The notes under the pieces: generated by a model | Database searches by the model: none | What the model saw: only the letters and a program-made list of their open reading frames with translations | What the model was told of the DNA's origin: nothing | Shown: piece by piece, positions 1-56,410 of the stretch | How the letters are laid out: each line of letters opens with the position of its first letter | Position numbering within the stretch: the first letter of the stretch is position 1 | Position numbers and translations under genes: made by a program | NCBI GenBank assembly: GCA_902627055.1 | Contig: CACOHS010000007.1 | Location: 1 to 56,410 of the forward strand | Direction of reading: 5' to 3' | DNA: 56,410 bases | DNA from: an uncultured SAR86 cluster bacterium | GTDB lineage: Bacteria; Pseudomonadota; Gammaproteobacteria; Magnimaribacterales; D2472

Positions 1-363
1 TCTTATGATGAAATCATTCTTGTTTTTGGTTGTGGCGGAGATAGGGATAAATCTAAAAGGTCCAAGATGATGAGGGTGGCTCAAGAGTTTGCAAGCAAAA
101 TAATTTTTACATCAGATAATAATCGTTATGAATCTTTTTCTTCAATTTATAGAGATGCATTAGATGGAAATCGACATAGCGGAGTAGAAATAATTGAGGA
201 TAGGGAAGATGCTATAAAATCAGCTTTAAGCTACTTAAATAAAAAAAATATATTGGTAATATTAGGTAAAGGTCATGAAACCTCTATGGAGATAAAAGGA
301 AAAAAAATTCCGTTTAATGATAAGGATTGCGTGCTAAAAATTTTTAATAATGAAATTAATTAA
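1..363 (+). CDS. murE: UDP-MurNAc-tripeptide synthetase MurE (C-terminal part, 5' end outside window)
   Basis: The open frame enters from the left edge and gives the last 120 residues of a Mur ligase, the step that adds the third stem-peptide residue (meso-diaminopimelate in Gammaproteobacteria). The first residues hold the family motif VFGCGGDRD, followed by KRSKM in place of the usual KRPxM; LGKGHE near residue 92 is also typical of MurE. The substrate-specificity motif, DNPR in diaminopimelate-adding enzymes, reads DNNR here (about nt 115-126): the Arg that binds the amino acid is kept and the Pro is lost. The 3' end overlaps murF by 14 nt, as in a dcw operon. The family call is secure; the exact amino acid added is inferred. 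Confidence 0.93.
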   Translation, partial: SYDEIILVFGCGGDRDKSKRSKMMRVAQEFASKIIFTSDNNRYESFSSIYRDALDGNRHSGVEIIEDREDAIKSALSYLNKKNILVILGKGHETSMEIKGKKIPFNDKDCVLKIFNNEIN

Positions 364-1696
364 CAATACAAAAGATTTTTTAAATTCACTAAGTCTTGAT
401 GGAAAGTCATCTTTACCAATTAAGAATTTTCAAATAGATTCTAGAAAAGTAAAAAAAAATTCAGTTTTTTTTGGCCTTACCGGCTCCAATAATGATGGAA
501 GTATTTTTGTGTCAGATGCAATTAAAAAAGGAGCATCTCTTGCTATTGTAAAAAAGAAGAAAAATCTTAGCTCTGTTTATAATTCATCTAAAATTATTGA
601 AGTAAATAGTCCTGAGAAGTGCCTTATTGAAGCCGCTAAGATTGCAATGGGAAGATATGAAGGAAATATAATTGGAGTAACTGGCAGTAACGGAAAAACA
701 ACAACTAAAAATATTTTAAATAATTGTATAAGTAACAGTTACTCCACTTTTAAAAACTTTAATAATGAAATTGGACTTCCTCTTTGTGCTTTAGAGCTGG
801 ATTCACAAAAAAGCACAGCTATTTTTGAAATGGGTGCTGCCAAATCTGGCGACATAGATCTTTTATCTAAAATTATTAAACCCAATATAGGCATTATTAC
901 TCACATAGGCCACTCACATTTAGAGGGTCTAAACTCTGTAAATGGAGTATTAAGAGTAAAGTCAGAGCTAATTAAAAATATTAAGAAGGATGGAATTGCT
1001 ATTGTCCCAGATGGCAAGTATCTTAATTACTGGAAAAGAATGCGAAAAGATATTGCATTTTATTCATTTGGAAAGAAATCATCAGCATCATATTTTCCTA
1101 GTCAGATAAAAATGACAAAACATGGCTTATCTTTTTTTATTGAATCCAATTATTTAAAAAAAAGAGTACGCATAAAAACAAAGCTTATTGGAGCACATAA
1201 TGTTCTCAATATCTTGGCTTCTTTTTCTGCAATTCACTCGGCTAACTTAAATGTAGAGAGATTTCCAGATAATCTAAAAAATCTGGAAAATCATTCTCAG
1301 CGCTTAAGTCTAAAAAAATGGGTAAAGCAGTCAAATGTTATAGATGATACTTATAATGCTAATCCTGATTCTATGAAGGCAGCAATTGATGTTTTATGTC
1401 AATTTCAAGGAAGAAAGATTGCAATTCTTGGAGATATGGCTGAACTAGGACGCTATAGAAAAAAACTCCATCTTGAAATAGGTGATTATGCCAAAATACA
1501 TGGAGTAGATTTTTTGCTTGGATATGGAGATTTAATTCGCCACACTTCATTTGCATTTGGGAATAAGGGTTTTTTCTTTACAAATAAAATAGAGTTAGTA
1601 GATTTCTTAAGAAAAATTCTTAAAACAAGAGATAATATTTTATTAAAAGGATCTAGATCAATGAAAATGGAAGAAATTTTAAATTTATGTAAATAA
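350..1696 (+). CDS. murF: UDP-MurNAc-tripeptide--D-Ala-D-Ala ligase MurF
   Basis: Cytoplasmic ATP-dependent ligase that adds D-Ala-D-Ala to UDP-MurNAc-tripeptide. The 448-residue length is normal for MurF. The ATP-binding loop GVTGSNGKTTTKN lies at about residues 108-120, NNEIGLP follows, and the C-terminal domain has the conserved DDTYNANPDSM and LGDMAELG stretches. The ATG at 350 lies inside the end of murE, giving a 14-nt overlap and suggesting translational coupling. mraY starts 1 nt after its stop. Order murE-murF-mraY-murD is the standard dcw order, so this is called with high certainty. Confidence 0.97.
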   Translation: MKLINNTKDFLNSLSLDGKSSLPIKNFQIDSRKVKKNSVFFGLTGSNNDGSIFVSDAIKKGASLAIVKKKKNLSSVYNSSKIIEVNSPEKCLIEAAKIAMGRYEGNIIGVTGSNGKTTTKNILNNCISNSYSTFKNFNNEIGLPLCALELDSQKSTAIFEMGAAKSGDIDLLSKIIKPNIGIITHIGHSHLEGLNSVNGVLRVKSELIKNIKKDGIAIVPDGKYLNYWKRMRKDIAFYSFGKKSSASYFPSQIKMTKHGLSFFIESNYLKKRVRIKTKLIGAHNVLNILASFSAIHSANLNVERFPDNLKNLENHSQRLSLKKWVKQSNVIDDTYNANPDSMKAAIDVLCQFQGRKIAILGDMAELGRYRKKLHLEIGDYAKIHGVDFLLGYGDLIRHTSFAFGNKGFFFTNKIELVDFLRKILKTRDNILLKGSRSMKMEEILNLCK

Positions 1697-1697
1697 T

Positions 1698-2783
1698 ATG
1701 ATTGAATTAATTGGTACTTGGTTAATGTCATATGATCCTGGATTCGATGTACTCCGTTATCTAACTGTCAGAACCATTGGGGGGACTTTGACAGCTCTTA
1801 TGTTATCGATTCTTCTCGGCCCAGCTTTAATTAAATTTTTAACAACAATTCAGTTTGCTCAATCTATTAGAGGTGATGGACCTGAATCACATCTTTTAAA
1901 ATCTGGGACTCCAACAATGGGGGGCTTAATAATTATTTTTTCAGTAATTATTTCAACTTTATTATGGTCAGATTTCAGCAATCCTTACATTTGGATTCTG
2001 ATATTTATTACTATTTCCTTTGGTATTATAGGTTTTTTTGATGACTGGTTAAAAATTAGAGAGAAAGATTCAAAAGGCTTAAGTGGAAAATATAAGTTAA
2101 TTCTTCAATCTATTTTTGCAACTATGGCAATGGTTTTCATGTTGAAAGTTTCTCCATATGGAGATCAGCAAATTTATATTATGCCTTTTAATAAAGAATT
2201 TATTTTTACTGTTTCGCCTGTTATTTTTCTTTGTATTAGTATTTTTGTAATTGTTGGATCTTCAAATGCTGTAAATTTGACAGATGGATTAGATGGTCTA
2301 GCAATTTTGCCATCAGTTTTAATTGCTGGAGGCCTTGGGCTGATTGCATACGCTTCAGGAAATATTTTGATTTCGAATTATTTGTTCATACCATTTAATC
2401 CCTTAAGTGGAGAGCTTATTGTTTTTTGTGGGGCCTTAATTGGCGCAGGAATTGGCTTCCTTTGGTACAACACTTATCCTGCACAGATTTTTATGGGCGA
2501 TCTTGGATCACTTACACTGGGTGGGATTTTGGGTACTTTAGCAGTGCTAATTAGGCATGAGATAGTTTTTGCGATTATGGCTGGTGTTTTTATCATGGAA
2601 ACACTGAGTGTCATCATTCAGGTGGCCTCATACAAGCTAAGAGGCAAAAGAGTTTTTTTAATGGCGCCAATTCATCACCATTTTGAATTAAAAGGCTGGG
2701 CTGAACCAAAGGTCATTGTTAGATTTTGGATAATAACTTTCGTGCTTGTTTTATTTGCACTTGCAACCTTAAAGCTTAGATAA
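1698..2783 (+). CDS. mraY: Phospho-N-acetylmuramoyl-pentapeptide transferase MraY
   Basis: Integral inner-membrane enzyme that moves phospho-MurNAc-pentapeptide onto undecaprenyl phosphate to make lipid I. The 361 residues match the usual length and contain about ten hydrophobic segments. Diagnostic motifs are present: GTPTMGG (about residue 70), FFDDWLK (about 112, with the catalytic Asp pair region), NLTDGLDGLA (about 192), FMGDLGSL (about 265) and the C-terminal APIHHHFE motif (about 324). Sits between murF and murD with 1-6 nt spacers, so surely in the same operon. Confidence 0.97.
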   Translation: MIELIGTWLMSYDPGFDVLRYLTVRTIGGTLTALMLSILLGPALIKFLTTIQFAQSIRGDGPESHLLKSGTPTMGGLIIIFSVIISTLLWSDFSNPYIWILIFITISFGIIGFFDDWLKIREKDSKGLSGKYKLILQSIFATMAMVFMLKVSPYGDQQIYIMPFNKEFIFTVSPVIFLCISIFVIVGSSNAVNLTDGLDGLAILPSVLIAGGLGLIAYASGNILISNYLFIPFNPLSGELIVFCGALIGAGIGFLWYNTYPAQIFMGDLGSLTLGGILGTLAVLIRHEIVFAIMAGVFIMETLSVIIQVASYKLRGKRVFLMAPIHHHFELKGWAEPKVIVRFWIITFVLVLFALATLKLR

Positions 2784-2789
2784 GACCTA

Positions 2790-3851
2790 ATGAAATCTCT
2801 TATTTTTGGTTATGGAGTAACGGGCCAATCATTTGAAAGATATTTAGAAAAACAGGGAGAAGCCTTTGAAATTTATGATGCAAATGTAAAAGGACCAAAT
2901 ATCAATAATATATTACCCGACCGTAAAAAATTAGATACTTACAAAATGATCTATTTAAGTCCAGGAATAAATATCAGGAAGATTTATTCAGGAGGAGAAT
3001 TTAATAACATTCCATATAAAACTGATTTAGATATTTTTTTTAAAGAAGATAATTCTATCAAGATTGGAATTACTGGCACAAATGGAAAAAGTACCTGCTG
3101 TTATCATCTGCATCAGTTATTAGAAGGTTCTCAATTAATCGGGAATATCGGTGCCCCGGTATTAGATAATATTAACTCATGCTCATATTCCATTATTGAG
3201 ATCTCTAGCTTTCAACTTGAGAAGCTAAAAGATATAAATTTAGATTTTGGAGTACTCCTCAACATTACTCCTGATCATATCGATCATCATGGAAGCTTCG
3301 CAGAGTATAAGAAGATAAAAAATAAAATTAAAAAATCTAAAATATCAACTAAACAGTCCGATCCAAAAAAGCTATGGTCAATGATTACTGGAAGGGAAGA
3401 AGATGAAGTGAAGGATATTAAATTATCGGATTTGCCTCATAGACTAGAGCATATATTGACTAAGGGAAATTTAGTATTCATAAATGATTCTAAGGCAACA
3501 AATACTAACGCCTTGGAATTTGCTTTGAATAAGGTGTCTAATCCACTTGAATTAATTTTATGCGGAGATCCAGCTAAAGAGCAGTATGATAGTTTAAAAA
3601 TTTTAGGCCCAAAAAAAGTCTATATTTTTGGCACTTATGCAAAGGAAATAGATAAGAAAATTCTGCATGCTAATAAAATATTATTTCATAATCAAGGCCT
3701 TGCCTCAGTATTGAATTCAATTAGAAAGAAAGATTATGATTTTCAAACAAATATACTCTTTTCCCCGGGCCATCCCAGTGGGAAGGATTATATAAATTTC
3801 GAGGAGCGTGGGAAGCATTTTACCCAATTAGTAATGAGCCTTGATGATTGA
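2790..3851 (+). CDS. murD: UDP-MurNAc-L-alanine--D-glutamate ligase MurD, unusually compact
   Basis: Adds D-Glu to UDP-MurNAc-L-Ala in the cytoplasm. Recognisable MurD features are the N-terminal FGYGVTGQS nucleotide-sugar loop, the P-loop GITGTNGKST (about residues 92-101), ISSFQLE, TPDHIDHHGSF, DLPHRLE, NDSKATNTNA and a C-terminal NFEERGKHF. At 353 residues it is about 85 shorter than the E. coli enzyme. Most of the loss lies between the YKKIK segment that should carry the modified Lys and DLPHRLE: about 40 residues here against about 100 in E. coli. The conserved GxHNxxN motif, whose two Asn contribute to the active site in E. coli, is absent. It fills the normal murD position and overlaps ftsW by 11 nt, so it is probably the working MurD. 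Confidence 0.88.
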   Translation: MKSLIFGYGVTGQSFERYLEKQGEAFEIYDANVKGPNINNILPDRKKLDTYKMIYLSPGINIRKIYSGGEFNNIPYKTDLDIFFKEDNSIKIGITGTNGKSTCCYHLHQLLEGSQLIGNIGAPVLDNINSCSYSIIEISSFQLEKLKDINLDFGVLLNITPDHIDHHGSFAEYKKIKNKIKKSKISTKQSDPKKLWSMITGREEDEVKDIKLSDLPHRLEHILTKGNLVFINDSKATNTNALEFALNKVSNPLELILCGDPAKEQYDSLKILGPKKVYIFGTYAKEIDKKILHANKILFHNQGLASVLNSIRKKDYDFQTNILFSPGHPSGKDYINFEERGKHFTQLVMSLDD

Positions 3852-4947
3852 TCGAGAAAATATATTTATTATTTTTCCATACTTTTGCTTATTGTTTGTT
3901 GGCTTAGTTATGGTCGCATCGTCAAGTATTTATGTATCAGAGGACATTTATGGGACTCCATTTCATTTCGCATCAAGGCAAGTAATTTTTTTTCTTATAG
4001 GTATTTTAGTAACCATAATCGCATTAAGCATTCCCTCAAATTTGTTACTCACATTGGACTGGGTTATTCTGCTATGCTCATTTGTTTTACTTATCGCGCT
4101 TTTCATTCCGGGAGTTGGTACAGAAGTTAATGGAAGTTTGCGGTGGATAAGAATAGGCCCAATTAACGTTCAACCATCTGAGGTAAGCAAGCTTGCCCTG
4201 GTAATCTATATTTCAGGTTATTGTGTAAGAAGATTAAGCGAAATTAATACTTCATTGGGTTTTTTTAGACCTTTATTTGTATTAGCAATTTTTGGATTAT
4301 TAATTCTGTCCCAACCTGATTTAGGGTCAACCCTAGTAATCGGATCTCTAGTAATTGCAATACTGTTTTTTGCAGGAATTTCATTTTTACAATTTGCATT
4401 ATTACTTTCATTAATGGGCTCCTTAGCTGCCATAGCTATCTATCTAGAGCCCTATAGATACTTAAGATTTATTTCATTCACTGAGCCTTTTGAGCATTTT
4501 TACGGGCCTGGATGGCAATTATCAAACGCTCTACTAGGAATAGGAAGGGGTGAGTGGTTTGGAATTGGCTTAGGAAATAGTCTTCAAAAAAATTTATACC
4601 TGCCTGAACCGCATACTGATTTTATTTTTGCAGTAATTGTAGAGGAATTCGGATTGATTGGAGGCTTGGTAATAATTTTATTATTTGCTGTATTAATTTT
4701 TGGCATCATCAAAACATCTATTAAAGCATTAGAGCTTGGTAAATTATTTCAAGGTTTTCTAGTTTTTGGAGCAGGCATTTTAATTGCAATTCAAGTAGTA
4801 TTTAACATTGGAGTAAACCTTGGAATTCTGCCGACAAAGGGTTTAACTCTCCCTTTCATAAGTTACGGGGGAACAAGCTTAATTTTATTTATGTTTCTGA
4901 TGGGTATTGTATTAAGGATTAATTTTGAGAATAAACATATAAAGTAA
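3841..4947 (+). CDS. ftsW: Peptidoglycan glycosyltransferase FtsW (SEDS family)
   Basis: Polytopic SEDS protein that polymerises lipid II at the division septum together with FtsI. The 368-residue chain has about ten membrane segments. SEDS hallmarks visible include GSLRWIRIGPINVQPSEVSKLA (about residues 98-120), the SQPDLGSTLVI motif, LPEPHTDFIFAVIVEEFG in the large periplasmic loop, and the C-terminal LPFISYGGTS. The start overlaps the end of murD by 11 nt; the stop TAA shares its last base with the ATG of murG. Its place between murD and murG identifies FtsW rather than the paralogue RodA. Confidence 0.95.
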   Translation: MMIDRENIFIIFPYFCLLFVGLVMVASSSIYVSEDIYGTPFHFASRQVIFFLIGILVTIIALSIPSNLLLTLDWVILLCSFVLLIALFIPGVGTEVNGSLRWIRIGPINVQPSEVSKLALVIYISGYCVRRLSEINTSLGFFRPLFVLAIFGLLILSQPDLGSTLVIGSLVIAILFFAGISFLQFALLLSLMGSLAAIAIYLEPYRYLRFISFTEPFEHFYGPGWQLSNALLGIGRGEWFGIGLGNSLQKNLYLPEPHTDFIFAVIVEEFGLIGGLVIILLFAVLIFGIIKTSIKALELGKLFQGFLVFGAGILIAIQVVFNIGVNLGILPTKGLTLPFISYGGTSLILFMFLMGIVLRINFENKHIK

Positions 4948-5978
4948 TGAAATTTTTAATTGCATCAGCAGGAACCGGAGGTCACGTCTTTCCAGCATTG
5001 GAGTTTGCTCAAGAGTGTATTAAAAATGATCATGAGATTTATTGGATTGGCACTAAAACTGGAATTGAAAATAGAGTAATCCCTCAAGATACTCAAATTT
5101 TCACTATTCCTATGAAAGGATTTAGAGGAAAGAATATTATTAATAAGATTTCTTCTATGTTAGGTTTGGTAGTTTCAATACTTAAAAGTATTTTTTACAT
5201 AAAAAAAAATAATATTAATTATATTGTTTGCTTCGGAGGATATATCTCTTTACCAGTAGGCTTAGCAGCATGGATATGCAGAAAACCTCTTTTTTTGCAT
5301 GAACAAAATTCGATTATCGGAACCTCAAACAGGATATTGCAAAAATTTGCGGAAATACTTTTTTTAGGATTCTCGATCAATCATCATGTTTTTCAAAATG
5401 CAATGCTAGTAGGGAACCCTATTAAGAATTTTAATAAAAACCCTATTCCGAATACCAAGAAAAATACCTTAAGAATATATGTTACCGGTGGCAGTCAAGG
5501 TTCCGATTTTATCAATAAAAATATTCCAATAGCTTTAAACGATCTGAAGACACCTATAGAGATTAAACATCAATGCGGAAAAGGAAAATCTTCAGGGATT
5601 AAAGAATTGTATTCAGCTAAAATTTCAGTTGAAGTTGAGGAATTCTATGATTCGCCTCAAGATTTGATTCTTTGGTCAGATTTTGTTATCTCAAGGGCTG
5701 GAGCTCTCTCCTTATCAGAAGCAATAAGTTTGAAAAGAGGATTAGTCATGATTCCATTGCCAACAGCCATAGATAACCACCAATTTTTTAATGCAAATCA
5801 GATTAAAGCACTAGATATGGGCTTGGTGCACGAAGAGCATGAATCTATTGAATCTCTTTCTAAAAAAATAAAAAATATTATTGAGACTAAGCAGTATTTA
5901 GAATGGACAGACAAAGAGTGCAATGTAGATCATTTTCAAGCAGCCAGAAGAATGGTAAGTTCAATCATAAAATTTTAA
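4947..5978 (+). CDS. murG: UDP-GlcNAc:lipid I N-acetylglucosaminyltransferase MurG
   Basis: Membrane-associated GT-B glycosyltransferase making lipid II from lipid I. The glycine-rich loop SAGTGGHVFPA is at residues 7-17, with GFRGK, GGYISLP, LHEQNSIIGTSNR and VGNPI following in the expected order, then the second glycine loop VTGGSQGSDFIN at the start of the C-terminal domain, the ISRAGALSLSEA nucleotide-binding stretch, and LPTAIDNHQFFNA. At 343 residues the length is close to normal. It starts on the last base of the ftsW stop codon; murC follows after 6 nt. Confidence 0.96.
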   Translation: MKFLIASAGTGGHVFPALEFAQECIKNDHEIYWIGTKTGIENRVIPQDTQIFTIPMKGFRGKNIINKISSMLGLVVSILKSIFYIKKNNINYIVCFGGYISLPVGLAAWICRKPLFLHEQNSIIGTSNRILQKFAEILFLGFSINHHVFQNAMLVGNPIKNFNKNPIPNTKKNTLRIYVTGGSQGSDFINKNIPIALNDLKTPIEIKHQCGKGKSSGIKELYSAKISVEVEEFYDSPQDLILWSDFVISRAGALSLSEAISLKRGLVMIPLPTAIDNHQFFNANQIKALDMGLVHEEHESIESLSKKIKNIIETKQYLEWTDKECNVDHFQAARRMVSSIIKF

Positions 5979-5984
5979 AAACAT

Positions 5985-7376
5985 ATGTCTCAGCTAGGAT
6001 TTCAAAAGTTTAAAAAAATTCACATGATTGGTATTGGTGGTTCAGGAATGATTGGTATTGCTACTATCCTCCAAAAAAGGGGTTTTAAGATAACAGGCTC
6101 CGATCTTGTTATTTCAGATGAATTAAAGGAATTAAAAAAAATTGGCGTAAAGGTTCAAATTGGCCATGAACCTAAACTCGTTAAAAATGCAGATTTAGTC
6201 GTTGCCTCATCTGCAATATCTAAGAAAAATACTGAACTTTTATATTCTAAAAAAAGTGGATTAACAATTATCCCGAGAGCAGAAATGCTTGGAACTCTTA
6301 TGAGGCCATATCGCAGTATTGCAATCGCTGGAAGTCATGGAAAGACGTCTACAACAAGCATTATCGCAAGTATTTTTAATGCAGCAAATTTAAGTCCCAC
6401 TTATGTTGTTGGAGGTCAAGTGTTGAGTGTTGGTAGAAGTTCAAACCTTGGAGATGGAAATTATATTATTGTAGAGGCAGACGAAAGTGATGGATCATTT
6501 ATGCATTTGCAACCTGATGTCGCTGTAATAACTAATATTGATAATGATCATCTATATTTTTATGAAAATAATCAGGACAAATTAAATCAGTCTTTTATTA
6601 GTTTTGCAGAAAATTTACCTTTTTATGGTCATATCATTCTTAACATAGATGATAAAAATATTTATAAAATTTCAAAAAATATTCACAGAAAGCAGATCAC
6701 CTTTGGCTTTAGTGCAAAAGGTAGATTTCAAATTAGTGATGTAAGCCTACAAAATGGGTCTCAAAAGTTTAAATTAACTGACAATCTAAATAAAAAATGC
6801 CATAACTTCTCTACAAATTTAAATGGTAAACATAACCTTTACAATGTTGCTGCTGCTATTTGTGTTGCTATTGAAGAAAATATTTCAATCAAAAATATTT
6901 CTAAAGGCTTGGATGAATTTAAAGGAGTCGGAAGAAGGTTTGAAGTTTCTAAACTCTATTTTTCTGAGCAAGCCCATGTATTGATTGACGATTATGGCCA
7001 TCATCCTGCTGAAATATTTGCAACAATTCAGGCAGCCAGAGAAAAATTTCCAAGATTAAAGATTTGTATGATTTTTGAGCCCCATAGATTTACAAGGACA
7101 CAACAACTCTTCGATGATTTTGCAAAAGTTCTCTCGAAGGTAGATTACCTTCTTCTATTGGATATATATCCAGCAAGCGAAAAACCCATCAAGGGAATCT
7201 CATCTAAAAAACTTATTTCACAAATCAAAAAAAATCACAAAAACGCTCACTTTATTGGAAACAAAGATCCTATCATTTGGTTAAAAGAAAACTATCACAA
7301 CTTTTCAGTATTAATAACTCAAGGCGCAGGAACTATATCAAAGTTAAATATTGAGATTAAAAAAAAGTGGAAATAA
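5985..7376 (+). CDS. murC: UDP-N-acetylmuramate--L-alanine ligase MurC
   Basis: First Mur ligase of the pathway, joining L-Ala to UDP-MurNAc with ATP. Visible features: HMIGIGGSGMIGIA nucleotide loop at residues 13-26, P-loop AGSHGKTSTTS (about 115-125), VEADESDGSF, TNIDNDHLYFY, GKHNLYNVAAAI, GVGRRFEV, DDYGHHPAEI, and FEPHRFTRT. Length of 463 is typical. All three Mur ligase domains are intact, unlike the neighbouring MurD, whose HNxxN region is missing. It overlaps ddl by 10 nt. Confidence 0.97.
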   Translation: MSQLGFQKFKKIHMIGIGGSGMIGIATILQKRGFKITGSDLVISDELKELKKIGVKVQIGHEPKLVKNADLVVASSAISKKNTELLYSKKSGLTIIPRAEMLGTLMRPYRSIAIAGSHGKTSTTSIIASIFNAANLSPTYVVGGQVLSVGRSSNLGDGNYIIVEADESDGSFMHLQPDVAVITNIDNDHLYFYENNQDKLNQSFISFAENLPFYGHIILNIDDKNIYKISKNIHRKQITFGFSAKGRFQISDVSLQNGSQKFKLTDNLNKKCHNFSTNLNGKHNLYNVAAAICVAIEENISIKNISKGLDEFKGVGRRFEVSKLYFSEQAHVLIDDYGHHPAEIFATIQAAREKFPRLKICMIFEPHRFTRTQQLFDDFAKVLSKVDYLLLLDIYPASEKPIKGISSKKLISQIKKNHKNAHFIGNKDPIIWLKENYHNFSVLITQGAGTISKLNIEIKKKWK

Positions 7377-8281
7377 AAAAAATTACAGTTTTATACGGAG
7401 GAGAGTCTTCTGAGCGAGAAGTTTCTCTTGAAAGTGGCAAATACATATTCCAATCATTAAAAGAGTTAGGATATGACACTCAACTTGTTGACTATCCAGC
7501 TAATTTTTTAATTAAAGAATTTACATCAGAAGATTACATATTTATAGCTCTTCATGGTGAAGATGGTGAATCAGGCGAATTACAGAAATTACTTGAAGAA
7601 AAGGGCATCCCATATTCTGGCAGTGATCATAAGGCATGTAAAAATACTTGGAATAAGGATATTTGCAAAAAGCTCATGAGAGAAAATAATATTCCAACAC
7701 CAAACTGGATTACTGTCCAATCACTTTATGAAGCAGCGACTGATATCGATGACTCTTTTTTTAATCAACTAAGACCATTTAAAAATCTTTTTTTAAAACC
7801 TGTAGAGGATGGATCGAGTTTAGATGTTTTTAAAATTTCCAATAATGAAGATTTGAAAAGAGCTATTACCAGTTGCTTAGATCCAAACAGGTCTTTCATT
7901 TTTGAGGAAAGTATTGATTATAAAGAATTGACAGTTCCAATTTTGAATGGAAGATGTTTGCCCGCTTTAGAAATATTTACCTCTGAATCTTTCTATAATT
8001 TCAATGCAAAATATATAAATGAAGACACTCAGCTTTTCAAATTGATACTGTCAAAAGAGAAGGAAAAAGAGCTTGAAAAGGTATGTATGAACGTAAATGA
8101 AATAATGGGTTGTAGTGGTTGGTTAAGAGTTGATCTTTTGCAGGACAATGGAAATAATTTCTATGTGTTAGAGGTGAATACAGTCCCCGGGATGACTTCA
8201 CATAGCTTATTCCCAAAATCTGCTGAATCAGTTGGCCTCTCATACAATGACTTAGTTAGAGAGATTATTAATGCTAAATAA
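7367..8281 (+). CDS. ddl: D-alanine--D-alanine ligase
   Basis: ATP-grasp enzyme supplying the dipeptide used by MurF. The N-terminal VLYGGESSEREVSLESG loop (residues 8-25), LHGEDGESGELQ, the SGSDHKACKNTWNK stretch, KPVEDGSSLDV, GCSGWLRVDLL and the C-terminal EVNTVPGMTSHS are all standard for the short (DdlB-like) class; 304 residues is normal. The start is 10 nt inside the end of murC, and the 3' end overlaps the next gene by 11 nt. The alr gene needed to feed it with D-Ala lies at 12696-13745. Confidence 0.96.
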   Translation: MEIKKITVLYGGESSEREVSLESGKYIFQSLKELGYDTQLVDYPANFLIKEFTSEDYIFIALHGEDGESGELQKLLEEKGIPYSGSDHKACKNTWNKDICKKLMRENNIPTPNWITVQSLYEAATDIDDSFFNQLRPFKNLFLKPVEDGSSLDVFKISNNEDLKRAITSCLDPNRSFIFEESIDYKELTVPILNGRCLPALEIFTSESFYNFNAKYINEDTQLFKLILSKEKEKELEKVCMNVNEIMGCSGWLRVDLLQDNGNNFYVLEVNTVPGMTSHSLFPKSAESVGLSYNDLVREIINAK

Positions 8282-8906
8282 AAAGACCCTATTTTATTTT
8301 ATTTTTATACCCATTTTTTTTAGCTGCTCAAATACGAACAATGAAAAAATAAAAATTTTTTTTGAAAAACCTCTTACACTCATTCAAGAGCAAAAACTTG
8401 TCTTAGCTTTATCGGATGATATTTCTAATAAAAATTTACTTGCAATTTTAAATAATCAAAATTGGATAGAGTCTTTTTTAATAAAAAAAATATTATTTCA
8501 GCCAACGGAAATATTTATTGCTAGCAAAGAACCAAAATACATCTGGCAAGAAAAGTTTTATCTAGATTCAAATTTAACAAGGTTTTTGTATTCGGGCGAA
8601 TATCCTGATTTACTGCATTTAGACATTCCAATAGAATTAGTTGATAAATGGTTACAATTTGAAAATGAGCTTTTTTCATTGGTTACACTTTACAACATAA
8701 AAATTTTCTCAGTTTCTTATACAAAAGCAGAAGGATGGTATTTTCATACTAAAAATAATATTCGTATTAATATGGGCTCCGATCTCACTTCAAACGTTTT
8801 TAAAAAACTCTCATTAACATTAAAATATATTTTCGAAAAAAACTTAACTCCAAGTATTATTGATTTAAGATACAAAGATGGAGCAGCTTTAAATTATGGT
8901 AAATAA
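8271..8906 (+). CDS. ftsQ: FtsQ-like division protein, short form
   Basis: Identified mainly by position between ddl and ftsA and by its C-terminus. Residues about 62-93 resemble the end of a POTRA domain (hydrophobic-WIESFLIKKILFQPTEIFI pattern), and the last part, YTKAEGWYFHTKNNIRINMG followed by IDLRYKDGAALN, matches the beta-domain ending of FtsQ. At 211 residues it is well below the roughly 250-280 usual, with almost no cytoplasmic tail. The hydrophobic N-terminus (residues 6-19) ends in FFSCSN, which could be a poor lipobox instead of a plain membrane anchor. Known FtsQ bridges early and late division proteins through FtsB/FtsL; ftsB is at 18622-18924. Confidence 0.72.
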   Translation: MLNKKTLFYFIFIPIFFSCSNTNNEKIKIFFEKPLTLIQEQKLVLALSDDISNKNLLAILNNQNWIESFLIKKILFQPTEIFIASKEPKYIWQEKFYLDSNLTRFLYSGEYPDLLHLDIPIELVDKWLQFENELFSLVTLYNIKIFSVSYTKAEGWYFHTKNNIRINMGSDLTSNVFKKLSLTLKYIFEKNLTPSIIDLRYKDGAALNYGK

Positions 8907-10125
8907 TGGAATTAAAGATCCTGACTATGTTGTTGGATTAGATATTGGTACCTCAAAGGTTGTATGCATTATTGGAAAGTACATTGATCAACATGCTATT
9001 GAGGTTGTTTCAATGGGATCCTATCCATCTAGTGGGTTAAAAAAAGGTGTTGTTGTAAATATCGATGCTACTACAGATGCAATTCAAAAATCTATAGATC
9101 AAGCTCAAGCCTCATTTGACGGAAAAATTAAGAATATATATGTTGGAATAGCTGGTAATCATATTCGAAGCTTAAATTCGCATGGGATAGTGGGAATAAG
9201 AGATAAAGAAGTTGAAGCCAGTGATATTGATAGAGTAATTGAAGCAGCTCAAGCAGTAGCAATTCCGTCTGATCAGAGAGTTCTGCATGTTTTGCCTCAA
9301 GAGTATGTTATTGATAATCAAGACTCTATTAGAGAGCCTCTTGGGATGTCTGGGGTAAGGTTAGAATCTCATGTCCATTTAGTAACTTGTGCAAATAATG
9401 CCATTCAAAATATAGAAAAATGTGTCAAAAGATGTGGAATTGGTGTTGATGGCTTTGTTTTAGAACAATTAGCTAGCTCCTATTCAGTTCTTTCGGAGGA
9501 TGAAAAAGAGCTAGGTGTATGTTTGGTTGATATCGGTGGTGGAACAACAGATATAGCCGTATTTAATTCAGGCTCAATATCATTTACTGGAGTGATCCCA
9601 ATAGCAGGTGACCAAGTTACTAGTGACATTGCTGTAGCCTTAAGAACACCGACTGCTCAGGCTGAAGATATTAAACAAAAATATGGTTGTGCTGCAGCTG
9701 AACTCACACAGGATGGAGAAACTATAGAGGTAATGCGAGTAGGTGGAAGGCCTCCCGAGGACTTATCAAGAAGATCTTTGGCAGAAATTATTGAACCAAG
9801 GTATGTTGAGCTATTTGATTTAGTGAAAGCGGAAATTAAACGTAATGGCTTTGAAAGTAAAATTCCAGCTGGAATAGTTCTTACTGGAGGGACTTCAAAA
9901 ATGGAGGGAGCAGTAGCTTTAGCTGAGTCTATTTTTCAAACAAGCGTAAGGTTAGGTATTCCAGAGAAATTCAATGGAATGGAGTCTGTTCTTAAAAATC
10001 CTATTTATTCAACAGCTCTTGGTTTAGTTGGATTTGGTTTTGATCAAATCAGACAAGGCTATACTTTAGAGAATAATAAAACATTTTTTGACAGAGCTTT
10101 CGGCTTCTTAAGAAATAATTATTGA
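8896..10125 (+). CDS. ftsA: Cell division protein FtsA
   Basis: Actin-like ATPase that tethers FtsZ to the membrane. The phosphate-binding loop VVGLDIGTSKVV is near residue 12, LVDIGGGTTDIAVF near 210, and GIVLTGGTSKMEGA near 324; the 1C subdomain lies between. The last 15 residues contain a likely amphipathic helix (RAFGFLRNNY), the usual membrane-targeting sequence. Length 409 is normal. It overlaps ftsQ by 11 nt. Unusually, no ftsZ or lpxC follows; the next gene is rpsF after a 79-nt promoter-bearing gap. Confidence 0.96.
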   Translation: MVNNGIKDPDYVVGLDIGTSKVVCIIGKYIDQHAIEVVSMGSYPSSGLKKGVVVNIDATTDAIQKSIDQAQASFDGKIKNIYVGIAGNHIRSLNSHGIVGIRDKEVEASDIDRVIEAAQAVAIPSDQRVLHVLPQEYVIDNQDSIREPLGMSGVRLESHVHLVTCANNAIQNIEKCVKRCGIGVDGFVLEQLASSYSVLSEDEKELGVCLVDIGGGTTDIAVFNSGSISFTGVIPIAGDQVTSDIAVALRTPTAQAEDIKQKYGCAAAELTQDGETIEVMRVGGRPPEDLSRRSLAEIIEPRYVELFDLVKAEIKRNGFESKIPAGIVLTGGTSKMEGAVALAESIFQTSVRLGIPEKFNGMESVLKNPIYSTALGLVGFGFDQIRQGYTLENNKTFFDRAFGFLRNNY

Positions 10126-10150
10126 TTGTGACATGCATATAGCATAGAAT
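10122..10150 (+). promoter_or_regulatory. Candidate sigma70 promoter for rpsF-rpsR-rplI
   Basis: TTGATT at 10122-10127 and TAGAAT at 10145-10150 are separated by 17 nt, a good sigma70 geometry. The -35 element overlaps the ftsA stop codon, so the ribosomal protein operon can be transcribed apart from the division genes. Prediction from sequence only. Confidence 0.45.
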
Positions 10151-10161
10151 TTGCGCTCCTT

Positions 10162-10188
10162 GGTTTTTTGAAAATCAAAAAATCTTTT
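10162..10188 (+). other. Leader hairpin upstream of rpsF
   Basis: GGTTTTTTG (10162-10170) and CAAAAAATC (10176-10184) can pair over a 5-nt loop, followed by TTTT. It lies between the predicted promoter and rpsF. It could be a weak terminator or attenuator, or a leader structure; it is almost all A-U pairs, so I am not confident of a function. Confidence 0.3.
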
Positions 10189-10204
10189 AACTCAAAAGGA
10201 AAAC

Positions 10205-10651
10205 ATGAATAATTACGAACTAACCTTAATACTTAATCCTGATCTATCAACCAAATTTGATACATTTCAAACTAAGTTTGAAAAAACCCTGACTGGCATA
10301 AATTTTAAGATTAACAAGCTTGAAAATATTGGCCGCAGACAACTTGCCTATAGCATTTTAAATCATAACAAAGGTCACTATGCTATTTTTCAGATTGAAG
10401 GTCCATCCGAAGCAGCTATAGAGCTTGAGGCTAAATTGAAATATGACACCGCGGTTATTCGTCATCTTCTGTTAAAAGTTGATGCTCCATCTCTTGAGGA
10501 TTCATTGTTGCTTTTAGAAACAAAAGAGACAAAAAAGACTTCTCAAGTTGAGCAAGAAGATCAGGTTAAATTAAAATCAAATTCAGAGAAAAAAACAGAT
10601 AACTTATCTGATGACGACTATGCATCTGAAGAATCTAAGGATGGTGATTAA
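10205..10651 (+). CDS. rpsF: 30S ribosomal protein bS6
   Basis: Binds 16S rRNA as a dimer with bS18. The start [15 protein letters not shown] and the internal [11 protein letters not shown] (about residues 40-50) are typical of bS6, as is the stretch [13 protein letters not shown]. The globular part ends near residue 105; the remaining 40 or so residues form a charged, acidic low-complexity tail, which also varies among relatives. A clear AAAAGGA ribosome binding site precedes the ATG at 10205. The stop overlaps the rpsR start by 1 nt. Confidence 0.95.
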
Positions 10652-10842
10652 TGACAGAATTAAATAATAAGAATTTCAGTTATAAAAATATTGATCTTTT
10701 AAAAAAATATATTACTGAGACGGGTAAAATTATTCCCGCAAGAGTTTCTAATATTAGCGCTGCGGAGCAAAGAAAATTAACAAAAGCGATTAAGATTGCT
10801 CGCTTTTTGGCATTGCTTCCCTACACAGACTCTCATAGATAA
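10651..10842 (+). CDS. rpsR: 30S ribosomal protein bS18
   Basis: A 63-residue protein with the bS18 core: [19 protein letters not shown], then the [17 protein letters not shown] segment that contacts rRNA and bS6. Length is slightly below the E. coli 75 because the N-terminal extension is reduced. The ATG shares its first base with the rpsF stop, so production of the two interacting proteins is probably coupled. rplI follows after 3 nt, the standard rpsF-rpsR-rplI order. Confidence 0.95.
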
Positions 10843-10845
10843 ATT

Positions 10846-11292
10846 ATGAAAATTATACTTACAGATAAAATCCAAAAATTAGGTGAAATAGGGGATGTAG
10901 TTGAGGTTAGTTCAGGATATGCCAGAAATTTTTTAATTCCTAAGAAGAAAGCCATGTTCGCATCCGAAGAGAACCTTAAGTATGTTGAAAGTAAAAAGTC
11001 TGAGCTTGCTGCAGCATCAGCAGATGAAATGGCCAATGCCCAAGGAATGGCAGATGCAGTCTCTGGAGTTAAGATTGAAATAAAAGTTCCAGTAACCGAA
11101 GAGGGTGCATTATACGGCTCTGTAGGAACAAGAGAAATTTCAGAAGCCTTCAATGAAATTGAACACACAGTAGATAAAAGTGTTGTTCAATTACCTGATG
11201 GACCGTTAAAAGAGCTTGGAGATTATTCAATAACTCTATTATTCCACCCAGAGGTTTCATGTGTTGTTGAAGTATCAGTAAAGCCTGAGTAG
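10846..11292 (+). CDS. rplI: 50S ribosomal protein bL9
   Basis: Ribosomal protein of two domains joined by a long helix. The N-terminal signature runs from MKIILTDKIQKLGEIGDVV through VSSGYARNFLIPKKKA (residues 1-36); the Ala/Glu-rich connecting helix spans about residues 40-75; the C-terminal domain has GALYGSVGTREI. The 148-residue length equals that of E. coli. Last gene of the rpsF-rpsR-rplI group; dnaB follows after 36 nt, as it does in many Gammaproteobacteria. Confidence 0.97.
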   Translation: MKIILTDKIQKLGEIGDVVEVSSGYARNFLIPKKKAMFASEENLKYVESKKSELAAASADEMANAQGMADAVSGVKIEIKVPVTEEGALYGSVGTREISEAFNEIEHTVDKSVVQLPDGPLKELGDYSITLLFHPEVSCVVEVSVKPE

Positions 11293-11305
11293 TTGTTATC
11301 TTAAT

Positions 11306-11327
11306 AATATGATGTAAAAATCATATT
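11306..11327 (+). promoter_or_regulatory. Perfect inverted repeat just upstream of dnaB start
   Basis: AATATGAT (11306-11313) and ATCATATT (11320-11327) form 8-bp arms around a 6-nt centre, ending one base before the dnaB ATG at 11329. No Shine-Dalgarno sequence is visible in the same space. It may be an operator or an RNA hairpin that limits translation initiation; which one cannot be told from the sequence. Confidence 0.4.
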
Positions 11328-11328
11328 T

Positions 11329-12699
11329 ATGTCTAATAATCCAATAGAAAATACTGAGCAAGTTAGGGAGCTTGAAAGAGCTATCCTTGGTGGATTAATG
11401 CTTGAGACTGAGCGTTATGATGCCGTGAGCGAAATTATCGAATTTTCAGATTTTGAAGGCCAAGATCATCAAAATATTTTTCAATCTATGGGCGAACTTG
11501 TTAATTCAAATAAGCCCTTGGATCCTCTGACAGTTTCAGACAGATTGGATAGCAAAAATCTTCTTACAAGGGCTGGTGGAAAGAATTATCTAATAGATCT
11601 TGCTTCCTCGACTCCATCTGCTGCAAATTTAGAAGCATATGCAGGGATGATTAGGCAAAAGTCAATTTCAAGGAGATTAATGAAGATTAATTCCGAAATT
11701 TCTGAACTTATAATCAACCCTCAAGGCAAAGATGCAGAAGAGTTGCTTGATGAGGCTGAAACAAAAATCTTCTCGCTTAATGATGAGGCAAGCAGAAAGT
11801 CTACTGATATTCAAAAATTGGATGAGTTAATTCCTCAGTCAATTGAACGTATGAATGAGATTGCAAAGAGTGGTTCATCTTTATTAGGCTCTTCAACAGG
11901 ATATAAAGACATAGACACTAGACTGCAGGGCCTTCAAGATGGTGATCTTATAATTATTGCTGCTAGACCAAGTATGGGTAAAACAGCGCTTAGCATGAAC
12001 ATTGCTGAAAACTTTCTAATCAACAAAGATATTTTGGGCGGCGTATTGATTTTTAGCTTGGAGATGCCAGCTGAGTCGCTAACTACAAGATTGCTTGCCA
12101 GTAATGCGAAAATTGATCAGCAAAAAGTTAGATCTGCTTCTATGAATCAGGATGAATTAAAGAAATTTATGGAGTCGTCTTCAACACTTAAAGATTTACC
12201 ACTATACATTGATGATAGTTCATTACTTTCACCAATGGAGCTTAGAGCAAGAGCTAGAAGAATTAACAGACAGGAGCCAAATGGACTATCACTGATAGTT
12301 GTAGACTATTTGCAATTAATGCAGTTACCAGCATCTCAGGAAAACAGAGTGAATCAAATCTCTGAGATCTCTAGATCCCTTAAGATGTTAGCAAAAGAGC
12401 TAAAAGTTCCTGTAGTTGCATTATCTCAATTAAACAGAGCTGTAGAGCAGAGGCCAAATAAGAGACCAATTATGGCTGACTTAAGAGATTCAGGTGCAAT
12501 AGAGCAAGATGCTGATGTAATTTTATTCATATATCGAGATGAGGTTTATAATGAGGACTCTGAAGAGGGAAATAAGGCTGAAATAATTATCGGCAAGCAA
12601 AGAAATGGACCTATCGGAAAAGTTAATCTGACTTTCTTAAAAGAATATACAAGATTTGAAGATTTTGCTGTTGATAGTTTTTACGATTCCATCCAATGA
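11329..12699 (+). CDS. dnaB: Replicative DNA helicase DnaB
   Basis: Hexameric 5'-3' helicase at the replication fork. The N-terminal helical domain has EQVRELERAILGGLML; the RecA-like domain begins near residue 180 with LQGLQDGDLIIIAARPSMG, whose Walker A (ARPSMGKTA) lies at about residues 210-218. VVDYLQLM is the Walker B, followed by ALSQLNRAVEQRPNKRP and the LRDSGAIEQDAD motif. Length of 456 is normal and there is no intein. The 3' end overlaps alr by 4 nt. Confidence 0.97.
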   Translation: MSNNPIENTEQVRELERAILGGLMLETERYDAVSEIIEFSDFEGQDHQNIFQSMGELVNSNKPLDPLTVSDRLDSKNLLTRAGGKNYLIDLASSTPSAANLEAYAGMIRQKSISRRLMKINSEISELIINPQGKDAEELLDEAETKIFSLNDEASRKSTDIQKLDELIPQSIERMNEIAKSGSSLLGSSTGYKDIDTRLQGLQDGDLIIIAARPSMGKTALSMNIAENFLINKDILGGVLIFSLEMPAESLTTRLLASNAKIDQQKVRSASMNQDELKKFMESSSTLKDLPLYIDDSSLLSPMELRARARRINRQEPNGLSLIVVDYLQLMQLPASQENRVNQISEISRSLKMLAKELKVPVVALSQLNRAVEQRPNKRPIMADLRDSGAIEQDADVILFIYRDEVYNEDSEEGNKAEIIIGKQRNGPIGKVNLTFLKEYTRFEDFAVDSFYDSIQ

Positions 12700-13745
12700 T
12701 TGAGCCAAATTCCGAGCTCATCATTGACTTTGAGCTTGTTAGAAATAATATTCAAGAAATCAAAAAAAAATTACCTAAGCATTGTAACTTTATGGGTGTC
12801 ATTAAAAGTGATGCATATGGACATGATCTCAAAATAGCAACTAATGCAATTAAGGATGTTGTAGATGGCTTTGGAGTAGTAAGGTTAGATGAGGCTTTAG
12901 CCATAAGAGAAAATTCCTCTAAACCAATTTTAATAATGCAGGGCGTTTATTCCTCTGATGCCTATGATTTAATTAAGCAAAATAAAATCTGGACAGTGAT
13001 TCATTCAATTTCGCAGTTGCCATTAGCAAAGCAGTATCAAAATAATTTAATTTTTTGGATAAAGCTTAATACTGGAATGAATAGGTTAGGAATTAAATTA
13101 AATGAACTGGATCAATTTAAATCATTTTTTACAGATTCTAATGTCTTAATGACACATTTAGCTTGTGCAGATAATCCAAGTGATGAGTTAAACAAAATAC
13201 AATTTGATAATTTTGAAAATTCCTGGAATGAAGTTTCCAATAATATGAAAAGAAGTATATTGAATTCAAATGGAGTATTGAACTTTCCAGAGCATTCTTA
13301 CGATTGGGTAAGAGTAGGAATTGCCATGTATGGCGGAATCGACTTGCCAAATTTAAAGACGGCAATGAAATTTAGAAGTCAAATTATTTCAATTCAATCT
13401 TTAGATGCTGGTCAAAGAATAGGCTATGGCGGGAGAGCAAAAACTAAACAAGCATCAAAAATTGCTATTGTCTATTGTGGATATGCAGATGGGTTTCCAC
13501 AAACTGCACAAGATGGCACTTCTGTATTAGTGAATGATCGTCTTACTAAGATTATTGGTAGGGTTAGTATGGATCTTATATCTGTAGATGTTTCAGAAAT
13601 TAATGATTGCAAAATAGGCGATTGGTGTGAATTATGGTCTCCTGATTTATCCATTGTTCAGAATGCTAACAAAAATAATTTGATTTCTTACGAACTAATG
13701 ACGAAAATAAGCAGTAGAGTAACTAGAAAATATTTAAATCTATGA
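12696..13745 (+). CDS. alr: Alanine racemase (PLP-dependent)
   Basis: Converts L-Ala to D-Ala for Ddl and the peptidoglycan stem. The PLP Lys sits in MGVIKSDAYGHD (Lys37), TGMNRLGI is the conserved middle motif, and RIGYGGRA (about residues 240-247) supplies the second catalytic Tyr; GRVSMDLISVDVS follows. At 349 residues it is of normal size. dnaB-alr adjacency is common in Gammaproteobacteria. The ATG overlaps the dnaB stop and the stop overlaps the next start (ATGA), suggesting one transcript. Confidence 0.95.
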   Translation: MIEPNSELIIDFELVRNNIQEIKKKLPKHCNFMGVIKSDAYGHDLKIATNAIKDVVDGFGVVRLDEALAIRENSSKPILIMQGVYSSDAYDLIKQNKIWTVIHSISQLPLAKQYQNNLIFWIKLNTGMNRLGIKLNELDQFKSFFTDSNVLMTHLACADNPSDELNKIQFDNFENSWNEVSNNMKRSILNSNGVLNFPEHSYDWVRVGIAMYGGIDLPNLKTAMKFRSQIISIQSLDAGQRIGYGGRAKTKQASKIAIVYCGYADGFPQTAQDGTSVLVNDRLTKIIGRVSMDLISVDVSEINDCKIGDWCELWSPDLSIVQNANKNNLISYELMTKISSRVTRKYLNL

Positions 13746-14821
13746 AAATTAACTATTTAGATCAGAATCCAAGAGAAATTCAATTAGAGGAGGATTTACC
13801 CCCTTACATGAATGAGGGAGTTGCTGACGATATTGCTGAAATTTTTAATACACCTTTATCGGGAGCATACAACTGGGATTATACGGTTCAAGATAATAGG
13901 ATCAAGAAACTTTATGAACTCGGAAAGGAGCTGAATTGGAATGTTGAGCTTGATATAGATTGGAACAGACCAGTAAATATAATTACTGAACCAGCCCCAA
14001 TTTTTTGGGATGAATATGAACCCTACAAAAAACTCTCTGATAAGAAAAAAGTAGAATTTTTAAATCATAGAATTGCATGGAGTCAAAGCCAATTTCTGCA
14101 TGGAGAACAGGGAGCTCTATTAGTTGCCTCTCAATTAACTTCATGTGCTCCAACTTATAATGCAAAGCTTTATGCAGCCTCTCAGACTTTTGATGAAGCT
14201 AGGCATGTTGAAGCATTCAATAAATACATTCAAACAAGAGTAAAAATGATGTACCCAATTGGAAATGCTCTGAAGTCAATTTTAGATAAGATTCTTACTG
14301 ATCCAAGATGGGATTTAAAATTTATTGGTATGCAAATAATTATTGAGGGATTGGCGCTGGCAGCTTTTCAAGCTTCAAGAGAGCTAACACATGATCCAGT
14401 TTTAAGAGACATGCTTGGTCTTATAATCAGAGATGAAGCCAGACATGTTACTTTTGGTATAAATTATCTAGAAGAGTTTGTAGACACTTTAAGCGAAGAG
14501 GAGAAAGAAGATAGGGCCCAATTCGCTTATGAGGCGTGTTGGTTAAGCAGAGAAAGATTGTTATCAACAGATGTCTATGAACGTTTTGGTTGGGATGTCG
14601 AAGATGCAAGACAATTTCAATTAGGAACCGACATTAATCAACATTTTCAAAAGCTTCTTTTTCAGCGAGTCATGCCAAATCTTAGAAGAATAGGTCTGCT
14701 TAGGGATTCTGTGAAAGGTAAATTCGAGGATCTTGGAATTTTAGAATTTGCATCATCAAAAAGTGATGCCGAAATTGACTGGGCTGATTTATCAAGACCA
14801 TTATTTGAAGAAACTGCCTAA
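13742..14821 (+). CDS. Ferritin-like di-iron carboxylate protein, substrate unknown
   Basis: Predicted helical-bundle oxidase or oxygenase of the ferritin-like/ribonucleotide reductase R2-like superfamily. It shows the full set of six candidate iron ligands: Glu122 (HGEQGALL), Glu152 and His155 (first DEARHV), Glu202 (IEGLALAAF), Glu232 and His235 (second DEARHV). The duplicated E-x6-DEARH arrangement is seen directly. The 359-residue chain has no signal peptide or membrane segment, so it is likely soluble. It is translationally coupled to alr by a 4-nt overlap and precedes pyrG by 60 nt, but neither neighbour reveals its substrate. It is not a standard NrdB: the radical Tyr context and C-terminal tail are not recognisable. 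Confidence 0.75.
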   Translation: MKINYLDQNPREIQLEEDLPPYMNEGVADDIAEIFNTPLSGAYNWDYTVQDNRIKKLYELGKELNWNVELDIDWNRPVNIITEPAPIFWDEYEPYKKLSDKKKVEFLNHRIAWSQSQFLHGEQGALLVASQLTSCAPTYNAKLYAASQTFDEARHVEAFNKYIQTRVKMMYPIGNALKSILDKILTDPRWDLKFIGMQIIIEGLALAAFQASRELTHDPVLRDMLGLIIRDEARHVTFGINYLEEFVDTLSEEEKEDRAQFAYEACWLSRERLLSTDVYERFGWDVEDARQFQLGTDINQHFQKLLFQRVMPNLRRIGLLRDSVKGKFEDLGILEFASSKSDAEIDWADLSRPLFEETA

Positions 14822-14846
14822 GTTAGTTTTTATTACCCTCATAATC

Positions 14847-14855
14847 TGATATTCT
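14847..14855 (+). promoter_or_regulatory. Candidate extended -10 promoter for pyrG
   Basis: TGATATTCT carries a TGn extension before a TATTCT -10 box, 26 nt upstream of the pyrG ATG and after the stop of the di-iron gene. The -35 region is only a T-rich stretch. Weak prediction. Confidence 0.28.
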
Positions 14856-14875
14856 GTATTCCCATCATAAAGTAA

Positions 14876-17345
<2,470 letters not shown>

Positions 17346-17346
<1 letters not shown>

Positions 17347-18635
17347 TGTCAATAATTAGATCTATTCAAGCCATTCAAGTTATTGATTCAAGAGGTACAC
17401 CCACTGTCTCTTGCAAGATAGTTTTAGAAAACGGTTTAAGCGCTACTGCAATGGTACCAAGTGGGGCATCAACAGGTTCTAGAGAGGCTCTAGAATTGAG
17501 AGATGGGTCCGATGCGTTCATGGGGAAGGGAGTTACAAAAGCTGTTACAAATATTCAAGAAATAATAGCTCCTGTATTAATAGGTGTTGATGTTACTAAT
17601 CAACAGGAAATTGATGAAAAAATGATTGCATTGGATGGCACTTCTTCAAAATCAAAGCTAGGTGCAAATGCTATTTTGGGTGTTTCCCTTGCAGTTCTTA
17701 ACTTAGCAGCAAAAACTCTTGGTCTGCCTCTTTATAAGTATGTTAATCAAGTTTTTAATGATATCAATGGCGTGAATCTTTCAATGCAAATGCCTGTTCC
17801 AATGTTAAATATTATTAATGGTGGAGAACATGCTGACAATAACCTTGATATTCAAGAATTTATGATAATGCCCATTGGAGCTAATAGTTTCTATCAGGCA
17901 ATGCAATGGTCAACAGAAATATATTCAAATTTAAAAAAACTTCTTCAAACGCAAGGTTTGAGTACCAGCGTGGGTGATGAGGGTGGTTTTGCACCAAACC
18001 TTTCATCAAATGACGAGGCGATAGAATTAATCATTAATGCAATTCGAAACAATAAATTAGAAGAAGGTAAAGATGTTGGAATTGCTTTGGATTGCGCTGC
18101 CTCAGAATTTTATGATAACGGAATATATAATCTTAAGGGAGAGCAAAAAGAGTTAAATTCAACTGAATTTTCTCAATATCTATCAGAATTAACTAATCAA
18201 TATCCTATTGTATCTATTGAAGACGGTATGGATGAGAGTGATTTTCAAGGGTGGAATAACCTTACTCAAGTTCTTGGAAACAAATGTCAGCTAGTAGGTG
18301 ATGACCTATTCGTAACAAATGTTTCTGAGCTTCAAAGAGGTATAGACGAATGTCTTGCAAATTCTATTCTGATAAAATTTAATCAAATTGGAACCATCAC
18401 TGAAACCATGAAAACTATTCATCTTGGGAATCAACATGGGTTTAAATCAATTATTTCTCATCGATCAGGAGAGACTGAAGATAGTACAATTGCAGATCTT
18501 TGTGTTGGACTTGGTACTGGACAAATCAAAACAGGAGCACCTTGCAGATCTGATAGAGTGGCGAAATATAATAGATTATTGTGGATTGAAGCACAGCAAT
18601 CTGATTTAAATTTTGCAAAAAATGTTATTAGTTAA
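17346..18635 (+). CDS. eno: Enolase
   Basis: Interconverts 2-phosphoglycerate and phosphoenolpyruvate, the latter a substrate of the adjacent KdsA. The chain shows [29 protein letters not shown], the [10 protein letters not shown] loop with the catalytic Glu (about residue 209), [31 protein letters not shown] with the catalytic Lys (about 342), and [15 protein letters not shown]. The length of 429 matches the family. It begins on the last base of the kdsA stop, and its 3' end contains the ftsB start. Confidence 0.98.
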
Positions 18636-18924
18636 GACTGTAAATTTTGTTTTATTTTTTTTAATAATTGTTGCTTTGTACAATCTTTTTTTTGGAATCG
18701 ATAGTAAGAAAAATTTTCAAAGTCTGCAAATTGAAAATCAAGAATTAATAGAAAGGAACGCAGCCCTATCTGAAGAAAATTATATTTTAGAATCTGATAT
18801 TCAAACTAGACAAAAAAATGATGCTTATGCGGAAAAGTTTGCTAGAGAGGAATTAAATTTAATCTTCGAAGATGAACAATATTTAAATTTTAAAGAAATT
18901 AACTCTAATGAACCAAAAAAATAA
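18622..18924 (+). CDS. ftsB: Cell division protein FtsB
   Basis: Small bitopic protein of the FtsQLB complex. The first 26 residues hold one hydrophobic segment ([19 protein letters not shown]), followed by a predicted coiled coil rich in Leu/Ile/Glu/Asn (about residues 35-70) and the [11 protein letters not shown] stretch like the RxELxxxxPGE ending of FtsB. An in-frame TTG at 18613 exists, but the ATG at 18622 gives a standard N-terminus; the gene overlaps the end of eno by 14 nt. The position eno-ftsB-ispD is typical and supports the call. Confidence 0.85.
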
Positions 18925-20062
18925 TATTGCAGTCATTATTCCTGCGGCAGGATCAAGCAGTCGTTTTGGTGGAAAAATTCCTAAACAATTTCTAAAAATT
19001 GGGAACGAAACAGTTATTGAAAAGTCTGTAAATAAATTCTTAAATATTGAGTTTATTAAAAAAATATACATAGCCATTGATCCAAATGAGACTCTAATAA
19101 AATCCCAATCATTCTTTAACCATCCAAAAGTTTCTATTACTCAAGGTGGAAGCACACGAAGTGAATCAGTATATAAGGCAGTTTTAGCTATTGATAATGA
19201 AATTGATATTGTTGTTATTCATGACGCAGCAAGGCCTTGGGTAAGCAAAAAGCTTATTGATAAATTAATTTTAGAATTTATGAATGATCAATCAATTCAA
19301 GGTTTATATCCAGTTATTTCGATTATCGATTCTTTAAGAATGAAAAAGGATAAAGATTTAATTCCCGTTAATCGAGAAGATTTTTTAACCATTCAGACTC
19401 CTCAAATATTTAAAAAAGAATCACTTGAATGTGCACTGAATAAAATGACAAAAGAAAATCTCTCATTTACCGATGAGTCCCAAGCAATGGAAAGAGCTGG
19501 TTTTAGAGTTAAAGAAATTCTTGGGGAACAATCCAATCTTAAAATTACTTATGCAGTTGATATTTCTCAAAATATTGAAAATGATTATCGAATTGGTCGA
19601 GGTGTAGACTTTCACAAGTTTGAGCCAGGAGAGGGCATAACCCTTGGAAATGTTTTTATAGATTGTAATTTATCTATCGTTGCTCACTCTGATGGAGACA
19701 TAGTTTTACATGCAATATCTGATGCATTGCTTGGAGCAGGTGGATTGAGAGATATCGGATATTATTTTCCTGACACAGATATAAAAAATAAAGATTTAAG
19801 CAGTGTAAAAATTATCGAGGAAACTTTAAATCTGTTAAAGCATAGGGATTTGCAACCACGCAACATTGATTTTGTTGTGGTTTGTGAACATCCAAAAATT
19901 CAACCCCATGTAGATGACTTAAAAAAGTCTCTTTCAAAAATCTTAAATATTGATGAAAGTTTTGTTGGTGTAAAAGCAACTACAGCAGAAGGTATGGGAA
20001 TTATTGGTGAGGGCAATGGAATTGCAGTATTTGCTATTGCATCATTAGAGAATATTCAATGA
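18908..20062 (+). CDS. ispDF: Bifunctional IspD-IspF (MEP pathway fusion)
   Basis: Two enzymes of the methylerythritol phosphate pathway in one 384-residue chain. Residues 1 to about 225 are IspD (MEP cytidylyltransferase): IPAAGSSSRFGGKIPKQF (about 10-27), HDAARPWVS, DSLRMK and TDESQAME. From about residue 228 the IspF cyclase begins: GRGVDFHKF with Asp/His metal ligands, HSDGDIVLHAISDALLGA, DIGYYFPD, and the C-terminal TTAEGMGIIGEGNGIAV. The linker is very short. Fused ispDF is known from Alphaproteobacteria and Campylobacterota; most Gammaproteobacteria have two adjacent genes. The MEP enzyme IspG is at 47781-48878. Confidence 0.95.
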   Translation: MNQKNNIAVIIPAAGSSSRFGGKIPKQFLKIGNETVIEKSVNKFLNIEFIKKIYIAIDPNETLIKSQSFFNHPKVSITQGGSTRSESVYKAVLAIDNEIDIVVIHDAARPWVSKKLIDKLILEFMNDQSIQGLYPVISIIDSLRMKKDKDLIPVNREDFLTIQTPQIFKKESLECALNKMTKENLSFTDESQAMERAGFRVKEILGEQSNLKITYAVDISQNIENDYRIGRGVDFHKFEPGEGITLGNVFIDCNLSIVAHSDGDIVLHAISDALLGAGGLRDIGYYFPDTDIKNKDLSSVKIIEETLNLLKHRDLQPRNIDFVVVCEHPKIQPHVDDLKKSLSKILNIDESFVGVKATTAEGMGIIGEGNGIAVFAIASLENIQ

Positions 20063-20808
20063 ATATATTGCTCACCAATGATGATGGTTATAAAGCATCA
20101 GGAATAACCAAGTTATATGAGGCTTTAAGCAAAGAACATAATGTTTATTTGATTGCTCCAAAAGAAAATTGTAGTGGTATGAGCGCCGCAATTAGTCTCA
20201 GGAAGGAAATTGAAGTTAAGGAGATTTCAAAAAATATTTTTTCAGTTGACGGAACTCCTGCTGATTGTTCATATCTCGGGTTATTGTCAGTAATTCCTGA
20301 TTCTATCGAGATGATTGTTTCAGGAATTAATTTAGGAGCAAATTTAGGAGAGGATATCTTTTATTCTGGTACGGTTGGGGCTGCAATAGCTGGACGAAGG
20401 CTAAATTGTGTTCCCGTTGCTTTTTCAGTGACTTCATTTAACCCAAAAAATTTATCGTTTATTACAGAGCAAGCTAATTTAATCGTTAATCAAGTTAGTA
20501 AGCTTCCTAACAATAAGAATTTGCTTGTGAATGTTAATTTTCCTGACCTTTCGTTTTCTAAATTAAATGGCACAAAACTTACCGTCATAGGCAAAAGGGG
20601 TACTCCCGATACTCCTGATTTTATAAGATCTAATAATTCTTCAAAATTTTATAGTTTTGGTCCGTCAGGGAAAATTCTACCTGATCAAGTAGATACAGAT
20701 ATCCAAGCAATTGAAGATGATTTCATTTCTATATCAATTTTGGATTATAACCTTAGCGTTGATGCTAGCAATTGGAATTATTATAGAGAGGTTTTTGATT
20801 GTGAGTAG
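20059..20808 (+). CDS. surE: 5'/3'-nucleotidase SurE
   Basis: Metal-dependent nucleoside monophosphatase. It starts with MNILLTNDDGYKASGI, where NDDG binds the metal, followed by AP-KENCSGMSAAISL, SVDGTPADCS, VSGINLGANLGEDIFYSGTVGAA and VNVNFPD. Length 249 is normal. The ATG overlaps the ispDF stop (4 nt). SurE is next to Pcm as in most Gammaproteobacteria, where both are linked to stationary-phase survival. Confidence 0.95.
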   Translation: MNILLTNDDGYKASGITKLYEALSKEHNVYLIAPKENCSGMSAAISLRKEIEVKEISKNIFSVDGTPADCSYLGLLSVIPDSIEMIVSGINLGANLGEDIFYSGTVGAAIAGRRLNCVPVAFSVTSFNPKNLSFITEQANLIVNQVSKLPNNKNLLVNVNFPDLSFSKLNGTKLTVIGKRGTPDTPDFIRSNNSSKFYSFGPSGKILPDQVDTDIQAIEDDFISISILDYNLSVDASNWNYYREVFDCE

Positions 20809-21478
20809 TTCAGGTTTTACTTTTACAAGAGTGAAAGATCAAATGATTCAAGAATTACTTGATATGGGGATAAAAGATTTTCGAGTTCTTGACTCGTTAA
20901 GCCAGGTTCCAAGACATATTTTTTTGGATCAAGCTTTATGGAGTCGAGCTTATGAAAATAGAGCATTAACAATAGGTTATAAACAGACGATTTCTCAACC
21001 TTATATTGTTGCTCGAATGACTGAATACTTGCTCGCTCATACAACTCGAAGGGGTAAAGTTTTAAAAAAAGTCCTTGAAATTGGCTCAGGGTGCGGGTAT
21101 CAATCTGCTGTTTTGTCTCATTTTGCGAATGAAGTGCACGCTATTGAGAGAATCAAGCCATTGGTTATAAAGTCTAGAGAGAATCTTAGAGAGTTAAAAA
21201 TCAGAAATGTTTTAGTAAGTCATGCTGATGGTTTTGATGGTTGGAAGGATGACAATAAATTTGATGGAATAATATGTGCCGCTGCTCCAAGAGAATATCC
21301 AGAGGAGTTAATTGAGTTACTTGAGATAGGGGGTAAATTAGTCATACCAGCTGGTATGGAGGGTCAACAAAGACTCTACGTAATTACAAGAAAAAGTGAA
21401 ACAGAACATGAGGAATCTATTCATGAGGAGGTTGCGTTTGTTCCAATGCTTCCAGGTATATCCAATGGAGAAATATAA
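20801..21478 (+). CDS. pcm: Protein-L-isoaspartate O-methyltransferase
   Basis: Repairs isoaspartyl residues using S-adenosylmethionine. The SAM-binding motif EIGSGCGYQSAVLS, the upstream RAYENRALTIGYKQTISQPY stretch (substrate and cofactor contacts) and ICAAAPREYPEEL are visible. The GTG start at 20801 is preferred: it gives 225 residues, close to the E. coli 208, has AGAGAGG about 10 nt upstream, and overlaps surE by 8 nt; earlier in-frame starts would lie deep inside surE. The next gene starts on the base after its stop. Confidence 0.93.
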   Translation: MSSSGFTFTRVKDQMIQELLDMGIKDFRVLDSLSQVPRHIFLDQALWSRAYENRALTIGYKQTISQPYIVARMTEYLLAHTTRRGKVLKKVLEIGSGCGYQSAVLSHFANEVHAIERIKPLVIKSRENLRELKIRNVLVSHADGFDGWKDDNKFDGIICAAAPREYPEELIELLEIGGKLVIPAGMEGQQRLYVITRKSETEHEESIHEEVAFVPMLPGISNGEI

Positions 21479-22201
21479 GTGAATGATCAAGTAAAATATT
21501 CTCTTGCTGGTTTTTGCATGGGAGTTGCTGAGTTAATACCAGGGATTTCAGGTTCAACTGTTGCGGTAATTTTTAGAATTTATCCAAATCTCATGTCAAT
21601 CTTGAGTCAACTTAGACCAAAGAATTTTTCTTTAAATCTTTCTTTAACTTCTGAGATATTCCAATTTCGTGTCTCGCTACCACTCATATTTTCAATGTTT
21701 GCAGCAATTCTTTTATGCTCAAATTTCATTACATTTATGCTGAATAATCATGAACAGATATTTTTACCCTTATTAGGTTTGCTAATGATGTTTTTATCAA
21801 TTTATGTAGCAGATTTTTTTAGAGCTTTGTTCAAAAGAATAAATCTAATTATTTTTTTAATTTTAGGTATTTTGATTGGATATATTTTGAAAGAGGTAAA
21901 TATTAGCTCAGAAGAAGTAACGCCCTTATATTTATTTATGAGTGGATTAATTGCATTTTCATTTTTTCTAATCCCAGGAATTTCTGGAAGTGCTATTTTG
22001 GTTGTTTTAGGGGTTTATAGCCCCATAATTCAAGCCATAGCAAATTTCCATCTGTTATTTTTATTTCCATTTGCATTAGGCTGTTTAATTTCACTTTTGA
22101 CTCTCCCCAAGATAGTTGTATCGCTTTATGCAAAATATGAACAAAGCTTGATATATATTTTTTCTGGTCTAATATTTTCTTCAGGTTATTTTTTACTGTG
22201 A
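21479..22201 (+). CDS. popT: DUF368 membrane protein, undecaprenyl phosphate translocase PopT family
   Basis: Polytopic membrane protein of 240 residues with about eight hydrophobic segments. Two copies of a PGISGS motif are visible, one in MGVAELIPGISGSTVAVI (residues 14-31) and one in FFLIPGISGSAILVVLGVY (about 162-180); such duplication marks the DUF368 family. DUF368 proteins have been reported to return undecaprenyl phosphate across the inner membrane for reuse in wall and lipid-linked glycan synthesis. The GTG at 21479 directly abuts the pcm stop. Its insertion between pcm and nlpD is not the usual arrangement. The function is inferred from family membership. Confidence 0.82.
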   Translation: MNDQVKYSLAGFCMGVAELIPGISGSTVAVIFRIYPNLMSILSQLRPKNFSLNLSLTSEIFQFRVSLPLIFSMFAAILLCSNFITFMLNNHEQIFLPLLGLLMMFLSIYVADFFRALFKRINLIIFLILGILIGYILKEVNISSEEVTPLYLFMSGLIAFSFFLIPGISGSAILVVLGVYSPIIQAIANFHLLFLFPFALGCLISLLTLPKIVVSLYAKYEQSLIYIFSGLIFSSGYFLL

Positions 22202-22848
22202 TTAGCAATTTTAAGAATTACCTAATATTTTTCGCATTGATAATTTCAAGCTGCTCATCAATGAATAGTTTAAAAGAAACTTATCAAAAATTTTTACCCA
22301 ATGCCCAAACTTCATTTTATATCGTTCAACCTGGTGATTCTCTTTGGTCAATTGCATTAAAATTAAATATTGATCAAAAAGCTCTAATTGCAACAAATAA
22401 CCTCAGTAAGCCATATGTGATTTATCCAAATCAAAAATTACTTATAAGCGGAGTCGAGAATATAGATTTTGTTTTAGAAAGAGATTCGTCACTGCAATGG
22501 CATCATCCCTTAGATAAAAGTTTTCAACCATCAGATATAGCTGATGGATGGATGGTTTTTAGGCAACCCAAAGGAACTCCTATTTTTTCTATAGATAGTG
22601 GTAAAGTTGAAGTTGCTGGTCCAGATATACCTGGTTATGGAAATCTAGTGATGATTTCTCACTCAAATAATTATTTAAGTTTGTATGCCCACTGCGACAG
22701 AATATTTGTCGAACAGGGCGATGAAGTCAAAAGAGGTTCAATGGTTGCTCATCTAGGGAGTACGGAATCTCCATTCCCTGTACTGAAGTTTCAGCTTCGT
22801 AAGAATGGTAAACCAATTCAATCAGAGAAAATAAATTTTATTTTCTAG
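22198..22848 (+). CDS. nlpD: NlpD-like lipoprotein with LysM and degenerate LytM (M23) domains
   Basis: A 216-residue predicted lipoprotein: hydrophobic N-terminus ending in the lipobox LIISSC, LysM domain at about residues 42-86 (YIVQPGDSLWSIALKLN), and a C-terminal LytM domain (KVEVAGPDIPGYGNLVMISH and LYAHCDRIF). The first zinc-site motif (HxxxD) and the HxH pair of active M23 peptidases are missing, as in E. coli NlpD, which activates amidase AmiC rather than cutting peptidoglycan. The GTG start overlaps the popT stop. Its stop TAG shares the palindrome CTAG with the stop of the convergent gene. rpoS, the usual next gene, is not here. Confidence 0.86.
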   Translation: MISNFKNYLIFFALIISSCSSMNSLKETYQKFLPNAQTSFYIVQPGDSLWSIALKLNIDQKALIATNNLSKPYVIYPNQKLLISGVENIDFVLERDSSLQWHHPLDKSFQPSDIADGWMVFRQPKGTPIFSIDSGKVEVAGPDIPGYGNLVMISHSNNYLSLYAHCDRIFVEQGDEVKRGSMVAHLGSTESPFPVLKFQLRKNGKPIQSEKINFIF

Positions 22849-23102
22849 TCAGGTTCAGCTTCAGACTTAACAAAGTTGCATGTCATTTGTGCAACAACTT
22901 CACCTTCAACTTTTAAAGATAGTGGGACAGCTCTTCCTTGCATGGTTCCGGCGACAACACATTTTTCTATGCTTTCCTGCACAATGGATCGTACAGTTTC
23001 TGTAAGCTCTTGAACAGTTAGATCTGCAACTTTTACATCATCTTGATCTGAATATGCGAAGAGGGTGTGGGTAAAAAAAAGTAATATAAAGATGATTTTC
23101 AT
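22845..23102 (-). CDS. Small secreted protein of unknown function
   Basis: An 85-residue product with a good signal peptide (MKIIFILLFFTHTLFAYS, cleavage probably after FAYS) and a mature part of about 65 residues containing two Cys (about residues 48 and 75) that could form a disulfide in the periplasm. I recognise no family. Its 3' end overlaps the convergent nlpD by 4 nt, the two stop codons lying on opposite strands of CTAG. A hairpin at 23114-23143 separates it from the upstream minus-strand gene, so it may have its own promoter. Confidence 0.6.
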   Translation of the reverse strand: MKIIFILLFFTHTLFAYSDQDDVKVADLTVQELTETVRSIVQESIEKCVVAGTMQGRAVPLSLKVEGEVVAQMTCNFVKSEAEPD

Positions 23103-23104
23103 AA

Positions 23105-23143
23105 ATTCAAAAGGCCAACCCCGACTTAAACATCGTGGTTGGC
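23105..23143 (-). terminator. Rho-independent terminator of the Gly-rich gene
   Basis: On the minus strand, GCCAACC (23143-23137) pairs with GGTTGGC (23120-23114), extended by an inner TCG/CGA-type pairing, with a loop of about 8 nt, then TTTTGAATT. It lies 9-38 nt past the stop of the 23152-23523 gene and before the start of the 85-residue gene. Confidence 0.6.
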
Positions 23144-23151
23144 ATTACAAC

Positions 23152-23523
23152 TTAGTTAAATTTGTATGTTAAATTTAATTGAAAGTTATTAGAGGGGAAA
23201 TCAATCTGATTTGAAAAATCATTAAAATGATTGTCACTAAAATCGTAATTGTTTTGTGGTCCCATGGAAATTCTAAAATTACTTTCTTTGTATCTTCTTA
23301 CAAATGCAGATTCGGCTTCATCTTCTTCTGTATCTCTATTCATAAAATAGACAAGTGCTCCAACTGCAAGAAGTGCTGCTGCACCGCCGCCACCGCCGCC
23401 ACCGTAGCCGCCGCCACCGCCGCCACCACTGCTTCCACTTGAACTATCACCAGAGCCGCCATGATATGAGGCGTAGGTTAATGGTGAAGCAAGAAGACAT
23501 ATAATTAATGCTAAGTTTTTCAT
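23152..23523 (-). CDS. Secreted glycine-rich protein of unknown function
   Basis: A 123-residue product: signal peptide MKNLALIICLLASPLTYA, then a Ser/Gly-rich tract (about residues 20-46) made of long Gly runs broken by Tyr, then a hydrophobic segment AAALLAVGALVYFM (about 47-60), and an Asn/Asp/Phe-rich C-terminal half ending in NFQLNLTYKFN, which resembles the final beta strand of outer-membrane proteins. An in-frame ATG four codons upstream (23535) is less likely, because GGAG sits at the right distance before the ATG at 23523. The GC-rich Gly codons (GGC/GGT) stand out against the AT-rich surroundings. No family recognised. Confidence 0.6.
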   Translation of the reverse strand: MKNLALIICLLASPLTYASYHGGSGDSSSGSSGGGGGGGYGGGGGGGAAALLAVGALVYFMNRDTEEDEAESAFVRRYKESNFRISMGPQNNYDFSDNHFNDFSNQIDFPSNNFQLNLTYKFN

Positions 23524-23564
23524 GATATTCTCCATTGCGAAGGGTTAAATTATGTTGGGCGTCT

Positions 23565-23592
23565 AAAATATATAAGATCTAATTGTGTCCAA
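23565..23592 (-). promoter_or_regulatory. Candidate promoter for the Gly-rich secreted protein
   Basis: Reading the minus strand, TTGGAC (23592-23587) and TATTTT (23570-23565) are 16 nt apart and about 40 nt upstream of the ATG at 23523. Moderate match only. Confidence 0.3.
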
Positions 23593-23671
23593 ATAAATCA
23601 AGAAGATAGCAAGACAACACCTATAATTAATTTTTGGCGACTATTTTTTATTTTTCAAGTAAAAAATTGAA

Positions 23672-23995
23672 TTATCTTTCCAAAAGATGTTTTTTTTCTT
23701 TTATCTCGCCATACTCCTCTGCCTCTGGCAGCTGATCTTTTTCCTCTGTAATGTTTGGCCATATTTCTGAGAGCTCAGCATTAATTTCAATAAAATCAAT
23801 TTGATCATCTGGCAGTTCATCCTCTGAAAAAATTGCTTCAACTGGGCACTCAGGCTCACATAAAGCACAATCAATACATTCCTCAGGATGGATAACTAAA
23901 AAGTTTGGCCCCTCATAAAAACAGTCCACAGGACATACTTCCACACAATCTGTATGCTTACATTTTATACATGCTTCTGTAACTATAAATGCCAT
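23672..23995 (-). CDS. fdxA: 7Fe ferredoxin FdxA (3Fe-4S/4Fe-4S)
   Basis: Soluble electron carrier of 107 residues. The N-terminal [18 protein letters not shown] region and the second [15 protein letters not shown] region provide Cys ligands for two clusters, in the pattern of Azotobacter-type ferredoxin I; the conserved [15 protein letters not shown] connects them and the C-terminal tail includes [11 protein letters not shown]. It is transcribed away from recA, with 140 nt between the two starts. The redox partner cannot be told from context. Confidence 0.94.
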
Positions 23996-24022
23996 TTATT
24001 GGTGAAATCTTAGATAGGTTCG

Positions 24023-24051
24023 ATTTTAACAATGAGTTTTAAACAAGTCAG
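24023..24051 (-). promoter_or_regulatory. Candidate fdxA promoter
   Basis: On the minus strand CTGACT (24051-24046) and TAAAAT (24028-24023) are 17 nt apart, 28 nt upstream of the fdxA ATG. Fair sigma70 match, in the divergent region shared with recA. Confidence 0.35.
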
Positions 24052-24072
24052 CATCAATTTGATAATATTTAG

Positions 24073-24100
24073 TTTACTTTTACCAATTTTATAATATACT
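24073..24100 (+). promoter_or_regulatory. Candidate recA promoter
   Basis: TTTACT (24073-24078) and TATACT (24095-24100) are 16 nt apart; a TATAAT at 24090-24095 is an alternative -10. Either way the start of transcription would fall in or next to the LexA box at 24099-24114. A strong AAGGAGA ribosome binding site (24124-24130) follows. Confidence 0.5.
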
Positions 24101-24114
24101 GTACAAATATACAG
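24099..24114 (+). promoter_or_regulatory. LexA (SOS) box of recA
   Basis: CTGTACAAATATACAG fits the gammaproteobacterial LexA operator CTG-N10-CAG, with symmetric CTGT/ACAG ends and an AT-rich centre. It overlaps the predicted -10/start region of recA, the usual place for repression. It implies that a LexA of the E. coli type is encoded elsewhere in the genome. Confidence 0.85.
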
Positions 24115-24135
24115 TAAAAGATTAAGGAGAGTATT

Positions 24136-25143
24136 ATGTCAGATAAAGATAAAAATTTAAGTGAAGCTATATCTCAAATAGAAAAACAGTTTGGTAAAGG
24201 GACTGTGATGAAGATGGGAGATAGAGAAATTATTGATATCCCATCAGTTTCTACAGGTTCACTTGGATTAGATATAGCCTTAGGAATTGGAGGCTTGCCA
24301 AAGGGCAGAGTTGTTGAAATTTTTGGTCCAGAATCCTCTGGTAAAACAACATTAACACTCCAAGCAATTGCTGAATGTCAAAAGGCTGGTGGCACCGCAG
24401 CATTTATTGATGCTGAACATGCACTTGATCCAAACTATGCTGAGAAATTAGGTGTTAACGTCGATGAGTTACTCCTTTCTCAACCAGATACAGGTGAGCA
24501 AGCGCTGGAGGTAACTGACATGCTTGTAAAATCAGGTAGCGTTGATTTGATTGTTGTTGATTCTGTTGCAGCTTTGACGCCTCGGGCAGAAATTGAAGGT
24601 GATATGGGCGATCATCACGTTGGTTTGCAAGCGAGACTAATGTCACAAGCACTAAGAAAGATTACAGGAAATATTCAAAGATCGAATGCAATGGTCATAT
24701 TCATTAATCAGATCAGAATGAAGATAGGAGTCATGTTTGGAAATCCTGAAACAACAACAGGAGGAAATGCTCTTAAATTTTATTCATCTGTTCGTTTAGA
24801 TATTCGTCGAATAGGGGCAGTTAAAGAGGGTGAAGAAGTTGTTGGTAACGAAACAAGAGTAAAAGTAGTTAAAAACAAGGTATCACCTCCATTCAAGCAA
24901 GCTGAATTTCAGATTATGTATGGTGAAGGTATCAATACAGAAGGAGAAATATTAGAGCTTGGCCAAAAACTTGAACTAGTTGAAAAATCTGGTTCTTGGT
25001 ATAGCCATAATGGAGAAAAAATAGGGCAAGGTAAGGTTAATGCAAGTAAGTTTTTAAGAGAGAATGTCAAAATTAGAGATGCGCTCGTTAAAGAAATAAG
25101 AAAAGCATATATACCTTCTGTAAAAAAAACTGCTAAAAAGTAA
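24136..25143 (+). CDS. recA: Recombinase RecA
   Basis: DNA strand-exchange protein and coprotease for LexA. The Walker A loop [13 protein letters not shown] lies at about residues 64-76, [13 protein letters not shown]-type Walker B ([12 protein letters not shown]), the L1 loop region [38 protein letters not shown] (L2) and [15 protein letters not shown] are all intact. Length of 335 is normal and the acidic C-terminal tail is reduced, ending in KKTAKK. No recX follows; the next gene is a thiolase. Confidence 0.98.
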
Positions 25144-25162
25144 ATCCTAATAACAGTTGGAT

Positions 25163-25191
25163 TTAATATTAATAAACTTATTGGTTATAAT
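25163..25191 (+). promoter_or_regulatory. Candidate promoter for the thiolase gene
   Basis: A perfect TATAAT at 25186-25191 with a weak TTAATA at 25163-25168 (17-nt spacer), 30 nt upstream of the thiolase ATG. Suggests transcription apart from recA. Confidence 0.4.
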
Positions 25192-25221
25192 ATTTGATCA
25201 ATTTCAAATTAAGAGATTCTT

Positions 25222-26400
25222 ATGTCAAATAATGCTTATATAGTTTCAGCTGTGAGAACAGCTGGGGGAAAGAAAAATGGAAGTCTAAGCCAGTGGCATC
25301 CTGCTGATCTAGGTGCAAAAGTGTTAGACGAATTGGTACTACAATCAGGAATTGATCCTGAACTAGTTGATGATGTGATTTTTGGATGTGTTGATCAGGT
25401 TGGGGCTCAATCTGGAAACGTAGCAAGAAATGCAATTCTTTCATCTAGTCTTCCTGAGTCAGTTCCAGGCACCTCCGTAGATCGTCAATGTGGATCGTCT
25501 CAGCAAGCTATCCACTTTGCAATTCAGGCAGTAATGTCCGGTACTCAAGATGTTGTTATTGGTGGAGGAGTCGAAGTAATGTCCATGGTACCAATTGGGG
25601 CGAGTATCAAGGATGGATTCGATGCAGGTCACGGTCTGCCTTTTGATTCAGAAGGAATGAAAGAAAGATATCCAGGTATTTTTTTCTCCCAGTTTAGTGG
25701 CGCTGAGCTTATGGCTGAAAGATGGAATCTATCAAGAGAAGATTTGGATAAATTTGCCTTAAGCAGTCATCAAAAAGCAGCTGCGGCGGTTGAGGGAAAA
25801 TATTTTGATAGAGAGATTCTGCCTGTTCAAGCTAAAAATGCTGAAGGAAAAACAGATATGGTTCTAAATGATGAGGGAATAAGATTTGATGCAAGTTTTG
25901 AGGCTCTGTCTGGATTAAATCCAGTAACTGAAGGTGGAGTTATTACCGCAGGAAACGCTAGTCAAATTACAGACGGCGCGGCTGCACTTATGATATGTAA
26001 TGATGTTGGGCTTAAAAAAGTGAAAGCAGATCCAAGAGCAAGAATTGTTGGAATAAGTGTTGTTGGCGATGATCCAATCTTAATGCTTGGCGGGCCAATC
26101 CCAGCCTCTCATAAAGTTTTAAAGGAAACAAAGCTTAAAATTGATGATATTGATCTCTACGAAGTAAATGAAGCATTCGCTCCTGTCCCGCTATCTTGGG
26201 CTATTGAATTAAAAGCTGACATTGCAAAATTGAATGTTAATGGTGGAGCTATGGCTTTGGGCCATCCCTTGGGAGCAACAGGAGCTAAATTAATGACAAC
26301 TCTTCTTCATGAACTTGAACGAACTGATGGCAAATATGGACTTCAGGCTATCTGCGAGGGCGGTGGTACTGCTAACGCAACTATCATAGAGAGGATTTAA
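25222..26400 (+). CDS. Acetyl-CoA C-acyltransferase (thiolase family)
   Basis: Thiolase of 392 residues. The nucleophilic Cys90 lies in SVDRQCGSSQQ, the NEAFAPVP motif is near residue 315, GGAMALGHPLGATGAK gives the catalytic His (about 346), and ICEGGGTANA the second catalytic Cys (about 376). The last motif differs from the more common CxGGGxGxA pattern. Members cleave or condense acyl-CoA in fatty-acid or related degradation or in acetoacetyl-CoA formation; no partner genes (hydratase, dehydrogenase) are nearby, so the substrate is not resolved. Its stop abuts the convergent proS stop with no spacer. Confidence 0.88.
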   Translation: MSNNAYIVSAVRTAGGKKNGSLSQWHPADLGAKVLDELVLQSGIDPELVDDVIFGCVDQVGAQSGNVARNAILSSSLPESVPGTSVDRQCGSSQQAIHFAIQAVMSGTQDVVIGGGVEVMSMVPIGASIKDGFDAGHGLPFDSEGMKERYPGIFFSQFSGAELMAERWNLSREDLDKFALSSHQKAAAAVEGKYFDREILPVQAKNAEGKTDMVLNDEGIRFDASFEALSGLNPVTEGGVITAGNASQITDGAAALMICNDVGLKKVKADPRARIVGISVVGDDPILMLGGPIPASHKVLKETKLKIDDIDLYEVNEAFAPVPLSWAIELKADIAKLNVNGGAMALGHPLGATGAKLMTTLLHELERTDGKYGLQAICEGGGTANATIIERI

Positions 26401-27681
26401 CTATTTGCTTTTGTAGTGGTCGAAAATAGTTTCAATATCTTCAACCATACTAATAGAACTTTTGCCATCTCTATGCCTCAGCTCTATTTCATTATTTTCA
26501 GTATATTGTTTACCAATTATTAAGTTAATTGGAATCCCGATTAACTCAGCATCTTTCATCTTTTTGCCAAAACCATCATTTCTATCATCCAAAATTACTT
26601 CATATCCCATAGATAAAAGTTTGTCGTATAGATTTAAGGCAGTTTTTTTAATCTTGTCATCTTTTTCAAACCCTATTGCAATAATATTTACTTCATAGGG
26701 AGCAATTGCTTCTGGCCAAACAATGCCTTTTTCATCATGATTTTGTTCTATTGCAGCGGCTACAAGTCTTGATATTCCAATTCCATAACAGCCCATATAA
26801 AGGGTTTGTGATTTACCTTCATTATCCAATACGTTAGCATTCATTGCTTCAGCATAAATTTTTCCAAGTTGAAAGATATGCCCAATCTCAATTCCTTTTT
26901 TTACTTCTATGATTCCATTGCCATCTGGCGACGGTTTTCCCTCAAGAGAATTAATATCCTCTCCTTCAGTCAGTAAAAGTTCTGAGTTAATCGCAAATTC
27001 AGATGAGTTACTTACGGCAATTGTGTCTTCGCCATTTTCAGCAAGAACATGAAATTCTTCAGATGCATCTCCACCAATTGAACCAGAATCTGCTTTTACA
27101 ATTTTATATTCAAGGCCCAATCTATCAATTATTTTTTTATAAGTTTCCTTAATTAATAGATATGATTCATTTAAAGAATCTTGATTGATATTGAAGCTAT
27201 AGGAATCTTTCATGAGAAATTCCCTTCCACGCATAACACCATAACGCGGCCTGACTTCATCTCTAAACTTTGTTTGAATTTGATAAAGATTTAACGGCAG
27301 TTCTTTGTAACTTTTAACATTGTTTCTTACTAGGTCAGTTATAACTTCTTCATGAGTTGGTCCAAGGCAAAAGTCTCTATCATGTCTGTCTTGAATACGC
27401 AGAAGCTCTGGACCCATTTTTTTCCATCTTTGAGTTTCCTCCCATAATTCTCTAGGTTGCACCATAGGCATCAAGACTTCTTGAGCGCCAGATGCGTCCA
27501 TCTCCTCTCGAACAATATTTTCAATTTTTTTAAGTACTCTTAAACCAAGGGGAAGCCAATTATATATTCCTGAAGTTACTTTTCTAATCATTCCCGCTCT
27601 CAACATTAGCTGATGACTAATTACTTCAGCGTCTTGAGGAGTATCCTTGAGAGTGGGTAAAAAAATTTTTGACCACAACAT
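26401..27681 (-). CDS. proS: Prolyl-tRNA synthetase lacking the INS editing domain
   Basis: Class II synthetase charging tRNA-Pro. Motif 1 and substrate regions appear in [66 protein letters not shown] and KDSYSFN; the C-terminal part has [32 protein letters not shown] and the anticodon domain. Gammaproteobacterial ProRS is about 570 residues with a roughly 180-residue INS domain between motifs 2 and 3 that edits Ala-tRNA-Pro. Here only about 35 residues join the corresponding segments and the total is 426, as in alphaproteobacterial-type enzymes. Confidence 0.95.
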
Positions 27682-27684
27682 TTT

Positions 27685-27713
27685 TATATTTGAAATTTCA
27701 TTTAGTTTATAAT
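27685..27713. promoter_or_regulatory. Divergent promoter region between proS and the fmdB-type gene
   Basis: The 53-nt gap 27682-27734 separates divergent starts and must hold promoters for both unless read through. It contains TATAAT at 27708-27713 (plus strand) and several TATAAA/TATAAT-like stretches on the minus strand; no convincing -35 boxes. Confidence 0.3.
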
Positions 27714-27734
27714 TTTATATTTTTTTAGAGACTT

Positions 27735-28037
27735 ATGCCGATTTATGAATATAAATGCTTAAAATGTGAGCATCAATTTGAAGTAATTCAAAGATTTTCA
27801 GACAATCCTGTTGAAATTTGTCCAAAGTGCAAAAAAAACAAGGTGAAAAAGTTGATTTCAGCTCCAACTTTTAGGTTAAAGGGTGGTGGTTGGTATGAAA
27901 CTGATTTTAAAACTGGGTCTAAAAAGAATATAGTAGATACTAAAGATAAAAATGATAGCCAGCCTAAAGATAAAAATAAAAAAACTGATAAATTAAAAAA
28001 AAAGAGCTCAGATAAAAAACTTAACCAAGAGAGATAA
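27735..28037 (+). CDS. FmdB-type zinc-ribbon protein
   Basis: A 100-residue protein whose first 40 residues match the FmdB regulatory-type zinc ribbon: [17 protein letters not shown] and [20 protein letters not shown], giving a CxxC-CxxC metal site. After GGGWYETDF the chain becomes a Lys/Asp/Ser-rich low-complexity tail. Members are often encoded immediately before aspS in Proteobacteria, as here (2-nt spacer). Their biochemical role is not well defined. Confidence 0.85.
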
Positions 28038-28039
28038 AA

Positions 28040-29803
28040 ATGCGTTCACATTATTGCGGAAATATTAGTACTTCAGATATTGGAAGCGATATTGAGATTT
28101 CTGGATGGGTTCATAAAAGAAGGGATCATGGCGGCGTTATTTTTTTAGACATTCGTGATTTACATGGAATAGTTCAGACTGTCTTTAATCCTAGCTTAAA
28201 AAAAGTATTTAAAATCGCAGATTCTTGTAGAAGTGAGTATGTAGTAAATATCAAAGGAAAAGTTAGAAAAAGAATTGATGGAGCAGTAAATCCAAAAATG
28301 TTAACTGGTGAGATAGAAATAGAAGCAAGTGATTTATCTATTTTTAGCTCAGCAGTTACTCCTCAGTTTCCATTAGATGATTACCAAGATGTGAATGAGG
28401 ATATAAGACTTAAATATAGATTTTTAGATTTAAGGCGACCTGATGTCAATCAAAGATTGGTACAGAGATCTAAAATTACCTCAGAAATTAGATCAATTTT
28501 AGAAAAAAATAATTTTCATGAAATTGAGACGCCTATTCTTACCAAAGCTACGCCAGAGGGCGCAAGAGATTACCTAGTTCCAAGCAGAGTTCATCCTGGT
28601 GAATTTTTTGCTTTGCCGCAATCTCCACAATTATTTAAACAATTACTTATGATCGGTGGTTTAGATAAATACTATCAAATAGCTAAGTGTTTTAGAGATG
28701 AGGATTTACGAGCTGATAGGCAGCCAGAATTTACTCAGGTTGATATTGAAGCTTCGTTTGTTTCAACTGAGGATATAATTAAAATCGGAGAGGAATTAGT
28801 TATATCTTTACTATCAAAATTTACAGATTACAAAAAGACCTCTGTTCCCAGAATTTCATATGCTGAATCCATAGAAAAGTATGGATGCGATAAACCCGAT
28901 CTCAGGATTCCTTTGCAATTAAAAGATATTGCTGAGCTTGTAAAGGATGAGGAATTTAAAGTGTTTTCTGGCCCTGCAAATGACCCTGCATCCAGAGTGG
29001 TTGCATTGAAAGTACCAGATGCTGCGTCAATGACAAGAAAAAAAATTGATCAATATACTGACTATGTCGGTAAGTTAGGAGCGAAGGGTTTGGCATATAT
29101 CAAAGTAGTTGAGCTTGATTCAGATAACGGACTGCAATCACCTATTCTTAAATTTTTAAAGAAAGAAACAGTTGATTCAATACTTAGTAATTTAGATGCA
29201 AAAAATAATGACATTATTTTTTTTGGGGCTGGAAATGCAAAAATTGTAAATTTATCAATGAGCTCATTAATTAAAAGTATTGGAGAAGATATGAATTTAA
29301 CAACTTCTTCTTGGGCGCCATGTTGGATTGTTGACTTTCCAATGTTTGAAAGAAATAAAGATAATAATTTGACTTCATTGCATCATCCTTTTACCCTGCC
29401 AGCTGTCTCAGTAAGTGAACTAAAGGATGATCCAGATAACGCTTTGGCATGTGCTTATGATTTTGTATTGAATGGTTATGAGCTCGGAGGTGGGTCTTTG
29501 AGAGTTTATGAACCCTCCATGCAAAAAGAGATCTTTAGTATATTGGGAATTTCTAACGAAGAAGCCAATGAGAAATTTGGATTTTTATTATCTGCCTTGT
29601 CCTCAGGATGTCCTCCTCATGGCGGTATCGCATTTGGTTTGGATAGAATAATTATGCTGTTATCTGATACGACTAATATTCGCGACGTTATAGCATTTCC
29701 CAAGACTCAAAGCGCTTCATGTTTGCTAACAGAAGCTCCAAGTGTAGTATCTAATGATCAGCTCGATGAGCTTAATATTTCCTCAACCTCAAAAAAGGAC
29801 TAA
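28040..29803 (+). CDS. aspS: Aspartyl-tRNA synthetase (bacterial type)
   Basis: Class IIb synthetase of 587 residues, the bacterial length. The N-terminal OB fold ([20 protein letters not shown], residues 20-39) binds the anticodon; the catalytic domain has [59 protein letters not shown] (motif 2) and GLDRIIMLL (motif 3), with the bacterial GAD insertion in the middle. Placed between the fmdB-type gene and yebC with spacers of 2-3 nt. Confidence 0.97.
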
Positions 29804-29806
29804 CCA

Positions 29807-30544
29807 ATGGCTGGGCATTCCAAATGGGCTAATATAAAACACCGTAAGGCTAGGCAGGATGCTTCTAGAGGCAAAATTTGGACTAAAGTGATTCGAGAGA
29901 TTACTGTTGCTGCCAAAGGTGGACCAGATCCTGCAGATAATCCTAGACTCAGATTAGCGCTTGATAAGGCAAATGCAGCAAATATGCCCAAAGATACTAT
30001 TAAGCGAGCTATTCAAAAGGGTTCTGGAACTGGAGAAATGGGCGTCCTTGAAGAATTAATTTTTGAGGGTTATGGTCCTAATGGAGTAGCTATTCTTGTT
30101 GAAACAATGACAGATAATCGAAATAGAACAGTTGCTGACGTTCGTCATGCCTTTACAAAATTTGGAGGTAACATGGGAACTGATGGATCAGTTGCATATC
30201 TTTTTAACAAGTTAGGAATAGTTCATGTAGATCTATCTTATGAGGAAGATCAAATTATGGAAATAGCTCTAGATGAAGGTGCAGATGACTTTAGCAAACA
30301 AGATGACTATTATGAAATTATTACTTCTCAGGGAAACTTATCTAAAATTGTTGAGGCTTTTAAGAACAAAAATATCGAACCATTATTGGCTGAAAATACT
30401 ATGCGGGCAGATACTTTAGTTAACCTAGATCAGGAATCCTCAGAAAAGGTTTTAAAGATTATGAATTTTATGGATGACCTTGACGATGTTCAGGAGGTTC
30501 ATACAAATGCAGAGTTTCCAGATGACTTTAGCATTGACGAATAA
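29807..30544 (+). CDS. yebC: YebC/PmpR/TACO1-family protein
   Basis: Typical YebC of 245 residues starting MAGHSKWANIKHRKARQD, with NPRLRLALDKANAANMPKDT and the GYGPNGVAILVE motif, ending in an acidic tail. Members were described as DNA-binding transcription regulators, and more recently some act on translation of difficult proline-rich sequences; the role here is inferred. Sits between aspS and the nuclease gene with 2-3 nt spacers. Confidence 0.95.
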   Translation: MAGHSKWANIKHRKARQDASRGKIWTKVIREITVAAKGGPDPADNPRLRLALDKANAANMPKDTIKRAIQKGSGTGEMGVLEELIFEGYGPNGVAILVETMTDNRNRTVADVRHAFTKFGGNMGTDGSVAYLFNKLGIVHVDLSYEEDQIMEIALDEGADDFSKQDDYYEIITSQGNLSKIVEAFKNKNIEPLLAENTMRADTLVNLDQESSEKVLKIMNFMDDLDDVQEVHTNAEFPDDFSIDE

Positions 30545-30546
30545 TT

Positions 30547-30969
30547 ATGGCCATTAATTCAAGAACCAAAGGCGCTAATTTTGAAAGAGAGATTGGAAAC
30601 CTTCTTGTTGAGCAGCTTGACTTAAAACAGCCAGTCAAAAGAATTTTGGAGCAAACCCGTACAAAAGAATTACCCGATCTAAAGCTAGGTAGGTGGTGTT
30701 TAGAATGTAAAAGATATGGTGATGGAGCTGAGCCATCTCAAGAATGGTGGGATCAAGTTTTATCGGCCACTGGAGAAGGAGAATTTCCTGCTTTAATCTA
30801 TAAATTTAATCGAAGACCAATCAAAGTTAGAGTTCTCGCTGGAACTTTAATACCAGAACTTGATTTTTCTCCCATAACAATTGATCTAATGTGGGATGAT
30901 TTTGTAGAAATTCTTCGTTACCTTTTTCAAGTAGACATTGAGCAACATGAATCCTCGGTTCAAGTGTAA
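30547..30969 (+). CDS. Hjc-like PD-(D/E)xK nuclease, candidate Holliday junction resolvase at the ruvCAB locus
   Basis: A 140-residue basic-to-neutral protein. It begins with RTKGANFEREI, which resembles the KGxxxEReL start of archaeal Hjc resolvases (candidate catalytic Glu13), followed by a PD-x8-ExK core: Asp44 in ELPDL, Glu53 and Lys55 in CLECKRY. An EWWDQV helix follows the core. This combination marks the PD-(D/E)xK nuclease fold; the match to Hjc is from pattern recognition only. In Pseudomonas and others the order is aspS-yebC-ruvC-ruvA-ruvB-ybgC-tolQ; here this single gene fills the whole ruvCAB place. Its start is 2 nt after yebC and it overlaps ybgC by 23 nt. A role as resolvase is inference; another nuclease role is possible. 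Confidence 0.7.
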   Translation: MAINSRTKGANFEREIGNLLVEQLDLKQPVKRILEQTRTKELPDLKLGRWCLECKRYGDGAEPSQEWWDQVLSATGEGEFPALIYKFNRRPIKVRVLAGTLIPELDFSPITIDLMWDDFVEILRYLFQVDIEQHESSVQV

Positions 30970-31363
30970 CGATTTCTTGTGCAGAGTCTTTGTTGAAGAT
31001 ACTGATTTTCAGGGCGTTGTATATTATGCAAACTATCTAAAATATTTAGAAAGAGCAAGGTCTCAATTTTTAATTGAAAATAATCTATCTCAAGTTGATG
31101 CGAAGACTCACGGCAATGAGTTATATGTTGTTAAATCTGTTTCTCTTTCATATTTTCACCCAGCTAAATTAGAGGACGAGCTTATTATCAAAACTGAAAT
31201 AGAGCTAACTAGCAAAGCAAGAACAAAATTTTTTCAATCTGTTTTAAACAAAAAAAATGATACACTCATTTGCGAGGGGGTTGTTGAGGTATGCTATATA
31301 GATAATAACTCAGGTAGGCCTATAGTATTCCCCGATCGTTTATTAAACTTGTTTAAAAATTAG
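30947..31363 (+). CDS. ybgC: Acyl-CoA thioesterase YbgC
   Basis: Hot-dog fold thioesterase of about 138 residues. The 4HBT signature VEDTDFQGVVYYANYLKYLERAR (read in two parts: VEDTDFQG, then VVYYANYLKYLERAR) includes the catalytic Asp. The ATG at 30947 is preferred over the TTG at 30938. The start lies inside the preceding nuclease gene. ybgC is the usual first gene of the tol-pal cluster; tolQ follows after 1 nt. Confidence 0.93.
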   Translation: MNPRFKCNDFLCRVFVEDTDFQGVVYYANYLKYLERARSQFLIENNLSQVDAKTHGNELYVVKSVSLSYFHPAKLEDELIIKTEIELTSKARTKFFQSVLNKKNDTLICEGVVEVCYIDNNSGRPIVFPDRLLNLFKN

Positions 31364-31364
31364 G

Positions 31365-32045
31365 ATGGATGATTTTTCAATAATAGAATTATTTCTTCAA
31401 GCCAGTTTGGTTGTTCAAGCTGTAATGGTTTTATTGCTTGTTGTTTCAATTATTTCTTGGATTGTTATTTTTGAAAGATACTTTAATTTAAATCGCATCA
31501 AAGAAGCCAATAAGATATTTGAGGAACAGTTTTGGTCTGGAAAAGACCTTCATGAAATTCATCAAAGCATTGAAGAGCTCTCAAATGAAGAATTAATAGG
31601 TTCTTTAAGAGTTTTTAAGAGTGGGTTTGATGAATTTTTAAGACTGAGTGATGGTAAAAAAATTACAATAGAAGATTTAGAAAGTGTTAATAGAGCAATC
31701 AGAGTTTCTTTAGCGAGAGAAGAGGAGTCACTAATGTATCATCTTCCTTTTTTAGCTAACGCTGGTTCAGTCAGTCCATATGTTGGATTATTTGGAACAG
31801 TTTGGGGAATTATTAATTCATTTCAGGGTCTTTCAGATGCTACTCAAGCAACCATAAACGCAGTCGCTCCAGGAATTTCAGAAGCACTAGTTGCAACTGC
31901 TCTTGGATTATTTGCAGCAATTCCAGCAGTGGTTGCTTACAATAGATTTGCATCTGAATCAGATACTCAACTTCAACAATCATCTATATTTGGTGAGGAG
32001 TTAGCAAGTATTCTCTACAGACAAACCGTTAAAGCAAAACTTTGA
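31365..32045 (+). CDS. tolQ: Tol-Pal system protein TolQ
   Basis: Inner-membrane proton-channel subunit of the Tol system. It has a first membrane helix at about residues 16-36, a cytoplasmic stretch, and two further helices in the C-terminal half with SPYVGLFGTVWGIINSFQGL and ALVATALGLFAAIPAVVAYN, the conserved TolQ/ExbB/MotA motifs. Length 226 is standard. It overlaps tolR by 4 nt. The tolQRAB-pal-cpoB order identifies it as TolQ rather than ExbB. Confidence 0.96.
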   Translation: MDDFSIIELFLQASLVVQAVMVLLLVVSIISWIVIFERYFNLNRIKEANKIFEEQFWSGKDLHEIHQSIEELSNEELIGSLRVFKSGFDEFLRLSDGKKITIEDLESVNRAIRVSLAREEESLMYHLPFLANAGSVSPYVGLFGTVWGIINSFQGLSDATQATINAVAPGISEALVATALGLFAAIPAVVAYNRFASESDTQLQQSSIFGEELASILYRQTVKAKL

Positions 32046-32464
32046 TATACAGAATAGGTAAAAGAAAGAAGTTAAATGCAGATATTAATGTAGTCCCATA
32101 CATTGATGTGATGCTTGTTCTTTTAATAATTTTCATGGTTCTCTCTCCGCTATTAATTCAGGGAATTGAAGTTAATCTTCCTAAAACTGATACTACAAAA
32201 ATGTCTATTTCGAGCGAACCTCTCGTGATATCAATCGATAACGAGGGAGAATATTATATTAATTTGGGAGAAGAACAGCTACCGATTTCTCTTAAAGAGC
32301 TAAAAAATAAAGCTGAAATTATTTTTCAAGCTAATCCGGAAATAGAAATAGTCTTTAAAAGCGATGCAAATGTGCCTTTTGATTTTGTTGCCAAGGGCAT
32401 GGCGAGCATTCAGAGTCTGGGAATTGAAAAAATAGGAATTATAACCTCTGGCTATGATAGTTAA
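32042..32464 (+). CDS. tolR: Tol-Pal system protein TolR
   Basis: Partner of TolQ. A single membrane helix near the N-terminus contains the essential Asp in the motif NVVPYIDVMLVLLIIFMV (about residues 16-33), followed by a small periplasmic domain. Length 140 is normal. It must use the TTG at 32042, which overlaps the tolQ stop; no later Met leaves the motif intact. The 3' end overlaps tolA by 11 nt. Confidence 0.94.
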   Translation: MIYRIGKRKKLNADINVVPYIDVMLVLLIIFMVLSPLLIQGIEVNLPKTDTTKMSISSEPLVISIDNEGEYYINLGEEQLPISLKELKNKAEIIFQANPEIEIVFKSDANVPFDFVAKGMASIQSLGIEKIGIITSGYDS

Positions 32465-33086
32465 TCAAAGATATTTAGAAGCATCAGTATTTTCTTTTTG
32501 TATTCATGCAGCTATTTTTCTATATTTGTATGGCTCATTTAATTCTGATACATCTCAGACAATCTTAATTTCTAAACCTCTTCAAATAGAATTGAAATTT
32601 GATTTACCTAACAAGACAAAAAAACAGATTCCCTCTCTGCCAGAAATTAATTCAGCGAAAATTAATGAACCGAAGAAAGAACTAATATATTCAAAAATAT
32701 CAGACACAATCCCAGCTTCTTCAAAAAATTTACTAATTGAATCAAGTATCTCTGAGCTTTTATCGGAAGAAAGCGAGATTGAAATTAGTAAGGAGCAGAA
32801 AGAAATTTCAATGTATGCCCAGCAAATAATTGCGACCATTGAAAATGCCTGGATTAAACCAAAAAATATTCCCCAGGGCTTAATTGCTAACTTAAGACTT
32901 ACAATTCGTCCCTCAGGCAGAATAATAAAAGCAGATCTTATTAAGAGCAGTGGAAATATTCGGTTTGATAATTCAGCACTTCAAGCTGTCAGAAGGGTTG
33001 AAACATTTAATTTTTTCAATTCAATTTCAAAATCTTTATTTGAAAAGGAATTTCAAAAGATTTCAATTAGCTTTAATCCATCGTGA
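32454..33086 (+). CDS. tolA: TolA-like protein with shortened domain II
   Basis: Assigned from its place between tolR and tolB and its layout: one N-terminal membrane helix (about residues 9-27, FSFCIHAAIFLYLY), a linker rich in Lys/Glu/Ser, and a C-terminal globular domain of about 90 residues (YAQQIIATIENAWIKPKNI, then LRLTIRPSGRIIKADLIKSS) of the TonB/TolA C-terminal type that contacts Pal and TolB. At 210 residues it is about half of E. coli TolA; the long Ala/Lys helical domain II is nearly absent. It overlaps tolB by 4 nt. Confidence 0.85.
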   Translation: MIVNQRYLEASVFSFCIHAAIFLYLYGSFNSDTSQTILISKPLQIELKFDLPNKTKKQIPSLPEINSAKINEPKKELIYSKISDTIPASSKNLLIESSISELLSEESEIEISKEQKEISMYAQQIIATIENAWIKPKNIPQGLIANLRLTIRPSGRIIKADLIKSSGNIRFDNSALQAVRRVETFNFFNSISKSLFEKEFQKISISFNPS

Positions 33087-34369
33087 AAATTAAACTTTTA
33101 ATGTTTACCACAATATTGTTCCCAACATTATGCTTTGGAGAGTTATTTTTAGAAATTACCAAGGGCTCTGAAGATCCATATAAAGTTGCAATGATTCCAT
33201 TTGAAGGTAATTCTAGACTTTCAAAAGAACTCAACTTCATAATGCAGAATGATCTTATTCGCACTGGAGAATTTTCGATTCTTGATGAAAAATTACTCTT
33301 ACCAATTCAAATAATTGATGATGAGCTTGTCTACAACGATTGGAAATTATTAGGAATGGATTATTTAGTAACAGGAAAAATTATTAAAACTAATAATTCG
33401 TTAGATATTAATTATGAAATTTATGACATTCATAAAAAAAGAAAGATTAGAAGTTCTAAAGTTTTTGGCATACCCAATCAAATTAGACAGCTTGCGCATT
33501 ATACGAGCGATGGAATTTATGAATCTATTACAGGTATAAAAGGTATTGCAGCTACTAGACTTTTATATGTAAATGAGATTAAAGACTCCAAATCAGTTTC
33601 TATTTATAAACTTATGCTTGCTGATTCAGATGGTAAAAATGAAAAGAATTTGTTAACAAGCACAGAACCTATTATTTCTCCGTCATGGTCTCCGGATGGT
33701 AAGAAGGTAGCTTATGTCTCATTTGAAACAGGTATGGCAAAGGTTTTTATTCAAGATATTTCCTCTGGAAAGAGGGAGGCAGTCCTTTCAAAAGATACTC
33801 AAATCAGCTCACCTTCGTGGTCGCCAGATGGAAAATACCTATCCTTAACACTTTATCAAGACGGTAATGCAGAAATCTATATCTTACGATTGAAAGATAG
33901 AACGCTAACAAGAATGACTAAGCAATATTCAATAGATACAGAGTCATCTTGGTCTCCAAAAGGAAATAAAATATTATTTACAAGCGGTCGATCTGGCTCA
34001 CCGCAAATTTATGAATTGGATCTAAGAAAATTAAATCCAAAAGCAAAACGTTTATCCTTTGAGGGATCGTATAATGCAAAAGCGTCATATCTTCCAAAAG
34101 AGGAAGGTATTATTTTTGTACATCGAGCTGATGACGGCTTATTTCATATTGCTCTCAAGTATAAAAAAGAGAACTTTATCAGAATATTAACTGAAGCTAA
34201 GTTGGATGAGTCGCCTAGTGTTGCTCCGAACGGTAATATGGTAATCTATGGAATTAAAGAAGGAGATTTGAGCATGCTTGCAGGATTCAGCCTCAGTGGA
34301 GCAAGGTTTAAACTGCCTGCATCACTAGGAGAGGTGAGGGAGCCCGCCTGGTCAAACTTTTTAAGGTAA
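33083..34369 (+). CDS. tolB: Tol-Pal system protein TolB
   Basis: Periplasmic protein of 428 residues with a signal peptide (about residues 1-19, ending LCFG), an N-terminal alpha/beta domain with DYLVTGKI, and a six-bladed beta propeller whose repeats show SPSWSPDGKKVAYVS, SPSWSPDGKYLSLT and SSWSPKGNKILFTSGRSG. It binds Pal at the outer membrane. The start is a GTG at 33083 overlapping tolA by 4 nt. Confidence 0.96.
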   Translation: MKIKLLMFTTILFPTLCFGELFLEITKGSEDPYKVAMIPFEGNSRLSKELNFIMQNDLIRTGEFSILDEKLLLPIQIIDDELVYNDWKLLGMDYLVTGKIIKTNNSLDINYEIYDIHKKRKIRSSKVFGIPNQIRQLAHYTSDGIYESITGIKGIAATRLLYVNEIKDSKSVSIYKLMLADSDGKNEKNLLTSTEPIISPSWSPDGKKVAYVSFETGMAKVFIQDISSGKREAVLSKDTQISSPSWSPDGKYLSLTLYQDGNAEIYILRLKDRTLTRMTKQYSIDTESSWSPKGNKILFTSGRSGSPQIYELDLRKLNPKAKRLSFEGSYNAKASYLPKEEGIIFVHRADDGLFHIALKYKKENFIRILTEAKLDESPSVAPNGNMVIYGIKEGDLSMLAGFSLSGARFKLPASLGEVREPAWSNFLR

Positions 34370-34394
34370 CTTACATTTTTACGGAACAAATATT

Positions 34395-34868
34395 ATGAAA
34401 AGATCGTTAAATACATTTTTTGCATTATCAACTTTATTGATCTTTGTTGGGTGTAGCTCATTGCAAGTAACAGAAGAATCAGTAGCAAACCAAAGTGTTG
34501 CTGGAGTATCTATTTCCTCAAAATCAACAGCTACTCAAGCTGTGCTTGCTAACGCAGTGGTTTATTTCGAGTATGATAAATTTAATCTTACAGCCAAATC
34601 TATACAAGCTTTGAAGGGAGTGAGTGATTTGATGCAAAGAAATTCAAAAATTACTCTTTCAATTGAAGGTCATGCTGATGAAAGAGGCACAAGAGAATAT
34701 AACTTAGCTTTAGGTCAAAGGCGTGCTGAGTCAGTAGCTGATTATTTAATTTCAAATGGTGTTAAAAAAAATAGATTGAGTGTAAAAAGTTATGGAGAAG
34801 AAAGACCATTAGCTTTGGGTTCTAACAATTCTGCTTGGTCAAAAAATAGAAGAGTTGAGCTTAAATAG
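34395..34868 (+). CDS. pal: Peptidoglycan-associated lipoprotein Pal
   Basis: Outer-membrane lipoprotein of 157 residues: signal peptide ending in a lipobox FVGC (Cys20), a short linker, and an OmpA-like peptidoglycan-binding domain with VYFEYDKFNLT, IEGHADERGTREYNLALG and the Arg-containing NRRVELK end. It links the outer membrane to the wall and to TolA/TolB. Separated from tolB by 25 nt. Confidence 0.96.
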   Translation: MKRSLNTFFALSTLLIFVGCSSLQVTEESVANQSVAGVSISSKSTATQAVLANAVVYFEYDKFNLTAKSIQALKGVSDLMQRNSKITLSIEGHADERGTREYNLALGQRRAESVADYLISNGVKKNRLSVKSYGEERPLALGSNNSAWSKNRRVELK

Positions 34869-34878
34869 TTTTTCTTAG

Positions 34879-35514
34879 ATGAAAATTTTTATTGCTTTTT
34901 TGATAGCAATTCCCATATCTGTAAGTGCTCAGGAGGTCGATGCCTCAGACATCCTATTTTTAAAAATTCAAGAACTTGAGGGAGAGATTGCTACTTTGAG
35001 GAGTGAACTTGAGTCACAGGGATACCTTTTAGAAAAATTATTAAGTGAAGAAATTGACCAAGAGAGTAGTGAAAACAATATTGATAATTCAGCTTCATCT
35101 AACTCTGAAATCTTTAGATTCGAAGGCATAAATGATTCAAAAAGTATTGACGAGGTTTATGATGAGGGCATAGCTTTTTTAAACGAAAAAGATTATAAAA
35201 ATGCTAAGCAATCATTTAACTATTTAGCTGATAACTTTGATGATCAAGAGAAGATACCCCTGAGTCTCTTTTGGCTTGGTGAGATTTCCTTGCTAGAATC
35301 TAATCTTGAAGAAAGCGAGCAATTTTTTCAAAGACTGGCTGCAAATTTTCCTGATCATTGGAGAACACCATTAGCTCATAAAAAAATTGGAGATATTTTG
35401 ATGATGTCTGGTGAATTAAGTGCTGCAAAAATTAAATATCAATACGTTATTCAATCATTTCCAGAAAATTCTGCTTCTTCTTTAGCCTTGCAGTTATTGG
35501 AAAATATGGAATAA
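34879..35514 (+). CDS. cpoB: Cell division coordinator CpoB (YbgF)
   Basis: Periplasmic protein of 211 residues: signal peptide (residues 1-17, ending SVSA), an N-terminal coiled coil (LFLKIQELEGEIATLRSE), then TPR-like repeats (YDEGIAFLNEKDYKNAKQSF and further) ending in a typical YbgF C-terminus. CpoB coordinates peptidoglycan synthesis with outer-membrane constriction through Tol. It follows pal by 10 nt and is the last protein gene before tRNA-Lys, as in E. coli and Pseudomonas. Confidence 0.92.
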   Translation: MKIFIAFLIAIPISVSAQEVDASDILFLKIQELEGEIATLRSELESQGYLLEKLLSEEIDQESSENNIDNSASSNSEIFRFEGINDSKSIDEVYDEGIAFLNEKDYKNAKQSFNYLADNFDDQEKIPLSLFWLGEISLLESNLEESEQFFQRLAANFPDHWRTPLAHKKIGDILMMSGELSAAKIKYQYVIQSFPENSASSLALQLLENME

Positions 35515-35540
35515 TCACCCTTTTTATGGAATCCTTTTTT

Positions 35541-35616
35541 GGGTCGCTAGCTCAGCTGGTAGAGCAGTTCGCTTTTAACGAATTGGTCACAGGTTCGAAT
35601 CCTGTGCGACCCACCA
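35541..35616 (+). tRNA. tRNA-Lys (anticodon TTT)
   Basis: A 76-nt cloverleaf: acceptor GGGTCGC/GCGACCC, D arm GCTC-AGCTGGTA-GAGC, anticodon stem GTTCG/CGAAT with loop CTTTTAA (anticodon TTT, Lys), variable TGGTC, T arm ACAGG-TTCGAAT-CCTGT, discriminator A, and an encoded CCA end. It lies 26 nt after cpoB. A single tRNA-Lys follows the tol-pal cluster here; E. coli has a Lys/Val tRNA cluster at the same spot. Confidence 0.98.
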
Positions 35617-35646
35617 TTTAGTCAAAAATTTATTAAGTTTTTATAA

Positions 35647-36900
35647 ATGAGCTCAATCAAAATATTTTTCGAAAGAGTCTCGTTATCTTTTACAAAAAAT
35701 TCTGCTATTGCAGGATTTTTTTTCTTCTTAGTTTTATGTTCTTGGTATATCTTGCGACCTGTTAGAAATGAAATGGCAGTTCAAAACTCTGACATTCTTC
35801 CATACTTGTTGGGTTTAGGGGCATTAGTGATGTTGCTTTTAAATCCAATTTATTCATGGCTTGCTTCTCGTAAAAATCTTAAGAGCGTACTTATAGGATG
35901 CTACTCGTTTTTTATCATTAATTTATTTCTATTTATCATTTTATGGGAGTTTTTTGGCCTTTCAGGAGCTATTTGGCTAAGTAGAATTTTTTATGTTTGG
36001 TGTAATGTATATTCTTTTTTTGTAGTCTCAATTTTTTGGGTTGTAATCATTAATTTATTTAGAGGTGATGGGGCAACAAATGTTTTTGGAGTTATTGCAG
36101 CAGGCGGATCAATAGGAGCATTTTTAGGCTCAGAAATTTCAAAGCAATTAGCAGCAACATTTAATGAATCGGGAATCATTTTTTTTACATTAATAGCGAT
36201 ATTTTTTCTCATATCAGCCTTGATAACTGGATTAATTTTATTAAATCGGCTTTCATCTGTAGAGGGTATTAATGAAGCAGCTGGAGGCAATAGTTTTGAC
36301 GGTTTTAAAAACTTGATTTCCTCTGCCCAAATTAGATCAATTGGTCTGTATATGTATTTGTGGACAGCAATGATGACAATTCATTGGATAACATCAATTC
36401 AAATTATTAATTCTTGGTCGTCAGACGGAGGAGATAGAATAATTTTTTTTAGTAATATTGAGCAAACGGTAACTTTACTTACGCTTATTACGCAATTTTT
36501 TCTTACCTCTACAATTATAAGGCTTGCAACGCCAAGAATCATTTTAATGTTTTATGGGGTAATTTTTATTGGAGCCTTCGCTGGTTATTTCTTGTATCCC
36601 ACGATTGAATATGTCTTTGGTATAACTATTATTTTACGAATTTTTGAATATGGAATAAATAAACCAACAAGAGAAGTCGTATTTAGTTACTTAAAGAAAA
36701 TGGATCGTTACAAATCCTCGGTTATGTTTGATACTTTTTTAGTAAGAATGGGCGACTTTTCTGGCAGTGGTTTCATATCTATATTCTCTAAAACTTTTGG
36801 AATTACATTTTCTTACATACCATTAATAGCGATTCCTTTTGCAGCAATTCTTGCATTCTTGGGATTAAAAATTGCTCCAAAGGATAAGATACCCTCTTAA
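35647..36900 (+). CDS. NTP/NDP exchange transporter-like MFS protein
   Basis: A 417-residue membrane protein with about eleven to twelve hydrophobic segments. The start region FFFLVLCSWYILRPVRNEM and SIFWVVIINLF, followed by VFGVIAAGGSIGAFLGSEI, look like the bacterial ATP/ADP-antiporter (TLC/NTT) branch of the MFS, which is found in free-living bacteria as well as in intracellular ones. The substrate is not known; nucleotide exchange is only one possibility. Its stop TAA overlaps the convergent bepA stop at TTAA. Confidence 0.7.
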   Translation: MSSIKIFFERVSLSFTKNSAIAGFFFFLVLCSWYILRPVRNEMAVQNSDILPYLLGLGALVMLLLNPIYSWLASRKNLKSVLIGCYSFFIINLFLFIILWEFFGLSGAIWLSRIFYVWCNVYSFFVVSIFWVVIINLFRGDGATNVFGVIAAGGSIGAFLGSEISKQLAATFNESGIIFFTLIAIFFLISALITGLILLNRLSSVEGINEAAGGNSFDGFKNLISSAQIRSIGLYMYLWTAMMTIHWITSIQIINSWSSDGGDRIIFFSNIEQTVTLLTLITQFFLTSTIIRLATPRIILMFYGVIFIGAFAGYFLYPTIEYVFGITIILRIFEYGINKPTREVVFSYLKKMDRYKSSVMFDTFLVRMGDFSGSGFISIFSKTFGITFSYIPLIAIPFAAILAFLGLKIAPKDKIPS

Positions 36901-38327
36901 AGACCCTTTTTATTGGCAATTCTTTCTTTTGCATATTTTATTTTTGTAAGAATTGTTTCTGAGGTTTGAAAAGAGTGACCAGATAAACCAAATGCAAATT
37001 GAAATTGATTCAATGCGTTTTGAAAATCTCCAATAAGTAAATAATATTCTCCTTTACTTAAATGATAACCAACAATATTTTTGCCAGCTCTTTGAATTTC
37101 AGAAAGTTGCATCCAAATGCTTGGATCTTTGTTCTTTTTGATAAGAAGATCTCTCAGGATTTCTTCAGCTCTTATTGATTCATTTTGTGCGCTTAAAATT
37201 TGAGCTTTTACTATCGATGCCGGAAAATTCCTTGGAGATATTCTCAATACTTCTTCTATAGATTGATCTGCTTTTTCATATTCTTGAGCAGATAGAAATA
37301 TTTCTGCTTTTGTAATATTTAATATTAAATTTTTAGGAAATTTTTCTAATAATTTATTATTTAAATTTATTGCCTCCTGAAAATTTCCACTTGATTTCAG
37401 TGAAGCAATATATGCAAAGGTATTTTCATTTGAAGGATTATTTTGATGTATTGTTTCAAAATACCTCTTAGCTGCCTGAGGAGATGAGGAATTGTATCTA
37501 GCTTTTAATTTTCCTTTTACCAATTCAAAATTTAAAGTATTTTTTTTACCTCCTGTAATTTCTAGTTGATCTGCAGCATTAAAAGCATCACTTATGCGTG
37601 TTGATGTTATTGGATGCGTTAGCAAGAATTCAGGGGGATTATCACCAGACAATTTACGAATTTTTGCCATATTTTCAAACATTTCACCCATTGCTTTAGG
37701 GTCATAACCAGCTGAAATAATGTTGTTAAATCCATATCTATCTGCTTCACGTTCAAATATTCGATTGTATCTAAGTTGTTGTTGAGCTAGCGCAGCTGGA
37801 CCAGTAATAAAGGCTGTGGGATTGTTGGAAACTATAGCTAAGGCTATGGCTGATATCATGACCAAGGAAGATGCTAAGTTAGAGTCTCTGCCGCGCAACA
37901 CGTTTCTAGCAAAATGCCTTTGACTTAAATGCGCTAATTCGTGACCTAAAACTGAGGCAAGCTGCGCCTCATTATCAGCATTTAAAAATAAACCGCCATT
38001 TACTCCAATTATTCCTCCAGGTGCTGCAAAAGCATTTAGTGATTTATCATCAATTAAAACAATTGAAAATTCTCTATCCTCAACTTGAGAGGTTTCAGAA
38101 AGTCTGTAGACGAGAAGCTCAGTGTATTCTTGAATAATCGGATCATAAATAAGAGGTGCTTGAGCATATACTTGCTCCAAGAATCCTTGACCCAAGATTC
38201 TTTCTTGCTCTAGGGATATGACTCCAGATACTCTATCACCTAATTCTGGTAGATTTAGGTCTTTGTTTTGTGCAAATAAAGCTAAAGGGGTTAAAAGTAA
38301 AATCAGAAGATTAATTTTATGAAGCAT
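36897..38327 (-). CDS. bepA: Periplasmic M48 metalloprotease with TPR repeats (BepA/YfgC)
   Basis: A 476-residue protein with signal peptide (ending ALFAQ), M48 peptidase domain with the zinc motif LGHELAHLSQRH (HELAH, about residues 126-130) and the third ligand Glu in FEREADRYG, followed by a C-terminal TPR array from about residue 290 to the end. BepA takes part in assembly and quality control of outer-membrane proteins such as LptD and works with the Bam complex; bamC and bamB are in this window. It is convergent with the transporter gene and divergent from the PerM-type gene. Confidence 0.93.
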   Translation of the reverse strand: MLHKINLLILLLTPLALFAQNKDLNLPELGDRVSGVISLEQERILGQGFLEQVYAQAPLIYDPIIQEYTELLVYRLSETSQVEDREFSIVLIDDKSLNAFAAPGGIIGVNGGLFLNADNEAQLASVLGHELAHLSQRHFARNVLRGRDSNLASSLVMISAIALAIVSNNPTAFITGPAALAQQQLRYNRIFEREADRYGFNNIISAGYDPKAMGEMFENMAKIRKLSGDNPPEFLLTHPITSTRISDAFNAADQLEITGGKKNTLNFELVKGKLKARYNSSSPQAAKRYFETIHQNNPSNENTFAYIASLKSSGNFQEAINLNNKLLEKFPKNLILNITKAEIFLSAQEYEKADQSIEEVLRISPRNFPASIVKAQILSAQNESIRAEEILRDLLIKKNKDPSIWMQLSEIQRAGKNIVGYHLSKGEYYLLIGDFQNALNQFQFAFGLSGHSFQTSETILTKIKYAKERIANKKGL

Positions 38328-38416
38328 TTCTTAAATTTAATGAATTGATTGAAAGCTTACACTATTAAGTAATTTCAATTAACATACCATTTTAATGACA
38401 AAATTAAATATAAAAA

Positions 38417-39469
38417 GTGCTTGAAGATTTAAATAATTTATTAAAAAAAATCTTTTCAAACGAGGAGACCTTAGTTTTTGCCATTCTTTTGGTAATTGCT
38501 TTTTTAATTCTATTCTTTTTGGGTAATATTCTCACTCCTTTCTTGATAAGTATTATTTTTGCATATTTACTAGTTGGATTACAGAAAAGGTTTGAGATTG
38601 CGGGTCTAAGCAGTAACTTGTCATTAATATTTACCTATGGATTATTCTTATTGGTAGGTATTGCATTAATTCTTTGGCTTGTTCCACTTGTTTATCAACA
38701 AACTCAATCATTAATTATAGAAATACCGAAGTGGGTAAATTCTTCAATGATCTTTATCCAAAATATACCTCAAAAGTACCCTGATTTAATTTCTTCAGAT
38801 CAAATCACAGCATTTTTAGAGAGCCTTTCAGGACAAATCACAGACATCTCACAAAACTTTCTTCAAGCTTCAATAGCTGGAATACAGAACACTGCAACAG
38901 TAGCTATAAACTTAATACTTTTTCCAATTCTAGTTTTTTTCTTTTTATTTGATAGGGCTGACATAATTTCTGGTTTTCTTAATATTCTTCCGAAAGAAAG
39001 AGAGATGCTTAAAAATGTATGGATTGAAATGGATGTTCAATTAAGCAACTATACAAGAGGTAAGGCAATTGAAATTGTGATAGTAGGCTGTGCTGCAGCT
39101 GTTACATTTATCCTCTTCGGATTGGAATACATTGCTCTTTTATCTGTTTTAGTAGGTTTCTCTGTGCTAATTCCATTTATAGGTGCATTTGCAGTAACAA
39201 TTCCTGTTGCAGCAGTTGGCCTGCTGCAATTTGGATTTACTTTTGATTTTTGGTTATTGATAGGTGCATATGTACTGTTACAGATTTTAGATGGATATCT
39301 ACTAGCTCCTTTATTGTTTTCAGATGCTGTTAAATTGCATCCAGTAGTTATCATGCTAGCGGTATTTGTTTTTGGCGGGTTATTTGGTTTTTGGGGAATT
39401 TTCTTTGCCATTCCAATTGCAACTTTGATTAAAGCCATTTGGAATTCTTGGCCTAAACAAATTAATTAA
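38417..39469 (+). CDS. AI-2E family transporter (PerM/YdiK-like permease)
   Basis: A 350-residue polytopic protein with about eight membrane segments: two N-terminal hairpins, a soluble part (about residues 90-150), and a C-terminal block containing FGLEYIALLSVLVGFSVLIP and LKLHPVVIMLAVFVFGGLFG-type motifs (here VKLHPVVIMLAVF and FGGLFGFWGIFFAIP). This is the AI-2E/PerM family; members have varied or unknown substrates. The start is a GTG at 38417, 89 nt from the divergent bepA start. bepA next to perM is a common gammaproteobacterial pair. Confidence 0.88.
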   Translation: MLEDLNNLLKKIFSNEETLVFAILLVIAFLILFFLGNILTPFLISIIFAYLLVGLQKRFEIAGLSSNLSLIFTYGLFLLVGIALILWLVPLVYQQTQSLIIEIPKWVNSSMIFIQNIPQKYPDLISSDQITAFLESLSGQITDISQNFLQASIAGIQNTATVAINLILFPILVFFFLFDRADIISGFLNILPKEREMLKNVWIEMDVQLSNYTRGKAIEIVIVGCAAAVTFILFGLEYIALLSVLVGFSVLIPFIGAFAVTIPVAAVGLLQFGFTFDFWLLIGAYVLLQILDGYLLAPLLFSDAVKLHPVVIMLAVFVFGGLFGFWGIFFAIPIATLIKAIWNSWPKQIN

Positions 39470-39475
39470 ATTATC

Positions 39476-39949
39476 TTATTGAGCAAGCTCCATCACTGCA
39501 TCGAGGACTTCAGCAACGTGACCCTTCACTTTTACACCTCTCCACTCTTTAATCACATTACCTTTTGTATTGATAATGAATGTACTTCTATCAACTCCCA
39601 TATATTCTCTGCCGTACATTGATTTTAGTTTCATTACATCAAACGCTTTGCAAACTTTTTCATCTGGATCTGATAAAAGCTCAAATGGAAAATTTTGTTT
39701 AGATTTAAAATTCTCATGAGACTTAATTGATTCTCTGGAAACTCCTAATATTTCAGTATCTAACTTTTTAAATTTTTTGTAACTGTCTCTAAACTCTTGA
39801 CCTTCAGTAGTACAGCCTGGAGTAGAATCTTTTGGATAAAAATATATTACTAAGTTTTGATTTTGAAACGTATCATTTGAAATAGTTTTATTACTCGTTG
39901 CCTCTGCCTTAAATTTAGGACATTTTTTTCCTTCTAGATTTTTAGCCAT
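39476..39949 (-). CDS. bcp: Thiol peroxidase Bcp/PrxQ, apparently lacking the usual resolving Cys
   Basis: Peroxiredoxin of 157 residues. The peroxidatic Cys lies in YPKDSTPGCTTEGQEFRD; E. coli Bcp has its resolving Cys five residues later, which is not present here, while other Cys (KKCP near the start and VCKAFDV) remain. VSRESIKSHENF and GVDRSTFIIN are also typical. The start at 39949 is preferred to the longer reading from 39994, because AAGGAAATT precedes this ATG and MAKNLEGKKCP matches the family. It is divergent from dapA by 44 nt and convergent with the PerM gene (6-nt gap). Confidence 0.92.
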   Translation of the reverse strand: MAKNLEGKKCPKFKAEATSNKTISNDTFQNQNLVIYFYPKDSTPGCTTEGQEFRDSYKKFKKLDTEILGVSRESIKSHENFKSKQNFPFELLSDPDEKVCKAFDVMKLKSMYGREYMGVDRSTFIINTKGNVIKEWRGVKVKGHVAEVLDAVMELAQ

Positions 39950-39993
39950 AATTTCCTTAAAAAAGTGTATAGTTTTATTCTTTACTGAAAACA

Positions 39994-40896
39994 ATGATGA
40001 TGCAACCCCTTAAAGGAAGTTTTGTAGCTTTAGTGACCCCAATGTTTCCTGATGGTGGTTTGGATTACGAATCTTTAAAAAATCTTATTGAGTGGCAAAT
40101 CAAAGATGGTATAAGTGGCATTGTTTCTGTCGGAACAACCGGTGAATCGGCTACTGTCAATGTAAAAGAGCACTTAGAAATTATTGAAAAGACAATTGAA
40201 TATACAAATGGAAGAGTGCCTGTCATTGCAGGAACAGGTGCTAATTCAACTCAGGAAGCCATTGAGTTAACCAAAACAGCTAGTAGCCTCGGTGCTGATT
40301 ACGCGTTGATTGTTACGCCTTATTATAATAAACCTAATCAAGACGGACTTCTAAAGCATTATTTTAAAATAGCAAATGAAGTAGATATTCCCCAAATTTT
40401 ATATAATGTTCCTTCTAGGACATCATGCGATCTGATACCTGAAACAGTCTTACGCTTATCTGAACATCCAAATATTATAGGTATAAAAGAGGCGGTAGAT
40501 GATGAGCAAAGGATGGATGAATTGCTTTCGATATCAAAAAAATTAAAAGATAAAAAAAACTTTTCGATATTGTCTGGAGACGATCCAACTTTTAATAATT
40601 TTATGTCAAAGGGAGCAGATGGAGTGATTTCAGTTGCTGCAAATATTATCCCCGAGGCTATTTCTAAAATTTGTATTTTTAATCTGAACAAAGAATTCAC
40701 CAAGGCAATCGATTTAAACCAAAAATATTTAAATTTATATAATCTTTTATTCGTCCAATCCAATCCAATACCTGTAAAATGGGCATTAGGAAAAATGAAT
40801 AAAATTGAATCAGGTATTAGATTACCACTCGTTTCTTTAAATGAAGCTTTTCATGAAGAAATTTCTGAAGAAATGTCAAAATTAAATTTAATATGA
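39994..40896 (+). CDS. dapA: 4-hydroxy-tetrahydrodipicolinate synthase
   Basis: Enters the lysine/diaminopimelate pathway from pyruvate and aspartate semialdehyde. Motifs are GIVSVGTTGESATV, ALIVTPYYNKPNQ, ILYNVPSRTSCDL (with catalytic Tyr) and NIIGIKEA (Schiff-base Lys). Length 300. Three tandem ATG codons at 39994, 39997 and 40000 compete as start; no strong ribosome binding site decides between them. It overlaps bamC by 4 nt, the conserved dapA-bamC-purC order. Confidence 0.95.
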   Translation: MMMQPLKGSFVALVTPMFPDGGLDYESLKNLIEWQIKDGISGIVSVGTTGESATVNVKEHLEIIEKTIEYTNGRVPVIAGTGANSTQEAIELTKTASSLGADYALIVTPYYNKPNQDGLLKHYFKIANEVDIPQILYNVPSRTSCDLIPETVLRLSEHPNIIGIKEAVDDEQRMDELLSISKKLKDKKNFSILSGDDPTFNNFMSKGADGVISVAANIIPEAISKICIFNLNKEFTKAIDLNQKYLNLYNLLFVQSNPIPVKWALGKMNKIESGIRLPLVSLNEAFHEEISEEMSKLNLI

Positions 40897-41894
40897 AAAA
40901 CTTTAATGTTATTTTTTCTTTTTTATTTATAAATTCGCTTATTGGTTGTTCATATATAACTGGACCAGATGGCTTTTTCCCAGAAACTAAAAATGATTTT
41001 TTTAATGAGAAACTTTCTGATGACCTTGAACTACCAGAGAATAAAAACACAAATATAAATAAGGATGATCATTATCCACCAATTGGATTAAGTGATAATT
41101 TTGTAGAGGCTCAAAACATCCCAGCTCCCAGGCAAATTTTTTCTTCGGGTGAATCAAATGAAATTCAACTTCGAAGGTTGGGAGAGCTTATGTGGGTCTA
41201 TGTGGAGACTCTTCCCTCAACATCATGGCCTATTGCTAAAAATTACTTTGAAGCTTTGTCTTTAAATATTATTGATGCGAACCCTGATAAAGGAATAATG
41301 ATTGTTGAATTCTCTGATGATGTAAATTTTAAAGTTACTGTTGAACATGGCATTAAGGAGGCATCAACCGAAATATTTCTTTCAACATTTTCTTCAAATG
41401 AATCTGAAACTTTGGAGCAAGATCCAGATTTTATACAAAATCAATTAAGTGATATTGTGCAATTTTTTGCAAGTTCAGTTTCTTCTTTCTCTGGAACTTC
41501 ACTTGCAGCACAGAATTTAAATGATCGAAAGAAAACTAAAATTTTTAATTTAAATGATCAAACAATTATAGAATTAAATCTTGGATTTGATCGAGCGTGG
41601 TCGGCGGTAAGCAGAGCATTAGATGCAGGAAAAATTACCTCGAATGACATTGACAGAGATAATGGACTATTTTTTGTAAGTTATGCTATGGAAAAAGAAG
41701 AAGAGGGTTGGTTTTCTTTTCTAAATTTTAGTAATGATGAAAATGATAGCTCATTGTTGCTTGGGGAAGAAGCTGAATTTAAAATAAAACTTGAAGTTTT
41801 AAATGGAAAAACTAATATCTATGTAGAGGCTTTAGACGGCTCCAAAGAAGAAGCTGAAGCTCTTATATCAAAAATTAATGAATTACTAAGTTAA
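40893..41894 (+). CDS. bamC: Outer membrane assembly lipoprotein BamC
   Basis: A 333-residue lipoprotein: signal peptide with lipobox LIGC, a long unstructured N-terminal stretch (residues about 20-85) like the BamD-binding arm of BamC, then two helix-grip-type domains, one at about residues 90-200 ([20 protein letters not shown]) and one at about 215-330 ([14 protein letters not shown]). Sequence identity to E. coli BamC is low, but length, order of domains and the position between dapA and purC agree. Partner BamB is encoded at 50773-51918. Confidence 0.87.
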
Positions 41895-41899
41895 AAATT

Positions 41900-42619
41900 A
41901 TGGAAAAAATATCTCAAATTACTACAGGAAAAGCTAAGTCATTATTCACAACTAATGAACCTGATCAATTAATAATGGAGTTTAGAGATGATACATCTGC
42001 ATTTGACGGAAAAAAAATTGAGGCTTTGGATAATAAAGGTAAGGTTAATAATCAATTCAATGCATTTGTCATGGAGTTTCTTGCTTCAAAAGGGATTGAA
42101 ACACATTTTATAAAATTATTATCTAATCATGAATCTCTTGTTTATAAGTTAGAGATGTTTCCAATCGAATGTGTTGTAAGAAATAGAGCAACAGGCTCAC
42201 TTTGTAAGAGATTGGGAATTGAAGACGGTTTAATTCTTGATCCGCCCTTATTTGAGTTCTTTTTAAAAGATGACGATCTTGGCGACCCTTTAATCAATGA
42301 TCATCATATTGAATCATTTGGCTGGGCTACTCAAGAAGATGCGGATGCAATGAGAGATTTAACTCTAAAAATAAATGATATTTTAGTTGATTTTTTTATG
42401 GAAGCTAATTTGATTTTGGTTGACTATAAATTAGAGTTTGGAAAATTTGAAGGGAAGATGTTGCTTGCTGACGAGTTTACCCCTGACGGTTGCCGTCTTT
42501 GGGATAAAGATACGCTTACAAAAATGGATAAAGATAGATTTCGTCAAGATCTTGGGAATGTTATCGAAACATATGGAGAAGTTGGCGAACGCCTCGGCAT
42601 GCAAATTAAACTTGACTAA
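41900..42619 (+). CDS. purC: Phosphoribosylaminoimidazole-succinocarboxamide synthase
   Basis: SAICAR synthetase of purine synthesis. It shows [56 protein letters not shown] and [12 protein letters not shown] in the expected order; length 239 is standard for the short bacterial form. It follows bamC by 5 nt. Its end overlaps the -35 box and IscR site of the iscR promoter. Confidence 0.97.
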
Positions 42620-42632
42620 TTTACTCAGGTAT
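42608..42632 (+). promoter_or_regulatory. Predicted IscR type 1 site upstream of iscR
   Basis: The 25 bases at 42608-42632 match the E. coli IscR type 1 consensus (ATASYYGACTRWWWYAGTCRRSTAT, from memory) at 23 positions; the core reads TTGACTAATTTACTCAGGTAT less its edges. It covers the -35 box. This is the classic feedback site through which [2Fe-2S]-IscR represses iscR. A second, weaker match begins at 42638. Confidence 0.7.
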
Positions 42633-42639
42633 TGATAAT
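42612..42639 (+). promoter_or_regulatory. iscR promoter, probably giving a leaderless mRNA
   Basis: TTGACT (42612-42617) and GATAAT (42634-42639) are 16 nt apart, a strong match. The expected start of transcription is about 42646, which is the A of the iscR ATG; no Shine-Dalgarno sequence lies upstream of that ATG. Confidence 0.6.
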
Positions 42640-42644
42640 ACCTG
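42626..42644 (+). repeat. Perfect palindrome at the iscR -10 region
   Basis: CAGGTATT-GAT-AATACCTG: two perfect 8-nt arms around 3 nt, covering the -10 box and ending one base before the iscR ATG. Its left arm is the right half of the IscR site; its right arm begins a second possible site. No T-run follows, so it is not a terminator of purC. Confidence 0.6.
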
Positions 42645-42645
42645 C

Positions 42646-43086
42646 ATGAATTTCACAACTAAAAGCCATTATGCAGTAAATGCTTTGGCAGACTTAGAAT
42701 ATCTCTCTGCTAAAGATTCTCCTGTTGCTTTAAGAGATATTGCAACTAGGCAGGGTATAAATCTGACGTATCTTGAGCAATTGTTCAGAAAACTCAGAAT
42801 AGCGGGTATTGTAAAGAGCGTAAGAGGTAGAAATGGTGGATATGTATATGCCGCAAACCCTAATACCATTAGCATCAAAAAAATAATGGAGGCAGTTGAA
42901 GAGAATCTAGACTCAACCAATTGCTCAGGAACTTCAACATGTCATTTTGGAAGTAAATGTAATTCTCATAAGCTGTGGGACGATTTAAATAATGTGGTTG
43001 ATAATTTTTTAAGTGAAATATCTATATTAGATCTTGTAGAAAAGCCAAAAAGGCCCCATATAGTACTAAAGGAAATTCAATCATGA
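42646..43086 (+). CDS. iscR: Iron-sulfur cluster regulator IscR
   Basis: Rrf2-family winged-helix repressor, first gene of the isc operon. The HTH spans about residues 26-50 ([20 protein letters not shown]) with the wing [11 protein letters not shown]. The cluster ligands are intact: C-x5-C-x5-C-x2-H in [17 protein letters not shown], as in E. coli Cys92/98/104 and His107. At 146 residues it is slightly shorter than E. coli (162), missing the C-terminal tail. It overlaps iscS by 4 nt. It is likely self-regulated through the site in its own promoter. Confidence 0.95.
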
Positions 43087-44309
43087 GTACTAAAGTTACA
43101 TTACCTATATATATGGATTATGCATCTACAACACCTGTTGATCCTAGGGTTGCAAAAAAAATATCTGACCATTTAACTTTAGATGGTAACTTTGGAAATC
43201 CTGCATCTCGCTCACATAGATTTGGTTGGAAAGCTGAGGAGTCTGTTGAGGAAGCACGATCTCATGTAGCAAATTTAGTTGGTTGCGACCCAAGAGAAAT
43301 AGTTTGGACATCTGGTGCAACCGAAGCGGACAATTTAGCAATTAAAGGAATTGCAAATTTTTATCAATCAAAAGGAAAGCATATTATTACCTCTAAAATT
43401 GAGCACAAAGCTGTTTTAGATCCCTGCAGACAATTAGAAAGAGATGGTTTCGAGGTAACTTACCTAGAGCCAAACGAAGGAGGTCTAATAACTGACGAAG
43501 CAGTTCTAGATGCAATAAGAGAGGATACTGTATTGATTTCAATCATGCATATTAATAATGAACTAGGTACCATTAATGATCTTGAGAGTATTGGTAAAAT
43601 AGCTCGAGAAAAAGGAATATTTTTTCATGTAGACGCTGCCCAAAGCACAGGTAAAGTTCCAATTGATTTAAGTACCCTTCCTGTTGATTTGATGTCATTT
43701 TCAGCTCATAAAACATATGGCCCAAAAGGAGTTGGAGCACTATTTGTTCGAAGAAAGCCCCGAGTAAGGATTGAAGCTCAAATGCATGGCGGAGGTCACG
43801 AAAGAGGTATGCGATCTGGCACTTTGGCTACCCATCAGATTGTAGGAATGGGAGAAGCGTTTAGAATCGCAAAAGAGGAGATGGATGAGGATACAAAAAA
43901 GATACAGTCCTTGCATAATAAGTTTTATGATTCTATTTCCAAGATTGAAGAAATCTATGTTAATGGCGATATGGATAATAAAGTAAGCAATATTTTAAAT
44001 ATTAGTTTTGCCTACGTCGAGGGAGAATCATTAATTATGGCTTTAAAAGATATAGCTGTATCCTCAGGATCAGCTTGTACCTCTGCAAGTTTGGAGCCAT
44101 CCTATGTTCTTAGAGCGCTTGGAAGAAAAGATGAGCTTGCCTCAAGCTCAATACGTTTCTCTTTTGGAAGATTTACCACTGAAGAAGATGTTGATTACAC
44201 ATTATCTTTAATTAACCATTCTGTTGACAGACTAAGAGAGTTGTCTCCATTATGGGAAATGTATCTCGATGGCATTGATCTAGATACAGTTGAATGGCAA
44301 ACCCATTAA
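43083..44309 (+). CDS. iscS: Cysteine desulfurase IscS
   Basis: PLP enzyme delivering sulfur to IscU. Seen: the [12 protein letters not shown] start, [25 protein letters not shown], the PLP Lys in [11 protein letters not shown], the catalytic Cys in [13 protein letters not shown], and the C-terminal [18 protein letters not shown] tail that docks IscU in E. coli. Length 408 (404 in E. coli). Overlaps iscR; iscU follows after 16 nt with its own ribosome binding site. Confidence 0.97.
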
Positions 44310-44325
44310 ATATTGGGAGGTATTT

Positions 44326-44730
44326 ATGGCATATAGTAAAAAAGTAATTGATAAGTTTGAAAAAACATTAAATGAACCTGAAAAATTTAATGTTGGAAGG
44401 TTTGATCCTAAAGAAGTAAATGTAGGCACCGGAATGGTTGGTGCACCTGCATGCGGCGATGTTATGAAATTGCAAATAAAGTGTGAATCTAAAGGTAACA
44501 CTCACGTTATTAAAGATGTTAAATTCAAAACATATGGCTGCGGTTCAGCCATTGCATCATCAAGTGAAATAGTTGACATGCTTATTGGTAAAACTCTTGA
44601 GGAAGCAAGAGAAATAAAGAATGTCGAAATTGCTGAGGCACTAGAGCTTCCCCCAATAAAAATTCATTGTTCAGTTTTAGCAGAAGATTCTATTAGACAA
44701 GCAATAGATGATTTCGAGCAAAAGCAGTAG
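44326..44730 (+). CDS. iscU: Fe-S cluster scaffold IscU
   Basis: Scaffold on which clusters are built. The three cluster Cys and Asp are present: APACGDVMKL, KTYGCGSAIASS and KIHCSVLAEDS. The LPPIK motif just before the last Cys corresponds to LPPVK, the HscA-binding site in E. coli, although hscA and hscB are not in this operon. The ATG at 44326 is chosen: TTGGGAGG lies 8-9 nt upstream and MAYSKKVIDKFEK matches the family; earlier in-frame starts add nothing conserved. Length 134. Confidence 0.97.
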   Translation: MAYSKKVIDKFEKTLNEPEKFNVGRFDPKEVNVGTGMVGAPACGDVMKLQIKCESKGNTHVIKDVKFKTYGCGSAIASSSEIVDMLIGKTLEEAREIKNVEIAEALELPPIKIHCSVLAEDSIRQAIDDFEQKQ

Positions 44731-44736
44731 TTAAAT

Positions 44737-45129
44737 ATGGATAAATTTAAGCCTGAACAACTCCAGTTTTCCGACGTCGCGATTTCTCATTTCTCTGGAC
44801 TGCTTAAAAAAGAAGATGGGAACAAATCAATTAGAATTGGTGTTAAGAAGGCTGGTTGTTCAGGATATGAATATTTTTTTGAATATGCAGAAATCCAGGA
44901 CGAAGATGACACACTCATAAAACATGACGATTGTACATTTTTAATTGATCCTAAAAGTTTTGAATTTTTAAAAGGAAGTAAAGTTGATTACGAAGAAGAT
45001 GGTTTTAACAAAGGCATTAAATTCTATAATCCAAATGCAACTGCAGTATGTGGCTGTGGTGAAAGTTTTAGTATTGAAAAAAAGCAAAATTCAGATTCTG
45101 AAGTTACTTCACAAGTAAAAAAAAAATAA
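44737..45129 (+). CDS. iscA: Iron-sulfur assembly protein IscA (A-type carrier)
   Basis: A-type Fe-S carrier with the three conserved Cys in KKAGCSGYEYFFE and AVCGCGESF. The core ends near residue 115; a charged tail of about 15 residues ends with VKKK encoded in a run of ten A bases just before TAA. A -1 shift in this run would join it to the following fdx frame. Length 130 is somewhat longer than E. coli IscA (107), because of a short N-terminal extension and this tail. Confidence 0.94.
   Translation: MDKFKPEQLQFSDVAISHFSGLLKKEDGNKSIRIGVKKAGCSGYEYFFEYAEIQDEDDTLIKHDDCTFLIDPKSFEFLKGSKVDYEEDGFNKGIKFYNPNATAVCGCGESFSIEKKQNSDSEVTSQVKKK
45117..45129 (+). other. A10 run with A AAA AAA slippery heptamer at the iscA stop
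   Basis: Ten consecutive A (45117-45126) precede the iscA TAA (45127-45129). In the iscA frame the last sense codons are AAA AAA AAA, so the heptamer A AAA AAA (45120-45126) is in the correct register for -1 ribosomal slippage; the run is also long enough for transcriptional slippage. The -1 frame continues without stop through fdx. Confidence 0.5.
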
Positions 45130-45455
45130 AAATTTTACCTCACGACGAATATTGTCCTGATGGTATAACCATTGAAGCTCTCCCCGACGAAAGTATTTTG
45201 GAGGCTTGTTTAAGAAATAATATAAAAATAGAGCATGCATGCGAAATGTCATGTGCATGTACAACATGCCATATAGTTGTTGAGGAAGGATTTAATAATC
45301 TTGAAGATGCCTCTGACGATGAAGAGGATCTCCTTGATAAAGCATGGGGACTAGAGCCTAATTCAAGATTAGGTTGTCAGGTTTATCCTAAAGATGAATT
45401 AACTGTAATTAAGATCCCAAAATATACCATAAATATGGTTTCAGAGGACCATTGA
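45126..45455 (+). CDS. fdx: [2Fe-2S] ferredoxin Fdx of the isc operon, start codon non-standard
   Basis: Adrenodoxin-type ferredoxin. Translated from about 45126 the frame reads KILPHDEYCPDG, matching the N-terminus of E. coli Fdx (KIVILPHQDLCPDG), then EHACEMSCACTTCH with three cluster Cys, LDKAWGLEPNSRLGC with the fourth, and IPKYTIN; total about 109 residues against 111 in E. coli. The frame opens at 45102 after a TGA and contains no ATG or GTG; the only TTG (45198) would remove the first strands. Translation must begin at ATA (45126, overlapping the iscA stop) or ATT (45132), or come from a frameshift out of iscA. I give the ATA position as a working start. Confidence 0.85.
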   Translation: MKILPHDEYCPDGITIEALPDESILEACLRNNIKIEHACEMSCACTTCHIVVEEGFNNLEDASDDEEDLLDKAWGLEPNSRLGCQVYPKDELTVIKIPKYTINMVSEDH

Positions 45456-45655
45456 TGGAAATTGATTGGTCAGATATTCAGGAAATAGCAATAGAGCTAT
45501 CTGAAAATTTTCCCAATATTGATCCTCAATGGATCAGTTTTCCAGATTTACATAAAAAAATATGTAATTTAGATTGCTTTAAAGGTGATCCAAATAGCTC
45601 GAATGAAAGAATTCTTGAGGCTATCCAAATGGCATGGATAGGTGAATCAGACTAA
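45455..45655 (+). CDS. iscX: IscX (YfhJ)
   Basis: Small acidic 66-residue protein of the isc operon that binds IscS and iron and tunes cluster assembly. The pattern IDWSDIQEIAIELSENFP, then DPQWISFPDLHKKI and LEAIQMAWIGE matches IscX. The ATG at 45455 overlaps the fdx stop (TGATG); a TTG one codon earlier is less likely. Last gene of the operon. Confidence 0.93.
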   Translation: MEIDWSDIQEIAIELSENFPNIDPQWISFPDLHKKICNLDCFKGDPNSSNERILEAIQMAWIGESD

Positions 45656-45661
45656 CTAAAC

Positions 45662-45667
45662 TATAAT
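45662..45667 (+). promoter_or_regulatory. Candidate -10 box for ndk
   Basis: Perfect TATAAT 23 nt before the ndk ATG, with no clear -35; a TTAGGAGT ribosome binding site follows at a good distance. Suggests that ndk begins a new transcript. Confidence 0.35.
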
Positions 45668-45690
45668 GTCGCAAAATTAGGAGTAACTTT

Positions 45691-46110
45691 ATGACAATTC
45701 AACGCACGTTATCAATCATCAAACCCGATGCGACTTCAAGAAATATCATAGGAAAAATTATTGATAGGTTTGAGAGTAATGGTCTTAAGGTTGTTGCTGG
45801 TAAGTTAATACACATGGATCAAGTCAAAGCCGCAGGTTTCTATGCAGAACACGATGGAAAGCCCTTTTTTGATAATCTTGTAGAGTATATGACTTCTGCT
45901 CCAGTTTTTGTTCAGGTTTTAGAGGGAGATAATGCTATTTTAAAAAATAGAGAGTTAATGGGAGCAACTAATCCGAGTGAAGCAGATCCGGGAACCATTA
46001 GAGCAGATTTTGCAAAGACAATTGATGCAAATGCAGTTCACGGATCTGATTCAGAAGAAAGCGCATCTAGAGAAATTTCTTATTTTTTTGATGATAGCGA
46101 GATCTTTTAA
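45691..46110 (+). CDS. ndk: Nucleoside diphosphate kinase
   Basis: Transfers phosphate between nucleoside di- and triphosphates via a phosphohistidine. [17 protein letters not shown] at the start, [17 protein letters not shown], and the active-site His in [16 protein letters not shown] are all present; 139 residues is standard. iscX-ndk-rlmN is a common gammaproteobacterial order. Confidence 0.97.
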
Positions 46111-46114
46111 TTAA

Positions 46115-47209
46115 GTGTTAAAAAATAAAATTAACCTATTAGGTTTCACTCATGATTCTTTGGTTGATTTTTTTCAGTCGTTAGGGGAACCAAGCTTTAG
46201 AGCTTCGCAACTGATGAAATGGGTTCATCAAAGAGGTGTTATTGAATTCGATAAAATGACTGACTTTAGTGTCAACTTAAGAAGTAAACTTTCTGAATTT
46301 GCAGAGATAAGACCACCAATAATTGAAGAATGTTTAACCTCATCCGAGGGAACTAAGAAATACTTAATTAAGCTCGATTCAGGATCGATGATAGAAATGG
46401 TAAAAATACCTGAAAAGAAAAGACTAACTTTGTGTATCTCTTCTCAAGCTGGATGTGCATTGCAATGCACTTTTTGTGCTACAGGAGATCAGGGTTTTGA
46501 AAGAAATTTAACAAATGCTGAAATCATAGGTCAGCTATGGCTTGCTAATTTTAATGATGAGTACAGTCAACCAATTTCAAATGTTGTTTTTATGGGGATG
46601 GGTGAACCTCTTTTAAATATTGAACCTGTTTTGGCATCGATTAATTTAATGCAACATCAAAATGCTTATGGCTTATCAAAAAGAAGGATTACCTTGAGTA
46701 CTTCTGGAATAGTTCCAGAAATAGATAAGCTAGCATCAAGAACTGATGTATCTCTGGCTATTTCTTTGCATGCTGCAAATAACTCCCTGAGAGATGAAAT
46801 AGTACCAATAAATAAAAAATATCCACTAGATCAACTGTTAAATTCGTGTAAACAGTATCTAAAAAATAAAAGTAAGCGACAAACAATTACCATTGAATAT
46901 ATATTAATTGATGGCGTAAATGATTCGATAGAGCACGCTAAAGAATTAGTGAAAGTACTTAGAGGATTATCATGTAAAGTAAATCTTATTCCTTTTAATC
47001 CTTTTGATGGAAGTAATTATGCGCGATCTCTTGACGAAACCATTCAAGCTTTTAAAGATTTTTTAATACAAAAAGGAATCATTACCACGTTGAGAATAAC
47101 AAGAGGAGATGCAATAGATGGAGCTTGTGGCCAACTTGTTGGTAAGTTAACAAAGAGTATTAAGGGTAAGAATAAAAGTAATTCTATTAATCTTATTAAT
47201 ACATCATGA
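46115..47209 (+). CDS. rlmN: 23S rRNA/tRNA adenine-C2 methyltransferase RlmN
   Basis: Radical SAM enzyme methylating A2503 of 23S rRNA and A37 of some tRNAs. The cluster motif is CALQCTFC in SSQAGCALQCTFCATG (about residues 105-120); VFMGMGEPLLN, STSGIVPEID and SLHAANNSLRDEIVP follow; the C-terminal methyl-carrying Cys is in DAIDGACGQL. Length 364. The start is a GTG at 46115, 4 nt after ndk. It needs a [4Fe-4S] cluster from the adjacent isc system. Confidence 0.96.
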   Translation: MLKNKINLLGFTHDSLVDFFQSLGEPSFRASQLMKWVHQRGVIEFDKMTDFSVNLRSKLSEFAEIRPPIIEECLTSSEGTKKYLIKLDSGSMIEMVKIPEKKRLTLCISSQAGCALQCTFCATGDQGFERNLTNAEIIGQLWLANFNDEYSQPISNVVFMGMGEPLLNIEPVLASINLMQHQNAYGLSKRRITLSTSGIVPEIDKLASRTDVSLAISLHAANNSLRDEIVPINKKYPLDQLLNSCKQYLKNKSKRQTITIEYILIDGVNDSIEHAKELVKVLRGLSCKVNLIPFNPFDGSNYARSLDETIQAFKDFLIQKGIITTLRITRGDAIDGACGQLVGKLTKSIKGKNKSNSINLINTS

Positions 47210-47784
47210 TTTTTAAATCAGCACAAACCGCTAAGGTGGGCAAAATTTTTAAGAATGCTAGATTGCAAAAATCACTAAGTTTAAGTGAGGTATCTACTGA
47301 AGCAGTTATAAATGTTGAGTACATTAGAGCAATTGAGTCTGGAGACTATTCAATTTTTCCTGCTAGAACATACACAGTTAAATATTTTGAAAAATATGCT
47401 AATTTTCTCTCAATCAATCCCAAATTTTTTGATATTTACAATGCTGATGTTGTCGCAAAGGCAGAAAAAGAGGAGCAATCGAGGAAAAGCCCCAAAGAAG
47501 CTTTTTTTACGAAAAATAATGTCTTTGCATCTGTTCTACTAATTTTAATCCTAATTGCTATTGTCTTTTTGATTAATTCGAGTAGTCACATTGAGGAAGT
47601 GAGTGAGCATACTCCAGAGAGCTTAAAAATTAATAACTCGCTAGAATTTAACACTGCATCAAAGGAAAGTTTAAAATATGAAATTGTGGAATTAAATAAT
47701 AAGATCAACAGTTTTTTGAATACAGATATACTTGATTCAAATAAGGTAAATGTTAATGTTGATTCAAAAGAACCTGATGCATGA
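47206..47784 (+). CDS. rodZ: RodZ-like HTH membrane protein, short periplasmic part
   Basis: Cytoskeleton-linked protein needed for rod shape through MreB. An N-terminal Xre-type HTH (about residues 12-70, with [20 protein letters not shown] and AIESGDY) is followed by a charged linker, a membrane helix (about 107-125, [18 protein letters not shown]) and only about 65 periplasmic residues, without the C-terminal DUF4115 domain of E. coli RodZ (337 residues against 192). It lies between rlmN and ispG, with 4-nt overlaps on both sides; pilF, often found here, is absent. Confidence 0.85.
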
Positions 47785-48878
47785 ATAACTCTTGGATAAA
47801 AAGAAAAAAGACTAATCATATTTTTGTTGGTGATGTTGGTGTTGGTGGTGATCATCCAATATCTATTCAATCTATGACAAATACAAACACTGCTGATGTT
47901 GAAGCAACAGTTGATCAAATTGAACAATTACATGCGGCAGGTGCTGACATTGTAAGAGTTTCTGTTCCTGACAGTGACTGCGCAAAAGCATTTAAAAAAA
48001 TTAAACAGTCTGTTTCACTTCCACTGGTTGCAGATATTCACTTTGATTATAAAATTGCCTTACTAGTGGCAGATTCCGCCGATTGCTTAAGAATAAATCC
48101 TGGAAATATAGGTAAAGAAAATAAGGTTAAAGAAATCATCCAGGCAGCCAATGACAACAATATCCCAATAAGAATAGGTGTTAATGCTGGTTCACTTGAA
48201 AAAGATCTTCAAAAAAAATACGGGGAGCCAAATTCTGATGCATTAGTCGAGTCTGCCCTTCGACATGTAGATATCTTGAATAGACATGATTTTTCTAATT
48301 TTAAGCTAAGTTTAAAGGCCTCAAATATTCAAATGACAGTTGAAAGCTATAGAAAGATTTCAGAGTTGCTTGACCAGCCATTGCATCTTGGAATTACAGA
48401 ATCTGGCAGTTACAGAGCAGGCTCAGTTAAATCGTCTATAGGTTTGGGGATGCTTTTATCTGAAGGTATAGGAGATACAGTCAGAGTATCTTTAGCCTCT
48501 GATCCAGTAGATGAGATAAAAGTTGGCTGGGATATTTTAAAAAGCCTTAATTTACGGAGCCGAGGCATAAGAATAGTTGCATGCCCAAGTTGTTCAAGAC
48601 AAAACTTTAATGTTATTGAGGTAGTCAATGAACTTGAAACAAGGTTTGAAGGAATTTCTGAGGATCTTGAAGTCGCAATAATTGGTTGTTATGTGAACGG
48701 TCCTGGTGAGTCCAAGGCAGCAGATGTTGGACTAACTGGTGGACCTTCTAATTTATTATATGTTGACGGTTCACCTTCTAAGAAAATTTCAAATGAAAAA
48801 CTAGTTGATACAATAGAAGAGCAAGTAAGAGAGCAACTTCAAAAGAAAAGTGCAGTTGATATAATTGTAAAAGGTTAA
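47781..48878 (+). CDS. ispG: 4-hydroxy-3-methylbut-2-enyl diphosphate synthase IspG
   Basis: [4Fe-4S] enzyme of the MEP isoprenoid pathway, with IspDF at 18908-20062. [42 protein letters not shown], and in the C-terminal cluster domain [11 protein letters not shown] and [16 protein letters not shown] with the cluster Cys are visible. Length 365 equals the short bacterial form. It overlaps rodZ by 4 nt. Confidence 0.97.
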
Positions 48879-48881
48879 AAA

Positions 48882-50126
48882 TTGAAAATTCAATCACTGA
48901 GAGGTATGCCAGATCTATTTCCTGAAGATTTAGAGAGATGGCATTACTTTGAAACAAAACTAACAAACATTTTTAATTCTTTCAATACTGAAGAAATTAG
49001 AACCCCATTACTTGAATCTACAGAACTTTTTTCAAGATCAGTAGGTAATTCATCTGATATCGTTAACAAAGAACTTTACTCTTTTTTAGATCGTAATAAA
49101 GAAAGTGTTAGCCTCAGACCCGAGGGTTCTGCAAGTGTTATAAGGGCAATTATCCAAAAAAAACAAGAGCATGAAAAACATAAATTGTGGTACCAAGGAC
49201 CAATGTTTCGTTATGAAAGACCTCAAAAGGGAAGATTTAGGCAGTTTCACCAGATCGGTGTTGAGTATCTTGGTTTTCAAGAGGGAGTTTCAGAATATGA
49301 GTTAATTTCTATGGTTTTGCATATAAACAAATCAATGGGGATCAGTGACTTCACGCTAAAAATAAATCACCTTGGAGATGCCAATGCCAAGGACAGTTTT
49401 TGTAAGTCCCTTGTTAGTTTTCTTGAGCCACATGCAAATAAATTACATGAAAAAGACCAAATAAGATTGAGCTCTAATCCATTAAGAGTCTTAGATTCAA
49501 AAGAAAAGTCTACAATTGAATTATTAAAAAATGCTCCCAAGTTTGAAGATTTTATCTCAAAGGAGTCTAAATTATTTTTAGAAGATCTTGTAAGTGCATT
49601 TAAAGGTCAATGCGATATTCAGATCGATCAATCACTAGTCAGAGGGCTAGACTACTATACAGGCATTGTCTTTGAAACAGTTTCCAGTCAGCTTGGAGCT
49701 CAAGATGCCTTCCTTGGTGGCGGTAGATATGACAATTTATCAAAACAACTTGGCGGGAAAGATATGCACTCAATTGGTTTTGCAATAGGTGTTGAAAGAA
49801 TTATTGAGCTAATAAATATTGATGATTTGAATGAAAAAATAAAAGTTGGATTTATTGTAAGTGAGCAGCAGATTAATCAAAAAACATATAAAATAGCCAA
49901 TGATTTAAGATTAGCTAATAGTTGCATTATTCTTGAGACTTTTTTAAGTGATGGAAGCTTGAAATCCCAGCTTAGAAAAGCAAACAAATGTGGATGTGAT
50001 TACGCCATAATTATTGGCGATGAAGAATTAAAAAATAATCAAGCTATATGGAAAGATCTTCGTGAGAACGGAGGACAAAAAGCTCTTAGCTTGCAAGAGT
50101 TGATCAATCGATATATCAATCTTTAG
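48882..50126 (+). CDS. hisS: Histidyl-tRNA synthetase
   Basis: Class II synthetase. The TTG at 48882 gives KIQSLRGMPDLFPED, matching the family N-terminus; the ATG inside (Met9) would cut off conserved residues. Motifs are SLRPEGSASVIRA (motif 1/2 region), FRYERPQKGRFRQFHQIG (motif 2), the histidine-specific LVRGLDYYTGIVFE, and GFAIGVERII (motif 3), with the anticodon-binding domain at about residues 320-414. ispG-hisS-yfgM-bamB-der is a conserved order. Confidence 0.97.
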   Translation: MKIQSLRGMPDLFPEDLERWHYFETKLTNIFNSFNTEEIRTPLLESTELFSRSVGNSSDIVNKELYSFLDRNKESVSLRPEGSASVIRAIIQKKQEHEKHKLWYQGPMFRYERPQKGRFRQFHQIGVEYLGFQEGVSEYELISMVLHINKSMGISDFTLKINHLGDANAKDSFCKSLVSFLEPHANKLHEKDQIRLSSNPLRVLDSKEKSTIELLKNAPKFEDFISKESKLFLEDLVSAFKGQCDIQIDQSLVRGLDYYTGIVFETVSSQLGAQDAFLGGGRYDNLSKQLGGKDMHSIGFAIGVERIIELINIDDLNEKIKVGFIVSEQQINQKTYKIANDLRLANSCIILETFLSDGSLKSQLRKANKCGCDYAIIIGDEELKNNQAIWKDLRENGGQKALSLQELINRYINL

Positions 50127-50134
50127 GAGAGATC

Positions 50135-50770
50135 ATGGCAGAGTATAGTTCAGATGAAGAAAGATTTTCAGCTGTTATTAATTTTTTCAAGGACTACAAA
50201 CTAATTATATTATCATCACTTGCAATAACTTTAATTTCTATAGTCTCAATGACTGGCTATAAATCTTATAATGAAACTAGAAGTTCAGAAGCTGCAATGA
50301 TATATGATTCATGGCTGTCAGAGCTTGAATCACAAAATGAAACCTCTTCAGAGACTTTTAACAAATTACAGGATGCTTTTGCAGGCACTGGTTATGCTCA
50401 ACTGGCTAGAATGATCAATGGTTCTAATTTAGCAAGGCAAGGTAATCTTGAAGATGCGCTTTTAAATTTTGAACAACTTGCAGATGATACCTCGGGCTTT
50501 TTTGGAAATAAGGTGCTTAATTCAATTGCTAAAATCAATATTGCAAGAATTGAGTTAAGCAAAAAGAACTACACTAGTGTTCTAGAAATTTTAGACTCTT
50601 TTGCTTCAAATACTGAGCACTCAATGGTTTACGAGATAAAAGGTGATGCACTTCTTGGGTTAAAAAAAGCAGAACTAGCGATAGAGCAATATCAATTAGC
50701 TATAGATAATGCACGCGACGAGTCCCAAAAATCTATTCTTAATATAAAAATTAATTCCATCCAGCTATAA
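50135..50770 (+). CDS. yfgM: YfgM, SecYEG/BamB-associated TPR membrane protein
   Basis: A 211-residue bitopic protein: short cytoplasmic N-terminus, membrane helix at about residues 24-44 (LIILSSLAITLISIVSMTGY), then a periplasmic TPR-like domain (ARQGNLEDALLNFEQLA and later repeats). In E. coli YfgM is an ancillary partner of the SecYEG translocon with periplasmic chaperones. It starts 8 nt after hisS with a clear TTAGGAGA site and precedes bamB by 2 nt. Confidence 0.92.
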   Translation: MAEYSSDEERFSAVINFFKDYKLIILSSLAITLISIVSMTGYKSYNETRSSEAAMIYDSWLSELESQNETSSETFNKLQDAFAGTGYAQLARMINGSNLARQGNLEDALLNFEQLADDTSGFFGNKVLNSIAKINIARIELSKKNYTSVLEILDSFASNTEHSMVYEIKGDALLGLKKAELAIEQYQLAIDNARDESQKSILNIKINSIQL

Positions 50771-50772
50771 AA

Positions 50773-51918
50773 ATGAAAAAAAACATAGTTTTTGTAATTA
50801 CGCTCTTTTTTATTTCGTCCTGCTCAACCCTTGCTTTTTGGTCTGATGATTCAGAAGAAGAGACTTCTGAGCCTGTTAAGCTTTCAAAGATACAAAATCA
50901 ATATCCAATTAAGATTATGTGGAAAAGGTCTTTTAATGGAGAGAATGATTTAGGCTCATTTGTGCCGTCTTTTTATTCTGGTGAGATGATTGTAGCTGAC
51001 CCTGAAGGCAATCTTTTATCGATTAATCCCAGTAATGGCAAAACTAATTGGGATATAAATCTCAAAAGAGACTTATCTGCTGGAACTGCATCTGGTTTTG
51101 GTAAGATCATAGTTTCTGATACTAATGGTTTTGTAATTGCCATTGATTCAGTTACAAAAGAAACTTTGTGGGAAAAAAATATTGGAGGAGAAGTCTTATC
51201 TAATGCAGTAATTTCTGCTTCATTGGCGCTGTTTAAAAATTCAGTAGGAGAATTAGTAGCATTAGATAGTGCTACGGGTGAACAAAAATGGTCATTTAGG
51301 TCTCAATTACCAGCACTTACAGTTCGAGGTACTGGCGAACCCGTTATTGAAAACGGCATTGTTTTTTCTACATTTGATAATGGAAGAATGGGAGCATTTC
51401 AGCTAGATACTGGATATTTTCTTTGGGATGGACCAATTTCTTTTGTTGAGGGCACTTCTGAATTAGAGAATTTAATAGATTCTGATTCAGCACCAGTAAT
51501 TGCTCAACAATTAATTTTTGCAACAAATTACCAAGGCAGATTAACCGCCTTTGATATTGCGCAAAAAAGGCCTGTTTGGAATGCAGAGGCATCTTCATTT
51601 CATTCCCCTGTCATCGGAAACAATATGCTTATGGTCATTCAAGATGATGGTTCTATATTATCTTTTTCAATGACAAACTTGTCACCATCTTGGAGTTCAG
51701 AAGAATATCTGCGCAGAGATCTTTCAAATGGATCTATGCTAAATAATTTAATGCTTGTTGGAGATTTAGAAGGCTACATCCATATTATCAACCCCCTGAC
51801 TGGAATAACCTTAGGAAGAAAAAAGGTTTCAGGTAATCCAATTATGAGGATAGTGTCTTTTAGAAATCTTGCATATGCTATTGATCAAGAATCTAATATA
51901 GTTGCAGTTTCTTTTTAA
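50773..51918 (+). CDS. bamB: Outer membrane protein assembly factor BamB
   Basis: Outer-membrane lipoprotein of the Bam complex: signal peptide with lipobox ISSC (about Cys17), then an eight-bladed beta propeller of PQQ-like repeats (LLSINPSNGKTNWDINL, FVIAIDSVTKETLWEKNIGG, LVALDSATGEQKWSFRS). Length 381 (392 in E. coli). The same complex's BamC is at 40893-41894. It is separated from der by 14 nt. Confidence 0.95.
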   Translation: MKKNIVFVITLFFISSCSTLAFWSDDSEEETSEPVKLSKIQNQYPIKIMWKRSFNGENDLGSFVPSFYSGEMIVADPEGNLLSINPSNGKTNWDINLKRDLSAGTASGFGKIIVSDTNGFVIAIDSVTKETLWEKNIGGEVLSNAVISASLALFKNSVGELVALDSATGEQKWSFRSQLPALTVRGTGEPVIENGIVFSTFDNGRMGAFQLDTGYFLWDGPISFVEGTSELENLIDSDSAPVIAQQLIFATNYQGRLTAFDIAQKRPVWNAEASSFHSPVIGNNMLMVIQDDGSILSFSMTNLSPSWSSEEYLRRDLSNGSMLNNLMLVGDLEGYIHIINPLTGITLGRKKVSGNPIMRIVSFRNLAYAIDQESNIVAVSF

Positions 51919-51932
51919 GATGTATTTGAACA

Positions 51933-53321
51933 ATGTTAAATTCTATAGCAATTCTTGGTCGGCCAAATGTTGGCAAATCTTCTCTATTTAATAGGTTAAC
52001 AAAAACACGAAAGGCAATTGTTTCAGACCATTCTGGTCTCACAAAAGACAGAAATTTCGGATATTCATCTATAAATAATCAACGTTTCTTAATCATAGAT
52101 ACAGGAGGTATAGGCTCAGAGATTACTGAATTTAGTGATGCGATTACCGAGCAAGCAATTATTGCAGCAGAAGATTCTAATCTAATATTATTGGTCATTG
52201 ATTCATCTCAAGAGCTGACGCATGACGACATAAATTTGCTTGAATTGATTCGTAAAATGAATAAAAAATTCTTTGTTGTATTAAATAAAATTGATATCAA
52301 AAAACAATCGAGCGCAAAAGATGACTTAATGCAAAAAGGAGCAAGGGATCTAATTGAAATTAGTGCCGAGCATTCCAAAGGAATAAAAGATTTACAAATT
52401 CAAATTTCAAATCAATATGCCCCACATGTTGAAGATAATGATGAGATACAAGGAACAAAAATAGCAGTTATTGGAAGGCCAAATGCTGGAAAATCAACTT
52501 TCATTAATCAATTTACCAAACAAAATCGGTTAATTGTTTCTAATGTTCCCGGCACAACCATAGATTCTATTAATGTTCCGTTTTCATTTGATGAAAAAGA
52601 TTATGTTTTTATTGATACCGCAGGAATTAGAAAAAAATACAAACAAAGTCATGCCGTAGAGTATTTTTCTTATGTAAGAGCCATGCATTCAGTAGATGAA
52701 TCAGACATTGTTCTAATGTTGATTGACGCAACCAATGGAATTGTGGATCAAGATTTGAGAATCTTAAATTTAGTCAGAGGTTATGGTAAACCGGTCATCG
52801 TAGCTTTGAACAAGATTGATGAATTATCTAGAAAAAATATCCTGGAATTAATAGAGACCAAGAAATTCCAAAATTCCGCCTTAAACAATTTACATGTAAT
52901 AAAAATTTCTGCTCTACATAAACAAGGTTTTAAAAAATTATTTAATACAATTTTAAGGGTTAACAAACTGGCGAAAACTAATTTTTCAACTGGACGTTTA
53001 AATAAACTTCTAAAAAAATTTACATCCTCAATCAATCTTCCAAGTGTGTCTGGAAGACAGGTTAAAATGCGATACGTACATTTTGGAGGCATTCATCCAA
53101 CAAGATTAATCATCCATTCTAATGTTTCTTCTAAAATTCCTTCAAACTTTAAAAAATACTTGATCAATGCTTTCAGAGACGAGCTTAATCTTAAAAGTAT
53201 CGATTTAAAAATTAATTTTAAGAAAGGTCAAAATCCTTATGATGGTAAAAAAAATAAATTAACTTCAAGGCAAATCAAAAAGAAAAAAAGGCTTGTTAAA
53301 TATACTAGAAAGAGTAAGTAA
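51933..53321 (+). CDS. der: Ribosome-assembly GTPase Der (EngA)
   Basis: Double-GTPase protein for 50S subunit maturation. The first G domain has GRPNVGKSSLFNRLTKTR (residues 8-25), DTGG and NKID; the second has GRPNAGKSTFINQFTKQNR (about 181-199), DTAG and NKID; a KH-like domain ends the chain with PSVSGRQVKMRYVHFGGIHP and a basic tail. Length 462. Last gene of the rlmN-to-der cluster. Confidence 0.97.
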   Translation: MLNSIAILGRPNVGKSSLFNRLTKTRKAIVSDHSGLTKDRNFGYSSINNQRFLIIDTGGIGSEITEFSDAITEQAIIAAEDSNLILLVIDSSQELTHDDINLLELIRKMNKKFFVVLNKIDIKKQSSAKDDLMQKGARDLIEISAEHSKGIKDLQIQISNQYAPHVEDNDEIQGTKIAVIGRPNAGKSTFINQFTKQNRLIVSNVPGTTIDSINVPFSFDEKDYVFIDTAGIRKKYKQSHAVEYFSYVRAMHSVDESDIVLMLIDATNGIVDQDLRILNLVRGYGKPVIVALNKIDELSRKNILELIETKKFQNSALNNLHVIKISALHKQGFKKLFNTILRVNKLAKTNFSTGRLNKLLKKFTSSINLPSVSGRQVKMRYVHFGGIHPTRLIIHSNVSSKIPSNFKKYLINAFRDELNLKSIDLKINFKKGQNPYDGKKNKLTSRQIKKKKRLVKYTRKSK

Positions 53322-53497
53322 TATCTTTAATCTGTAGTAATACTACTTAACAAACGATGTTTAAATGCTTTTAATAAAGTATTTATATTTATATTGACAA
53401 TTATTTGGATATATTTTCAAATCTCACTACAAAATTATTTAGATTATATCTTAAATAGTTGTTACAATGATAAATATACGACATAAGAAGGGAACAT
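53322..53497 (+). promoter_or_regulatory. 176-nt intergenic leader before sdhC
   Basis: The longest gap in the window. It holds a perfect -35-like TTGACA (53394-53399) without a good -10 at 16-18 nt, a TACAAT (53463-53468) with a poor -35, a small palindrome GTAGT-AAT-ACTAC (53334-53346), and the strong ribosome binding site GAAGGGA (53487-53493) that sets the TTG start of sdhC. The sdh promoter is surely here, but I cannot place it with certainty. Confidence 0.4.
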
Positions 53498-53905
53498 TTG
53501 TCTACTAACCACAACAAAATAAGACCTGTTTACAGGCCTGTATACATAAATTTAATGCAGATTAGATTACCTGTCTCTGCACTAATTTCAATTACCCACA
53601 GATTATCTGGAATATACAATTTTTTCATCACACTTCCTCTTGCCCTTTTTCTTCTATATTTTTCTACAAAAAGTTATAATGATTTCATTTTAATTCAAGA
53701 CACATTGAGCAATCCTAATATAATATCAACATTTGTTACTTTTAGCTTTCTTGTATATGCCTATCACATACTTACTGGAATTAGACATTTGCTGCAAGAT
53801 ATTCACATTGGTGAATCACTAAGCGCATCAAGGATGTCTGCATATTCAGTTTTGATTGTTTGGTTCTCATTATTTTTTCTTTTAATGACGAGGCTATACT
53901 TATGA
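53498..53905 (+). CDS. sdhC: Succinate dehydrogenase cytochrome b556 subunit SdhC
   Basis: Membrane anchor of complex II that binds heme b and quinone. Of 135 residues, with three membrane helices; PVSALISITHRLSGIYNFF holds the Ser/His/Arg quinone-site motif (about residues 28-46), and YAYHILTGIRHLLQDI holds the heme His. The TTG at 53498 is supported by the GAAGGGA site 4-10 nt upstream and by the family N-terminus. The stop overlaps the sdhD ATG (ATGA). Confidence 0.94.
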   Translation: MSTNHNKIRPVYRPVYINLMQIRLPVSALISITHRLSGIYNFFITLPLALFLLYFSTKSYNDFILIQDTLSNPNIISTFVTFSFLVYAYHILTGIRHLLQDIHIGESLSASRMSAYSVLIVWFSLFFLLMTRLYL

Positions 53906-54261
53906 AAGGTTCATCATTATTTTATTGGCTTCGCTTTTCAGCTCTTTTTATGCTTGGATACACCATCTGGGTATTAAGTTTTATCCTTATTAACCAGCCT
54001 GTTGAATACAATTCTTGGGTATCTTTTACAAATCAAATATTGTTCCAATTTTCAACAACCTTTGCAGCTTTTTTCGTTTTAGTTCACACATTCATAGGTT
54101 TGTGGACGGTTGGTACAGATTACTTTACGCCAAGAACCCTTGGATTTCTTCATCCATCTTTAGCTAAATATGCAGACCTTATAAGAAGAGGATATACATT
54201 TTTATTTGTAACTTTGGGCGCATTAATTGTTATTACTACTTTATTTATTATTTGGAGTTAA
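53902..54261 (+). CDS. sdhD: Succinate dehydrogenase membrane anchor subunit SdhD
   Basis: A 119-residue protein with three membrane helices. The heme-ligand helix shows FVLVHTFIGLWTVGTDY, close to E. coli SdhD (IHAWIGMWQVLTDY). The ATG at 53902, overlapping the sdhC stop, is preferred over the longer frame from 53860. sdhA follows after 3 nt. Confidence 0.93.
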   Translation: MKGSSLFYWLRFSALFMLGYTIWVLSFILINQPVEYNSWVSFTNQILFQFSTTFAAFFVLVHTFIGLWTVGTDYFTPRTLGFLHPSLAKYADLIRRGYTFLFVTLGALIVITTLFIIWS

Positions 54262-54264
54262 ATT

Positions 54265-56049
54265 TTGAATGTTTTGAATTCTTCTAATATCTCAACTCTT
54301 GAGTTCGATGTGCTAGTCATTGGTGGCGGTGGTTCAGGGATGAGAACTTCCCTAGAGTTAGCAAAATCTGGACTAAAAACAGCTGTTGTTTCAAAAGTTT
54401 TTCCAACTAGATCTCACACTGTCTCAGCTCAAGGAGGCATAACTTGTGCAATTGCCAGTGCTGACCCTCAAGATGATTGGCGTTGGCATATGTACGATAC
54501 TGTTAAAGGGTCAGATTACATTGGAGATCAAGATGCTATAGAGTACATGTGTTCTGAAGGGCCAAAAGCAGTTTTTGAACTTGAGCATATGGGATTACCA
54601 TTTTCTAGAACTGAAAATGGTCGAATTTATCAACGGCCATTTGGCGGTCAGTCAAAGGATTTTGGAAAAGGTGGTCAGGCAGCTCGAACATGTGCTGCTG
54701 CAGATAGAACAGGACATGCTCTGTTGCACACCCTATACCAGAACAATGTAAAAGAAGGATCTAATTTTCTAAATGAATGGTTTGCAGTTGATTTGGTACT
54801 AAATCAATTAAAAGAAGTTACAGGAGTTATTGCATTTTCTATTGAGTCAGGAGAGGTTGCCTATTTAAAAGCTCAAGCAACTGTTCTAGCAACTGGAGGT
54901 GCTGGCAGGATATATTCTTCAACAACAAATGCGCTCATAAATACCGGAGATGGTCTTGGAATGTCTCTAAGGGCTGGCATCCCTGCACAAGATATGGAAA
55001 TGTGGCAATTTCATCCGACAGGTATTTATGGTGCTGGATCACTAGTTACAGAGGGATGCAGAGGTGAAGGCGGCTATCTTATAAATAATGATGGAGAAAG
55101 ATTTATGGAACGATATGCACCAAATGCTAAAGATCTTGCCGGAAGAGATGTTGTTGCTCGTTCAATGGTTTTAGAAATTCTCGAAGGCCGAGGATGTGGA
55201 GATGAAAAAGATCATGTATTTTTAAAGCTCGATCATCTTGGCGCAGATGTTTTAAATGCAAAATTACCAGGCATCTGTGAGTTGTCTAGAACTTTTGCGG
55301 CAGTAGATCCAGTTTATGAACCAATACCAGTTGTTCCAACATGTCATTACATGATGGGCGGAACTCCAACAAACATTCATGGCCAAGCATTTAAAATTAG
55401 TAGTTCTAATGATGAATATATTCCAGGGCTTTTTTCAGTTGGAGAGGCTGCATGTGTTTCAGTGCATGGTGCTAACAGACTTGGTGGTAATTCTCTTTTA
55501 GATTTGGTTGTTTTTGGCAGGGCCGCTGGTATTCATATTAATCAAGCTATGAAATCTGGTGGTGGTGTTGCAGATGCAAGCAAAGATGACATTGACAAAG
55601 CTCTCCATAATTTAAATATATTAAATGAATCTTCATCAGGCTTCGAAGTTTCATCAGTAAAAAAAGAACTTCAAGAAGTTATGCAAAATTATTTTGGCGT
55701 ATTTAGAAGAGGCGATTATATGGAGAAAGGTGTTACCGCCTTAAATGATATTCGTGAAAAGATCAAAAATCTTCATTTAAAAGATAAAAGTGCTGCGTTT
55801 AATACAAATAGAGTAGAGGCTATAGAGCTGCAAAACTTGTTCGAGGTTGCTGAGGCGACTGCAATTTCTTCTCTTCAAAGAACTGAGAGTAGAGGGGCGC
55901 ATGCAAGAGAGGATTATCCTGATCGAGACGATGAAAATTGGTTATGTCATTCTTTATATGACCCGACAACAAAAATTTTAGGTAAAAGGCATGTAAATTT
56001 TGAGCCTTCTCAAGTTGAAGCATTTCCACCTAAAGTAAGAACTTACTAA
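54265..56049 (+). CDS. sdhA: Succinate dehydrogenase flavoprotein subunit SdhA
   Basis: Catalytic FAD subunit of complex II in the TCA cycle. [18 protein letters not shown] is the dinucleotide-binding loop, [12 protein letters not shown] carries the His that holds FAD covalently, [22 protein letters not shown] and the capping region hold active-site residues, and [14 protein letters not shown] and [21 protein letters not shown] follow. Length 594 is near the E. coli 588. The start is TTG at 54265 with GGAG 8-11 nt upstream. Confidence 0.97.
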
Positions 56050-56058
56050 GAATAAATA

Positions 56059-56410
56059 ATGACACTTAGCATAAATATTTACAGATATAACCCAGAAAAG
56101 GACAAATTTCCTTATATGCAAAGTTTTGAATTTGAAAAGCCTAAGAGAGATATTATGGTCTTAGAATTGCTCAATCAGCTGAAAGAAAAAGATCCTACAA
56201 TTTCATACAGACGCTCTTGTAGAGAAGGAGTTTGTGGCTCCGATGGAATGAACATAAATGGAAAAAATGGTTTAGCTTGCATCACACCATTATCATCAGT
56301 GATCAAAAAAAATAAGCTAGATCTTCGACCGTTACCAGGCCTTCCTGTTGTTAGGGACTTAGTTGTAGACATGACTGAGTTTTACGCCCAATATGAAAAG
56401 ATTAAGCCAT
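56059..56410 (+). CDS. sdhB: Succinate dehydrogenase iron-sulfur subunit SdhB (3' end outside window)
   Basis: The first 117 residues of SdhB run off the right edge. The N-terminal [2Fe-2S] domain is visible, with SCREGVCGSDGMNINGKNG followed by LAC: Cys, Cys, Asp and Cys in the same places as in E. coli SdhB, where one ligand is Asp. DLRPLPGLPVVRDLVVDM follows. The cluster-binding C-terminal half lies beyond the window. It starts 9 nt after sdhA, completing sdhCDAB order. Confidence 0.95.
   Translation, partial: MTLSINIYRYNPEKDKFPYMQSFEFEKPKRDIMVLELLNQLKEKDPTISYRRSCREGVCGSDGMNINGKNGLACITPLSSVIKKNKLDLRPLPGLPVVRDLVVDMTEFYAQYEKIKP

Follow-up and report, generated by a model that had tools for sequence, protein, structure and literature searches.

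A phage-type PD-(D/E)xK nuclease at the ruvCAB position in SAR86 bacteria: a proposed Holliday-junction resolvase

RuvAB branch migration is the textbook route for the processing of Holliday junctions. In the DNA analyzed here, a stretch of 56,410 nucleotides from an uncultured SAR86 cluster bacterium (contig CACOHS010000007.1; hereafter the window), a single gene stands where relatives carry ruvC, ruvA and ruvB. This gene, called X (30547..30969, + strand), encodes a 140-residue PD-(D/E)xK nuclease. The order aspS-yebC-X-ybgC-tolQ-tolR-tolA-tolB-pal-cpoB-tRNA-Lys, described by a sequence-only reading of the same DNA, was found in the window as given; the names of the protein-coding genes around X are those we presumed from their translations.

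The nuclease gene between yebC and ybgC

The ORF of X was intact, with an ATG start 2 nt past the yebC stop (30544), and the ybgC ATG (30947) lay inside the final 23 nt of X, forming a tight, overlapping operon. Upstream were aspS (28040..29803, +) and yebC (29807..30544, +), the latter placed as in the ruvCAB operon of relatives; downstream, ybgC (30947..31363, +) was followed by tolQ (31365..32045, +), and the tRNA-Lys gene (35541-35616) lay past cpoB. Behind that tRNA gene, an ORF for a 417-residue, membrane-protein-like product (35647-36900, +) had no Pfam match up to E 0.001. On the other strand (26401-27681, -), a 426-residue protein that we take to be a prolyl-tRNA synthetase had Pfam matches to the catalytic and the anticodon domain; the editing insertion domain of the long bacterial form was not found in it.

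The distribution of X was surveyed in 100 SAR86 genomes (the window's own, 25 from the same genus, 34 more from the same family and 40 more from the same order), of which 40 were at least 90% complete. X was present in 92 of these genomes, covering 20 of 20 genera and four families, and in 38 of the 40 more complete ones. Two of the eight genomes without X (G004, G013, G019, G024, G045, G046, G090 and G092) were at least 90% complete; X in G042 was only a fragment, and the match in G057 contained a stop. Chromosomal SAR86 loci were read in 68 genomes, that of the window among them, and X stood directly behind yebC at each of the 69. Comparator queries detected ybgC and tolQ behind X at 61 of these loci, tolQ only at 7 and neither at 1, and no ruv gene was found at any of the 69. 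All eight loci at which ybgC was undetected (L046, L049, L051, L063, L065, L069, L073 and L074) belong to family f4.

For comparison, 20 RuvC-bearing gammaproteobacterial loci were read, a non-random set mostly picked for long contigs, one of which supplied the queries. In this set yebC lay beside ruvC at 19 loci, ruvC and ruvA were present at all 20 and ruvB at 19; ybgC and/or tolQ followed at 16, and the full order yebC-ruvC-ruvA-ruvB-ybgC-tolQ was found at 11. Set against these, the 69 SAR86 loci bore out the earlier claim that X occupies the slot of ruvC-ruvA-ruvB.

Among five genes of the region compared across 10 same-genus loci, X had the lowest median dN (0.052), followed by tolQ (0.074), yebC (0.085), part of aspS (0.108) and ybgC (0.166). 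At 0.037, the dN/dS of X was close to the 0.040 of yebC, synonymous sites being almost saturated. Because X recurs in 92 of 100 relatives, keeps a fixed place behind yebC and shows the lowest median dN of the five, it is more than a chance ORF.

The motifs KGANFEREI and PD-x8-ExK, noted earlier from the letters alone, are present in the 140-residue protein (P43-D44-x8-E53-x-K55). On the + strand, motif I (KGANFERE) contains E13 (codon 30583..30585), the PD motif contains D44 (30676..30678), and E53-C54-K55 form ExK (30703..30711); E13 aligned to a Glu of the related f42 protein described below, and D44 and the ExK motif also aligned with that protein. None of the 103 distinct SAR86 sequences departed from E13, D44, E53 and K55, nor did any of 59 others, two of which came from G108; in the viral rows and the pattern-fetched SAR86 rows, for which the patterns span N4-E13 and Q36-D44, only E53, K55, W68 and Q70 are free of the fetching bias, and the SAR86 loci of the 100-genome survey were found by similarity, not by pattern. 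One set of SAR86 relatives comprised 80 loci kept out of 181 confirmed. Q36 (30652..30654, +), beside position 35, was likewise Gln throughout the 103 distinct SAR86 sequences, and position 35 itself was mostly Glu (E 95, N 3, S 3, T 1, V 1). A WWxQV motif (W67-V71; 30745..30759, +) is typical of the X family and missing from the f42 type.

Absence of RuvABC in SAR86 and a second replacement in family f42

When ruvC, ruvA and ruvB were sought elsewhere in the window's genome and in the 100 SAR86 genomes, none was found at the level of a true protein. The RuvC model matched neither the window's genome (0/1) nor any of the 100, and RuvA_N gave no match above its cut-off in the 100; both counts were also zero among the 40 genomes at least 90% complete, including the single-contig genomes G026, G032, G061, G063, G065 and G068. 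The RusA model matched none of the 100 genomes either. A lone sub-threshold RuvA_N match (G074, 19.8 bits) was rejected as RuvA, as it sits in an unrelated ORF, presumably for an acyltransferase-like protein. Weak RuvB_N matches occurred in 99 genomes, 92 of them formally over the cut-off of 27, with a best score of 31.0 bits per stretch, or 34.8 bits with neighbors in frame; the true comparator proteins scored 266.9 (RuvB), 92.5 (RuvA_N) and 214.7 bits (RuvC). These matches were rejected as RuvB by score, and the two that were opened looked otherwise, being presumably a ClpX-like (L031) and a DnaX-like (L034) protein, recognized from sequence. With X in 92 of 100 relatives, RuvC and RuvA_N in none and RuvB_N only at weak scores, the swap spans the whole SAR86 order.

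Across the class, 185 genomes were sampled, 182 from outside SAR86 and three from within; RuvC was found in 174, all non-SAR86. The loss in SAR86 is therefore unusual, as the sequence-only reading had expected of such a replacement in Gammaproteobacteria. Excerpts of a study of a closed SAR86 isolate genome (PMC11582366) report that 28 of 280 gammaproteobacterial marker genes, several of them in recombination and repair, were missing, and that 27 of those 28 were also missing from 732 environmental genomes. To go by those excerpts, the absence of ruvABC may already be on record among the missing markers (PMC11582366); the main text of that study names none of ruv, Holliday or RecG.

Eight non-SAR86 genomes were without RuvC. 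In one of these (G137), a 104-residue protein encoded between yebC and ybgC-tolQ gave a weak match to the SAR86 profile (23.1 bits). The order of G137 was represented by 20 genomes, 12 of family f42 and 8 of the sister families f166 and f168. The nuclease was found in 9 of the 12 f42 genomes and RuvC in none, and all 8 sister-family genomes had RuvC and none the nuclease (Fisher p 0.0014, for a split that was probably one event and so is not independent replication). At the f42 loci, yebC lay directly before the nuclease in 9 of 9 and ybgC and tolQ behind it in 8 of 9; the one sister-family locus with ORFs listed read yebC-ruvC-ruvA. A related nuclease has replaced the ruv genes at the same slot in this second family.

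The other seven RuvC-less genomes gave no match to profile A1, which was built from SAR86 rows and the diverged copy L042 only, with no f42 row. Five of the seven had no yebC match, yebC of G171 had different neighbors and no such nuclease among them, and the yebC neighborhood of G228 ended at a contig edge, so these genomes do not establish the swap as what ordinarily follows when RuvC is lost. Genomes G102, G103, G122, G153 and G192, at 93-99% completeness, had neither RuvC nor YebC matches.

Family of the nuclease and its phage relatives

A Pfam search of X returned a single family, PDDEXK_15 (PF24608; 28.3 bits, cut-off 27), and a PHROGs search placed it in phrog_244, "RusA-like Holliday junction resolvase" (7.6e-11), which proteins from other SAR86 families matched at 1.8e-13 and 2.1e-14. 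On PDDEXK_15, four phage-type relatives and the f42 protein scored 34-51.6 bits, the f42 protein itself reaching 37.2 bits (PHROG 244, 1.2e-14). "RusA-like" is a label of the PHROG, and X matched neither the RusA (PF05866) nor the RuvC (PF02075) Pfam model. Up to E 5, X had no match to Pfam Hjc (PF01870) or to any NCBIfam model, and it fell outside RecU, PF24608 being its only Pfam match; as a single sequence it had no match in PDB.

Profiles of the family gave a graded picture. Profile A3 (54 rows, among them one f42 row and one distant phage row, G200) had two PDB matches, the better being Hje 1ob8 (E 0.64), with KGxxFER/GKNAERE, PD and ECK in register and E13 of X aligned to Hje E10. With profile A5 (52 rows, without the f42 and G200 rows) and with profile A1, every PDB match up to E 10 was to an unrelated chain and none to a Holliday-junction resolvase. 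With hhalign, one Hje sequence was matched at 0.9% (A1) and 19.9% (A5), and the f42 family (A4) at 95.7% (A1) and 95.9% (A5), neither of which holds an f42 row, and at 99.3% by A3, which itself holds one. The f42 protein scored 19.9 bits on Hjc (PF01870), below the cut-off of 21.1. Its single sequence had six PDB matches up to E 10, with the phage Holliday-junction resolvase 7bgs at the top (8.6e-5), followed by four Hjc/Hje chains and the hypothetical protein ST1444; a nine-row f42 profile matched 7bgs (7.9e-6) and, weakly, the same five and two RAD23 chains. As the Hje match of the X family vanishes once the f42 and G200 rows are left out, the link between X and Hjc is, on these profiles, an indirect one that runs via the f42 protein.

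X shows the E, D, E, K catalytic pattern of Hjc/Hje (E13, D44, E53 and K55), a pattern common to many PD-(D/E)xK enzymes; in the A3 match these four stood in register with E10, D39, E52 and K54 of Hje, which we take to be its catalytic residues. The Hjc-type serine, presumably an active-site residue, is not conserved in X, where the aligned position 35 is mostly Glu; the f42 protein has Ser34. Archaeal Hjc was rejected as a label for X, given the missing PF01870 match, the missing PDB match without the f42 and G200 rows, and the serine. Of the earlier description of X as Hjc-like, the relation to solved Holliday-junction resolvases stands by way of f42, and the direct Hjc match falls away in Pfam, A1 and A5. 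The profile comparison with resolvases that had been proposed ended the same way, with X in PDDEXK_15 and in PHROG 244 with its resolvase label, an indirect tie, and no direct match to Hjc. The description should read "distant cousin of Hjc, phage type", and we keep Hjc as the nearest mechanism.

Relatives of X were found in 10 phage records, at 30-39% identity, and in at least 536 IMG/VR stretches. Phages with PDDEXK_15/PHROG 244 nucleases included C72C1, Roseobacter phages CRP-406, CRP-811, CRP-821 and CRP-822, Providencia phages PSTCR4 and PSTCR7, and EBPR podovirus 1; their proteins share R-x-KG, E, PD and ExK with X, and most of them WWxQV. The copies in C72C1, PSTCR4, CRP-811 and CRP-821 have recombination or replication genes a few kilobases away at most, whereas the SAR86 X is a fixed chromosomal gene of a housekeeping operon. 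In Roseobacter phages, one slot held an X-type nuclease in CRP-811 and CRP-821 and an f42-type nuclease in CRP-823 and CRP-831. Compared with CRP-811, the small ORF before the nuclease was 98% (CRP-831), 51% (CRP-823) and 100% (CRP-821) identical, the PD-(D/E)xK exonuclease gene after it 98.5%, 98.9% and 78%, respectively, and across the three phages SSB was 96-97% and the RepA helicase 86-90% identical. CRP-821 carried a methylase gene between the small ORF and the nuclease, and CRP-821, CRP-823 and CRP-831 each had an additional small gene behind the nuclease. That related phage genomes swap these two diverged types at a single position argues that X-type and f42-type nucleases do the same work.

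A tree of 51 rows, thinned to 21 of 152 SAR86 copies and 25 of 80 viral copies, was rooted by assumption on two G108 rows (L100 and L102), which were grouped as phage; an ORF near L100 is, we presume, SSB-like. The position of the f42 row, whose branch was very long (4.91), was disregarded. SAR86 and three viral rows formed a clade (100/99) among phage rows, with the next branch at 85/76, or 68/70 once two long rows were left out. A single SAR86 clade without viral rows was rejected (p-AU 0.011, in a test chosen after the first tree), so some phages seem to carry SAR86-type copies. With bootstrap values of 68-85% at the next branches and an assumed root, a phage origin of the SAR86 X is likely, not proven; a phage donor in the SAR86 ancestor is the simplest reading, its exact attachment being only moderately supported.

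The three viral rows inside the SAR86 clade were L183, L184 and L187. Copies of X were borne by the IMG/VR viral contigs L183/L287-L289 and L184-L187, which are possibly SAR86 phages with a host-type nuclease. A segment of contig C4 of genome G037 (L042, 1488-6084) is phage-like and encodes a second, diverged PDDEXK_15 protein, with two neighboring ORFs that had no Pfam match. This protein was rejected as a second SAR86 resolvase, as it lies beside a Toprim/AAA protein in the phage-like segment and groups with viral rows.

Proposed function and comparison with known systems

We consider it about 78% probable that X is a Holliday-junction resolvase that acts without RuvAB, in the slot that ruvC, ruvA and ruvB vacated in SAR86, and it probably does the cutting step alone. 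A structure-specific endonuclease of a phage PD-(D/E)xK family would have taken over junction resolution in the SAR86 ancestor. If X works as Hjc-type enzymes do, it would be dimeric and would attach to the four-way junctions that RecA creates. With metal ions and the residues E13, D44, E53 and K55, it would then cut two strands on opposite sides of the junction, and the nicked duplexes would be left for ligase; X may be the sole resolvase of these cells. Branch migration would be left to RecG in most SAR86, with no dedicated motor found in five genera.

RecG (TIGR00643) scored at least 600 bits in 73 of the 100 SAR86 genomes, including the window's own (686 bits). Five genera of the window's family (g2, g4, g5, g6 and g7) had no RecG-level match in any of their 21 genomes, 15 of which were at least 90% complete. 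The best RecG-model scores in these 21 were at most about 370 bits, mostly in frames of about 1,000-1,100 residues, which were taken by their length to be Mfd. The genomes in question (G026, G028-G031, G035-G038, G042-G045, G048-G050, G053-G055, G058 and G059) seem to be without both RuvAB and RecG. In the other six genomes below the RecG level (G011, G018, G020, G057, G091 and G094), RecG was partial or not found, in some at contig ends.

It seems unlikely that X has another job, such as end processing, fork trimming or DNA degradation, having settled in a freed slot while junctions are dealt with by RecG reversal, topoisomerases or YqgF. X itself has no direct match to solved Holliday-junction resolvases (A1, A5), the Hjc-type serine is not conserved, and the phage copies lie near exonuclease, SSB and helicase genes, so that other recombination roles are possible. 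However, related nucleases fill the same slot in two lineages, one of them matching phage and archaeal Holliday-junction resolvases, both types interchange in one phage slot, and in the five genera without RecG a reversal route would lack its helicase.

Alternatively, ruvABC could be present and have been missed through draft incompleteness or strong divergence. The window's genome (1.33 Mb in 36 contigs) is 88.65% complete, and the data are mostly single-cell or metagenome assemblies; yet RuvC and RuvA_N were absent from 40 relatives of at least 90% completeness, single-contig genomes among them, the slot itself was sequenced at 69 loci and held no ruv gene, the RuvC model detected 174 of 182 other class members, and the excerpted report on the closed isolate describes missing recombination and repair markers (PMC11582366). 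We regard an oversight of this kind as very improbable. Just as little credit is due to the idea of X as a selfish or defense nuclease, a phage remnant with no housekeeping role, for which its phage family and the three IMG/VR rows inside the SAR86 clade could be cited. Such an element would hardly be expected to hold one fixed place in four families of the order, to show a dN below those of yebC, tolQ, aspS and ybgC, and to keep the same catalytic residues in every one of 103 distinct sequences.

Junction resolution by X remains our preferred reading, and we lean, with clearly less assurance, toward a broader statement: that the SAR86 order, made up of very abundant, free-living marine bacteria, and separately a second gammaproteobacterial family end homologous recombination with a phage-derived nuclease and no RuvABC, five genera doing so without RecG and the SAR86 enzyme without the Hjc-type serine. 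The nuclease family was already known; what is new is the order-wide, in-place replacement of three Ruv proteins, repeated in f42 and in part accompanied by the absence of RecG. By title and the start of the abstract, we found no literature on a resolvase substitute in SAR86 in a limited collection. SAR86 is described, in the excerpts cited above, as belonging to the most abundant bacterial groups in surface ocean waters (PMC11582366). If the proposal is true, SAR86 would be a natural experiment in which a single small phage-type nuclease suffices, in very abundant ocean bacteria. That the swap recurs in f42, and that related phages exchange the two types, points to phages as a source of off-the-shelf substitutes for a central repair apparatus. 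The proposal would also give a function to the PDDEXK_15/PHROG 244 nucleases carried by many marine phages, and in SAR86 one could test cleanly whether cells can do without branch migration.

Several known systems resemble this arrangement in part. RusA, a phage-borne resolvase of lambdoid prophages (PF05866), can act without RuvAB and belongs to another Pfam family than X. Hjc and Hje (1ob8, 1hh1, 1gef) are like X in size class and in the E / PD / ExK pattern; X differs from them by its extra WWxQV and YKF motifs and by the mostly Glu position 35, where Hjc has Ser. The Holliday-junction resolvase of phage 15-6 (7bgs, 7bnx) and those of Geobacillus and Parageobacillus phages were the best matches of the f42 protein; the SAR86 X does not match 7bgs itself and is a distant cousin via f42. 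A protein of phage NIIg3.2 was assigned to 7BGS by HHpred, according to an excerpt of the report on it (PMC10530707). Excerpts of a survey of 117 species state that only ten of the studied genomes had neither RuvC nor RecU, and name prophage resolvases as possible substitutes (PMC1193525). The RecU of Firmicutes and Mollicutes is, like X, a non-RuvC nuclease that replaces RuvC; by the same excerpts, recU adjoins ruvAB in only two genomes, and RuvAB is more widespread (PMC1193525). SAR86 departs from the RecU case in having lost RuvA and RuvB as well as RuvC, with the replacement nuclease encoded at the former ruv position.
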